The notes: generated by a model not told the origin, from the letters alone. A stretch of 50,880 nucleotides of DNA from Alphaproteobacteria bacterium (GCA_030739855.1 JASLYJ010000010.1:1-50880); one strand, 5' to 3'. Positions 1-50,880 are shown, numbered from the stretch's first letter. Program-made: numbers and translations.

Positions 1-1
1 G

Positions 2-532
2 GTCTATCTTCTTGGCCGGCGTTTTAAGGAAGGGTCTCCCTTGTGGTTGGCGCTTGGCATCATCTATATCGCCGTACCCTGTATAGCGCTTCTATGGATG
101 CGCGATCTGCCGGAAGGCCGCGAGGTTCTGTTCTGGATTTTTGGCGTCGTCTGGGCCACGGATACGGGCGCGTACTGCGCTGGAACCATGATCGGCGGCC
201 CCAAGCTGGTGCCCAGATTAAGCCCGCATAAGACTTGGGCCGGCCTAGCCGGCGGGATTATGGCGGCGGCCCTTGTCAGTGGCCTTCTGGTGGGGCTAAC
301 TGGGGCCGGGTTTGCGCTCTGGCCCCTGGTGTATTTTGGGGCTTTTCTGGCGCTGGTGGGGCAAATGGGTGATTTGTTTGAGTCTTCGGTGAAAAGACGC
401 TTCGGCGTCAAGGATACGAGCCGCCTGATTCCCGGCCATGGCGGCGCGCTTGACCGGTTTGACGGCCTGCTTGCGGTGTCTCCAGTGGTGGTTGCTTTCC
501 TGCTTCTGATGGAGGAAAAGATTGCATTATGA
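2..532 (+). CDS. cdsA: Phosphatidate cytidylyltransferase, 5' truncated by window edge
   Basis: Makes CDP-diacylglycerol from phosphatidate and CTP at the inner membrane, the branch point of phospholipid synthesis. The reading frame is open to the first bases of the window, so the N-terminus lies outside. Hydrophobic segments fill the visible part. The C-terminal family signature is complete: SSVKRRFGVKDTSRLIPGHG, followed by a G-x-L-D-R-x-D stretch, which carries the conserved KD and HGG...DR residues. The stop overlaps the dxr start (ATGA), so the two are translationally coupled. A TTG at 41 could be mistaken for a start, but homologous sequence continues upstream of it. Confidence 0.95.
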   Translation, partial: VYLLGRRFKEGSPLWLALGIIYIAVPCIALLWMRDLPEGREVLFWIFGVVWATDTGAYCAGTMIGGPKLVPRLSPHKTWAGLAGGIMAAALVSGLLVGLTGAGFALWPLVYFGAFLALVGQMGDLFESSVKRRFGVKDTSRLIPGHGGALDRFDGLLAVSPVVVAFLLLMEEKIAL

Positions 533-1755
533 CGGCTTCTTCCCTGGAAATTTCTCTGCCGCCGCGGCGCATTACCATTCTCGGTTCTACCGGTTCCATC
601 GGTTGTAGCACCGTTGACCTAGTGGGGCGGCAGCCGGAAGTCTTTGCAGTGGATACGCTGACAGCCTTCAGCAACGTATCCCTGCTTGCCAAACAGGCTA
701 GGGAATTGGGGGCAAAATTAGTGGTTATCGGCGATGAAAACCGCTTTAAGGAATTGAAGGACGCCCTCTCGGGAAGCAGTGTGGAAGTTGCTGCCGGGAG
801 GAACGCTCTCATTGAGGCGGCCATGCGGCCTTCCGATTTTGTCATGGCGGCTATTGTCGGGGCCGCTGGGCTGGAGCCCACACTGGCGGCGGTTTGCAGG
901 GGCGCTACGGTGGGTTTAGCCAACAAGGAATGCCTAGTCTGCGCCGGTGATCTGATGAAAGCGGAGATGGAAAAATCTGGGGCCACTCTTTTGCCAGTGG
1001 ATTCCGAGCATAGTGCCATATATCAGGTGTTTGATTTCGACCGCAGGGAGGCTGTGGAAAGTATCATCCTGACCGCCTCCGGCGGTCCCTTCCGCACCTA
1101 TACGCAGGCACAGATGGAAAACGTGACCCCGGAACAGGCCGTGGCTCATCCCAACTGGGACATGGGAGCGAAAATCTCCGTGGATTCGGCCACCATGATG
1201 AACAAGGGGCTGGAGATTATCGAGGCCTATCACCTGTTCGGGATCGAGAGCGAAAAAATCCAAATTCTGGTTCACCCGCAATCGGTGATTCATTCCTGTG
1301 TTACCTATGTGGACGGTTCGGTCCTCTCCCAGATGGGGGTTCCCGATATGCGCACTCCCATCGCCTATTCCTTGGCTTGGCCGCGTCGTATGGCTACTCC
1401 GGTGGAACGTCTCGATCTTGCCTCCATTGCGAAACTGACCTTTGAAGCCCCTGATTTTAAAAGGTTTCCTTCACTTTCCATGGCCTACCAAGCCTTGAAA
1501 AGCGGGGGCTCGGCACCTACAATTCTCAACGCCGCAAATGAAGTGGCGGTGGCGGCATTTCTGGACGGAAAGATTGGATTTCTCGATATCGTACGTGTGG
1601 TGGAGAAGGCGCTCGAACGAATGCCGAGCAAACCAATGGCCACGCTTGCCCATGTGCACGAAATTGACACCATGACTCGTGATATGGCTTCAGATTGGAT
1701 AGTGGATTTTGCCAGAACCGGCGGAGCTTCCTCCGGCATCGCCGTTTCTAGGTAA
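529..1755 (+). CDS. dxr: 1-deoxy-D-xylulose 5-phosphate reductoisomerase
   Basis: Second step of the MEP isoprenoid pathway: NADPH-dependent conversion of DXP to MEP in the cytoplasm. 408 residues, the usual length. An N-terminal Rossmann motif (ILGSTGSIGCSTVDLV) binds NADPH. PVDSEHSAIYQ, LTASGGPFR and WDMGAKISVDSATMMNKGLE carry the metal- and substrate-binding residues. The ATG overlaps the cdsA stop. It sits between cdsA and rseP, the common proteobacterial order. The pathway partner ispDF is in the same window at 31023-32189. Confidence 0.97.
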   Translation: MTASSLEISLPPRRITILGSTGSIGCSTVDLVGRQPEVFAVDTLTAFSNVSLLAKQARELGAKLVVIGDENRFKELKDALSGSSVEVAAGRNALIEAAMRPSDFVMAAIVGAAGLEPTLAAVCRGATVGLANKECLVCAGDLMKAEMEKSGATLLPVDSEHSAIYQVFDFDRREAVESIILTASGGPFRTYTQAQMENVTPEQAVAHPNWDMGAKISVDSATMMNKGLEIIEAYHLFGIESEKIQILVHPQSVIHSCVTYVDGSVLSQMGVPDMRTPIAYSLAWPRRMATPVERLDLASIAKLTFEAPDFKRFPSLSMAYQALKSGGSAPTILNAANEVAVAAFLDGKIGFLDIVRVVEKALERMPSKPMATLAHVHEIDTMTRDMASDWIVDFARTGGASSGIAVSR

Positions 1756-1779
1756 CCCTTCATTCTGGATATTCATTAC

Positions 1780-2913
1780 ATGGAATTATTTTCTTGGATC
1801 TGGGATTACGCGATTCCGTTCCTGTTCATCCTGACAGTTCTCGTTTTCGTCCATGAGTTGGGCCACTATTTGGTAGCGCGCTGGAACGGGGTGCGTGTGG
1901 AGGTTTTTTCCATAGGTTTCGGCCGCGAGCTTTTTGGTTGGGACGATGCTCTAGGAACGCGCTGGAAGATAAGCCTGATCCCTTTGGGCGGCTATATACG
2001 TATGTTCGGCGATGAAGACGCTAGCAGCCGCCCCAGTGCCAACGTGGACACCATATCTCCTGAAGAACAGGCAGTGTCCTTCTATCACAAAAAATTAAGG
2101 CAGCGGTCGGCTGTTGTCTTTGCTGGTCCTTTCGCCAATTTTCTCTTTGCCATTGTGGTGCTGTCCTTCATGTTCGCCACCGTCGGCCAGCCCATCAGCT
2201 CTACACAGATAACCGACGTGGCTTCCGAAAGTGCGGCGGATACGGCCGGACTCCGCGCCGGCGATAGAATCACCCATATGGCCGGGAGACCCGTTGGGAG
2301 GTTCGAGGACGTGCAGATGCTGGTCCGGCAAAGTCCCCTAATCTCCATTGAGATCACGGTTCTGCGCGAGGGCGCGGAGGTTGTTCTTACCGCCACGCCG
2401 GACGTGAAGGAAGGAACGGATAACTTCGGCAACCTCTATCGCATCGGACTGCTCGGGATTCGCGGCAGTGTGCAGGAATACATGCGCCATAGTCCCTTGG
2501 AATCGGTGGCACGAGCAACCATGGAGACCTATTCCAGAATAGGGCTGACCCTTAATGCCCTGGGTGAAATAATCACCGGCACACGTTCCACCGAAGAACT
2601 CGGTGGCCCCTTGCGTATCGCCAAGATGTCAGGGGAGATGGCCCAATATGGCTGGACCGCCACCTTCGAGCTTCTCGTGTGGCTGTCCATCAGTCTCGGC
2701 CTCATCAATCTGTTTCCCATCCCCCTGCTGGATGGAGGGCATCTCCTGTATTTTGCGGCGGAGGCAATACGTGGGAAGCCTCTTGGCAAACGGACCCAGG
2801 AATACGGATTTCGTATCGGCTTAATGATTGTCTTGTCCCTGATGGTATTTGTCACTTGGAACGATCTGGTTAATATGAGATTCTTCAGTTTTCTCAGAGA
2901 TATCATCGGTTGA
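1780..2913 (+). CDS. rseP: Site-2 intramembrane metalloprotease RseP
   Basis: Inner-membrane zinc protease that cuts transmembrane segments of anti-sigma factors and remnant signal peptides. 377 residues. The zinc-binding HELGH is at residues 25-29 inside the first helix. A single PDZ-like domain (about 125-205, around AADTAGLRAGDRITHMAGRP) follows. The second metal-ligand motif LFPIPLLDGGH is at 311-321, followed by the last helix. The E. coli protein has two PDZ domains and about 450 residues; this shorter one-PDZ form is common in alphaproteobacteria. It lies 24 bases after dxr and directly before bamA. Confidence 0.96.
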   Translation: MELFSWIWDYAIPFLFILTVLVFVHELGHYLVARWNGVRVEVFSIGFGRELFGWDDALGTRWKISLIPLGGYIRMFGDEDASSRPSANVDTISPEEQAVSFYHKKLRQRSAVVFAGPFANFLFAIVVLSFMFATVGQPISSTQITDVASESAADTAGLRAGDRITHMAGRPVGRFEDVQMLVRQSPLISIEITVLREGAEVVLTATPDVKEGTDNFGNLYRIGLLGIRGSVQEYMRHSPLESVARATMETYSRIGLTLNALGEIITGTRSTEELGGPLRIAKMSGEMAQYGWTATFELLVWLSISLGLINLFPIPLLDGGHLLYFAAEAIRGKPLGKRTQEYGFRIGLMIVLSLMVFVTWNDLVNMRFFSFLRDIIG

Positions 2914-2931
2914 GCCTGGGGAGGGGATGGT

Positions 2932-5547
2932 TTGCTGCGCATATTACAGTCGGTTGTGGCCTGCGTGTGTTTTCTGGGATTGATGCAAGGTGCTTCTCCC
3001 GGGACCGTTAGAGCTGCCGATGCGGCGGAAGGTTATGCTACGACGCCCAGCGGATACCGGTTGCCCACGAAGTCGCCTACTGTCGGCTCTCTGGCTGGGG
3101 GCTTGGCCAGGGCACCGCAATCTGGTGATTTTTCTGCTCCTGTCGCCACCACACCCAGCGGTTATGCGACGACACCGAGCGGCGCTATGAGGTCATATCC
3201 CCCCACAGGTGCTGTTCAGCCCCTTTTCCAGGGAATGGTACCACAGCGATCTCCCCTGCCCACCTTGTCCGACGTTCCCACCCCTTATGGCACGGCTAGG
3301 CCAATAAAAGAGAAATTTAAAAGATTTTCTGTCGACACCACCGAAACCGGAAAATCGGAGAGAATTTTCGACATAATTGTTGTTGGAAACAGACGAGTTG
3401 AAGCATCTACCATCCTTTCCTACATGGGTATCGAGATTGGCGATTCCATCAATCAGGCGCGCATAAACCAGTCTTTGAAAACCCTATACGCCACTGGTCT
3501 GTTTTCTGATGTGAACCTAATCAGGGATGGGGATACTCTAGTGGTTCAAGTGAGTGAGAATCCCATAGTCAACGAGATGGTTTTCGAGGGCAACGATGAT
3601 ATCTCCGACGAAATCCTTGAGAGCGAGGTGCAGACCCAACCTCGCGTAGTGTACACGCGTAGTAAGGTGCAAAACGACACCAAACGTATTCTCGAACTTT
3701 ATCGCCGTGGCGGCCATTTTGCTGCCAAGGTAGAGCCCAAGGTGATTAAGCTTTCGGAAAACCGGGTCAACCTTGTCTTCGAGATCAGAGAAGGTGGCGT
3801 TACGCGGGTGAAACGGATCAATTTCATCGGCAACCGGCGTTTTTCGGATAGCACTCTCGAAGGTGTAATTTTCACCAAGGAAAAACGCTGGTATCGGTTT
3901 TTCTCTTCCGCTGACACTTATGATCCCGACCGTCTTACCTACGATCGTGAACTACTCCGCCGTTATTACCTGAAGAACGGCTATGCCGAATTCCGCGTGG
4001 TTTCCGCCGTTGCTGAGCTTGCGCCATCCAAGGACAGCTTCATCCTCACATTCACTGTCCGGGAAGGGGATCGCTACCGGGTGGGTAAAGTGGAGGTGGC
4101 AAACCTGATTAGCGAGCTGAAGGATAAAGACCTGATTTCAGAAGTGGCTTCCGAATCCGGGGACTGGTATGACGCAGGGGACATTGAAGAGAGCGTCAAC
4201 AACCTCACCAATTATGCAGGTCGGTTCGGATATGCTTTCGTAGATGTACGGCCCAGGATTAAGCAGGATCGCAAAAAAAGGATCATAAACATTGAGTATC
4301 TCGTCAACGAAGGACCCCGCGTCTACGTGGAGCAGATCAATATCTTTGGGAATAACAGGACCCTAGACAAGGTTATCCGCCGCGAATTCGAACTTATTGA
4401 GGGCGACGCCTTCAATGCGGCAAAGCTACGGCGTTCGCAACAAAGGGTGCGCAATCTTGGCCTCTTCGAGAAGGTGGAAGTAACCAATTCGCCTGGAAGC
4501 GGAGCTGACCGGACGGTGATCGATGTTGAGATAAGCGAAAGGGCTACAGGGGAATTTTCCGTGGGCACTGGTTACTCCACTGCCGATGGCCCCATTGGCC
4601 AGAGCAGCATTCGTGAGCGTAATCTTCTTGGCTTGGGGCAGGACCTTAAGCTGGCGTTTACTGTTTCCGGACGGACCCAGCAGATTGACCTCAGCTTCAC
4701 TGAGCCCTATTTTCTCGATCAGAATCTTGCCGTAGGCTTAGATTTCTTTCGTATCATCAAGGACTTCCAGACCGAGAGTGGTTTTGACGAGAAATCTGTT
4801 GGCTTTATGACGCGCGCCGGCTACCAGTTGATTGGTGATATTCGGCAAAATTGGAGTTACACCCTGCGTAAGGATGAGATTCAGGACCTCAGCGTCAATA
4901 TTTCAAGTTTTATTAGGGATCGCAGACTCTCCACCACCACTTCCGCAATTGGTCAGAATCTCATCTATGATAAACGCAACGACCGTACGGACCCTTCTGA
5001 CGGCCATATTCTCCAATTAGAGACTAAGTATGCGGGGTTGGGGGGAAACGTGAATTATTTTCGCTTTGTTGGATCTGGGGCAGTTTATCATCCTTTTGGC
5101 CCGCGATGGGTGGGGAGCATTGGAGGACGCGTGGGAAAGATTGTCGGGATTGGTGAAGATGTGCATCTTGCTGACCGTTTCTTTGTCGGTGGCAATGATC
5201 TCCGCGGCTTTGCTGACTCGGGCATTGGTCCACGTGACACCAGCACTAAAGACGCCTTGGGTGGAAACGAATTTGTTACATTGCAGGCAGAAATGGGTTT
5301 CCCCATTGGCCTGCCGAAGGAATTAGGGATTACCGGAACCGTATTCTCTGATATAGGTACTCTGACAGGTATTGATGAGTCTGGTTCTAGCTTGGTTGAT
5401 AAAGACTCGCTTCGTATGTCTGCGGGCGCGGGTTTTGCATGGCGTTCGCCATTTGGCCCGGTCCGTATTTATCTTGCGAAGGCCCTTATCAAGGAAGACT
5501 TTGACGAAACTGAAATTTTTAGGTTCACCTTTGGAACGAGGTTTTAG
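2932..5547 (+). CDS. bamA: Outer-membrane protein assembly factor BamA
   Basis: Central beta-barrel of the BAM machine that inserts outer-membrane proteins. A TTG start at 2932, preceded by GAGGGG, opens a signal peptide (residues 1 to about 29). Then comes an unusual Pro/Ser/Thr-rich stretch to about residue 143 that contains three ATTPSG repeats. POTRA domains follow (first one from about 145, FDIIVVGNRRVEASTI). The barrel runs from about 540 to the C-terminus, with the loop-6 motif LRGF in GGNDLRGFADSG. It ends in RFTFGTRF, an aromatic C-terminal beta-signal. At 871 residues it is roughly 100 longer than typical because of the N-terminal insert. skp starts 3 bases after the stop. Confidence 0.97.
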   Translation: MLRILQSVVACVCFLGLMQGASPGTVRAADAAEGYATTPSGYRLPTKSPTVGSLAGGLARAPQSGDFSAPVATTPSGYATTPSGAMRSYPPTGAVQPLFQGMVPQRSPLPTLSDVPTPYGTARPIKEKFKRFSVDTTETGKSERIFDIIVVGNRRVEASTILSYMGIEIGDSINQARINQSLKTLYATGLFSDVNLIRDGDTLVVQVSENPIVNEMVFEGNDDISDEILESEVQTQPRVVYTRSKVQNDTKRILELYRRGGHFAAKVEPKVIKLSENRVNLVFEIREGGVTRVKRINFIGNRRFSDSTLEGVIFTKEKRWYRFFSSADTYDPDRLTYDRELLRRYYLKNGYAEFRVVSAVAELAPSKDSFILTFTVREGDRYRVGKVEVANLISELKDKDLISEVASESGDWYDAGDIEESVNNLTNYAGRFGYAFVDVRPRIKQDRKKRIINIEYLVNEGPRVYVEQINIFGNNRTLDKVIRREFELIEGDAFNAAKLRRSQQRVRNLGLFEKVEVTNSPGSGADRTVIDVEISERATGEFSVGTGYSTADGPIGQSSIRERNLLGLGQDLKLAFTVSGRTQQIDLSFTEPYFLDQNLAVGLDFFRIIKDFQTESGFDEKSVGFMTRAGYQLIGDIRQNWSYTLRKDEIQDLSVNISSFIRDRRLSTTTSAIGQNLIYDKRNDRTDPSDGHILQLETKYAGLGGNVNYFRFVGSGAVYHPFGPRWVGSIGGRVGKIVGIGEDVHLADRFFVGGNDLRGFADSGIGPRDTSTKDALGGNEFVTLQAEMGFPIGLPKELGITGTVFSDIGTLTGIDESGSSLVDKDSLRMSAGAGFAWRSPFGPVRIYLAKALIKEDFDETEIFRFTFGTRF
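3037..3183 (+). repeat. ATTPSG peptide repeats in the BamA N-terminal extension
   Basis: Three copies of A-T-T-P-S-G sit at BamA residues 36-41, 72-77 and 79-84; the last two are separated by a single Tyr and the first is also followed by Tyr. The codons differ between copies (ACGACGCCC, ACCACACCC, ACGACACCG), so this is not a recent exact duplication. The segment is after the signal peptide and before POTRA 1, so it should be periplasmic and disordered. Confidence 0.85.
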
Positions 5548-5550
5548 ATC

Positions 5551-6132
5551 ATGATAAAATTTTTCTCGTTAGGCGCGGCTTTTACATTAGCCCTAGCCGC
5601 CTCTGGACTTTTAGTTTCTGCGTATGCAGAGGACAAAGGCCCAATTCCCGCGCCTACAATTGCCTTAATCAACGCTCAGAAAATCATGAAGGAGTCTCTT
5701 GCTGCACAGTCTCTGCTGGAGCAGGTGGACAAAGTTCACCGCAAGGAGCGGGACAAGATTGCTGCGCTTGAAGATTCTCTACGCGACGAACGGCAGAAGA
5801 TAGATCGTCAGCGCACCGTGCTCACAACAGAGAAGTACCAGGAAAAGGTCCGGGAATGGGAAAACAAATCCGGTGAGCACATTCGAGAGGCTGAAAAACG
5901 TAAACGGGCTCTTGATATTGCTCTGAACCGGTCTCTAGCGCAAATTAAGAATGCCCTGTACGTGATCATACAGGATATATCCGAAAACCGTGGGATCAAT
6001 CTTGTTTTCAACAAGCTTCAGTTTTTCTTCGGTGACCCAGAGATGGACATTACCGAAGAAGCGCTGGTCCAACTCAATAAGGACTTGAAGACAGTCAAGC
6101 TGCCCTCCATTGATGAGACAGCTGGGAAGTGA
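5551..6132 (+). CDS. skp: Periplasmic chaperone Skp/OmpH family
   Basis: Periplasmic chaperone that holds unfolded outer-membrane proteins before BamA. 193 residues. It has a signal peptide ending near AYA-EDKG. A highly charged, predicted coiled-coil region spans about 50-145 (many K/E/R and heptad-like spacing, e.g. KVREWENKSGEHIREAEKRK), the tentacle arms of the family. It begins 3 bases after bamA, so it should be co-expressed with its client machine, and lpxD follows 20 bases later. Confidence 0.93.
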   Translation: MIKFFSLGAAFTLALAASGLLVSAYAEDKGPIPAPTIALINAQKIMKESLAAQSLLEQVDKVHRKERDKIAALEDSLRDERQKIDRQRTVLTTEKYQEKVREWENKSGEHIREAEKRKRALDIALNRSLAQIKNALYVIIQDISENRGINLVFNKLQFFFGDPEMDITEEALVQLNKDLKTVKLPSIDETAGK

Positions 6133-6152
6133 GGGCAGTAAAAAAATAGGTC

Positions 6153-7172
6153 ATGGCGGATCCGCGTTTCTATTCGGTCTCCAAGCCTCTTAGTCTCGCT
6201 GAAATCGCGGAACTTTCACAATCGTCCTTGCAGTCCGGTGCTGATGGTGCCGCTGTCTTCGATGACGTGGCATCCCTCGATCAGGCCGGGCTTTCCCATG
6301 TGAGCTTTCTCGACAACCGACTTTATGTAGAGGCGTTTTCCAAGAGCAAAGCCGGGGCCTGTTTTCTGAGGGAAGACAACGCAGATCGTGCGCCGGAAGG
6401 CATGGCGCTGCTACTGACGGACGATCCCTATAGGGCCTATGCCCGTGTGGCGTGCGCTTTCTATCCGTTCCCGAAAATAGAGCCCAGCTGTCATCACTCC
6501 GCCCATATTGATCCTTCAGCCACCATGGGTGCTGGCTGCAGGATTGAGGCTGGCGCCGTTATCGGGGAAAACGCCGAAATTGCACCTCGGTGTTCCATCG
6601 GCGCCAATTCCGTGATTGGCGCGGGCTGTTCTCTGGGGAAAGAAACGTGTATCGGTGATAACGTGTCCATCTTCTATTCCTTGATAGGGGAACGGGTCTT
6701 GATCCATGCAGGCGCACGTATCGGCCAGGACGGGTTTGGTTTCGCTATGGGGGAAGATCACTTCAAGGTGCCGCAGCTAGGCCGGGTGCTGATCGGTGAC
6801 GATGTGGAAATCGGCGCCAATACCACCATTGACCGTGGATCTGGCCCTGATACAGTCATCGGTTCTGGTAGTAAGATCGACAATCTTGTGCAGATCGCGC
6901 ACAACGTTTGCTTAGGGCGCGGCTGCGTTATCGTCTCCCAGGTCGGTATCTCCGGTAGTTCTAGGCTGGATGATTACGTAGTAATCGGTGGTCAAGGCGG
7001 GTTGGCTGGTCACCTTCATCTTGGCAAGGGGGCTAGGGTGGCGGCCCAGGGCGGGGTCATACGCGACGTTGGGCCTGGTGAAACGGTGGGAGGAACCCCA
7101 GCTGTTTCGGTCAGGGACTGGCACCGACAGACCATTGCGTTGTCGCGTCTGATCGGCAAAAAAAAGACATAA
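6153..7172 (+). CDS. lpxD: UDP-3-O-(3-hydroxyacyl)glucosamine N-acyltransferase
   Basis: Third step of lipid A synthesis: N-acylation of UDP-3-O-acyl-glucosamine with a hydroxyacyl-ACP donor, in the cytoplasm. 339 residues. An N-terminal uridine-binding domain (1 to about 100) precedes a left-handed beta-helix built of hexapeptide repeats ([12 protein letters not shown] and similar). The catalytic-type His is His250 in NLVQIAHNV, and the GQDGFGFA loop is present. It starts with ATG after a short AATAGG. A run of eight A lies at the very end of the gene. Confidence 0.96.
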
Positions 7173-7231
7173 TCGGGGAGTTAATTCCCACGAATACAGC
7201 GCAGATAAAAAACTGTGGGAAGGAAAAGATT

Positions 7232-7693
7232 ATGGCGACAAAAAAGAAACTAGACGTCGTTGATACCGAAGGCGTCATGCGCCTTATTCCCCACCGTTTC
7301 CCCTTTCTGATGATAGACCGTCTGGTGGATGTGGTCCCCGGGAAAAGCGTTATCGGGATCAAGAATGTGACCATCAACGAACCCTTTTTCCAAGGCCACT
7401 TCCCCGGTAAACCAGTGATGCCGGGCGTCCTCATCATCGAGGCCCTCGCGCAGACGGCAGGTGCCTTGGTTATGTATTCGCTGGAGTGTGAGAGCGAGGG
7501 CAGACTCGTCTATTTCATGTCTATAGATCATGCCCGTTTCCGCAAGCCCGTCCTACCTGGAGATACTCTTTATCTCCACGCTGTCCAACAGCACAGCCGT
7601 AATAATATCTGGAAGTTTTCCGGCGAAGCCAAGGTGAACGGAAGCATCGTGGCAGATGCCGTCTATACGGCCATGATCAAGGATCCTGAATGA
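7232..7693 (+). CDS. fabZ: (3R)-hydroxyacyl-ACP dehydratase FabZ
   Basis: Dehydrates beta-hydroxyacyl-ACP in fatty acid elongation and so competes with the lipid A enzymes for hydroxyacyl-ACP. 153 residues, one hot-dog domain. Motifs: IPHRFPFLMIDR near the N-terminus, catalytic His56 in GHFPG, and Glu70 in PGVLIIEALAQTAG. It is preceded by GGAAGGAAAAG, a good ribosome site. The stop overlaps the lpxA start as ATGA. Its place between lpxD and lpxA is the classical one. Confidence 0.97.
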   Translation: MATKKKLDVVDTEGVMRLIPHRFPFLMIDRLVDVVPGKSVIGIKNVTINEPFFQGHFPGKPVMPGVLIIEALAQTAGALVMYSLECESEGRLVYFMSIDHARFRKPVLPGDTLYLHAVQQHSRNNIWKFSGEAKVNGSIVADAVYTAMIKDPE

Positions 7694-8490
7694 CCCACAT
7701 ACATGAAACAGCCCTTGTAGACACAAAAGCCCAGCTTGATGATAGCGTGACTGTCGGCCCCTATTGCGTGATCGGGGCAGATGTGACGCTGGGCGCGAAT
7801 GTAACGCTGATCACCCACGCGGTGGTGGAAGGGCTTACAACAATAGGGGAGAGCACTACCATTTATCCATTTGCCTCTATCGGTCATCGTCCCCAGGATT
7901 TGAAATACAAAGGTGAACCCTCCGCCCTGGTGATCGGGTGCAACAATACAATCCGCGAGTATGTGACAATGAACCCCGGTACCGAAGGTGGTGGTATGGT
8001 GACAAAGGTAGGAGACAATAGCTTGTTTATGATGGGAAGCCATGTGGCTCATGATTGCCAGTTGGGCGATGGCATCATCATGGCTAATAACGCCACACTT
8101 GCGGGTCATGTGGAGGTGGGGGACTATGCTATCCTCGGAGGGTTGAGCGCGGTACACCAGTTTGTGCGCGTCGGCCGCTACGCCATGATCGGTGGTATGT
8201 CGGGCGTGGAAGGCGACGTGATTCCCTACGGCTCTATCATGGGCAATCGCGCCATTCTGTCCGGACTGAATATCATCGGCCTGAAACGGCACGGGTTTCC
8301 TCGTGATGATATCCATGATCTGCGAACGGCCTATCGTCTGCTGTTTGCCCGGGAAGGCACTCTTTGCGAGCGGGTGGAAGATGTAGCCGAAACCTACAAG
8401 GATAGCGAACCGGTGATGGAGATCGTCTCTTTCATTCGTCGTGATTCCTCACGGGCTGTCATCCAACCAGAAATCGAACATGCTGCCTAA
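7690..8490 (+). CDS. lpxA: UDP-N-acetylglucosamine acyltransferase
   Basis: First step of lipid A synthesis: 3-O-acylation of UDP-GlcNAc from hydroxyacyl-ACP. 266 residues. Hexapeptide-repeat beta-helix, followed by a helical C-terminal domain. Catalytic His121 is in SHVAHDCQLG, and the GLSAVHQFVRVGRYAMIGG region is diagnostic. It overlaps fabZ by 4 bases and lpxI by 11 bases, so the lipid A genes are translationally linked. Confidence 0.97.
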   Translation: MTHIHETALVDTKAQLDDSVTVGPYCVIGADVTLGANVTLITHAVVEGLTTIGESTTIYPFASIGHRPQDLKYKGEPSALVIGCNNTIREYVTMNPGTEGGGMVTKVGDNSLFMMGSHVAHDCQLGDGIIMANNATLAGHVEVGDYAILGGLSAVHQFVRVGRYAMIGGMSGVEGDVIPYGSIMGNRAILSGLNIIGLKRHGFPRDDIHDLRTAYRLLFAREGTLCERVEDVAETYKDSEPVMEIVSFIRRDSSRAVIQPEIEHAA

Positions 8491-9301
8491 ACTGGCCATC
8501 TTCGCCGGTGGTGGGACCCTTCCTGTTCGTCTTGTTGATGCCTGCCGGTCACAAGGACGCGAATGCACGATCTTGGCTTTCGAGGGACAAACAGACCCGG
8601 AAACGGTGCGTGGTGTGCCACATTCTTGGACCCGTTTCGGAACTGTGATTACAGCTCTGCGACAACTCCAGGAGGAAGGGGTAGAAGAGATCGTCATGGC
8701 CGGCCCTATGGCGCGGCCTTCTCTTGCCTCGCTGAAACCTGACGGCGCCACGGCTAAGGTGGTTGCACCGATCCTGAAATCGGCTGTTGGTGACGATAGC
8801 CTCCTTTCTGCCTTTATAGGGGAGCTGGAAGACATGGGTTTTCGTGTTTCTAGCATTGATTCTATCCTAGCCGGGTTGATGGCGCGGCAGGGACAGTATG
8901 GTGCCCATGCTCCGGATGCCCAGGCCCGTTCCGACTTGGAACGTGGCATTGAGGTAGCCCGTGCCATGGGAAAAATGGATATAGGGCAGGCAGTGGTGGT
9001 GCAGCAGAGCATGGTGCTGGGTGTCGAGGCTATTGAGGGAACCGATGCCCTCATAAGGCGATGCGGCGAATCGAAGAGAGATGGCCCCGGCGGAGTCCTG
9101 GTGAAAATCAAAAAACCGAATCAGGACCGGCGGGCGGATTTGCCCACAGTTGGGGCGGAAACGGTCATGGCCGCTATCTCCGCGTGTTTGCGGGGGATTG
9201 CCGTCGAGGCCGGTGGCACTCTGGTCATGGACGAGGCGGAGATGATTCGGAAAGCCGATGACGCTGGACTTTTCCTGATTGGGATATCGCTATCGGATTA
9301 A
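8480..9301 (+). CDS. lpxI: UDP-2,3-diacylglucosamine pyrophosphatase LpxI
   Basis: Hydrolyses UDP-2,3-diacylglucosamine to lipid X in the cytoplasm, doing the work of LpxH in gammaproteobacteria. 273 residues from the ATG at 8480. A GTG at 8441 in the same frame would add 13 residues but lies deep inside lpxA; homology begins at LAIFAGGGTLP. The C-terminal domain contains VEGTDALIRRCG-like sequence (here AIEGTDALIRRCGE), MVLGVEAIEGT and LVKIKKPNQDRRADLPTVG, hallmarks of the former DUF1009 family. It is placed between lpxA and lpxB, as in other alphaproteobacteria. Confidence 0.94.
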   Translation: MLPKLAIFAGGGTLPVRLVDACRSQGRECTILAFEGQTDPETVRGVPHSWTRFGTVITALRQLQEEGVEEIVMAGPMARPSLASLKPDGATAKVVAPILKSAVGDDSLLSAFIGELEDMGFRVSSIDSILAGLMARQGQYGAHAPDAQARSDLERGIEVARAMGKMDIGQAVVVQQSMVLGVEAIEGTDALIRRCGESKRDGPGGVLVKIKKPNQDRRADLPTVGAETVMAAISACLRGIAVEAGGTLVMDEAEMIRKADDAGLFLIGISLSD

Positions 9302-9330
9302 CCCCGCACATTACTGGCCCCTTTCCCGTT

Positions 9331-10524
9331 GTGAGCCATGAGGTGGCGAAAGAGGATAGCGCCCCCTTAATTTTTATCATCGCCGGGGAGCCGTCCGGCG
9401 ATGTGCTGGGGGGACGGCTGATGGAAGCTCTAAAGATATACGCCGGAGGATCCGTACGTTTCTGCGGTATTGGCGGTGAGACTATGTCCACTCAGGGGAT
9501 GCACAGCCTCTTTCCTATGGAGGAGCTGACGCTTATGGGGGTGATAGAGATCGTACCCCATCTGCCAAGGCTGCTTCGACGCGTATTGCAGACCACATCC
9601 GTAATCCTAACTCTGCGACCCGACGTGGTGGTAACCATTGATGCGCCGGGCTTTTGCTTTCGTGTGGCCTGCCGCCTCAAACGATGTGTCGAAATGAAGA
9701 ATATCCCCGTTCTACATTACGTAGCTCCTTCAGTCTGGGCCTGGGCGCCGGGCCGTGCGCGCAAGGTGGCACGGTTCCTGGACCATCTTCTGACTCTTTT
9801 GCCTTTCGAACCCCCTTATTTTGAGATTGAGGGCCTTACCAGCACATGCGTGGGACATCCGGTGACGGAAAGCGGTGCTGATAAAGGTGATGGCCCGGCA
9901 TTCCGGGCGCGGCACGGCATTGCTCTTGATGCCTTAGTCCTTTGTGTCCTTCCGGGCAGCCGAGCCACTGAAGTTGCTCGGTTATTACCGGTTTTCTTGG
10001 ATACTGTGAAGCGCCTCGCTGCCCGTTTTGGGAAATTACATGTGGTTGTTCCCGCAGTGCCTGCTTTAGCTGGCCGCATCGAGTCCGCTACGGATGACCA
10101 GCTGCCACCGGTCACGCTTTTGTGCAACGAAAAGGAAAAGTTCCATGCTTTTGCAGCATCCGACGCGGCCCTTGCGGCCTCCGGGACGGTGTCTCTGGAA
10201 CTGGCTATGGCCGGAGTGCCCATGGTCGTTGCCTATCGCATGAATTTGCTGACAACTTGGCTGGCAAAACGCCTAATTCTGGTGAAATACGTCAGTCTCG
10301 TTAATCTACTGCTTGACCGTAGTGCTATTCCGGAATTTCTGTCGGGAAACTGTCGCCCGGAATTCTTAGCCCAAGCCTTGGAAACACTTCTTACGGACGC
10401 TGTTGCGTGTGAGGAACAGCGAGCTTCTTTTGCCGAGGCTTTGGCTATGATCGGGCAGGGAGGGGAGCCCCCTAGCTTCAAGGCAGCCCACCTTGTTTTT
10501 GGCTATGTGAAAAACGCTTATTGA
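9331..10524 (+). CDS. lpxB: Lipid A disaccharide synthase
   Basis: Glycosyltransferase (GT19) that condenses lipid X with UDP-diacylglucosamine at the inner-membrane surface. 397 residues, GTG start at 9331. Motifs: IIAGEPSGDVLGGRLM at the N-terminus, the diagnostic HYVAPSVWAWAPGRARK, LPFEPPYFE, and VLPGSRATEV. It is the last gene of the long + strand envelope run, and gltA converges on it 147 bases downstream. Confidence 0.97.
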   Translation: MSHEVAKEDSAPLIFIIAGEPSGDVLGGRLMEALKIYAGGSVRFCGIGGETMSTQGMHSLFPMEELTLMGVIEIVPHLPRLLRRVLQTTSVILTLRPDVVVTIDAPGFCFRVACRLKRCVEMKNIPVLHYVAPSVWAWAPGRARKVARFLDHLLTLLPFEPPYFEIEGLTSTCVGHPVTESGADKGDGPAFRARHGIALDALVLCVLPGSRATEVARLLPVFLDTVKRLAARFGKLHVVVPAVPALAGRIESATDDQLPPVTLLCNEKEKFHAFAASDAALAASGTVSLELAMAGVPMVVAYRMNLLTTWLAKRLILVKYVSLVNLLLDRSAIPEFLSGNCRPEFLAQALETLLTDAVACEEQRASFAEALAMIGQGGEPPSFKAAHLVFGYVKNAY

Positions 10525-10625
10525 GCTTGCTGGTAATGGATCAGATTGTATGGGGTGCCCAAACTTACCCATAACTGGGGCCAGAAGGAATCCTACGAGC
10601 TGAGAATGGGATGCGATCATACAGC

Positions 10626-10652
10626 CATAGGTGTTGCAGATATTCACCTATG
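10626..10652. terminator. Possible hairpin between convergent lpxB and gltA
   Basis: CATAGGTG (10626-10633) and CACCTATG (10645-10652) form a perfect 8-base inverted repeat with an 11-base loop, in the 147-base gap where the two transcription units converge. There is no T-run after either arm, so it is not a classical intrinsic terminator. It could be an mRNA 3'-end stabiliser for either unit. Nothing else was found in this gap. Confidence 0.3.
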
Positions 10653-10671
10653 ATGTGCGCTCCTTTCGGGC

Positions 10672-12069
10672 TCAAAACTGTTTGGGAACGATCCCCGGGA
10701 ACACATTGCGGCGACGGCGTTTACTGCGTTGTTCAATGGGCAGGTAGATGCGCTGGTTGTAGCCGGAATAAAGCTGGCGCGGGCGACCGATCTTCATGGC
10801 CTTATCCTCCGTCATTTCCTTCCACTGCGCGATCCAGCCTACATTACGTGCTATGGCGAACAAAACGGTAAACATAGAAGTGGGAATACCCAACGCGCGG
10901 AGGATAATGCCAGAATAGAAGTCCACATTGGGAAACAACTTTTTCCTGATAAAATAATTGTCTTCTAGGGCGATCTGTTCCAGTTCCATAGCCAAATCGA
11001 GCAGCGGTTTATTATCATAGCCCAGTTCTTCTAGGACCTCGTGGCAGCTCTCGCGAAGGACTGCGGCGCGGGGGTCGTGATTCTTGTAGACTCGGTGGCC
11101 GAACCCCATAAGGCGGAAGGGGTCATCTTTGTCTTTGGCGCGTCTGATGAATTCAGGGATGTTGTCCTTGTGGCCGATCTCGCGCAGCATGTTAAGAACC
11201 GCTTCATTGGCACCGCCATGGGCCCGCCCCCACAGCGAGGCGATACCTGCGGAAATACAGGCAAAAGGGTTGGCTCCGGACGATCCCGCCAGGCGTACAG
11301 TGGAGGTTGAGGCGTTCTGTTCATGGTCGGCATGAAGGATAAGAATACGGTCGATGGCCCTGGCTTGGATCGGGCTAACCAAGTAGTTTTCGCAGGGCGT
11401 TGCGAACATCATATGGAGAAGGTTTTCCGGATAATTAAGGTCGTTTCGGGGATAGATAAAGGGCTGGCCAATTGAATATTTGTAGGCCATTGCGCCAATG
11501 GTGGGTATTTTGGCGAGTAGCCTGCTGACGGCGATCCAGCGTCCCTCTGGACTGGTAAAATCGTGGATATCATCGTGATAGAAGGCCGATAGTGCGCCCA
11601 CCATACCTACCATAATCGCCATGGGATGGGCGTCACGACGAAATCCCTGAAAGAACTTCATGATCTGTTCATGCACCATGGTGTGGTCAGAAAGGGCTTG
11701 CATGAACTTGCGTTTCTGTTCGCTCGTTGGCAATTCACCGTTAATCAGCAGATAGCAGACCTCCAGATAATCGCTGTGTTCGGCTAGGGCTTCGATACGA
11801 TAGCCGCGGTGCATAAGAATCCCGGCCTCGCCGTCGATGTAGGTGATGGCTGACTTACAGCTTCCCGTGGAGGTAAAGCCTGGATCATAGGTAAAAAGCC
11901 CGGTCTTGGAATACAAGGTCCTGATATCCATCACGCCAGGGCCTTCCGTTCCCTCCAGGATCGGCAGAACTAGGGATTGTCCCGTGCGGTTATCGGTAAG
12001 CGTAACCGTGCTGCGCGAACCCTTTTGCCCCCTGGCAAAGGCTTTGAGGGCTTTTGTTCGTGGATTCAT
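10672..12069 (-). CDS. gltA: Citrate synthase (type II), extended at both ends
   Basis: Condenses acetyl-CoA with oxaloacetate at the entry of the TCA cycle. Catalytic motifs are present: [10 protein letters not shown] (His), [15 protein letters not shown] (His and signature) and [10 protein letters not shown] (Asp). At 465 residues it is longer than the usual 425-440. About 25 basic residues precede the normal beginning (near TLTDNRTGQ), and no internal ATG/GTG/TTG there would give the shorter form. A basic tail, [17 protein letters not shown], follows the usual end near [21 protein letters not shown] lies about 12 bases before the ATG. It is transcribed away from gltX. Confidence 0.96.
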
Positions 12070-12101
12070 GGGGCGTTGGCTCCTTTGATGGAGATGAGAT
12101 C

Positions 12102-12130
12102 ACCGGTAATTGCTATGGATAGCGACCGGT
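12102..12130 (-). promoter_or_regulatory. Hairpin in the gltA 5' leader
   Basis: Two ACCGGT copies (12102-12107 and 12125-12130; each a palindrome, so they pair) enclose GCTATGGATAGC (12112-12123), which gives a second stem GCTA/TAGC with a four-base loop. Read on the minus strand, this hairpin lies between the TATAAT at 12195-12200 and the gltA ribosome site at about 12080-12086. It could influence translation or mRNA stability. The pairing is seen directly; the role is inference. Confidence 0.4.
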
Positions 12131-12154
12131 AGCCAGCTGTACACACTGGATCCC

Positions 12155-12200
12155 TGTCATTTGACACAATCGAAGAAAATCTCGCCTTCAGCCTATTATA
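12155..12200 (-). promoter_or_regulatory. Candidate gltA promoter with inverted repeat
   Basis: On the minus strand a perfect TATAAT occupies 12200-12195, about 130 bases before the gltA start. The -35 is poor: only T-rich sequence around TTTTCC at 17 bases upstream. Downstream, 12155-12166 reads TGTCATTTGACA on the + strand, an inverted repeat TGTCA/TGACA with two bases between, a plausible operator position. gltX ends just upstream, so gltA can be expressed separately. Confidence 0.4.
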
Positions 12201-12241
12201 GCAGAATTTCCCATAACGGAAAAAATGGAGGCGCGTTCCCC

Positions 12242-13642
12242 TTATTTTGTCACGTCTGAAAGGCGACCCAGGCTTTCTTCACGGCCTAGAACGTCCATAA
12301 CTTCGAAGATCGGCGGTGACGTCTTGGACCCAGTCAATGCTGCTCGCAAGGGTTGGGCTACCTGTCCTAGCTTGATTCCGGTCTCCTCGGCATAAGCTCG
12401 CACCAGCCCTTCCAGCACCCTGGCCTCCCAGTTCTTCGCAGCACTGAGGAGAGGCAGGATGTCGGCCACTTTTTGGCGTCCCTTGCTATCAAGGACAATA
12501 AGGGCTTTCTTGTCTAGAGGAACGGGACGGTTTATAACATAAAATCTTGCGTTTTCAATAAGATTGTTGGTTTTTTTTGCTCTTTCCTTTAACCCTTCCA
12601 TTCCTCTTTCAAGGCGTGATTTTCCCGCCTCGTTTAGCCTGTGGCCAAGGGTTTTTTCAAGGTGTGGGAGAATGAGTTCCACGAGACGGGAGTCCGCGGC
12701 TTGGCGCATGTAATGACCGTTGAGGTTGTCGAGCTTGGCGAAGTCAAAGCGCGCAGGGGAGCGGATAACAGCATTGAGGTCGAACCATTGGATGGCTTGT
12801 TCGGTGGAGATGATCTCATCGTCGCCATGTCCCCAGCCCAGCCGTAAAAGGTAATTGCGTAGGGCCTCTGGCAGATAGCCCATTTCGCGATAGGCCTCTA
12901 CCCCCAGCGCCCCGTGGCGTTTTGATAATTTGGCGTTGTCGGACCCGTGGATCAGGGGAATATGCCCGAATGCCGGAGGTTTCCAACTCAAGGCAAGATA
13001 GAGTTGAGTCTGGCGGTAGGCGTTGGTCAGATGGTCATCGCCACGTATCACGTGGGTCACACCCATGTCGTTATCATCCACAACTACGCTTAGCATGTAG
13101 GTGGGTGTGCCGTCGGCCCGCAGGATCACCATGTCATCGAGATGTTTATTAGCGTTAGTGACAGTGCCCTGGACTAGGTCCTCGATAACGGTGTTGCCAT
13201 CTTGGGGAGCCCTGAACCTGATTACGGGAGGGACGCCGGGCGGAGCTTCGGCAGGATCGCGGTCGCGCCAGTACCCATTGTAGCGCACGGGTTTGCCGTT
13301 GGTGCGGGCCTCTTCCCGCATGGCGGCCAGTTCCTCGGGGCTGCAGTAACAATGATAGGCCTTGCCGGCATCGAGAAGCCTCTGCGCTATTTTCGCATGG
13401 CGGACGGTATTGGCGGATTGGTAGACCACTTTGCCATCAGGGGAGAGCCCCAGCCAGTCAAGCCCATCGACTATGGCGTCAATCGCTTCTTTAGTGGACC
13501 GTTTGCGGTCGGTGTCCTCAATTCGTAGGAGATAGGTTCCTCCGTGATGACGGGCGTAGAGCCAATTAAAGAGCGCTGTGCGAGCGCCTCCGATATGAAG
13601 GAATCCAGTGGGGGAAGGAGCAAAACGGGTCACGACCGTCAT
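12242..13642 (-). CDS. gltX: Glutamate-tRNA ligase
   Basis: Class Ib aminoacyl-tRNA synthetase charging tRNA-Glu in the cytoplasm. 466 residues. The HIGH element is in [18 protein letters not shown] (His16-Gly18), and the KMSKS-like element is in [10 protein letters not shown], about residue 245. The C-terminal anticodon-binding region is complete. The gene begins only 37 bases after the lexA stop, so read-through from the lexA promoter is likely. Many alphaproteobacteria carry a second GltX elsewhere; this window cannot show that. Confidence 0.96.
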
Positions 13643-13679
13643 GGCAGATAAACTGTTTCCGTGTGTTAGCGTTTGGGCG

Positions 13680-14396
13680 CTAATATTTGCGCATCAACCC
13701 CACGAGGCGGCCCTGGATTTTGACCCGGTCGGGTCCAAAAATGTGGGTTTCAAAAGCCGTATTAGCTGGCTCTAAGGCCACGGATTCTCCCTTACGTCGG
13801 ACTCGTTTTAGAGTCACCTCCTCGTCATCGACAAGGGCTACTACGATGGTGCCGTTTTCAGCGGTATCGCATCGCTGTATGAGAGCGGTATCACCGTTAA
13901 AGATTCCTACGTTGATCATGGAATCACCTTCCACCTCAAGGGCGTAGTGTTCTCCGTGCCCGAGCAGACTGGCTGGCACTGACACGTGGTCCGATTCACC
14001 GCGCAGGGCCTCGATGGGGGCGCCCGCGGCAATGGTACCGTAAAGGGGAAGTTCCACGGCCTCTGCCTCGTTGGCGGGGGTCACGCCGGAGAGGGATTTG
14101 AAGTCACCGTGGATTACCTTAGCATCGAAGCCGATATCATTGCTGCTTATACCCCCGGCGGCGGGTGTGGAAACAGCGGTTTCCTCGGGCATTTTCAGAA
14201 CTTCTAGGGCGCGAGCACGATGAGGCATTCGGTGGATAAACCCCCGTTCCTCAAGCCCAGTTATGAGGCGGTGAATACCAGATTTTGATCTTAACCCGAG
14301 GGCATCCTTCATTTCGTCGTAGGATGGTGAGATGCCAGTCTGTGCCAGGCGTTCGTTGATAAGCATCAACAGTTCATGTTGTTTCTTCGTGAGCAT
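13680..14396 (-). CDS. lexA: LexA repressor, SOS regulator and self-cleaving protease
   Basis: Represses SOS genes; RecA filaments trigger its self-cleavage. 238 residues from the ATG at 14396; a frame extension to 14438 would add 14 residues with no homology. The N-terminal winged helix begins [12 protein letters not shown] and has the recognition region [12 protein letters not shown]. The Ala124-Gly125 cleavage site is in TIAAGAP. The catalytic Ser159 (EGDSM) and Lys197 (EEVTLKRV) are both present, so it should be cleavable. AGAGGGG precedes the start. It lies downstream of moeA but has its own promoter with an SOS box. Confidence 0.97.
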
Positions 14397-14480
14397 GGAA
14401 AGGAGCCCCTCTGAAATCCCATAAGACCCGTGAATCACACTGTGACCACCAACAAGAACAAAAGCAAAACCTTCAATGAT

Positions 14481-14509
14481 GTTCTAGTTTGGTTCATGTT
14501 GCCCGTCAA
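14481..14509 (-). promoter_or_regulatory. lexA promoter overlapped by an SOS box
   Basis: On the minus strand TTGACG (14509-14504) is followed by exactly 17 bases and TAGAAC (14486-14481), a good sigma-70 type promoter. GAACCAAACTAGAAC (14495-14481) covers the end of the spacer and the -10; it equals GTTC-N7-GTTC on the + strand, the LexA operator consensus known for alphaproteobacteria. It lies about 85 bases before the lexA ATG. LexA bound here would block its own promoter. Overlapping GCCC/GGGC repeats at 14501-14524 could form alternative short hairpins after moeA. Confidence 0.88.
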
Positions 14510-14535
14510 GGGCTTTTTGCCCGGGGAAAGGGGGG

Positions 14536-15747
14536 TTACCCGGCATGGCGACCGGCTAAGGGGATCACAGTGACACACTCACCGACCTTGGCCGCTTGGG
14601 CATTGGGAGGCCGGATCAATAAGCCGTTGGCCTGAGAGAGAATGGAGATCATAGCGCTGTCCTGTTTGGGAAGGGGTGTTGCTGTCATGTTTCCCTCCCT
14701 GTCTGTGGAAAGGTGCGCCCGCAAATAACACTGACGTTCGTCATTAGCATCTAAATTACAAGTCAGCCGCGCAGATATTTCCTCGGTTCTCCCGTCACAG
14801 ACCCCTAGCATGGCGTCTATGGCAGGTCGCAGGTAAACCGTGGCACAGACCAACGTGGCAACCGGATTGCCAGGAAAACCGAGAAAGGGAACACCGGAAA
14901 AATGGCCGAACAGGAGTGGTTTTCCAGGTCGCATGGCTACGCCCCAGAAATTCACCTTCAAGCCGTGCCTACCCAGAGCATCACGCACAATATCGTGATC
15001 TCCCACGGAAACACCACCGCTGGTGACGAGAAGATCACTGTCTTTCGCGCCTGTGGCCAGCGCAGCCAGTGCCTTTTCGTCGTCGGGTGCTATCCCCAAG
15101 TCCATAGGGTTACCGCCGCAGGAATCCACGAAGGCCGCTAGGCCAGGGCCGTTGGAGCCAGGAATCCGGTTGGGTCCTGGCGTTTTGCCAGGCAGGATCA
15201 GCTCATTCCCGGTGGACAGTATGGCGATGCTGGGTTTGCGGCGCACCGTCAGATGAGATAGGTTCATGGCCGCGGCGAAGGCAATATCCCGGGGGGCGAG
15301 CCGTCGCCCGGCCTTCAGCCCCACCTCATCGGTTTTGAAATCCATCCCTTGACGACGGATATAGGTACCGTCTCGGGCTCCCTTCACCACCATCACCGTC
15401 TCGCCGTTCCGTTCCGTATTTTCCTGAATGATGATGGTGTCGGCCCCCTGGGGCACTGTGCCGCCAGTGAAGATGCGTACCGCTTGGCCAGACATGACCT
15501 CATCCTTGTAAGCTCCCCCCGCCGGGGCTTCACCCATTACTGAAAGCGAAACCGGGACTTGCGCCACGTCTTTAGCACGCACGGCGTAGCCGTCCATGGC
15601 TGAAACGTCGGTTGGGGGGTGGCTGACGGCGGCATACGCATCCTCGGCCAAGACCCGCCCCAAGGCTTTCTCTAGGCTCACTTCTTCACCGGGAAGTGGC
15701 GAAAAGGCCTCGGTGGTTCGCGCTAGAGCTTCTTCAACTGATATCAT
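14536..15747 (-). CDS. moeA: Molybdopterin molybdenumtransferase
   Basis: Inserts molybdate into adenylylated molybdopterin in the last step of molybdenum cofactor synthesis. 403 residues. Motifs: DVSAMDGYAVRA near the N-terminus, ILSTGNELI, and TSGGVSVGDHD in the molybdopterin-binding domain, then PGKPLLFG and LGFPGNPVA. The start overlaps the moaC stop (TAATG), so the two are coupled. Confidence 0.96.
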   Translation of the reverse strand: MISVEEALARTTEAFSPLPGEEVSLEKALGRVLAEDAYAAVSHPPTDVSAMDGYAVRAKDVAQVPVSLSVMGEAPAGGAYKDEVMSGQAVRIFTGGTVPQGADTIIIQENTERNGETVMVVKGARDGTYIRRQGMDFKTDEVGLKAGRRLAPRDIAFAAAMNLSHLTVRRKPSIAILSTGNELILPGKTPGPNRIPGSNGPGLAAFVDSCGGNPMDLGIAPDDEKALAALATGAKDSDLLVTSGGVSVGDHDIVRDALGRHGLKVNFWGVAMRPGKPLLFGHFSGVPFLGFPGNPVATLVCATVYLRPAIDAMLGVCDGRTEEISARLTCNLDANDERQCYLRAHLSTDREGNMTATPLPKQDSAMISILSQANGLLIRPPNAQAAKVGECVTVIPLAGRHAG

Positions 15748-16223
15748 TATTTAGACTCATAACTACCTGATTTTCCACCTGATTTATTAGTTAGCCTTAT
15801 GTCCGTCATTCGCATGGAACGATCTAAGGCCTTACACATGTCATAGATCGTTAAGGCGGCTACGGAGACGGCGGTTAGTGCTTCCATCTCGACCCCGGTG
15901 CGTCCCTTAATGCGGCAGGTGGCAATTATATCCAAAGCATTGCGTTCCCTGTCGCAGGTCATATCCACGGTGACAACGTTGAGGGCTAGCGGGTGGCACA
16001 GGGGTATCAGTTCCGACGTACGTTTGGCAGCCATGATTCCCGCAGTGCGCGCGATTCCCAGTACATCACCCTTACCTACAGAACCCTCCTCGATCTTGAC
16101 TAGGGTTTCTGGTTCCATGATCACTGAGCCTTTGGCTGTGGCCATGCGCTCGGTGACATCCTTGCCCGACACGTCCACCATGGTCGCTTTGCCGTGTTTA
16201 TCGAAATGGGTGAAGTCGCCCAT
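15747..16223 (-). CDS. moaC: Cyclic pyranopterin monophosphate synthase
   Basis: With MoaA it converts GTP to cyclic pyranopterin, the first step of molybdenum cofactor synthesis. 158 residues, the family length. Conserved [16 protein letters not shown] at the start, [13 protein letters not shown] in the middle, and [20 protein letters not shown] with a downstream K-S-G-G-K-S-G near the C-terminus. It lies 38 bases after trpC and its stop overlaps the moeA start. moaA is not in the window. Confidence 0.97.
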
Positions 16224-16261
16224 GACTTTGGTCTCCCTTCACTACTTCAGTATTCATATTG

Positions 16262-17101
16262 CTATAAGTGTGGGGGGCTGAGAATTTTTTTCGTAGCCAT
16301 CTCCACATCCTCCTCGCACATAAGGGATTCTCCTACCAGAAAGGCATGTGCTTCGGCTTGCGCCATACGGTCGAGGTCGGCACGAGTGTAAAGCCCGCTC
16401 TCGCTAACTATTAAGTATTCCAGCCCTCTGTTTTCCCAGGCATCATATTTCTCCCTCATGCGTGCAGCCAGCCTCTCGGTGGTGGCAAGGTCGGTCTCGA
16501 AGGTCTTGAGGTTGCGGTTGTTGACGCCGATCAGCCAGCCAGGTGGGAAGCGTAGGGCAAGGGCGCGGTCCATTTCCGCCTCGTCGTGGACCTCCACTAG
16601 CACGTCCATACCCAGGTTCCTGGCCACCTCTTCAAGTTCCAAGGCCTGTCCGTCATCTATTATGGCCATGATCAGCAGGATGCAATCGGCGCCTAGGGCC
16701 CGCGATTCCACGATCTGGTAGGGATCGAGCATGAAGTCCTTGCGCAGGACGGGCAGTGATACCGCCGCCCGTGCGGTCGTCAGATGGTCATCCTTGCCCT
16801 GGAAATAAGGCTCGTCTGTGATTACCGAGAGACAGGCTGCACCACCTCTCTCATAGGCGCGAGAAATTTTTGCAGGATCGAATTTTTTGCGGATCAAGCC
16901 TTTGCTTGGCGAGGCTTTTTTGACTTCGGCGATAAGGGCAGGACGGCAACTTTCACGGACCACTTGGAGCCTTGAAAAAAAGCCACGTGGCGCCGGCGCG
17001 GCTCGCGCTGCTTGCGATAATTCATTTATTCCCCGCGCCTTTTTACTGGCGGCTATGTGGTTTCGTTTATCGGTGCAGATTTGGGTCAGAACGTCGCTCA
17101 T
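16262..17101 (-). CDS. trpC: Indole-3-glycerol phosphate synthase
   Basis: Closes the indole ring from CdRP in tryptophan synthesis. 279 residues, a TIM barrel. Motifs: EVKKASPSKG, LPVLRKDFMLDPYQIVESRA, GVNNRNLKTF and VSESG in barrel order. It is monofunctional, with no TrpF fusion. It starts 5 bases after trpD and is followed by moaC. Confidence 0.97.
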   Translation of the reverse strand: MSDVLTQICTDKRNHIAASKKARGINELSQAARAAPAPRGFFSRLQVVRESCRPALIAEVKKASPSKGLIRKKFDPAKISRAYERGGAACLSVITDEPYFQGKDDHLTTARAAVSLPVLRKDFMLDPYQIVESRALGADCILLIMAIIDDGQALELEEVARNLGMDVLVEVHDEAEMDRALALRFPPGWLIGVNNRNLKTFETDLATTERLAARMREKYDAWENRGLEYLIVSESGLYTRADLDRMAQAEAHAFLVGESLMCEEDVEMATKKILSPPHL

Positions 17102-17106
17102 AGCCC

Positions 17107-18123
17107 CTATTCTCCGTTGGTGATGGCCACAAGCTTCTCCAACGTTTGTCGTGCCGCACCCTCGTCAATGGCCTGTGTCGCCAACTTCACACCTCCGGTT
17201 AGGTCTTCGGCACGGCCGGCGATGACCAGCGCCGCGGCGCTGTTGAGAAGGACGATGTCGCGTAGAGGGCCTTTTTTACCGTTTAGAAGGGCGTTCATCA
17301 TGGCGGCGTTTCCATCTGGATCGCTACCCAGCAGGGCTTCAGGCGAGGTGCGGGAGAGCCCGGCATCCTCTGGCGTCACCTCGAAACAGGAAATGCTTCC
17401 CTCCTTCAGCTCGGCCACGTGAGTGGGGCCGGTGGTAGTGATTTCATCCATGCCGTCGGAACCATGCACCACCCATGCTCGCTTTAAACCCAGCCGCTCC
17501 AGCACGTTGGCCAGGGGCTCGACCCAGGATTTATCGAAAACCCCCACCAGTTGCTTCTTGGTGCCTGCCGGGTTGGCTAGTGGCCCAACTAGGTTGAAGA
17601 TAGTGCGGGTACCGATTTCCTGCCGCGCCTTGGCCACGTGGCGCATGGCGCCGTGATGGCGCGGAGCCATGAGAAAACAGATATTGGCTTGCTTTAAGGC
17701 CAGTTGCAGCACCTTCGGTTCGGCCTCGATATTGACGCCCAGCGCTACCAGCACGTCGGCTGATCCCGATTTGGAAGTCAGCGCTCGGTTGCCGTGCTTG
17801 GCCACCGGCACGCCACAACTAGCTGTTACCAGAGCGCTGGCGGTGGAGATATTGAAACTACCCTTTGCGTCACCTCCTGTACCACAGGTATCAATAGCGT
17901 CATCAGGGGCATCTATACTGACGGCGTGGGCACGCAGTATACGGGCGGCACCCGTGATTTCCTCCACGCTTTCTCCACGTAGGCGAAGTCCCATGAGGAA
18001 GGCGCCGATTTGGGCGTCGCTGGCTTTGCCCCCCATGATAACAGCGAAGGCCGTTTCGGCTTCTTCCTGGGAAAGGGTTTCGCCTTTAGCTACCAGCGCG
18101 AGATAGGGCTTGAGGTCAGACAT
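17107..18123 (-). CDS. trpD: Anthranilate phosphoribosyltransferase
   Basis: Joins anthranilate to PRPP in the second step of the tryptophan branch. 338 residues. Glycine-rich DTCGTGGDAKGSFNIST binds PRPP, and VAKHGNRALTSKSGSAD and FLMAPRHHGAMRHV are diagnostic. It lies 11 bases downstream of trpG and 5 bases upstream of trpC, so it is one transcription unit. Confidence 0.97.
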   Translation of the reverse strand: MSDLKPYLALVAKGETLSQEEAETAFAVIMGGKASDAQIGAFLMGLRLRGESVEEITGAARILRAHAVSIDAPDDAIDTCGTGGDAKGSFNISTASALVTASCGVPVAKHGNRALTSKSGSADVLVALGVNIEAEPKVLQLALKQANICFLMAPRHHGAMRHVAKARQEIGTRTIFNLVGPLANPAGTKKQLVGVFDKSWVEPLANVLERLGLKRAWVVHGSDGMDEITTTGPTHVAELKEGSISCFEVTPEDAGLSRTSPEALLGSDPDGNAAMMNALLNGKKGPLRDIVLLNSAAALVIAGRAEDLTGGVKLATQAIDEGAARQTLEKLVAITNGE

Positions 18124-18134
18124 GGGCCTCCCCC

Positions 18135-18752
18135 TTACTCCCGCGGCGGCTTTAATGTAGTGGGTGTGATGGGTTTTCCTGTGGCCAGTTCAAGGAAATT
18201 ACCAAGCAGTTTGTGGCCGTGCTCGGTGGCGATACTTTCGGGGTGAAACTGCACCCCGTGGGAGGGCATCTCTTTGTGGGCTAGCCCCATTATTAGGCCG
18301 TCATCGGATTCTGCAGTGACCTCCAAACAACTGGGCAGACTCTCCCGTTCCACGATCAAGGAATGATAGCGGGTGGCGGTAAAAGTATTGGGAAGATCCT
18401 TGAGCACGCTTTTTCCTCCGTGGGAGATTTTACTCACCTTACCGTGCATGGGAGCCGGTGCTCGCACCACCTTGCCGCCGAAGGCTTGGCCGATGGCCTG
18501 ATGGCCTAGGCAGACACCGAGCATGGGTGTAACTCCGCTAGTAGCATTCTTGCAGATTAGGTCGAGACAGATGCCAGAGTGGTCTGGATCGCAAGGACCA
18601 GGGGAAATGATGATCCCCTGTGCGCCCAGGGCCAGGGCTTCGTTGGCGCTCAAGGCATCATTGCGTTTCACCACCACCTCGGCGCCCATCTCGCCCAAGT
18701 AATGGACGAGGTTGTAGGTGAAACTGTCGTAATTATCGATTAACAGAAACAT
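18135..18752 (-). CDS. trpG: Anthranilate synthase glutamine amidotransferase subunit
   Basis: Supplies ammonia from glutamine to TrpE for anthranilate synthesis. 205 residues. Class I amidotransferase triad: Cys in [17 protein letters not shown], His and Glu in [32 protein letters not shown] is the classic N-terminus. Its partner trpE is 1.4 kb upstream and separated from it by an opposite-strand gene, so trpG needs a promoter in 18753-18888. A weak candidate is TATAAC on the minus strand at 18804-18799, with no good -35. Confidence 0.96.
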
Positions 18753-18888
18753 TTCAATATGTTAAGGAAATTTCAGGATATTGGTTTGCCTCCAGGGTGT
18801 TATATCAGGTCGTGGGAGCGAAAGAAAAGCGCCCAACCTCTCACCTCCTCGCTTGACTCGATCTGTACGAGGTAATCCAAATAGCTCC

Positions 18889-20079
18889 ATGATTTCAGGC
18901 GCGCGCGCGATTCTTGCTAAATTCAACCTAGGCTGGGTGCGACATTACCGGGTGCCTCTGATTTTAGGAATGGCCACCCTTTTCTGTGGGATAGGCCTTG
19001 GGATGATTCTGGAACTTCTAGGCTACACTTCTGAGGGTGACTGGGCGCGGCTTTCCCCCACTACCGTTGTTCCGATTGCACAAGATAAACCCCTCCGTCT
19101 GCCCACTATTGCACCGGCCTTCACCCAGGAACAAAACCTCAAAAATACGGCGGCCCAAGAGTTCACCATGGAGGAACCAGGCGGTGACCCACCTGTTGAG
19201 ATTACGGAATTCGGCGAAGCAATTTACGTGGAGTCCGTGCCACTCCCGCCTTCCGCCAATACAGCAAAGACGGAAGAGGAACACCAGGTAGCCATGGCGC
19301 CTCCTCCTATCGATGCCGTGGATAGGGAAGTGAGCAAGCCTGCCTGGCAGCGCCATGCAGCGGCGGTAACGGGTAGGAGGGGGAATAGCCATCCCCTGAT
19401 TGCTATTGTCGTGGACGATCTGGGAATGAACCGGCACAGGACCGCCCTGGCCACGGCACTGGCGCCGCCCTTAACCTTGGCCTTTCTTCCTTACGCGAGT
19501 GACCTGAAGCGGCAGACGGCTGCTGCGCGTGGGGCCGGGCACGAACTTCTCGTACATGTGCCTATGGAGCCTATCAAAGGGGCTTTAAATCCTGGGCCCC
19601 AGGCCCTGGTGACAGGTATGGCTAGCGAGGAAGTTATCCGCTTGCTGGACTGGAACCTTACCCGTTTTGAGGGGTTTGTGGGACTCAACAACCATATGGG
19701 CAGTAAGTTCACCGCCCACCGCGAGGGCATGGAGGTACTAATGAAAGAATTGCATAAGCGGGGGCTTCTATACCTAGATTCTCGGACCACAAGCGCCACT
19801 ATGGGGTTGGAACTGGCGCGGGAACTAGGTGTTCCTCATGCCGTTCGCAATGTGTTTCTGGACAATGTAATTTCTATGAAATCCGTCCGTAGCCGCCTTA
19901 CAGACCTTGAAGACGTGGCACGCCGTCAGGGCTTTGCTGTGGGCATCTGTCACCCTCATCTGGTGACCCTAGAAGTCCTGGAGGAATGGATGGAAACTCT
20001 GGAACAGCGGGGATTCAAGTTGGTTCCTTTAACTACCATTGTCCGCCATCGTTTGGGAACGGCTGTTTCCGGAAATTAA
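18889..20079 (+). CDS. Divergent polysaccharide deacetylase family protein (YibQ-like)
   Basis: Inner-membrane-anchored protein with a periplasmic domain of the divergent polysaccharide deacetylase family. 396 residues from the ATG at 18889; an in-frame TTG at 18781 would add 36 unlike residues. One transmembrane helix (about 20-42) and a low-complexity linker (about 45-160) precede the catalytic-like domain. That domain shows AIVVDDLGMN (Asp176-Asp177), VHVPMEP, LNNHMGSKFT, LYLDSRTTS and VGICHPH, all family hallmarks. The substrate is not established. It is inserted against the strand between trpE and trpG, an unusual place. Confidence 0.9.
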   Translation: MISGARAILAKFNLGWVRHYRVPLILGMATLFCGIGLGMILELLGYTSEGDWARLSPTTVVPIAQDKPLRLPTIAPAFTQEQNLKNTAAQEFTMEEPGGDPPVEITEFGEAIYVESVPLPPSANTAKTEEEHQVAMAPPPIDAVDREVSKPAWQRHAAAVTGRRGNSHPLIAIVVDDLGMNRHRTALATALAPPLTLAFLPYASDLKRQTAAARGAGHELLVHVPMEPIKGALNPGPQALVTGMASEEVIRLLDWNLTRFEGFVGLNNHMGSKFTAHREGMEVLMKELHKRGLLYLDSRTTSATMGLELARELGVPHAVRNVFLDNVISMKSVRSRLTDLEDVARRQGFAVGICHPHLVTLEVLEEWMETLEQRGFKLVPLTTIVRHRLGTAVSGN

Positions 20080-20113
20080 TAGGCAGTGGAAGGAAGTTTT
20101 TTCGGGACGGTTT

Positions 20114-21631
20114 TTACCCCTTGTGGGGAGTGAGGTGCACGGCCTCTTCGGCGGCACGGATCAGGGCGCGAGCCTTACTACAGGTTTCCTGATATTCAGC
20201 CTCAGGGTCACTGTCGGCCACCACCCCGCCACCTGCTTGCACATGCATGATGCCGTCCTTCACCACCGCTGTGCGCAGGGCGATACAGGTGTCCATATCG
20301 CCGTCACAGGAAAAATACCCCACCGTGCCGCCATAAATCCCACGTCGGGCCTGCTCTAGTTCGTCAATGATTTCCATGGCCCGCACCTTGGGTGCGCCGG
20401 TGACGGTGCCGGCAGGAAAGCCAGCGATTAGGGCGTCTATCACGTCATATGCAGGGTCGATCTCACCCTCCACATTGGAAACAATATGCATCACATGAGA
20501 ATAGTATTCGATCACCATCTGTTCGGTGACGTGGACGGTGCCCGTTTTAGTTACCCGCCCTACGTCGTTGCGCCCTAAGTCCAGCAGCATCAGATGTTCC
20601 GCCAATTCTTTGGGGTCGCCCAGAAGGTCCTCGGCAAGGGTTTTATCCTCGACTGCGTTCTTGCCGCGGGGGCGGGTGCCGGCGATAGGGCGGATGGTGA
20701 CCACGTCCTTACGTAGTCGTACTAGAATTTCCGGGCTCGAACCAACCACGGAAAACCCCTCGAACTGGAAGAAAAAGAGAAAAGGCGACGGGTTGAGCCG
20801 GCGTAGCGCGCGATAGAGCAGAAACGAAGATAGCTCAAATGGCACTGAGAAACGCTGCGAGGGTACCACCTGTAAGATGTCACCAGCGCGGATGTATTCC
20901 TTCGCTTTTTCCACGATGGCGTGGTACTCCTCGCGAGTGGTGTTAGATTCAGGTTGTAGAGGAGTACCTCTATCGGTGGCGTCGAGATGCCGGATTTCAT
21001 GGTCTGTTGGTAGTTCTCTCTCCAGCCTGACAACAATTTCTTGTAAGCGCTGCTGGGCTCTGTTGTAGGCATTCTCAGCGTTTTCAGTACCCGGCCACAC
21101 GGGCGTGATGACAAAGATGCTGTCTTCGATAGTGTCGAAGACGGCCATCACCGTGGGACGCAGATACATGGCATCAGGAACGTCCAGTTGATCTGAATTG
21201 CTATTGGGCAGGGATTCCATCTGGCGCACCATGTCATATCCCATATAACCGAATAGACCCGCCGCCATGGGGGGAAGGCCGTCTGGAATGTGAATCCGAC
21301 ATTCGATGATGAGGGAACGTAAGGATTCTATTCCCGTTTCCGTACAGAAATCGAAGGTATTGGGCGCGTTCAGAGCATTACGGTTGATCTCAGCCTTGTT
21401 GCCCACACAGCGCCAGACAAGGTCCGGATTGAGACCGATGGCGGAATAGCGTCCACGGTGGGAGCCACCTTGAACCGATTCAAGAAGAAAGCTGTTGGTG
21501 GTGTCGGTGGCCAGTTTTATCATAGTCGAGACAGGGGTCTCCAGATCGGCGGCAAGCAGGGTCCAGACCAGCTGCGGCCGTTTTGCCACGTAGGCTTCCT
21601 CGAAGGTCTGAAAATCCGGAGAAAGGTTCAT
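20114..21631 (-). CDS. trpE: Anthranilate synthase component I
   Basis: Chorismate to anthranilate with TrpG. 505 residues from the ATG at 21631; an in-frame TTG at 21667 would add 12 residues and almost touch the ppiD stop. The feedback-inhibition LLES motif is present (NSFLLESVQGG). The chorismate-binding domain shows PIAGTRPRGK, LDLGRNDVGRV, HIVSNVEGE and GFPAGTVTGAPKVRAMEII. It should be co-transcribed with ppiD, 40 bases upstream, and converges on the deacetylase gene with a 34-base gap. Confidence 0.96.
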   Translation of the reverse strand: MNLSPDFQTFEEAYVAKRPQLVWTLLAADLETPVSTMIKLATDTTNSFLLESVQGGSHRGRYSAIGLNPDLVWRCVGNKAEINRNALNAPNTFDFCTETGIESLRSLIIECRIHIPDGLPPMAAGLFGYMGYDMVRQMESLPNSNSDQLDVPDAMYLRPTVMAVFDTIEDSIFVITPVWPGTENAENAYNRAQQRLQEIVVRLERELPTDHEIRHLDATDRGTPLQPESNTTREEYHAIVEKAKEYIRAGDILQVVPSQRFSVPFELSSFLLYRALRRLNPSPFLFFFQFEGFSVVGSSPEILVRLRKDVVTIRPIAGTRPRGKNAVEDKTLAEDLLGDPKELAEHLMLLDLGRNDVGRVTKTGTVHVTEQMVIEYYSHVMHIVSNVEGEIDPAYDVIDALIAGFPAGTVTGAPKVRAMEIIDELEQARRGIYGGTVGYFSCDGDMDTCIALRTAVVKDGIMHVQAGGGVVADSDPEAEYQETCSKARALIRAAEEAVHLTPHKG

Positions 21632-21670
21632 CGAGTCCGGCCTTAGCCTTTGGCATGGCTTGAGCAAACC

Positions 21671-23554
21671 CTAGAGAATGTCATCTAGCGTCCGTTCGTT
21701 GACGGATATTTTGTAGCGTTCTCGCAACTCAGCTGCGAACTGGCTTACGAGATCGCTGCCCAGCGAATCGGTGAACGATTTCTCCATTTCCTGTTGTTCT
21801 TCGCTGATGGCAGCAGTATCGCCAGCCTCGATACCGGCAACCCTAGCAATGACGAACCCCCCTTCGGTTTCCGCCATGCCGATATGACCAATGTCAAAGG
21901 CAAAGATTTCCTTATTCAGTTCGGGCGGAATGGTCTCGGTGCCGTCACGGGTAAAGGGCTCGGAGACTTCCAGTTCTAGACCCAAACCCTCGGCCAGTGT
22001 AGCGATGTCGTCACCAGCCTTGACTTTGTCGATGATAAAAATGGCCTGTGCCTTCGCGCTCTGTTTCTGCTGTTCCTTACGCCAGACCGTTGCCACTTTA
22101 TCACGGATCTTGTCCAAGGGGATCAGGCCGGGTGGCGTGATCTTGTCTACGCGTAGAACGTAAAAGCCGCCATCTTCGGTTTCCACAAGATCGGCTTGTT
22201 CGCCTTTGCCTGTCTTGAAGATGTTTTTGGTGAATTGTTCTCCTGGCAGATTGGGGATGTCTTGGCCATTTGCATCCTTTCCCTGGGCGTCGATTGCTTC
22301 CAAACGCGTCATATCCAGATTAAGGTTTCCAGCCACCTCCTCCAGCATGGCACCACCCGCAAACGAGTCTTCCACCTGCTTGATGACTTCATAGAGGGCG
22401 TCCAAGGCTTCCTCGGTGGCGAGTTCCTCCCTGATTTCTTCCTTGACCTCTTCGAAGGAACGGACACTTTCTTCTTCAACGCCGGTGACGTGGATGATAT
22501 GCCAACCAAAGGGGGATTTAAGGGGGGCACTGACGGCGCCGTTCTTCAAGGCGAAGACGTCCTCGACAATCTCATCAGGCAGGTCTTCACGCCGATTCCA
22601 ACCAAGAGAGAGCACCTGTTCACTTTTCCCCGTTATTTCCTCTGCCATGTTGAGGAATGAACGGCCTTTGTTTTCTTCCTTCCCCAAAGTGTCGATAGCG
22701 CGCTTGATGTCGTCCTCTTTCTCCAGATGGACCTGTTCGAGTTGTCGCCTGGGGGGAGTAGAATAGCTGTCTATCCGTTCTTCATAGGTTTGCTGTAGGA
22801 TTGCGTCAGCAATGGAAATCTCATCGGCCAAATCTTTCACGGTAAGATTTATCATGGTTACAAAGCGATATTCAGGGGACTGAAATATGTCTGGGTTTTG
22901 CTCGTAATAGGCTTTGATTTGCGTCTCGTCTGGGGAATCGAACCCCGGGACGTCCTCAGACTTGAGCATAATCCGGTCAACAGTTCTCTTTTCCCAGCGG
23001 TAAATTGTCAGGGGTTTAAGCATAGTTTTTGGGGGCGTAACGCCGACTTGAATAGAATCTATAAGCTGTATACGGGAAAGCTCTCGGCGTAGAGCGGTGA
23101 CATAGGTTTCCTCATTGTAGCCAGTTTCAATCAGGGCCCGCCGGAATTTGAACTCGCTAAATCTGTTATCTTCGTCCTTGAACTCCTCGGCGTTGAGGAT
23201 CCTGTCTCGTACGAGTTCATTGCTGACCGCCAGCCCCAAGTCATCGGCGGCGGCATCAAATAGAGACCGCTCGATTAAATTATTCAGCGTGCCGTCTACC
23301 AGTCCCATGGTGCGTAATTGCTCGTCCGCAAGTTCCATGCCGACAGCCTTGTTGAGGGCTTGGATTTGACGGTTGAGAAGGGTGATAAATTCTTTTGAGC
23401 GGACTTCAATGTCACCAACGTTAGCGATGACTACGTCCTTCCCCGGGCCACGGAAAATATCACCGATTCCCCAAACAGCGAAACTGAGGACGAGAATTCC
23501 GAAAAAAATTTTGACAACCCAGGAGCTGACTTTAGAGCGAAGGGTAGCGAGCAT
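21671..23554 (-). CDS. ppiD: SurA/PpiD-type peptidyl-prolyl isomerase, membrane anchored
   Basis: Periplasmic folding helper tethered to the inner membrane near SecYEG. 627 residues from the ATG at 23554; an in-frame TTG at 23623 is less likely. MLATLRSKVSSWVVKIFFG begins the single transmembrane helix, ending near WGIGDIF. A SurA-like N-domain follows, then a parvulin domain (about 245-355) ending SPFGWHIIHVTGVEEE, then a second degenerate PPIase-like region. It heads the ppiD-trpE unit. Confidence 0.93.
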   Translation of the reverse strand: MLATLRSKVSSWVVKIFFGILVLSFAVWGIGDIFRGPGKDVVIANVGDIEVRSKEFITLLNRQIQALNKAVGMELADEQLRTMGLVDGTLNNLIERSLFDAAADDLGLAVSNELVRDRILNAEEFKDEDNRFSEFKFRRALIETGYNEETYVTALRRELSRIQLIDSIQVGVTPPKTMLKPLTIYRWEKRTVDRIMLKSEDVPGFDSPDETQIKAYYEQNPDIFQSPEYRFVTMINLTVKDLADEISIADAILQQTYEERIDSYSTPPRRQLEQVHLEKEDDIKRAIDTLGKEENKGRSFLNMAEEITGKSEQVLSLGWNRREDLPDEIVEDVFALKNGAVSAPLKSPFGWHIIHVTGVEEESVRSFEEVKEEIREELATEEALDALYEVIKQVEDSFAGGAMLEEVAGNLNLDMTRLEAIDAQGKDANGQDIPNLPGEQFTKNIFKTGKGEQADLVETEDGGFYVLRVDKITPPGLIPLDKIRDKVATVWRKEQQKQSAKAQAIFIIDKVKAGDDIATLAEGLGLELEVSEPFTRDGTETIPPELNKEIFAFDIGHIGMAETEGGFVIARVAGIEAGDTAAISEEQQEMEKSFTDSLGSDLVSQFAAELRERYKISVNERTLDDIL

Positions 23555-23588
23555 AGGCGGACACTTACTGAATATCGTGGTGGAAATT

Positions 23589-23608
23589 CTATTCTCTTTG
23601 CAGAATAG
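23589..23608. promoter_or_regulatory. Perfect 7-6-7 inverted repeat before ppiD
   Basis: CTATTCT (23589-23595) and AGAATAG (23602-23608) are a perfect inverted repeat with six bases between, 35 bases before the ppiD ATG. TTGACC on the minus strand at 23623-23618 could be a -35, but I find no matching -10 at normal spacing. A repressor operator or a leader hairpin for ppiD-trpE are both possible. The rest of 23609-23822, between ppiD and tpiA, shows no clear feature. Confidence 0.4.
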
Positions 23609-23822
23609 CCCCAAAAAGGTCAAGGTTTTGGTGGGTAATGTGAAAAACGGGCGGCATCATAGAAGTGACGGTCCACCCTCCGCAATAGGGGATTTATCAA
23701 GAATCCGGTGTCTCGATGAAAGGGGAAGGAACCAGTGGTGGTGGTAACGACCCCACCTCCGTGGTAAGGAGGCTTGTGTTGCATGGTCACACTATGAAAA
23801 CAGCAGGAAAGAAATAGGGGGA

Positions 23823-24590
23823 ATGGGAGAGAGACGGCCCCTAATTGCCGGGAACTGGAAGATGCACGGGCTTCGCCAGGAGGGGCTGGCGCTGGCAGCC
23901 GCGGTGGCAGGAAAGGCTGATGCCTACCAATCAGCGCGTGGCCCCCTGCATCTCGATCTTCTTGTATGTCCTCCCGCCACGCTCCTGCGCGAAGTCTCCA
24001 AGACCCTAGCGGGAAGCATCGTCTCCATGGGCGGGCAGGACTGCCATGCTTTGGAAAATGGGGCTCATACCGGTGATGTGAGCGCCTCCATGCTCAAAGA
24101 TGCGGGCTGTTCCCATGTGATCGTCGGCCATTCCGAACGCCGCACTGACCACCGAGAAACAGACGACAAGGTGAAGGCTAAGGCGGCAGCGGCCCATGCT
24201 TGCGACCTGACTGCCATCATCTGTGTTGGTGAAACCAGGGAAGAACGTGACCGCGGTGAGGCTATGGCCATTGTCGGTTCCCAACTAGTGGGGTCTCTAC
24301 CTGATGGAGCAACCGCGGAGAATACGGTGATCGCCTACGAGCCGGTCTGGGCTATTGGCACCGGCCTTGTGGCCACAGTGGAGGATGTGGCCGAGGCCCA
24401 CGCCGAGGTCCGCGTCGGTCTGACTAAGATATCCTCCGATTCCGATGCCATGCGTATTCTCTACGGCGGTTCGGTGAAGCCGGGCAATGCGGCAGGCCTG
24501 ATGGAGCTGGAGGATGTGGACGGGGGCCTTGTGGGCGGAGCCAGTCTTGAGGTGGATGATTTCTGGGCTATCGCTGAGACCTGCCTCTAG
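23823..24590 (+). CDS. tpiA: Triose-phosphate isomerase
   Basis: Interconverts DHAP and glyceraldehyde 3-phosphate in glycolysis and gluconeogenesis. 255 residues. Catalytic residues: Lys13 in AGNWKMHG, His103 in VGHSERR, and Glu173 in [11 protein letters not shown]. The phosphate loop [10 protein letters not shown] and the C-terminal GLVGGASL are present. AGGGGGA lies just before the ATG. It is divergent from ppiD, in the common alphaproteobacterial place upstream of secG. Confidence 0.97.
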
Positions 24591-24654
24591 GTTTTTTTCA
24601 AGGCCGTCGGCGCACGATTCTTTCCACGGAAAAGTACCTAGCCTTAAAGGACGT

Positions 24655-24690
24655 TAGCTATTAAAAAGCTCCCAGTAAAATGAATAGCTA
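24655..24690. promoter_or_regulatory. Inverted repeat upstream of secG
   Basis: TAGCTATT (24655-24662) and AATAGCTA (24683-24690) form a perfect 8-base inverted repeat with 20 A-rich bases between, ending 20 bases before the secG ATG. It could be an operator or a leader stem. No T-run follows, so it is a poor terminator for tpiA. Confidence 0.35.
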
Positions 24691-24710
24691 GAACTTAAAG
24701 GCTCATCCTC

Positions 24711-26776
<2,066 letters not shown>

Positions 26777-26785
26777 GAGGCGGGT

Positions 26786-27631
26786 ATGACTTCTCAGAAC
26801 CAGGTACGTATCGGCAGCCTCACCTTGGGCAACGACTTGCCACTGACGGTGATCGCCGGACCTTGTGTTGTCGAAAGCCACGACCATGCCTTCGAAATGG
26901 CCGCCGGCCTTTCTGAGATTACTCGTAAGTTGGGTCTTGGCCTGATTTTTAAAAGCTCCTTCGACAAGGCTAACCGCACTAGCCTTTCCGGTGCACGCGG
27001 GGTGGGGATGGAGATCGGCCTGCAAATTCTTGCCGATATCGCCGATAAATATTCCTGTCCCGTGTTGACTGACGTGCACGAGCCAGAACAGTGTGAAACG
27101 GCGGCCAAGGCAGTGGACGTGCTGCAGATTCCGGCCTTTCTCTGCCGCCAGACCGATCTCCTAGTGGCCGCAGCGTCCACGGGAAGGGCGGTGAACATCA
27201 AGAAAGGGCCGTTCTTAGCGCCCTGGGACATGGCCCATGTGGCAGCCAAAGTGGCGGATTCCGACAACCACCATATCTTACTCACTGAACGTGGCGCATC
27301 GTTTGGCTACAACACACTTGTTTCCGATATGCGGGCCCTTCCCATCATGGCGAGCCTGGGGTATCCGGTGGTATTTGACGCCACCCATTCAGTGCAGCAG
27401 CCGAGCGGGCGGGGGGGCAGCAGCGGTGGCCAGCGCGAGTTCGTGTCGGTGCTGGCGCGGGCCGCTGTTGCCGTGGGTGTGGCGGCGATTTTTTTGGAGA
27501 CCCATCAGGATCCAGATAAAGCTCCTTCCGATGGCCCCAACATGGTGCCTCTGAAAGAGATGCCCGATTTGTTGGCAACCTTGCTAGAATTCGACTGCCT
27601 AGCCAAGGCCAATCCGGTTGCCATCCCGTAA
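26786..27631 (+). CDS. kdsA: 3-deoxy-8-phosphooctulonate synthase (KDO-8-P synthase)
   Basis: Condenses PEP with arabinose 5-phosphate to KDO-8-P for the LPS inner core. 281 residues, a TIM barrel. Motifs: VIAGPCVVESHDHAFEMA, FKSSFDKANRTS, PFLAPWDM and FDATHSVQQPSG. Cys27 in AGPC stands where the metal-independent E. coli enzyme has Asn26, so this should be the metal-dependent class (known from Aquifex). A strong AGGAGG ribosome site precedes the ATG, 9 bases after pyrG. Confidence 0.96.
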   Translation: MTSQNQVRIGSLTLGNDLPLTVIAGPCVVESHDHAFEMAAGLSEITRKLGLGLIFKSSFDKANRTSLSGARGVGMEIGLQILADIADKYSCPVLTDVHEPEQCETAAKAVDVLQIPAFLCRQTDLLVAAASTGRAVNIKKGPFLAPWDMAHVAAKVADSDNHHILLTERGASFGYNTLVSDMRALPIMASLGYPVVFDATHSVQQPSGRGGSSGGQREFVSVLARAAVAVGVAAIFLETHQDPDKAPSDGPNMVPLKEMPDLLATLLEFDCLAKANPVAIP

Positions 27632-27659
27632 GCCACCTCCTACATTCCCGCCACCGTGA

Positions 27660-28979
<1,320 letters not shown>

Positions 28980-29006
28980 ATAGTTTCAACAGAAATTGTT
29001 GGCGAC

Positions 29007-29015
29007 TTATCCACA
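29007..29015 (+). promoter_or_regulatory. Consensus DnaA box between eno and ftsB
   Basis: TTATCCACA at 29007-29015 matches the consensus DnaA box exactly. A second site in the opposite sense with one mismatch, TGTGAATAG, lies at 28975-28983 across the eno stop. They are separated by 23 bases. The consensus box is intergenic and about 55 bases before the ftsB start. DnaA binding is inference; one exact nonamer by chance in 50 kb is not very unlikely. Confidence 0.45.
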
Positions 29016-29068
29016 ATTTTACGAATTTGGTTGACCCCATTTAATCTCTTGTGATTCCCTCCCCATCC

Positions 29069-29389
29069 ATGGGTTTGCTTAGTGAAGTCCGCCTTCGGGC
29101 GCGCCATATCGTCGGTCCCGTCCTCTGCTTGGTGCTGGTGGGGTATTTTGCTCATCACTTGGTAAACGGCGAGCGGGGTTTTATCGCCTTCCTACAACTC
29201 AATAAGCAGATCCAGGAAACTGAGGGCAAGGCCGCCTTTCTGGCAAAAAAACGCGCCCAGATCGAAAACCGCGTGACGCTAATGCTTCCCGACCAGATTG
29301 ATCCCGACATGCTGGAGGAACAGGTCCGTATTATACTCGGTGTTGGCCATCCAGATGAAGTGGTGATCCTTTCCAATAAAGGCGAATAA
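29069..29389 (+). CDS. ftsB: Septum formation initiator FtsB/DivIC family
   Basis: Small bitopic cell-division protein that links FtsL and FtsQ in the divisome. 106 residues from the ATG at 29069; a GTG at 29051 would add six. One transmembrane helix (about 12-31, HIVGPVLCLVLVGYFAHHLV), then NGERGFIAFLQLNKQI, the conserved G-x-x-G-x-x-x-x start of a coiled coil, running to about 75. A C-terminal DMLEEQVRIILGVGHPDEVV follows, typical of the alphaproteobacterial family. It is 89 bases after eno, the classical position. Confidence 0.88.
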   Translation: MGLLSEVRLRARHIVGPVLCLVLVGYFAHHLVNGERGFIAFLQLNKQIQETEGKAAFLAKKRAQIENRVTLMLPDQIDPDMLEEQVRIILGVGHPDEVVILSNKGE

Positions 29390-29390
29390 G

Positions 29391-29846
29391 TTGCCGACCC
29401 ACGCGGAGAAGCGCGTCCTCCTCTACACTCCGCAACAGCTCTTCGACCTTGTAGCCGATATCGGGCGTTATCCAGAATTCCTACCCTGGTGCTTGGCCGT
29501 GCGCGTCAAAGGCCGCGAGGGGAATACGCTGATGGCGGATGTGATCATTGGCTTCAAAATGTTTCGGGAACGTTTTTCCTCCTGCGATGTGCTGTTTTCC
29601 CCGGACGAAGACCCCGGCGGGGTGGGGCGAATCGATGTCACCTACGAGGAAGGCCCGTTCCGCTATCTCAACAACCACTGGATTTTTGAGCCCCATGAAC
29701 AGGGTTGTGAGATCGACTTCTTCATCGACTTCGAATTCCACTCGGTGATGATGCAGAAACTCATGGGGGGGCTATTCAACGAGGTGGTGAGGCGCATGGT
29801 GGCGTCTTTCGAGGCGCGGGCGAAAAAACTTTATGGCGGTGGGTGA
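29391..29846 (+). CDS. START-domain RatA/COQ10 family protein
   Basis: Single polyketide cyclase/COQ10-like domain of 151 residues; homologues bind ubiquinone or, as RatA in E. coli, affect ribosome association. TTG start at 29391, one base after the ftsB stop. Motifs: LFDLVADIGRYPEFLPWC, FSSCDVLF-type core, and a C-terminal LMGGLFNEVVRRMVASFEAR helix. In related genomes I recall it following lipA; here it follows ftsB directly. Which of the two functions applies cannot be told from sequence alone. Confidence 0.88.
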   Translation: MPTHAEKRVLLYTPQQLFDLVADIGRYPEFLPWCLAVRVKGREGNTLMADVIIGFKMFRERFSSCDVLFSPDEDPGGVGRIDVTYEEGPFRYLNNHWIFEPHEQGCEIDFFIDFEFHSVMMQKLMGGLFNEVVRRMVASFEARAKKLYGGG

Positions 29847-29929
29847 GTTTTTTCTGCCATGGCTAGGAATGCGGAGAGTTAGGTGAAGGTGAGAATTTGT
29901 ATCGCTATCTGCAGCAAAATCCCCAGTAT

Positions 29930-29947
29930 CACCTGAAGCCACAGGTG
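29930..29947. terminator. Weak hairpin between convergent genes
   Basis: CACCTG (29930-29935) and CAGGTG (29942-29947) form a perfect 6-base stem with a 6-base loop, in the 154-base gap (29847-30000) between the START-domain gene and pncC, which converge. No T-run is present, so terminator function is uncertain. I see nothing else in this gap; an open frame that runs through it is only the shadow of pncC. Confidence 0.25.
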
Positions 29948-30000
29948 GGTGGGGTGGCCGAGATTACCGCTGAACTACCCAGAATTTCTGCCGTTTTATG

Positions 30001-30498
30001 TCACGGACCAGAATTCCTGAGGGTTTTTAGGCCAAGATCAAGGACCGCTGCCACCGCGGTCAGCCTGATCTCATCACGGTTCCCGGAAAACTCAAGGCGC
30101 TCATGCAGAATTTCTTTTCCATTCGCGGCTATGTGCACGAGCCCCACCGGTTTTTCCGCCGTACTGCCGCTGGGACCCGCGATACCTGTTACCGCTAGGA
30201 CGAGACTGGCGTGTGCCATGGTGCGTTTTGCACCTTCCACCATAGCTCGTACTACCTCTTCGCTCACCGCGCCGTACCTAGCTAGCAAGGCTTCCGGCAC
30301 GCCTAGAATTTCCACTTTGGCTTCGTTGGCATAGGTGACAAACCCCTGTGTAAAGATATCTGAGGCACCGGGAACAGCAGTAAGACACCCGGCAAGGAGG
30401 CCGCCAGTACAGGATTCGGCCGTGACGAGACCTACGCCTTCCTGGCGACATTCCTCAATGAGCCGTTCCGATTTTTCAAGTAATGTCTTTGAAAACAC
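30001..30498 (-). CDS. pncC: Nicotinamide-nucleotide amidase (CinA C-terminal domain)
   Basis: Deamidates NMN to nicotinate mononucleotide in NAD recycling. 165 residues, the stand-alone CinA C-domain. Motifs: LVTAESCTGGLLAGCLTAVP, FVTYANEAKVEILGV, and VTGIAGPSGSTAEKPVGLV. GTG start at 30498, inside the end of pgpA (23-base overlap), so it is translated with pgpA. Confidence 0.93.
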   Translation of the reverse strand: MFSKTLLEKSERLIEECRQEGVGLVTAESCTGGLLAGCLTAVPGASDIFTQGFVTYANEAKVEILGVPEALLARYGAVSEEVVRAMVEGAKRTMAHASLVLAVTGIAGPSGSTAEKPVGLVHIAANGKEILHERLEFSGNRDEIRLTAVAAVLDLGLKTLRNSGP

Positions 30499-31009
30499 CT
30501 GTAACCATATGTTCTAAAATAGAAAAAATGTATAATGATAATGCAGCATAAGTGCCGGCAGCAAGGTCGTCGACCATCACTCCAAACCCGCCCCTGAATC
30601 TGGTTTCGGCCAAGTATATGGGCCAAGGTTTGAGAATATCGAAAAGGCGGAAAAGAAGGAAACCAACAAAATAGAGGTAAAGATCGGGGGGCACGAAGAG
30701 AAGAGCCACTCCTTGTCCGGCTACTTCGTCAATGACGATGTATCGGGGGTCGCTTTCGCCGGTTTTTTCCTTGATCTTGGAGGCCGCCCACCAGCCGCAG
30801 AGAAAGACCAGTAAAATGGCGGCTACTAAACCCGCCTGTCCGAAATCGCGCGTAACCAGCCAGGCGCATGGTAAGGCTGCCAACGATCCCCAGGTTCCCG
30901 GGGCACTGCGGATCAGGCCGGTGCCAAACCAGGTGGCCAGAAGCACCGCTGGATCGGACAAGGAAAGGGTCTCAGGCAGGGGGGAAGTGCTGTTCCTGGC
31001 ATCTGGCAT
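30476..31009 (-). CDS. pgpA: Phosphatidylglycerophosphatase A
   Basis: Dephosphorylates PGP to phosphatidylglycerol at the inner membrane, downstream of the cdsA product. 177 residues from the ATG at 31009 with AAGGGG just before it; an extension to 31087 would run into ispDF. Motifs: GTGLIRSAPGTWGSLAALP and YIVIDEVAGQGVALLF, then FRLFDILKPWPI. Several hydrophobic segments. It starts 13 bases after the ispDF stop and overlaps pncC. Confidence 0.93.
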   Translation of the reverse strand: MPDARNSTSPLPETLSLSDPAVLLATWFGTGLIRSAPGTWGSLAALPCAWLVTRDFGQAGLVAAILLVFLCGWWAASKIKEKTGESDPRYIVIDEVAGQGVALLFVPPDLYLYFVGFLLFRLFDILKPWPIYLAETRFRGGFGVMVDDLAAGTYAALSLYIFSILEHMVTGVFKDIT

Positions 31010-31022
31010 GGAAACCCCCTTA

Positions 31023-32189
31023 TTAGGGTAGGGAGATGGTAGCTGTAGCTTGGGCGGCGATACCTTCGCCGCGCCCGGTAAAGCCAAGTTTTTCGGTGGT
31101 GGTGGCCTTGATGCTGATGCGGTCGCTGGGAAGCCCGAGGATGTCTCCCATACGAGTGATCATGGACGTTCTGTGAGGTGCAAGTTTAGGCGCTTCGCAA
31201 ATCAGGGTGATATCCACATAGTTGATACGTCCGCGGCGTTCTGCGACCAGCCGTGCCGCGTGGCTCAGAAAAATCTCGGAATTTGCATCTTTCCATCTGG
31301 CGTCGCTAGGGGGGAAGTGTTGCCCGATATCACTTTCGCCCAGCGCCCCGAGGATGGCATCGGTGAGCGCATGCATCCCCACATCGGCGTCGGAGTGTCC
31401 TGCCAGTCCCCGGTCGTGGGGAATGGCCACGCCGCAGATGGTGATATGGTCGCCATCGGTGAAGCGGTGGACATCAAAACCGCTTCCTACGCGCAGGCCA
31501 GCAGTTGTTGTGGTGCTGTCGGTCATGAGAATCTTTTCTGCACGATGGAAATCCTCCTGAGTTGTTATCTTTAAATTATTCTCCGATCCCAGCGCTAGAA
31601 CAACATCCAGCCCGGCTTGTTCAGCTACAGCGGCGTCATCGGTGAGTTCCGAGCTATTGGCTACAGCGCGATGGGCTTCGAGTATCTCAGCAAATCCGAA
31701 TCCCTGGGGGGTCTGGGCACGCCACAGGCCGCCCCGGTTCAGTGTGTTTTCGATATAACCGTCACTGGCACGTTTCAGGGTATCCGTCACTGGTACAGCG
31801 GCAATGGCCCCTGTTGCCTTGTCGAGGGCGGTAATTACCGCAGTTATAGTATCGGCATCCACGAGGGGGCGGGCGGCATCATGGATAAGAACCTTGTCGG
31901 GCGCCAGTTCCACAAGACTTTCCAGCCCAAGGCGCACCGAATCTTGACGTCGCACCCCACCTTGCACCGGTGGCAGTAGGTCCAGTCCTCCGGCAGACTC
32001 CTCATAGAGGTCGCGATCATCGAAATTTATTACCCAGGTAACCGAAGCGATTCCGGGATGTTCGGTGAAGGCCAGAGTGGCGCGGCGAAGAACGGGAATG
32101 CCACCAAGAGGCAGATACTGCTTAGGCATATCGCTGCCGATACGGCTTCCGCATCCGGCAGCAACAATTATGGCGGCGTTTCGGGACAT
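31023..32189 (-). CDS. ispDF: Bifunctional IspD/IspF
   Basis: Fusion of MEP cytidylyltransferase (IspD, about 1-225) and ME-cPP synthase (IspF, about 232-388). IspD begins AAIIVAAGCGSRIGSDMPKQ and has VLIHDAARPLVD. IspF begins RVGSGFDVHRF with metal-ligand Asp and His, and has LAGHSDADVGMHALTDAILG, SIKATTTEKLGFTGRGEG. 388 residues from the ATG at 32189; a TTG at 32213 is less likely. Fused IspDF is typical of alphaproteobacteria, and it acts two steps after Dxr. Confidence 0.96.
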   Translation of the reverse strand: MSRNAAIIVAAGCGSRIGSDMPKQYLPLGGIPVLRRATLAFTEHPGIASVTWVINFDDRDLYEESAGGLDLLPPVQGGVRRQDSVRLGLESLVELAPDKVLIHDAARPLVDADTITAVITALDKATGAIAAVPVTDTLKRASDGYIENTLNRGGLWRAQTPQGFGFAEILEAHRAVANSSELTDDAAVAEQAGLDVVLALGSENNLKITTQEDFHRAEKILMTDSTTTTAGLRVGSGFDVHRFTDGDHITICGVAIPHDRGLAGHSDADVGMHALTDAILGALGESDIGQHFPPSDARWKDANSEIFLSHAARLVAERRGRINYVDITLICEAPKLAPHRTSMITRMGDILGLPSDRISIKATTTEKLGFTGRGEGIAAQATATISLP

Positions 32190-32387
32190 AATATGGCGTT
32201 TTGATCCAGGCAAAAAGACTTGAAAAAACAGGGCGCTTGCGTGGCTTGTTGGCCTTCATTGGTGCACGCGCTAAGGGTTCAAGATACCTTTTTACCCGGT
32301 GATGACCCGAATCGATATGGAAAATCCTTGTCGCCTGATAAATTTAGGGGGTATTCATTTTCCCGGAAGTACGATTTCCATAGCGCC

Positions 32388-32406
32388 ACACCTCTCTCGG
32401 AGGTGT
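32388..32406 (+). promoter_or_regulatory. Hairpin in the leader of the secreted-protein gene
   Basis: ACACCTC (32388-32394) and GAGGTGT (32400-32406) pair perfectly around a 5-base loop, 55 bases before the next ATG, in the 272-base gap 32190-32461. The gap separates ispDF (-) from 32462 (+) and must hold both promoters. TTGTCG near 32329 with TATTCA 18 bases later is a weak promoter guess for the + strand. An 81-codon open frame across the gap has no support. Confidence 0.35.
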
Positions 32407-32461
32407 CTGTGCCGTTAGATGCGGAAAAATGGGACACAAAAAATAACCTGAAGGATATTCC

Positions 32462-32863
32462 ATGAAAAAAATTTTCTTATTTTCACTCACTGCCGCTTTT
32501 GGTGCTCTTGCTCTCGCTGGTTTCCCAGTAACGGCATCAGCGGAGGCGCCTGATCTCCGTGGTGTGTGGAAAGGCCAGAACAATACGGTTTCGGTCCAGG
32601 AAGGATACCGCCACCGCGAAAAATCTATTAACATCACTGATCAGAAAGGCCGCCGCTTCAAGGGTACCGTGGATTACGGTGATGGTATCAACAGTTTCGT
32701 CGGCGTGCTAAGGGGGGACAGCAAGTCGTTCATCTGGGTGGACATCAAGAATGATGGACATGTATACGGCACTCTTCTTAGTCCCGGAGTGATGGAAGCC
32801 TGTTACGCAAATACTGGTAGTGCCGCAGTGGCCGGCTGTGCAATTCTGATGCAGCAGCCGTAG
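32462..32863 (+). CDS. Small secreted protein, unknown function, paralogue of the gene at 50587
   Basis: 133 residues with a clear signal peptide (MKKIFLFSLTAAFGALALAG, cleavage near ASA-EA). The mature part looks like a small beta-barrel domain: GVWKGQNNTVS, INITDQKGRRFKGTV, then alternating hydrophobic strands and GHVYGTLLSPGVMEACY. It has two Cys near the C-terminus that could pair. Residues 30-68 match residues 60-98 of the protein starting at 50587 at 21 of 39 positions without gaps. I cannot name the family. The membrane protein at 32871 starts 7 bases after its stop, so they form one unit. Confidence 0.85.
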   Translation: MKKIFLFSLTAAFGALALAGFPVTASAEAPDLRGVWKGQNNTVSVQEGYRHREKSINITDQKGRRFKGTVDYGDGINSFVGVLRGDSKSFIWVDIKNDGHVYGTLLSPGVMEACYANTGSAAVAGCAILMQQP

Positions 32864-32870
32864 TCCTACC

Positions 32871-33668
32871 ATGGACACCACCGCCCTTATGACTGTGGCT
32901 TCTTTTTTGGCTCTAGTGCCAGCGACAATTTATGTCCTTAGACCGCGTGAGGCGCGTGATCTGGGGTTCTGGGCTGTGACCTGTGTAGCCCTGGCGGGTC
33001 CCTTAGGGTGGAGCTTGGTCCAGTTTTCTGGGGAATGGCATGCGGGATTTTCATCGAACCTCTGGCTTATTATCACATCATGCATGATTCTTTTCGCCCT
33101 GCTCAGTGCATCCACCAGTCACGGTTGGCGTCTGGCGCCACTATTACTTCCCTATCTTCTGCTTCTGGGAGGTTTGGCGGTGGTCTGGGGGCAGGCTCCG
33201 GAGCACCTCATGATTGGAGTGGCCCCCGATTTGTTGCGGTTCCATATTTTCTTTTCACTTGGGGCCTATAGCCTACTGACACTAGCCGCGGTTTCGGGAC
33301 TGGCCGTATTTCTTCATGAAAGAGCTTTGAAACGCAAAACCCGTCCCACCTTCAACAGTCTTCTACCATCTGTCATGGATGGCGAAGTTCTTGAACTGCG
33401 CATGCTCGGCGCGGCGGAATCGGTTCTAGGCCTGGGTATCCTTACGGGTATGGCGACCCTCTATGTTGAAACCGGCCAGGCCATGGAATTCGACCATAAA
33501 ACACTTTTTTCTCTCCTTACCTTCGGTATTGTCGCTGGTTTACTGGTAATGCGCACCCGTACTGGGGTGCGGGGGCGGCAGTCGGCGCGCTATGTGCTTC
33601 TGGCCTACCTTCTCCTGACCCTTGGCTTCCCTGGCGTGAAGTTTGTTACTGACGTGTTGATTGGCTAA
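32871..33668 (+). CDS. YpjD/CcsA-like cytochrome c assembly family membrane protein
   Basis: 265 residues, about eight transmembrane helices. The pattern FHIFFSLGAYSLLTLAAVSG, then LHERALKRK, LRMLGAAESVLGLGILTG and DHKTLFSLLTFGIV, with conserved His in two helices, fits the CcsA/CcmC superfamily and best the short YpjD (CorE) branch. YpjD is often beside ffh; here it follows a secreted protein and no haem-delivery genes are near. Its role is therefore open: possibly haem handling or ion export. Confidence 0.8.
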   Translation: MDTTALMTVASFLALVPATIYVLRPREARDLGFWAVTCVALAGPLGWSLVQFSGEWHAGFSSNLWLIITSCMILFALLSASTSHGWRLAPLLLPYLLLLGGLAVVWGQAPEHLMIGVAPDLLRFHIFFSLGAYSLLTLAAVSGLAVFLHERALKRKTRPTFNSLLPSVMDGEVLELRMLGAAESVLGLGILTGMATLYVETGQAMEFDHKTLFSLLTFGIVAGLLVMRTRTGVRGRQSARYVLLAYLLLTLGFPGVKFVTDVLIG

Positions 33669-33714
33669 GTCATACTACTCATCTAAGAGCAGTGAGACCT
33701 GGCAGTTGTGTGGA

Positions 33715-34053
33715 TCAAGGCCACCTGTCGTCGTCCATAGGCATGCCGTTGCAAAGATGATGTTCTGCGAACTGACCAGTCTGGATTGATCGACAGACGT
33801 ACTGACCATTGGGGAAAATATCCCAGTCCCAATCAGGTCCCCCTGTAAACGACGAATAAGAAGAATTACCGGCTCCGGGGACGACGCAGTTGGGGTCAAC
33901 GGCGCAGACCACTAAGCCGATGCCAATTAATGTGCCCAGAGTTTTCTCAATTGAAATTTCTTCTTCTGCTTCGGCAAAACCGCCATCTTTGGCGCAGGCT
34001 GAAATAATCGACAAACTACCAATCAAGGTAAAAATTACTAATATTTTCCTCAT
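33715..34053 (-). CDS. Small Cys-rich lipoprotein, unknown function
   Basis: 112 residues. Lipoprotein signal with lipobox I-S-A-C (Cys20). Residue +2 is Ala, so outer-membrane sorting is expected. The mature part has an acidic N-terminal stretch, a hydrophobic Gly-rich piece (LGTLIGIGLVVCAV) and four further Cys (VVCAVDPNC, YVCRS, HLCNG). It ends in an Asp-rich DDDRWP tail. The spacing NGQYVCRS...GQFAEHHLC suggests a small disulfide-bonded module. It is alone on its strand, convergent with the YpjD-like gene and divergent from dusB. Confidence 0.75.
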   Translation of the reverse strand: MRKILVIFTLIGSLSIISACAKDGGFAEAEEEISIEKTLGTLIGIGLVVCAVDPNCVVPGAGNSSYSSFTGGPDWDWDIFPNGQYVCRSIQTGQFAEHHLCNGMPMDDDRWP

Positions 34054-34119
34054 TTACTATCACGCTTACGAACTTATACCCCTATCTATTCACACTTCTC
34101 CAAAAGTGCTTCACACGGC

Positions 34120-34146
34120 TTGATCCTACCAGGATGAGCCTATAAT
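34120..34146 (+). promoter_or_regulatory. dusB promoter with palindrome in the spacer
   Basis: A perfect TATAAT -10 at 34141-34146 and TTGATC at 34120-34125 are spaced 15 bases apart, a little short. Inside, ATCCTACCAGGAT (34123-34135) is a perfect 5-3-5 inverted repeat. A transcript would start about 35 bases before the dusB ATG and could carry dusB-ntrB-ntrC. The palindrome position fits a repressor site; its ligand is unknown. Confidence 0.5.
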
Positions 34147-34186
34147 TTGTGCAATAACCACTTACAATATGCGAGACGCTTAAATT

Positions 34187-35173
34187 ATGGGCATACAAAT
34201 CGGCCCTATCTCACTGGAAAACAATGTGATTCTGGCTCCCATGTCAGGAATCAGCGATCTTCCTTTCCGACGTCTTGCCCGGTTTTTCGGTGCGGGATTG
34301 GCGTTCTCTGAGATGATCGCCAGCCAGGCTATGATCCGCCGTAATCACCGCACCATGAAGATGGCTGTCAACTGTGCAGAAAAATATCCCATAGCCGTTC
34401 AGCTGGCAGGCTGCGATCCTGAGGTGATGGCTGAGGCGGCGCAGCTCAACGAGGAGCGCGGTGCCTCCATTATTGACATCAATATGGGCTGTCCGGCGAA
34501 AAAGGTCGTCAACGGCCATGCCGGTTCGGCGCTGATGCAGGATGAAAAGTTGGCAGCGCGGATCATCGAGGCAACTGTTAGGGCGGTGAACATTCCCGTC
34601 ACTCTGAAGATGCGTACAGGATGGGATGAGGCTCACCGTAACGCCCCACGTTTGGCCTGTATCGCCGAGGAAATGGGGATCAAGATGGTGACGGTGCACG
34701 GGCGCACTCGCGCGCAGCGTTATAACGGGCGGGCCGACTGGCGGTTTATTGCGAGAGTGAAGGAGGCCGTTTCTATTCCCGTCATCGCCAATGGGGATGT
34801 TACGACCTTGGAGAACGCTCGCGACATTCTTGAACAGTCTAGTGCAGACGGCGTGATGATCGGGCGGGGTTGCTTAGGGCGGCCATGGTTTTTTAGTCAG
34901 GTGAGTCATTTTCTCACCACCGGGAAACGTTTGCCTGATCCAGATATTTCCCAACGTATGGATATTCTTCTGGATCACTACAACGACATGTTGTCCCATT
35001 ATGGCGACACCGCGGGGTTACGGATCGCCCGCAAGCATGTTGGTTGGTACAGCCGGGGCCTTTTTCGGTCGGCAGAATTCCGGGCCGTCATCAATTCCAG
35101 TAAGAACCCTGATGAAGTACGGGCCCTTATCAGGAATTTTTTTCAGTCGCCTGTGGAACAGATAGTGGCGTGA
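34187..35173 (+). CDS. dusB: tRNA-dihydrouridine synthase B
   Basis: FMN enzyme that reduces uridines in the tRNA D-loop. 328 residues. Motifs: [53 protein letters not shown] with the catalytic Cys, [28 protein letters not shown] and [12 protein letters not shown]. The alphaproteobacterial gene, long called nifR3, conventionally leads the ntrBC operon. Its stop overlaps the ntrB start. Confidence 0.97.
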
Positions 35174-36318
35174 TGTCTTCCACTGCACAGCTACGTAAAA
35201 CGGTGAGCCGAAACGGGAGTGAGTCTTCCTCGCTGAGTGCGAGTATCATCCTCAATGCTCTGTCCGACGCGGTGCTAGTGATCGTCCCGGATGGCGCCAT
35301 TCACTACGCTAATCTCGCTGCGGAGCAGTTTTTTTCTGCCAGTGCCGACTATCTCTGTAGGCATTCCCTGGAAGACTTTATCCCTTCGGATTCCCCTCTA
35401 TTTACCCTCATCCGCCAGCTCGGGGTGGCAGACAGTAGCCTTTCGGAAAACGGAGTGACGCTCAGTGGCTCTCGTTTTGGCGAGCGTCTGGTGAACATCC
35501 ACCTTGCTCCCATTATTGATGATACCAATAGGATCGTTATCACCCTGTCCGAGAAGTCTCTTGCCGAAAAGATCACCAGGCAACTGACTCACCGTAAAGC
35601 TGCCCGCTCCTTGAGTGCCATGGCGGCCATGCTCGCCCACGAGGTGAAGAATCCACTCTCGGGAATTCGCGGTGCCGCCCAGCTTCTCGCACAGACCATT
35701 GGCCCCGATGATAGACAGCTAACCCAACTCATCTGTAGCGAAACCGACCGTATCTGTGCCCTGGTGGACCGCATGGAGGTGTTTTCTGGTGAAGGTGCGT
35801 TTTCGGTGGGTCCGGTCAATATTCATGAGGTGCTGGAACAAGTTCGAAGCCTCGCCGAGAACGGTTTTGCAAAAGGGGTTGCGTTCAAGGAGATCTACGA
35901 TCCATCCTTGCCTCCGATTCTCGGGAACCGTGACCAACTAATCCAGGTTTTTCTCAATCTCATCAAGAATGCGGCCGAGGCGGTGCCCGAAAAAGACGGG
36001 GAAATTGTCGTTACAACTACCTATCAGCACGGCGTGCGCCTTGCTGTTCCGAGGATGATTGAGCGAGTGGACCTGCCCTTGATGATAAGCATCCTGGATA
36101 ATGGGGAGGGGATTCCCGAAGACCTTCACACTTGTCTCTTTGATCCTTTCGTGACCACCAAAAGCAAAGGCTCTGGGCTTGGATTGGCGGTGGTAGCAAA
36201 AATTATCAATGATCATGGCGGTGTCATCGAATTTGACAGTCAGCCCCGACGTACCACTTTTTACGTCCGCCTTCCGGTCTTCCAGGATGCTGTGGGGCGG
36301 GAGGAGAGGAAAACATGA
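35173..36318 (+). CDS. ntrB: Nitrogen regulation histidine kinase NtrB
   Basis: Cytosolic sensor kinase/phosphatase controlled by PII that phosphorylates NtrC. 381 residues from the ATG at 35173; a GTG just before is equally possible. PAS domain (about 25-130), DHp with His156 in [20 protein letters not shown], then ATPase boxes [19 protein letters not shown] and [14 protein letters not shown]. No membrane segment. It overlaps dusB and ntrC by short ATGA-type junctions. Confidence 0.97.
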
Positions 36319-37766
36319 CCGCTGCCGCCACGATTCTGGTGGCCGACGACGACAAGGCCATTCGTACCGTCATTTCCCAGGCCCTAGGACGCCAGGGGTA
36401 CAACATCCGCACTACCGGCAATGCCGCCACTTTGTGGCGATGGATATCCGATGGCGAAGGCGATCTCGTCATAACCGATGTGGTTATGCCTGATGAAAAC
36501 GGTCTCGACATGATTCCCCGCATCCGCAAGATTCGCCCCAACCTCCGCATTCTAGTCATGAGTGCTCAGAACACGCTTCTCACGGCGGTCAAGGCCACCG
36601 AACGCGGTGCCTTTGAATATTTGCCCAAGCCCTTCGATATCAATGAGTTGATTCAGATTGTGAAAAGGGCCTTGAGCGAGCCCAAATTTGCCTCTTCCGT
36701 GAAGCAGAAGGTGGAAGAGGTCGACGAGGCGCTACCCTTGATCGGACGCTCTCCCGCTATGCAGGAAATCTACCGTATTCTCGCCCGTCTCATGCCTACC
36801 GACTTGACAGTTCTCATCAACGGCGAGTCGGGAACCGGTAAGGAGCTGGTGGCCCGGGCGCTGCATGATTACGGCAAACGTCGCAACGGGCCCTTTATCG
36901 CTATTAACATGGCGGCTGTTCCCCGTGAACTTATCGAAAGCGAGCTTTTTGGCCACGAAAAAGGTGCCTTCACAGGAGCCTCGCAACGTAATTCCGGACG
37001 TTTCGAGCAGGCGGAAAGTGGCACCCTTTTCCTCGATGAAATTGGCGACATGCCCCTTGAGGCCCAGACCAGGCTCCTGCGTGTGTTGCAGGAGGGAGAA
37101 TACACCACCGTGGGTGGGCGCACGCCTATACGCGCCAATTCCAGAATTATCGCCGCCACTCACCGTGATTTAAGGCAGTTCGTGCGCCAGGGCCTGTTCC
37201 GCGAGGACCTATTTTACCGTCTCAACGTGGTGCCCTTGCGACTTCCCCCCCTGCGTGAACGCAGCGACGATCTGCCAGACCTGGTGAAGCATTTCTTCTC
37301 GCAGATTTCTGAAGAAGGCCTGCCGGTGAAGAGCCTAGATGCGGCGTCCATGGAAAGGTTGAAAGCCTATCGCTGGCCAGGCAATGTGCGAGAGGTGGAG
37401 AACTTAGTTCGCCGTCTGGCGGCACTGTATTCGCAGGAAGTTATCACCCTCAATATAATAGAATCAGAGCTTTCCGATATTTTCCCCACAAGCGAGATTG
37501 GACAGGGGTCCTCTGTAAGCAAATCCTTGGGCGAAGCGGTGGAGCAGCATTTGCAGAATTATTTCAAGGCTCATGGCGACAGTCTGCCAACGTCGGGCCT
37601 TTACGACAGGGTCTTGCGCGAGGTGGAAAAACCCCTGATCATACTGTCGCTTTCGGAGACCAAAGGGAACCAGGTCAGGGCTGCCGAGATGCTCGGTATC
37701 AACCGCAATACCTTGCGAAAGAAGATACGCGAGTTGGACATCGAGGTGGTGCGCGGCATAAAATAG
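36315..37766 (+). CDS. ntrC: Nitrogen regulator NtrC, sigma-54 activator
   Basis: Response regulator that activates sigma-54 promoters under nitrogen limitation. 483 residues. Receiver domain with Asp55 ([12 protein letters not shown]). AAA+ domain with Walker A GESGTGKE, intact GAFTGA at 217-222 for sigma-54 contact and Walker [12 protein letters not shown]-terminal Fis-type HTH ([19 protein letters not shown]). The start overlaps the ntrB stop. Confidence 0.98.
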
Positions 37767-37882
37767 CCTTGTCGTTGAAGGAGGTGCCTTTTAGGGCGAG
37801 ATCCTTCCTCTCTTTGTTCCCACCATGGTTTTCCCAGTTTTACTTATGGCGACCCCCGGTGATTTTTCGCAAGACGTTGCTA

Positions 37883-40243
37883 ATGACTGATTCTCCTATC
37901 ACTAAAAGTTCTGACGATCAGGCGCGTTTAGATTTTCAGGATCAATACCGCGAACTTCGCCAGCACCTGAGTCGTTGGTCGATTCGTGTGGACCTAGCGC
38001 GCAAGTTGGCCATTGGCCTGACGATTTGCGCCGCCATTTCCGGCATTGCCACCTATGCCGCCCTCACTGGGATGGTTTCGATGGGCGCCAATCCCCGCAC
38101 CATTCTGATTCTTCTGACCATCGATTTGGTTTTACTTCTAGCCCTTTCGATAATGGTAGTCCGCCAGGTGGTGAAAGTTTGGGTCGCGCATAAGCGGGGC
38201 TCGGCGGGTTCCAGGCTGCATATCAAGCTTGTGATCTTGTTCGGGCTAGTGGCTATTACCCCGGCCATCGTGGTAGCGGTGTTTTCGCTTCTGTTCTTCG
38301 GACTCGGGATCGAATCCTGGTTCTCCGACCGTGTCCGTATGGCGCTGGACGGGGCTAATGTTGTAGCCGAATCCTATCTCAAGGAACACCGGGAAAATAT
38401 CCGCAACGCCGTTGTTGCCATGGCAGAGGACATTAACCGCGAAGGCCCTGTCATCTATGCTGACGTGAGTCTCCTCAACCATACCTTGGCGACGCAGACG
38501 GTTCTGAGATCGCTAACTGAGGCCGTGATTTTTGTAGGCCGAGGCCGGGTGCTTGCAAAATCGGGATCGAGTTTAGTACTTGATTTCGATATGGTGCCCG
38601 ACCGAGCCTTCGAATCGGCGCGCAATGGACAGATTGCTCTTCTGACGAGTGAGCGCGGCGACCGGGTGCGAGCGTTGATCCGCCTTGACGAGTTCTGGGA
38701 CACCTTTCTCTATATCGGCCGCTATGTGGATCGCAACGTTCTCCGGCACCAAGAACAGACGCAACAGGCGGTGGCAGTCTATAAGCAGCTTGAGGTGAGG
38801 CGTTCGGACATTCAGATGATATTTGCTATGGTGTTCGTGATGGTGGGACTAATGCTTCTCTTTTCCGCCGTCTGGACCGGGCTTATTTTTGCCAACCGTC
38901 TTGCCCACCCCATCAGCCAAATGATTCGCGCTGCGGGGAAGGTGCGGGGTGGGGACCTGAGCGCGCGGGTAGATGAGAAACCGGGGCATGACGAAATCGA
39001 CGCCTTGGGGCGCGCCTTCAACCGTATGACGAGCCAGCTTGAAAGCCAACGATCGGAATTGATAGGCGCCAACAGCAAATTGGAACTACGCCGCCGCTTT
39101 ACCGAAACTGTGCTTGCCGGTGTTTCGGCTGGTGTTATAGGCCTCGACGACAAGGGCTACGTCAACCTTCCTAACCGTTCTGCATCGGAGCTTCTGGCTA
39201 CCGATCTCGAACCTTTCATCGGCAAGAGCCTGAAAGAGGCAGTGCCGGAAATGGCCGGATTGCTGAACCAGGTTATGGAACGGCCCAGCCACCTGGCCCA
39301 GGGCCAGATAAAGCTCATCCGCCAGGGGAGCTCCCGTACGCTTCTGGTGCGTATCGCCGCCGAAAGCGGAGACGACAAGACGTTGGGATTCGTGGTCACA
39401 TTCGATGATATCTCCGATCTTCTCTCTGCCCAGCGTAAGGCAGCCTGGGCTGATGTGGCGCGGCGCATCGCCCACGAAATCAAAAATCCTCTAACGCCGA
39501 TTCAACTTTCCGCCGAACGCCTGAAGCGGAAATATCTCAAACAGATAACCAAGGATCCGGAAGCCTTCACCACCTGCACCGAGACCATCATCCGTCAGGT
39601 GGGCGATATCGGGCGCATGGTGGATGAATTTTCTTCATTCGCTCGTATGCCACAGCCGGTGATGGAGCAGCACGATCTTCTCGAGCTGTGCCGCCAGTCT
39701 ATTTTCCTTCAGAAAACCGCTTTTCCCCGAATCGAGTTTTCCTTCCATTGCAATGTTGAATCCCTGAAAATAGATATTGATCCACGTCTTATGGGCCAGG
39801 CTCTGACCAATTTGATAAAGAATGCGGCAGAGTCCATTGAGTGGAAGGAAAATAACAGGAGTGACGGTGGCGGCCAGAAAAAAGATGGATGTGTGGGGCA
39901 TATTGAGCTTAAGGCCATGCTACTGGATAATCGAGTGGAGGTCGTTGTGGAAGACAACGGTAGTGGGCTTCCGGAGGAGCATCGCGAATCTCTAACGGAA
40001 CCCTATGTTACAACCCGAGAAAAGGGCTCTGGCTTGGGGCTGGCGATTGTCAAGAAGATCATGGAAGATCACCAGGGATCGCTGATCTTTGAAGACCGCG
40101 AGGAAGGCGGGGCTCGTGTCCGTCTTGTGTTGCCTCGAGGCAACGAATCCCAGTCCGCTGGCACTCCCGGTATAGCCTCTGGAACTGACTCCGATCTTCC
40201 TGGCCAACCCTCTCAACCCACCGCGTCAACTCATGGCACATGA
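37883..40243 (+). CDS. ntrY: Membrane sensor kinase NtrY
   Basis: Membrane histidine kinase partner of NtrX, linked in alphaproteobacteria to nitrogen, redox and envelope control. 786 residues from the ATG at 37883; a TTG at 37769 and a GTG at 37859 are in frame and cannot be excluded, as no start has a clear ribosome site. About four transmembrane helices (three in the first 140 residues, one near 320-345) flank a periplasmic sensor. HAMP, then a PAS domain, then His531 in RRIAHEIKNPLTPIQLSAER and ATPase boxes [35 protein letters not shown]. It has a low-complexity tail and overlaps ntrX by 11 bases. Confidence 0.95.
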   Translation: MTDSPITKSSDDQARLDFQDQYRELRQHLSRWSIRVDLARKLAIGLTICAAISGIATYAALTGMVSMGANPRTILILLTIDLVLLLALSIMVVRQVVKVWVAHKRGSAGSRLHIKLVILFGLVAITPAIVVAVFSLLFFGLGIESWFSDRVRMALDGANVVAESYLKEHRENIRNAVVAMAEDINREGPVIYADVSLLNHTLATQTVLRSLTEAVIFVGRGRVLAKSGSSLVLDFDMVPDRAFESARNGQIALLTSERGDRVRALIRLDEFWDTFLYIGRYVDRNVLRHQEQTQQAVAVYKQLEVRRSDIQMIFAMVFVMVGLMLLFSAVWTGLIFANRLAHPISQMIRAAGKVRGGDLSARVDEKPGHDEIDALGRAFNRMTSQLESQRSELIGANSKLELRRRFTETVLAGVSAGVIGLDDKGYVNLPNRSASELLATDLEPFIGKSLKEAVPEMAGLLNQVMERPSHLAQGQIKLIRQGSSRTLLVRIAAESGDDKTLGFVVTFDDISDLLSAQRKAAWADVARRIAHEIKNPLTPIQLSAERLKRKYLKQITKDPEAFTTCTETIIRQVGDIGRMVDEFSSFARMPQPVMEQHDLLELCRQSIFLQKTAFPRIEFSFHCNVESLKIDIDPRLMGQALTNLIKNAAESIEWKENNRSDGGGQKKDGCVGHIELKAMLLDNRVEVVVEDNGSGLPEEHRESLTEPYVTTREKGSGLGLAIVKKIMEDHQGSLIFEDREEGGARVRLVLPRGNESQSAGTPGIASGTDSDLPGQPSQPTASTHGT

Positions 40244-41690
40244 TATTCTCATTGTTGATGATGAAGCCGACATCCGCGAGTTAATCTCCGGAATCCTCTC
40301 TGACGAAGGGTATGAGACCAGGCTTGCCGAGGACAGCAATCAAGCTCTCGAGGCCATTCGTCAGCGGCGGCCATCACTTGTGATCCTAGATATCTGGCTC
40401 CAAGGAAGCGAGCTTGACGGCATGAAGTTGCTGGAACTCATCAAAACAGAACACAAAGACCTTCTGGTCGTTATGATTAGTGGTCACGGAAATATCGAAA
40501 CCGCCGTCAAGGCCACCAAGATCGGTGCCTATTATTTTATCGAAAAGCCCTTTAAGGCCGATCACCTGATAGTGATCATTGCCCGCGCGCTGGAAGCGGC
40601 AAATTTACGCCATGAGGTCTCGACGCTTCGCCTCAAGGTTGGTGAAGATTGTGATCTCATCGGAGAATCTCATGCCATCAATTTGCTGCACCAAACCATC
40701 GAAAAGGTGGCGCCTACCGGAAGCCGTGTAATGATTACCGGACCCGCTGGTGCTGGTAAGGAAGTGGTGGCACGGCTCATTCACAAGATGTCCGACCGCA
40801 GTGAGGGGCCCTTTGTGATTCTCAACTGCGCCACCATGATGCCCGAGCGTCTAGAGATGGAGTTGTTCGGCATTGAGGCTGGCAGGGAAGGGGTGGGCAG
40901 CGAAGGCAAGACAGGCAACTACGAAAAGGCTCATGGCGGCACTCTGTTTCTTGATGAAATTGCTGACATGCCCCTGGAAACACAGGGAAAGATTGTGCGC
41001 GTGCTCCAGGACCAGACGTTTCTGCGCGTGGGTGGTGAGCAGCCGGTTTCTGTGGACGTGCGCATAATCTCTTCCTCAAACCGTAATCTTACTGATGAAA
41101 TGGTTGCGGGACGGTTCCGCGAAGACCTCTTCTTCCGTCTCAGCGTGGTACCCATCCAGATTCCACCGCTTAAAAAACGGAGCGAGGACATTCCTGCTAT
41201 GGCCGGATATTTTATGGAAAAATCGGCTGAAATCTCAGGCATGGCCACGCGCGAAATCGGGGACGACGCCATGATCACGCTTCAGAAGTATGAGTGGCCG
41301 GGCAATGTCCGTCAGTTGAAGAATGTAGTGGACTGGCTTCTTATCATGGCGCCTGGAGAAGTCGGCGATAAAATTCGCACTGATATGCTGCCGCCGGAAA
41401 TCTGCGGAAAAGCACCCGCAGCTCTTCAACTGGGTGTTGGTGAGGACGTTATGTCTCTGCCGCTACGAGACGCGCGTGAATCTTTTGAGAAGGAATATCT
41501 AACGGCCCAAATCACTCGTTTCAACGGTAATATTTCGCGCACTGCCGAATTCATTGGGATGGAACGCTCCGCTTTGCACAGAAAACTGAAATCTCTGGGA
41601 GTCCATTACGGGGAGAAGGGCTGGTCAGAGGGCGAGGCGTCTAGTGACAAAAAGAAGAGCTCCGACAATGTGGCAGGTAAAAGCCAGTAA
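40233..41690 (+). CDS. ntrX: Response regulator NtrX, without a GAFTGA motif
   Basis: NtrC-family regulator paired with NtrY. 485 residues. Receiver with Asp53 (VILDIWLQG). AAA+ domain with Walker A GPAGAGKE (170-177) and Walker B TLFLDEIADM. The place of the sigma-54-contacting GAFTGA (residues about 215-225) reads EAGREGVGSEG, so sigma-54 activation is unlikely and it may act at sigma-70 promoters. A Fis-type HTH (TAEFIGMERSALHRKLKSL) is present near the end. trkA follows 21 bases later. Confidence 0.96.
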   Translation: MAHDILIVDDEADIRELISGILSDEGYETRLAEDSNQALEAIRQRRPSLVILDIWLQGSELDGMKLLELIKTEHKDLLVVMISGHGNIETAVKATKIGAYYFIEKPFKADHLIVIIARALEAANLRHEVSTLRLKVGEDCDLIGESHAINLLHQTIEKVAPTGSRVMITGPAGAGKEVVARLIHKMSDRSEGPFVILNCATMMPERLEMELFGIEAGREGVGSEGKTGNYEKAHGGTLFLDEIADMPLETQGKIVRVLQDQTFLRVGGEQPVSVDVRIISSSNRNLTDEMVAGRFREDLFFRLSVVPIQIPPLKKRSEDIPAMAGYFMEKSAEISGMATREIGDDAMITLQKYEWPGNVRQLKNVVDWLLIMAPGEVGDKIRTDMLPPEICGKAPAALQLGVGEDVMSLPLRDARESFEKEYLTAQITRFNGNISRTAEFIGMERSALHRKLKSLGVHYGEKGWSEGEASSDKKKSSDNVAGKSQ

Positions 41691-41711
41691 CCCCGGAAGG
41701 GAAGGAGTCCC

Positions 41712-43088
41712 ATGAAGATAATTGTCTGTGGGGCGGGCCTAGTTGGCTCTAGCATTGCCGAACATCTTGCTGGGGAAAACAATGACGTGACGGTGGTGGA
41801 TCAGTCGCCGGAGCTGATTCGCAAACTTGAAGACGCCCATGAAGTCCAGGGCGTGGTCGGTTTTGCATCCCATCCAGGTGTTCTCGAACGGGCCGGGGCG
41901 AAGGATGCTGACATGGTGGTAGCTGTGACCCATTACGATGAGATCAACATGGTGGCCTGCCAGGTGGCGCATTCCCTCTTCGATGTGAAAACAAAGATTG
42001 CCCGCGTGCGGGAGCAGAATTACTTGAAGCCCGTATGGGCGGACCTTTTCAGCAACGACCATATGCCTATCGACGTGAGGATTTCGCCGGAAACCGAGAT
42101 TGCTAAGGCCATTGGACGACGCTTGCAGATTCCAGGTGCTTTCGATTCCATATCGCTTGCCGAGGATAAAGTTCACGTAATCGGGGTACGCTGTGATGAG
42201 GACTGTCCGGTCATCAATACGCCCTTGCGGCAGCTTACGGGGCTCTTCTCCGATCTCAACATCCTGGTGGTGGGAATTATCCGTGAAGACCAGTTGATTG
42301 TCCCCAACGCTAACGAACAGATGCTTTCGAGCGACGAGGTTTATTTTGTCGTCGACACCAACCAGGTTACCCGCGCCATGATGGCCTTCGGTCACGAAGA
42401 GGCTGAAGCTCGGCGCACTATCATCATCGGCGGCGGGAATATCGGTCTTTATCTCGGTGAACTGATCGAGGACACTTTTCCTGGGATGAGTGTGAAGCTC
42501 ATCGAGATTGATGAAGAACGAGCGAAATACGTGGAACAGACCTTGAAAAGATCCGTGGTTCTATGTGGCGATGCGCTGGACTCGGATATCCTCAACGAGG
42601 CCAATATCGCCCATACGGAATCTGTGATAGCTGTCACCAACGATGACGAGGACAATGTCCTGTCCTCGCTTTTGGCGAAGCGTCAAGGGGCGAAACGGGT
42701 CATTACCCTAGTCAACAATACTAACTACAGGTCGCTCATCACCAATCTCGGTATCGATGTAGTGGTAACTCCCAGGGACATTACGGTTTCCACCATCCTT
42801 AAGCATGTGCGGCGTGGGCGCATCCGCTCCGTTCATTCTTTACGCGAGGGTGTAGGGGAAATCATCGAGTTGGAGGCTCTTGAAACCTCGCAGCTGGTAG
42901 GGCAAAAGCTTGAGGATATTGAGCTGCCATTGGGTGTTATTGTCGGCGCAATCGTTCGCGATGATGAGGTTTTAATTCCCTCAGGTTCCACCGTGATAAA
43001 GGAGAACGACTTGGTAGTTCTGTTCGCTGCAGCCCAAGCGGTGAAAAAGGTTGAGAAAATGTTTGCCGTGCGTTTGGAGTATTTCTAA
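41712..43088 (+). CDS. trkA: Trk potassium uptake NAD-binding protein TrkA
   Basis: Cytosolic gating subunit of the Trk potassium channel. 458 residues: two RCK units, each an NAD-binding Rossmann fold (KIIVCGAGLVGSSIAEHLAG at 2-21; TIIIGGGNIGLYLGELI at about 236-252) followed by a TrkA-C domain. The ntrX-trkA pair is a conserved alphaproteobacterial neighbourhood. GGAAGGGAAGGAG lies upstream of the ATG. trkH is not in the window. Confidence 0.96.
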   Translation: MKIIVCGAGLVGSSIAEHLAGENNDVTVVDQSPELIRKLEDAHEVQGVVGFASHPGVLERAGAKDADMVVAVTHYDEINMVACQVAHSLFDVKTKIARVREQNYLKPVWADLFSNDHMPIDVRISPETEIAKAIGRRLQIPGAFDSISLAEDKVHVIGVRCDEDCPVINTPLRQLTGLFSDLNILVVGIIREDQLIVPNANEQMLSSDEVYFVVDTNQVTRAMMAFGHEEAEARRTIIIGGGNIGLYLGELIEDTFPGMSVKLIEIDEERAKYVEQTLKRSVVLCGDALDSDILNEANIAHTESVIAVTNDDEDNVLSSLLAKRQGAKRVITLVNNTNYRSLITNLGIDVVVTPRDITVSTILKHVRRGRIRSVHSLREGVGEIIELEALETSQLVGQKLEDIELPLGVIVGAIVRDDEVLIPSGSTVIKENDLVVLFAAAQAVKKVEKMFAVRLEYF

Positions 43089-43171
43089 TTACCTTCCGCC
43101 ACGACTCCCTCCACGTCTGTACCTTTGCGGGGCGAGCCTGGGCGAAAACTTGAAATAAAAAAGGACTGCCA

Positions 43172-44029
43172 ATGGCCCGGGTTGCCTACGTTAATGGGCG
43201 TTATCTCATGCGGGATATGGCCGCCGTTTCCATTGAGGACCGCGGATACCAGTTCGCTGACGGCGTCTACGAGGTTATATGGGTGCAACAGGGTCGTCCG
43301 GTGGACCTAGGGCGCCATCTCGACCGCCTTGACGACTCTCTACAATCTCTGGGTATCTCTCGGCCCATGAGTCACGCGGCGCTGAAGGTGGTAGTAGGCG
43401 AAGTTATCCGCCGCAATCTTCTGCGTAACGGCCACGTCTACATCCAATCGACCCGCGGCGTGTCTCGTCGCGATCATTTGATTCCTGAGGGAACGCTGCC
43501 CTCGCTGGTAGTGATGGCATCGCGTGAGAGCCAGCGCGACGCCCATATCCAGGAACAAGGCGTAGCGGTCATTACCATTCCAGATATCCGCTGGAAGAGG
43601 TGTGATATTAAATCGATAGCTCTTCTTCCTAATATTATAGGTAAACAAAAAGCAAGCCAAGGAAACGCCTTCGACGCATGGCAGGTAAACGGCCATGACA
43701 TCATTACCGAGGGCACCACGACCAATGCCTGGATCATCGGTGCAAAGGGCGAGGTCATCACCCATCCGGCTAACCACTCCATTCTTTCCGGCATTACCCG
43801 CCAGGTGGTGATGGAACTTGCCATGGAGGAAGGCTTGTCCGTCTACGAGCGTCCTTTCACAGTTGCGGAAGCGCGAAGGGCAAAAGAGGCTTTCATAACC
43901 AGCACAACCAATTACGTAGTGCCGGTGGTGTCCATTGATGGGCATAAGGTGGGGGCCGGTCGCCCCGGCCCAGTGACAAAGAGTCTTTTAAAACGCTACC
44001 TCGCTCACATGGCCAGAGATGGCGAATAA
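43172..44029 (+). CDS. dat: PLP class IV aminotransferase, D-amino acid aminotransferase type
   Basis: Fold type IV PLP enzyme of 285 residues, most like D-alanine aminotransferase, which would supply D-Glu or D-Ala for the wall. Schiff-base Lys147 is in CDIKSIALLPNII; other motifs are IEDRGYQFADGVYEVI, EGTTTNAWII and SGITRQVV. Branched-chain aminotransferase and ADC lyase share the fold, and the substrate cannot be fixed here, though DRGYQFADGVYEV favours Dat. It lies between trkA and hfq. Confidence 0.88.
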   Translation: MARVAYVNGRYLMRDMAAVSIEDRGYQFADGVYEVIWVQQGRPVDLGRHLDRLDDSLQSLGISRPMSHAALKVVVGEVIRRNLLRNGHVYIQSTRGVSRRDHLIPEGTLPSLVVMASRESQRDAHIQEQGVAVITIPDIRWKRCDIKSIALLPNIIGKQKASQGNAFDAWQVNGHDIITEGTTTNAWIIGAKGEVITHPANHSILSGITRQVVMELAMEEGLSVYERPFTVAEARRAKEAFITSTTNYVVPVVSIDGHKVGAGRPGPVTKSLLKRYLAHMARDGE

Positions 44030-44267
44030 ACCCATTTGTGGCGTTGTTTCTCTCCAGAATTACCGTTCCTTTCCTGCTATCTCCCCAACACCACTAAAAT
44101 CTCTCATGAATCCGTCATCATTGCGCAAAGACCGTGAAATTAATGCGATTTTCCTATATGATATCTGCGTTACCCAAAACGGTCGGGGGCCATTCGGCGG
44201 GGAAGCGCTCAGGAAGATAAAAAGGGTGCGTCGCTTGAAAGAATAATAAATAAAAAGGGGGGATGGT
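44030..44267 (+). other. Non-coding gap carrying the hfq leader
   Basis: 238 bases between dat and hfq. The last 25 bases are A/G-rich and end in AAAAGGGGGGATGGT, a strong ribosome site for hfq. The earlier part is AT-rich around 44120-44165 (ATTAATGCGATTTTCCTATATG) and could hold the hfq promoter, but I cannot define -35 and -10 with confidence. A 75-codon frame starting in the end of dat has no homology that I recognise. Confidence 0.4.
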
Positions 44268-44528
44268 ATGGCTACGGAGAAAACGCAAAACGTACAGGAC
44301 GTGTTTCTGAATCATGTAAGAAAGCACAAAACGGCGGTTACGGTCTTTCTGGCAAGCGGAGTTAAACTACAGGGTGTTATCACTAGTTTTGATAACTTTA
44401 CGCTGCTTCTTCGGCGTGACGCCCACACACAGCTGATATTTAAGCACTCCGTTTCCACCGTTATGCCGATGACGCCGATTCAACTGTATGATCCAAAGGA
44501 AGAGGGTGAAAAGGAAGACGCGGCTTAA
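44268..44528 (+). CDS. hfq: RNA chaperone Hfq
   Basis: Hexameric Sm-like protein that pairs small RNAs with mRNAs. 86 residues. Sm1 region [20 protein letters not shown] with DNFTLLLRR; Sm2 [10 protein letters not shown] in place of the usual YKHAISTI. An acidic tail ([12 protein letters not shown]) follows. It is followed by hflX, the common proteobacterial pair. Confidence 0.97.
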
Positions 44529-44556
44529 AGCCCTAGCCTCTGAGTCAGGTAACGGA

Positions 44557-45858
44557 ATGGATCGGAAGCAGACGACGGGACGTGCCCTGATCCTGCATCC
44601 GGTATTGAAAAGCAAAATAACCGGCTTGCCCACCCCGGTATGCCTGTCGCCGCGGGCGCGTCTTAATGAGGCGCGAGGCCTTGCGTTGGCCATTGATCTT
44701 GATGTGATTTGCGCTGAAGTGGTGCCGGTGGCTAGGCCACGCCCAGCGACCTTGCTGGGCGGTGGTGTGATGGATCGTATGGCCGTATGTGTGGCGAAGG
44801 AAAAAATCGATATTGCTATCGTGGATATGGCGCTGAGTCCTGCTCAGCAACGTAACCTTGAACGCGCTTGGTCGTGTAAAGTCATTGACCGCACTGGGCT
44901 GATCCTGGAAATTTTTGGCGAACGAGCGCGTACCCGTGAAGGCGTGCTCCAGGTGGAGCTGGCAGCGCTCAGCTACCAGAGAGGCCGTCTTGTGCGGTCT
45001 TGGACTCATCTTGAACGCCAGCGCGGCGGTTACGGGTTCATGGGCGGCCCCGGCGAGCGTCAGATCGAATCCGATAGACGCCAGATTGGAAAGCGCATCA
45101 TTCGGCTGAAACGTGAACTAGAAGAGGTCAAGCGTACTCGCTCCCTGCACCGGGTGGCGCGCAAACGCATGCCCTGTCCCGTTATCGCGCTTGTAGGCTA
45201 TACCAATGCGGGGAAATCCACGCTTTTCAATCGCCTCACCGGGGCCGGTGTCTTTGCCGAAGACCAACTTTTTGCCACCCTCGATCCCACCATGAGGGGC
45301 ATAACGCTACCCTCGGGACAGGAGGTCATTCTTTCCGATACAGTGGGGTTCATCTCAGACTTGCCCACAGATCTTATCGCTGCCTTCCGTGCCACCCTTG
45401 AAGAGGTGCTGGAGGCCGACCTTATCGTTCATGTGTGGGATGTCTCTCATCCCCATAGCGATGCCCAGAAATGTGACGTGGTTGAAATTCTTGAAAACCT
45501 TGGTATTTCCCAAAATCAGGAGGCAGGCCTTGTGGAAGCCTTAAACAAGATCGACCTACTTGATACCGAAGCACAGGAGCCCATTATGAGCCGTGCTGCG
45601 CGGCAGGAAAGCTGTATTCCACTCTCGGCTCTGACGGGGGAGGGCTGCGATACGTTTGTTGGGTACCTAGACGCGCGTCTTTCGCGCCGCCGTTTAGTGG
45701 TGGATGTAACCATCGGGCTGGAGGACGGCGCCAGCATTGCCTGGCTCTACAGCCACGGCAAGGTGCTCAGCCGCAATGACGACGAGAATCACGCCCATAT
45801 GACTGTAGGTCTTGACCCGACGGATTTTGCCAGATTCGAGCACCTCCGGGCTTGTTGA
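44557..45858 (+). CDS. hflX: GTPase HflX
   Basis: Ribosome-associated GTPase that splits stalled ribosomes under stress. 433 residues from the ATG at 44557; an in-frame ATG at 44488 lies inside hfq. The N-terminal domain contains QRNLERAWSCKVIDRTGLIL and GGYGFMGGPGERQIESDRR. G1 is GYTNAGKST (about 214-222), G3 is DTVGFI and G4 is NKID. It is complete, on the + strand, and ends 13 bases from the convergent dehydrogenase gene. Confidence 0.96.
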   Translation: MDRKQTTGRALILHPVLKSKITGLPTPVCLSPRARLNEARGLALAIDLDVICAEVVPVARPRPATLLGGGVMDRMAVCVAKEKIDIAIVDMALSPAQQRNLERAWSCKVIDRTGLILEIFGERARTREGVLQVELAALSYQRGRLVRSWTHLERQRGGYGFMGGPGERQIESDRRQIGKRIIRLKRELEEVKRTRSLHRVARKRMPCPVIALVGYTNAGKSTLFNRLTGAGVFAEDQLFATLDPTMRGITLPSGQEVILSDTVGFISDLPTDLIAAFRATLEEVLEADLIVHVWDVSHPHSDAQKCDVVEILENLGISQNQEAGLVEALNKIDLLDTEAQEPIMSRAARQESCIPLSALTGEGCDTFVGYLDARLSRRRLVVDVTIGLEDGASIAWLYSHGKVLSRNDDENHAHMTVGLDPTDFARFEHLRAC

Positions 45859-45871
45859 AAATAGCTTTTGC

Positions 45872-46777
45872 CTATCTCCGTTTCACGGCATCGCTTCGGG
45901 GAAGCCTTTGAATCAGGCTTGAGGTATCCTTGCGACCGCCACCTGCCTTCTGAATTTCTGTATAAAAGCGGTTGACCAGTTCGGTCACAGGAAGGTCGGA
46001 ACCATTTTGCTTAGCCTCCTCGAGGCAGATGTTCAAGTCCTTACACATCCAATCCACGGCGAACCCGAAATCAAACTTGTCGTCGAGCATATTTCCGGCG
46101 CGGTTGTCCATCTGCCAGGACTGAGCCGCGCCCTTGGAGATCACCCTGGCTACCTTCTTGCCGTCGAGTCCAGCATTGACGGCGAAGGCCAGTCCCTCAG
46201 CCAAGGCCTCGATCAGCCCAGCTGCGGTAATCTGGTTGACCATTTTAGTGAGTTGGCCACTGCCGACTGGTCCCATCAGGGTGGTGGCGCGGGAATAGGC
46301 GTCCATGACAGGAGTGGCACGATCAAAAACCGCCTCTTCACCACCCACCATGATGGTGAGTGCACCATCTTCGGCTCCGACCTGTCCGCCAGAAACTGGG
46401 GCGTCGAGGAAACCCATGGTGCGGCCCTGGGCGGCTTCAGCTAATTCTCGCGCCAGATGGGCCGAGACCGTGCTGTGATCCACCAACACCGCGCCAGGAA
46501 TCATTCCAGATAGGGCGCCATCTGCACCAAGGGCTACGGTGCGCACATTCTCGTCATTGCCTACGCAGATAAAAACGAAATCGGCACTAGAGGCGGCGAT
46601 GGATGGAGTCTCAGCTTTCTCTCCGCCGTGTTCACCACACCAGGCTTCAGCTCGCGCCCCCGTGCGGTTGAAGACCGTAACCTGGTGTCCGGCCTTCGCA
46701 AGGTGCCCGGCCATGGGATAACCCATGGTGCCTAGTCCGATAAAGGCGGTTTTAGAAGGAAGCGTAGCTTGGAACAT
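45872..46777 (-). CDS. Beta-hydroxyacid dehydrogenase (3-hydroxyisobutyrate / tartronate semialdehyde type)
   Basis: NAD(P)-dependent oxidoreductase of 301 residues from the ATG at 46777; a frame extension to 46843 is unlike the family. The Rossmann start is AFIGLGTMGYPMAGHLAKAG. The substrate motif DAPVSGGQVGAEDGALTIMV and catalytic Lys in GSGQLTKMVNQI are intact. Close relatives include GarR, MmsB and GlxR, and sequence alone does not separate them. It sits downstream of mazG on the same strand with a 98-base gap, between mazG and hflX, which I recall as neighbours in other genomes. Confidence 0.88.
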   Translation of the reverse strand: MFQATLPSKTAFIGLGTMGYPMAGHLAKAGHQVTVFNRTGARAEAWCGEHGGEKAETPSIAASSADFVFICVGNDENVRTVALGADGALSGMIPGAVLVDHSTVSAHLARELAEAAQGRTMGFLDAPVSGGQVGAEDGALTIMVGGEEAVFDRATPVMDAYSRATTLMGPVGSGQLTKMVNQITAAGLIEALAEGLAFAVNAGLDGKKVARVISKGAAQSWQMDNRAGNMLDDKFDFGFAVDWMCKDLNICLEEAKQNGSDLPVTELVNRFYTEIQKAGGGRKDTSSLIQRLPRSDAVKRR

Positions 46778-46875
46778 ATAGGGGGGGGATCCTTCCTGTG
46801 GCAGCCGCGCCGAGACATTACCCCTGAGCTTCGGACGGAACAAGTCGCCTCAGCCTGGAAATTTAAGAGGGTGAG

Positions 46876-47730
46876 CTAGCCCCGTTCTTCCTCCTTGGCA
46901 CGCAGCCACAGGGCTTCCATCTCCTCGAGACTGGCTTCCATGGGGCATCGTCCGGTTTCGGTGAGCCAGTTTTCGATTTGCTGGAAACGGTGCTTGAACT
47001 TAGTATTGGTACGGCGCAGGGCAGATTCGGAATCGATCCTTAAATGCCGCGCTAGATTGACTAAGGCAAAGAAAAGATCACCAATCTCGTCTTCTTGGCG
47101 TTTGGCTGTGCCCTTGCCTTCTATTTCGGCGCGAAGTTCGCCTATTTCTTCTTCGATTTTGTCCAGCACCTGGGACACCTGGGGCCAGTCAAAACCCACA
47201 CGGGCCGCCCGTTTTTGGAGCTTTTCCGAGCGCAACAGAGCGGGCATGGCGGAGGGCACGCCATCGAAGATACCGGAGGTGCCTCCTGCACGGCGGGATT
47301 TAGCATGGCGTTCCGCAGATTTATGTTCCTCCCATGTATCCACACACTCTTCGATTGTGTCATGGGACATGTCCTCGAACACATGAGGGTGGCGGTGGGT
47401 CATCTTGTCAGCAATGGCGATGGCGATGGACTGGAAATCGAAATGCCCACCTTCGCGGCCCATCTGGGCGTAAAACACGATCTGAAACAACAGATCACCA
47501 AGTTCCTCCTTAAGCGTGTCCATGTCGCCCTCTTCGATGGCGTCGGCCACCTCATAGGCTTCTTCGATGGTATAAGGGGCGATGGTGTGGAAGGTCTGTT
47601 TCTTGTCCCAGGGACAGCCCGTCTCGGGGTTGCGCAGACATTCCATGACATGGAGCAATCGGTCCAGAGGAGATGTCTGCGGGGCCTCCACGATAGTTTC
47701 GGATGCGGATTGTTTTTTGTCTGTCACCAT
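46876..47730 (-). CDS. mazG: Nucleoside triphosphate pyrophosphohydrolase MazG
   Basis: Hydrolyses non-canonical and excess NTPs, including damaged nucleotides. 284 residues with two MazG repeats. The N-terminal copy has CPWDKKQTFHTIAPYTIEEA, then EVADAIEEGDMDTLKEELGD and LLFQIVFYAQM with the EExxD-type metal ligands. The second copy shows EIGELRAEIEG and EDEIGDLFFALVNLARHL. ATG at 47730, 150 bases from the divergent ExbB-like operon. Confidence 0.96.
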   Translation of the reverse strand: MVTDKKQSASETIVEAPQTSPLDRLLHVMECLRNPETGCPWDKKQTFHTIAPYTIEEAYEVADAIEEGDMDTLKEELGDLLFQIVFYAQMGREGGHFDFQSIAIAIADKMTHRHPHVFEDMSHDTIEECVDTWEEHKSAERHAKSRRAGGTSGIFDGVPSAMPALLRSEKLQKRAARVGFDWPQVSQVLDKIEEEIGELRAEIEGKGTAKRQEDEIGDLFFALVNLARHLRIDSESALRRTNTKFKHRFQQIENWLTETGRCPMEASLEEMEALWLRAKEEERG

Positions 47731-47779
47731 GGATTCAACTGCGTTCGTAGCAAATAGTAGGATGATGGCCTTGATAAAT

Positions 47780-47849
47780 CATTGGGAGGCGTATTGTCCA
47801 TTGGGGGGCCTTGCTTATGGGTTGATAATCCTCCTGTTTTCCTTGATAC
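47780..47849 (+). promoter_or_regulatory. Candidate promoter and direct repeats before the ExbB-like operon
   Basis: TTGATA (47822-47827) and TGATAC (47844-47849) with a 16-base spacer make a possible sigma-70 promoter 31 bases before the first ATG. Upstream, CATTGGGAGGC (47780-47790) and CATTGGGGGGC (47799-47809) are an imperfect direct repeat with a 19-base period, about two helical turns, a plausible activator site. The match to consensus is modest. Confidence 0.35.
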
Positions 47850-47880
47850 ATGTAGGACCAACAGAAGAAGGGGAATGGAT

Positions 47881-48705
47881 ATGATACCCCGTTTTGGATG
47901 GGGGCCGTTTGCCGGAATATTGAAGCAGGCAAAAATGCTTACTGGAGCCGATGACCACCGCCTGTTTTTGAAATGGCTGGTCTTTGCCGGGGTCCTGGTT
48001 TTTGCTGGTTATCTAATATGGAAACTCGGCCTTCTGGGCCTGCTTTTCTCTAGTGACAAGAGTTTTCTCTCCTTTTTCATTCTGCTCATCTTCATTGGCA
48101 CCACCCTGCATTGTGCAGTGCGAATCTTTCGTACCTCCAGGGAAATCAATCTCACTCGCTGCATCGGCGAAATTCTTGAAGGCAGTGTCGAAGGCAAGCT
48201 CACCCGCGAGAGTGCCGGTGTAGTCTTGAGCGGAAGAACAGCATTGCCGTCATGCATTATGGGTGACTATATCGCCGACCTCATACAAATCTACTTGCAC
48301 CATGCTGGCGTCAGAAATGAAAACGGCGGCAATGGGGACCCCATAGGGCTCATGGAATCCTATGAGAAGGACCTGAAGAATAGTTCAGAAATCGGCTGGT
48401 TCCTGTCTGACATGGTGATCAAGATCGGCCTTCTTGGCACGGTGGTGGGCTTCATCATCATGCTCTCTTCCGTTTCCAATGTAAGCGCCATTGATGCTAG
48501 CGTTATGCAGGACATCCTCACCCATATGAGTGGTGGCATGGGGGTGGCACTCTATACCACACTAACCGGGCTTATATGTGGGGCACTGCTGGGCCTTCAG
48601 TGCCACTTCCTTGACCGTGGCACGGAAACCCTGGTGGTTATGATGGTGCGGATTTCCGAAGTCCAAGTGATGCCCCGCCTGGGTGGGGGAAGCGAGCTAG
48701 GATGA
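47881..48705 (+). CDS. MotA/TolQ/ExbB-type proton channel subunit
   Basis: 274 residues from the ATG at 47881, which has AAGGGG 7 bases before it; an ATG at 47875 and an extension to 47782 are less likely. Two helices near the N-terminus (about 29-51 and 60-80), a cytoplasmic region (about 85-175), and two helices in the conserved MotA_ExbB domain: IGLLGTVVGFIIML (182-195) and MGVALYTTLTGLICGALLG (220-238). These are the proton-pathway helices of the family. Two helices before the cytoplasmic domain and two after resemble MotA topology more than the three helices of ExbB. The stop overlaps the next start. Confidence 0.9.
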   Translation: MIPRFGWGPFAGILKQAKMLTGADDHRLFLKWLVFAGVLVFAGYLIWKLGLLGLLFSSDKSFLSFFILLIFIGTTLHCAVRIFRTSREINLTRCIGEILEGSVEGKLTRESAGVVLSGRTALPSCIMGDYIADLIQIYLHHAGVRNENGGNGDPIGLMESYEKDLKNSSEIGWFLSDMVIKIGLLGTVVGFIIMLSSVSNVSAIDASVMQDILTHMSGGMGVALYTTLTGLICGALLGLQCHFLDRGTETLVVMMVRISEVQVMPRLGGGSELG

Positions 48706-49304
48706 GCAGCACGCGGGCGCGTCGGGGTTACCATACAGACCCCTTCACTGACCTTCTCTTTAACGCGCTGCTCGGGTTCACCTTCCTTTTTTTGGTGGCG
48801 ATTATGTTTATGAATCCCATCGCCAAGGAAGGGATCATCAACCTCAAGGCCGAATATATCGTTACCGTCTCTTGGCCGGACGGCAATCCTGACGACATCG
48901 ACGTATGGATAGAAGGCCCCAGAGGCAACCTCGTCTGGTTCCGCAATCCTGAGGCTGGGTTGCTGCATCTCGACCGCGACGATCGTGGCGCGCTTAACGA
49001 CACTCTTGAAATCGAGGGAGAAACAGTTACCAATCCTCTCAACCAAGAAATCGTCACCATGCGGGGCATTGTTGCCGGGGAATACGTGGTGAATATCCAC
49101 TATTACGCTTCGGAAACCGAGCAGCCGGTGGATGTCACCGTAAAGGTTGAAAAGATCAACCCCTCTCTCGAGGTGGCTTACTATAAAACGCTGACTCTAA
49201 ACCATAAAGGTGAGGAAAAAACAGCAGTTCGCTTCAAGTTGACCGCAAGCGGCGAAGTCTGGGGAACCAATTCCCTGCCGAAACAGATTGTGACCATAAA
49301 ATAA
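48702..49304 (+). CDS. ExbD/MotB-like one-helix partner with an unusual periplasmic domain
   Basis: 200 residues. Short basic cytoplasmic start (SSTRARRG), then TDPFTDLLFNALLGFTFLFL with Asp13 and Asp17 at the mouth of a single helix, the pattern of the proton-carrying Asp in ExbD, TolR and MotB. The periplasmic part is not an ExbD or OmpA-like domain. It is beta-rich, with DDIDVWIEGPRGNLVWF and LLHLDRDDRG, resembling DUF2135-type sandwich domains, then GEYVVNIHYYASETEQPVDV. ATGA overlap with the channel gene strongly supports a stator pair. Assignment of the C-terminal domain is tentative. Confidence 0.82.
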   Translation: MSSTRARRGYHTDPFTDLLFNALLGFTFLFLVAIMFMNPIAKEGIINLKAEYIVTVSWPDGNPDDIDVWIEGPRGNLVWFRNPEAGLLHLDRDDRGALNDTLEIEGETVTNPLNQEIVTMRGIVAGEYVVNIHYYASETEQPVDVTVKVEKINPSLEVAYYKTLTLNHKGEEKTAVRFKLTASGEVWGTNSLPKQIVTIK

Positions 49305-49325
49305 AGCAAGCTAAGGGGGAGAAAG

Positions 49326-49847
49326 GTGTCCGTAATCATTTTTGGCCTTGTTTTCTGTTTTTTGATTCTAGCAGTTCTTCTACTGTCACTGAATCTCTAC
49401 ACGTCCTTCCATTGGTCCATCAAAGCCACTGCCGTAGTGGTAGTTTCGATCTTCTATATTCTGGGTTATCAGTCGCTGATGGCATTATTGGGCTGGCCCA
49501 CCTATCAGCCTCTGCCCGAAGAGTTTCGTTTTGTGGGTATGCAGGTATATGAACCCGACAAACTTACCCTATCGGAGGGAGCCATTTATCTGTGGGTAAC
49601 CTCTATGTCGGAAAACGTAGGCCAAGGCGTACCACGCGCCTACCGGATCGAATACGAAGAAAGCCTCCATCAGAAGTTGATCCGAGCCCGAGTTAAAGAC
49701 AAGGCCGGGGTGCCGCAGATGGGCAAACTAGTGAGTCCTGAGCTTGGTGATCAATCACTTTCCAATCTAGACCTTTCACGATACGCCGCTCAGAGCGTGG
49801 ATATCGATTTCTTCGATCTTCCCTCCCTGATCCTGCCAGAAAAGTAA
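49326..49847 (+). CDS. Two-helix membrane protein of unknown function
   Basis: 173 residues, GTG start at 49326 after AAGGGGGAGAAAG. Two hydrophobic helices (about 2-23 and 30-53), then a soluble domain (about 60-173) with FVGMQVYEPDKLTLSEGAIY, YLWVTSMSEN and PRAYRIEYEESLH. I do not recognise the family. It lies 21 bases after the ExbD-like gene and 9 before the lipoprotein, so it belongs to the same operon. With two helices and short loops it may be a structural or plug subunit of the channel pair. Confidence 0.8.
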   Translation: MSVIIFGLVFCFLILAVLLLSLNLYTSFHWSIKATAVVVVSIFYILGYQSLMALLGWPTYQPLPEEFRFVGMQVYEPDKLTLSEGAIYLWVTSMSENVGQGVPRAYRIEYEESLHQKLIRARVKDKAGVPQMGKLVSPELGDQSLSNLDLSRYAAQSVDIDFFDLPSLILPEK

Positions 49848-49856
49848 GGGCGTTTT

Positions 49857-50567
49857 ATGATGGCATTATCGGTAAAGAGAAATCTTTTCACCGTTGCCCT
49901 GGCTGCTCTGGTTTTAGGAGGATGTCTGGAGGATAATCCCATCTACTTTCCTTTGGATGGGGGGCGGGACTGGTCCTATGGAGTAACACTAGAAAATGCT
50001 AAAGGAATCTTCCTCCAGAAATCCTTCGTCACCAACTTACCCAGCAGTAACGTGGAGGGGGAAAAATTGGTCCCTCGGCGTCTGCATAACGGTGAGATCT
50101 ACTTCTATAAAGAAACAGATGATGGCGTAATGCGGGTGGCTGCTAACCGCCCCGGCACCAGTCTTTCCTGGGAGTCAGAGCCCACTCGTGTGCTGGGCTA
50201 CCCTCTGACGCCAGGAACTCGCTGGACTCAGAATGAACAGTCCTATCTATTCCACGAGTACATGGGCCAGGGTGATTACAATGAAATAGTCGTGCCCATG
50301 CTGATAGTATACGAGATAGAAAGCATGGGTGAGATAGTAGAGGTACCTGCCGGAGTCTTTAATAACTGTATTAAGGTGAAGGGTTTGGGTGAGACCTCGG
50401 TACGGGTTAAGACCCCAAATCCCCTGGAAGATTTCATTGACCTCACCGTGGAAACTACCCAGTGGTTCACGCCCCACGTGGGGCTGGTAAAATCAAAATA
50501 TCACGAAGCCTCGTCAAACCCCCGTATCGTCGGCGGTGATTACGTGAAGGTCCTAGAGAAATTCTGA
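49857..50567 (+). CDS. Outer-membrane-type lipoprotein of unknown function
   Basis: 236 residues. Lipobox L-G-G-C with Cys23; +2 is Leu, so it is probably sorted to the outer membrane. The mature domain starts NPIYFPLDGGRDWSY and contains YPLTPGTRWTQNE, EVPAGVFNNCIKVKG and TTQWFTPHVGLVKSKY. This Y-F-P-L...W-x-Y / P-A-G-x-F-x-N-C / W-F-x-P-x-V-G-L-V-K pattern is shared by many small bacterial secreted beta-proteins, but I cannot give a firm family name. Two ATG codons in a row open the gene. It is the fourth gene of the operon. Confidence 0.82.
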   Translation: MMALSVKRNLFTVALAALVLGGCLEDNPIYFPLDGGRDWSYGVTLENAKGIFLQKSFVTNLPSSNVEGEKLVPRRLHNGEIYFYKETDDGVMRVAANRPGTSLSWESEPTRVLGYPLTPGTRWTQNEQSYLFHEYMGQGDYNEIVVPMLIVYEIESMGEIVEVPAGVFNNCIKVKGLGETSVRVKTPNPLEDFIDLTVETTQWFTPHVGLVKSKYHEASSNPRIVGGDYVKVLEKF

Positions 50568-50586
50568 GCACCATGAGGAAAAGGCT

Positions 50587-50880
50587 ATGAAGAAAGGAAC
50601 TGGCACAAAGATTCTCTGGGCGTTGACCCTGTTCAATGCAGTCATCCTTCTCTCCATGATCATTGTCTGGGCATGCCGTCATCATAATTATCACGGGAGA
50701 GGGCATCACGGGGGCTCCCATCACCAAGGCGGTTACCATCACCAGAAAGAGTCACGGCCCATCCCCGAGCTCACCGGCACCTGGTCGGGGACAAATCGTA
50801 CCGTATCTGACTTGAAGGGCTTTAAAGAATGGGAGAAAACCATTCACATCACCGAACAGCGGGACCGCCGCTTTAAGGGC
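50587..50880 (+). CDS. His-rich membrane-anchored protein, 3' end outside the window
   Basis: 98 codons seen, then the window ends. GAGGAAAAGG precedes the ATG. One hydrophobic helix (9-29, ending W-A-C at 28-30; a lipoprotein is possible but Trp at -2 is unusual). A His-rich stretch follows with nine His in residues 32-52 (HHNYHGRGHHGGSHHQGGYH), then a domain starting PELTGTWSGTNRTVS and IHITEQRDRRFKG. Residues 60-98 match the secreted protein at 32462 at 21 of 39 positions. It is the fifth gene of the operon, 19 bases after the lipoprotein. A periplasmic metal-binding role is possible. Confidence 0.8.
   Translation, partial: MKKGTGTKILWALTLFNAVILLSMIIVWACRHHNYHGRGHHGGSHHQGGYHHQKESRPIPELTGTWSGTNRTVSDLKGFKEWEKTIHITEQRDRRFKG

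Follow-up and report, generated by a model that had tools for sequence, protein, structure and literature searches.

A conserved three-gene set of the MotA/TolQ/ExbB class in Alphaproteobacteria and their phages, and its linkage to PQQ genes

The window, by which we mean the whole analysed stretch of 50,880 nucleotides, ends in a run of genes of which the first three, here named P1, P2 and P3, recur together and in the same order on bacterial chromosomes and on phages. That these genes form a genuinely conserved trio belonging to the MotA/ExbB class we regard as close to certain, and the assignment to this class of motors is well supported, while the function itself is what we infer. The reading as a whole, namely a distinct motor family that serves PQQ-dependent oxidation in bacteria and is carried as an accessory module on phages, stands in our view at an even balance. 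More tentative is the wider proposition of an undescribed three-subunit motor family, widespread on phages, exchanged between phages and bacteria and built into PQQ metabolism by the latter, and any specific task for the trio, taken by itself, must be called doubtful.

Gene layout and genome setting

An ORF reading of the window gave five genes at 47881-50880, all on the plus strand and separated by -4, 21, 9 and 19 bases, the same coordinates and gaps that an earlier note on this DNA had reported:

P1: 47881..48705, + strand; four-helix channel protein of the MotA/TolQ/ExbB family, 274 aa (Pfam PF01618 and structure-profile matches)
P2: 48702..49304, + strand; one-helix partner with membrane Asp17 and a periplasmic beta-sandwich (AlphaFold model, alignment)
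P3: 49326..49847, + strand; two-helix membrane protein with a small alpha/beta C-terminal domain (locus conservation, model)
P4 (gene 4): 49857..50567, + strand; lipoprotein, clade-specific fourth gene (signal, weak DUF3108-like match)
Gene 5: 50587..50880, + strand, 3' end beyond the contig; N-terminal hydrophobic anchor, His-rich linker and a TGTWSGTNRTVSD... domain

The ATG at 47881 was taken as the start of P1; a second in-frame ATG is present at 47875. The upstream neighbour of P1 is a divergent gene of the MazG type (named by sequence), so the operon probably begins at P1. The window spans contig C11 from end to end; the genome measures 1.41 Mb and is 88% complete. Gene 5 is therefore cut at 98 aa.

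Conservation of the trio in bacteria

A search with P2 found relatives in 56 of 385 Alphaproteobacteria genomes, normally inside the trio, and almost every fetched bacterial locus that no contig end interrupts has P1 and P3 along with P2. Since the trio is likewise complete in about 77 of 80 loci from viral contigs, the grouping is not due to chance; P3 in particular was found in the uncut bacterial trio loci and in 77-79 of the 80 viral ones. The earlier note had named scattered homologues of no conserved order as an outcome that would speak against an operon, and what we found is a conserved order. It had also treated all five genes as one conserved machine. This idea of a five-gene unit had to be given up, as gene 4 is limited to one clade and gene 5 to the genus, which leaves P1, P2 and P3 as the conserved unit. 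Departures from the common arrangement are a locus in which P3 lies between P1 and P2 (L050), duplicated P3 genes in some bacterial loci and three extra P2 copies without P1 (L037, L038, L042).

Four families (f1, f9, f24 and f50) carry the trio in 4/4 sampled genomes each, and with several families holding it in all sampled genomes the inheritance looks vertical. A phylum-wide search added a single family beyond the class, f189, in all three genomes of which P4 stands behind the trio. The search of plasmids yielded no match with P1, and with P2 only members of a distant branch, in Azospirillum megaplasmids (H28-H34), on which the distant-branch P2 is found at two places per replicon.

Features of the three proteins

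P1 reaches 34.4 bits against the Pfam family MotA_ExbB (PF01618; cut-off 22.9), in agreement with the four-helix MotA/ExbB-type channel that had been read from the sequence before. A profile built from 35 relatives matches the solved structures of MotA, PomA, TolQ and ExbB, with MotA and PomA as the best matches. Alignment to TolQ and MotA shows that the Gly/Thr motifs of the two pore helices are conserved in P1, and Thr187 (48439-48441) and Thr227 (48559-48561), the latter being the second Thr of a TTL motif, align with conserved Thr residues of TolQ. All 118 relatives have Thr227, and 111 of the 118 have Thr187; in all three f189 genomes (L183, L184, L185) Thr187 is replaced by Lys. The P2 of L184 and L185 visibly retains its Asp although Thr187 of the cognate P1 is Lys. 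P1 of isolated phages is only 138-158 aa long, and about 12 residues separate its helices 2 and 3.

The AlphaFold model of P2 (57 aligned sequences, pLDDT 87) comprises a helix at residues 14-37 and a beta-sandwich at 52-190. The membrane Asp17 (codon 48750-48752) is present in 118 of 125 P2 sequences, among them all those from phages, and the Asp-bearing one-helix partner of the earlier description is thereby borne out. Six residues of the beta-sandwich (W58, D65, D67, R92, D93 and E116) show no exchange in any of the 125 sequences. The seven P2 proteins without Asp17 (loci L064, L043, L075, L044, L186, L187 and L040) are all bacterial, form one clade in the P2 tree and have Val or Ala at this position, six of them combining Asp17Val with Asn21Lys. 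Given the loss of Asp17 in these seven and the Lys at position 187 of P1 in f189, ion flux may differ there, while for most members we consider it probable that the trio conducts ions.

P3 was recovered as the two-helix membrane protein noted earlier, with helices at residues 2-25 and 30-54 followed by a small alpha/beta domain at 66-135 (model pLDDT 83.5). The P2 and P3 of the window match no Pfam family above cut-off, with weak matches only across their relatives, and a comparison of the two models with solved structures gave no significant match. Weak matches of P2 relatives were obtained to DUF2135 (5 of 37 members, best E 0.017) and to PPC (2 of 37 members, best E 0.03), both below cut-off, and a kinship with these families is suggestive only. 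The search of BFVD with P2 gave seven matches below 1e-3, all to large or uncharacterised phage proteins with TM-scores of about 0.5 at most, and so just a loosely shared beta-domain is indicated. An OmpA-like peptidoglycan-binding domain is absent from P2, both in profile searches of relatives and in the AlphaFold model.

Comparison with known motor systems

According to the earlier note the operon belongs to no known Tol, Ton, Mot or Zorya set and lacks TolA, TonB, Pal and an OmpA-like domain. Both statements are upheld: a canonical tolQ-tolR-tolA set (named from sequence) lies elsewhere in the same genome, the scores of P1 fall far short of the cut-offs for Ton, Mot and Zorya, Pfam gives no match to TolA, TonB or Pal, and P2 is without the OmpA-like domain. 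Like Tol-Pal, the trio has a TolQ-family protein whose last two helices bear Gly/Thr motifs, a one-helix Asp partner and three membrane proteins in all, with a lipoprotein in addition in the clade of the window. It differs in that P1 has an extra N-terminal helix compared with TolQ, the beta-sandwich domain of P2 does not match TolR, P3 and P4 are not TolA and Pal, respectively, the trio occurs on phages and the genome has its separate tolQRA. No TolR-type partner, TolA or Pal was found by Pfam, and P2 and P3 are without a solved fold.

With ExbB-ExbD-TonB the trio shares membrane plan and channel residues; it has, however, no TonB (no match among the five proteins), no receptor and other periplasmic domains, and P1 reaches only 14.4 of the 135.35 bits required by the exbB2 model in the NCBIfam scan. 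MotA-MotB and PomA-PomB are alike in their four helices and provide the best structure matches of P1, but the trio is without the OmpA-like peptidoglycan-binding domain of these stators, the cytoplasmic part of P1 is much smaller and its score against the PomA model is 14.8 bits where 341 are required. Zorya ZorA-ZorB belongs to the same class of ion-driven motors. P1 scores 12.3 bits at best against ZorA (NCBIfam, 500 required), and in PADLOC its best match is again ZorA, a weak one of 17.7 bits, with none for P2 and P3. The trio departs from Zorya by the absence of an OmpA-like ZorB and of the effector genes ZorC/D/E and by its vertical, core-like inheritance.

An ordinary paralogue of TolQR or ExbBD would have the superfamily in common with the trio, and orthology of the channel pair with TolQR, ExbBD or MotAB was the second outcome that the earlier note had set against its own proposal. 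The exbB2 and PomA scores fall short by far, canonical tolQ-tolR-tolA is present besides, P2 matches neither a TolR nor an ExbD fold and the pair travels with P3. We have dropped the paralogue as highly improbable on these grounds, and no such orthology was found. The genome of the window also contains a third MotA/TolQ/ExbB-like gene (378 aa; L003, G000:C98, 25-2343) as part of another motor-like pair, preceded by a gene with an OmpA-like-looking C-terminus.

The list of uses for this motor class is short and comprises motility, Tol, Ton, gliding, secretion and Zorya (PMC12204202). Operons with inner-membrane-tethered vWA force transducers are a recently described motor-linked set (PMC12204202), so new branches of the superfamily are still turning up; the trio differs from them in having no vWA domain and other partners. 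An ExbB gene of Lentisphaerae phages, annotated as Ton energiser and with no trio described (PMC11361711), is alike as an ExbB-like gene in a phage, a comparison made by description and not by sequence, and a phage-borne ExbB-like gene as such is hence not new. In our partial literature library, including the motor-class surveys PMC12505986, PMC12204202 and PMC9389320, we found no description of the trio, which together with its distribution appears to be new.

The trio on phages

Scanning IMG/VR with the P2 alignment revealed 251 contigs that encode a P2 relative. Among the best 80 of these 251 loci, 79 have P1 and 77 have P3, arranged in the same order, and the trio-related contigs reach up to 527 kb. 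Genes for terminase, head maturation protease, PhoH, primase and sigma factor are found in the flanks, which identifies at least those contigs as phage. Since IMG/VR assignments are computed, isolated phages carry more weight: P2 occurs in 27 isolated-phage records, all of Rhizobium or Sinorhizobium phages, and the trio is present in order in 8/8 isolates examined. These are the T4-like RHph_I1_9, P10VF, RL2RES and RHph_I1_18, then RHph_N3_13, whose P3 was assigned by position and sequence pattern without a profile match, and finally NV1.1.1, RHph_X2_25 and the temperate 16-3, in which one or two small genes are interposed. In the examined isolates the trio genes are annotated as hypothetical, in 16-3 by gene number alone.

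In the P2 tree, which has a midpoint root only, the bacteria of the window branch fall into a single clade (support 99) that lies among phage rows, and the phages like 16-3 are placed with the bacteria of the distant branch. One bacterial P2 (L069, G332, family f24) is placed among phage rows and adjoins a PQQ_ABC_repeats gene. Another bacterial locus, L189, resembles a prophage and has endolysin-like and trypsin-like genes close to the trio (read from sequence). A trypsin-like, probably periplasmic protease recurs by the trio in unrelated phages (L161, L165, L168, L163, L189 and L121, the last as an example of the jumbo-phage loci).

The best reading of these data is an accessory module of alphaproteobacterial tailed phages. 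A more specific role would be that of an envelope module for superinfection exclusion or defence, in which an ion-driven complex blocks incoming phage and which, used against competitors, was retained by bacteria. The occurrence on unrelated phages would suit such a role, as would the weak PADLOC matches to ZorA. In the G554 prophage and in phages like 16-3 the trio also has lysis-type genes and a trypsin-like protease, probably periplasmic, close by, and cargo genes typically occupy such a position. We nevertheless consider it unlikely, because no effector gene travels with the trio, the ZorA scores are very low, the bacterial neighbours are metabolic and many families keep the trio in all or nearly all sampled members, unlike patchy defence genes. 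Even less probable is a part in phage lysis or membrane takeover with the bacterial copies as domesticated remnants: T4-like phages hold the trio among replication genes and others by terminase or capsid-protease genes, the channel residues are conserved and the bacterial loci are metabolic. That the set consists of membrane proteins, that lysozyme and endolysin-like genes are close by in RHph_X2_25 and the G554 prophage and that bacterial rows are nested among phage rows in the P2 tree (midpoint root only) are the points in favour of a lysis part.

Linkage to PQQ genes

In bacteria of the window branch, a gene for a PQQ-dehydrogenase, PqqE or a PQQ-linked ABC protein is found near the trio in 15 loci from 9 families (fetched stretches). 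Curated models place PqqE directly before P1 in L185 (524.6 bits, above cut-off), PQQ_ABC_ATP directly after P3 in L066 (above cut-off), a PQQ_ABC_repeats gene in the trio neighbourhood of L067 and a PQQ dehydrogenase adjoining P3 in L071. These neighbours are mostly convergent or divergent to the trio, with the same direction and close packing in L185. No PQQ genes were found in the viral trio loci (0/80, best 80 of 251 IMG/VR loci). A strong PQQ-dehydrogenase match is present in 26 of 30 window-branch genomes versus 74 of 355 others (Fisher p 5e-13, kinship ignored) and, at the level of families, in 13 of 14. In the distant branch the excess is weak (11/26, p 0.05), and two of its loci adjoin a PQQ dehydrogenase. 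The window itself and the surroundings of the trio in its nearest relatives yielded no PQQ gene, so that the PQQ link of the window rests on homology; its MAG, 88% complete, has a weak PQQ-dehydrogenase match only. Taken together, a tie between the function of the bacterial trio and quinoprotein metabolism appears to us neither more nor less probable than its absence.

A rival explanation would be an ExbBD-like uptake energiser with P3 or P4 in the place of TonB, feeding an outer-membrane receptor for an alcohol, lanthanide or PQQ. The trio and ExbBD share superfamily and membrane plan, PQQ enters E. coli via the TonB-dependent receptor PqqU (PMC12124388), and an 828-aa gene that immediately follows P4 in L184, on the opposite strand, possibly codes for an outer-membrane receptor. 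Neither a TonB-type protein nor a receptor is conserved with the trio, however, no fold of the ExbD or TonB kind was found for P2 and P3 and no receptor was seen travelling along with the phage trios, and we regard uptake of this kind as improbable, somewhat more so than superinfection exclusion.

Proposed function

Our preferred reading is that P1, P2 and P3 would constitute a distinct ion-driven inner-membrane motor family within the MotA/TolQ/ExbB superfamily. By analogy with the superfamily, a ring of P1 would enclose the P2 helices, ions, most likely protons, would pass via Asp17 of P2 and Thr187/Thr227 of P1, and the resulting motion may be handed on to the periplasmic beta-sandwich of P2. 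P3 is the putative integral third subunit, probably facing the periplasm, and in the clade of the window the output may reach the outer-membrane lipoprotein P4. In bacteria of the window branch the machine would most likely serve the PQQ-dependent oxidation of alcohols in the periplasm; it may load the enzyme or carry cofactor or substrate across the envelope.

The motor class would become wider by an additional branch that is present on bacterial chromosomes and many phages and has two partner proteins without a known fold. Its presence on phages raises the question of why a phage needs an ion-driven envelope motor, and for bacteria the trio would offer a concrete candidate for an energy-driven step in connection with quinoprotein oxidation.

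Genes 4 and 5

P4 carries a signal of the lipoprotein type which ends in LVLGGC (Cys23, codon 49923-49925), and with Leu at position +2 the protein is probably located in the outer membrane, as the earlier note had read it. Pfam gives a weak DUF3108-like match. Homologues of P4 are found only in the clade of f1, f9, f130 and f189, placed after P3, and the eleven P4-bearing rows form one clade in the P2 tree (support 84). In the two sister genomes (L057, L058) gene 5 is about 177 aa long and followed by one to two further copies of gene 4 and then by a convergent gene; these operons have two to three lipoprotein copies each, the repeats being placed after gene 5.

The search for relatives of gene 5 gave matches only within the genus, plus a paralogue of its conserved domain in the window itself (32462-32863), which has a signal peptide and no His-rich stretch. 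As the His-rich part of gene 5 varies in length between the sister species and is absent from this paralogue, it reads as a linker and not as a conserved metal site, and the metal-binding or carrier role once proposed for gene 5 was abandoned.
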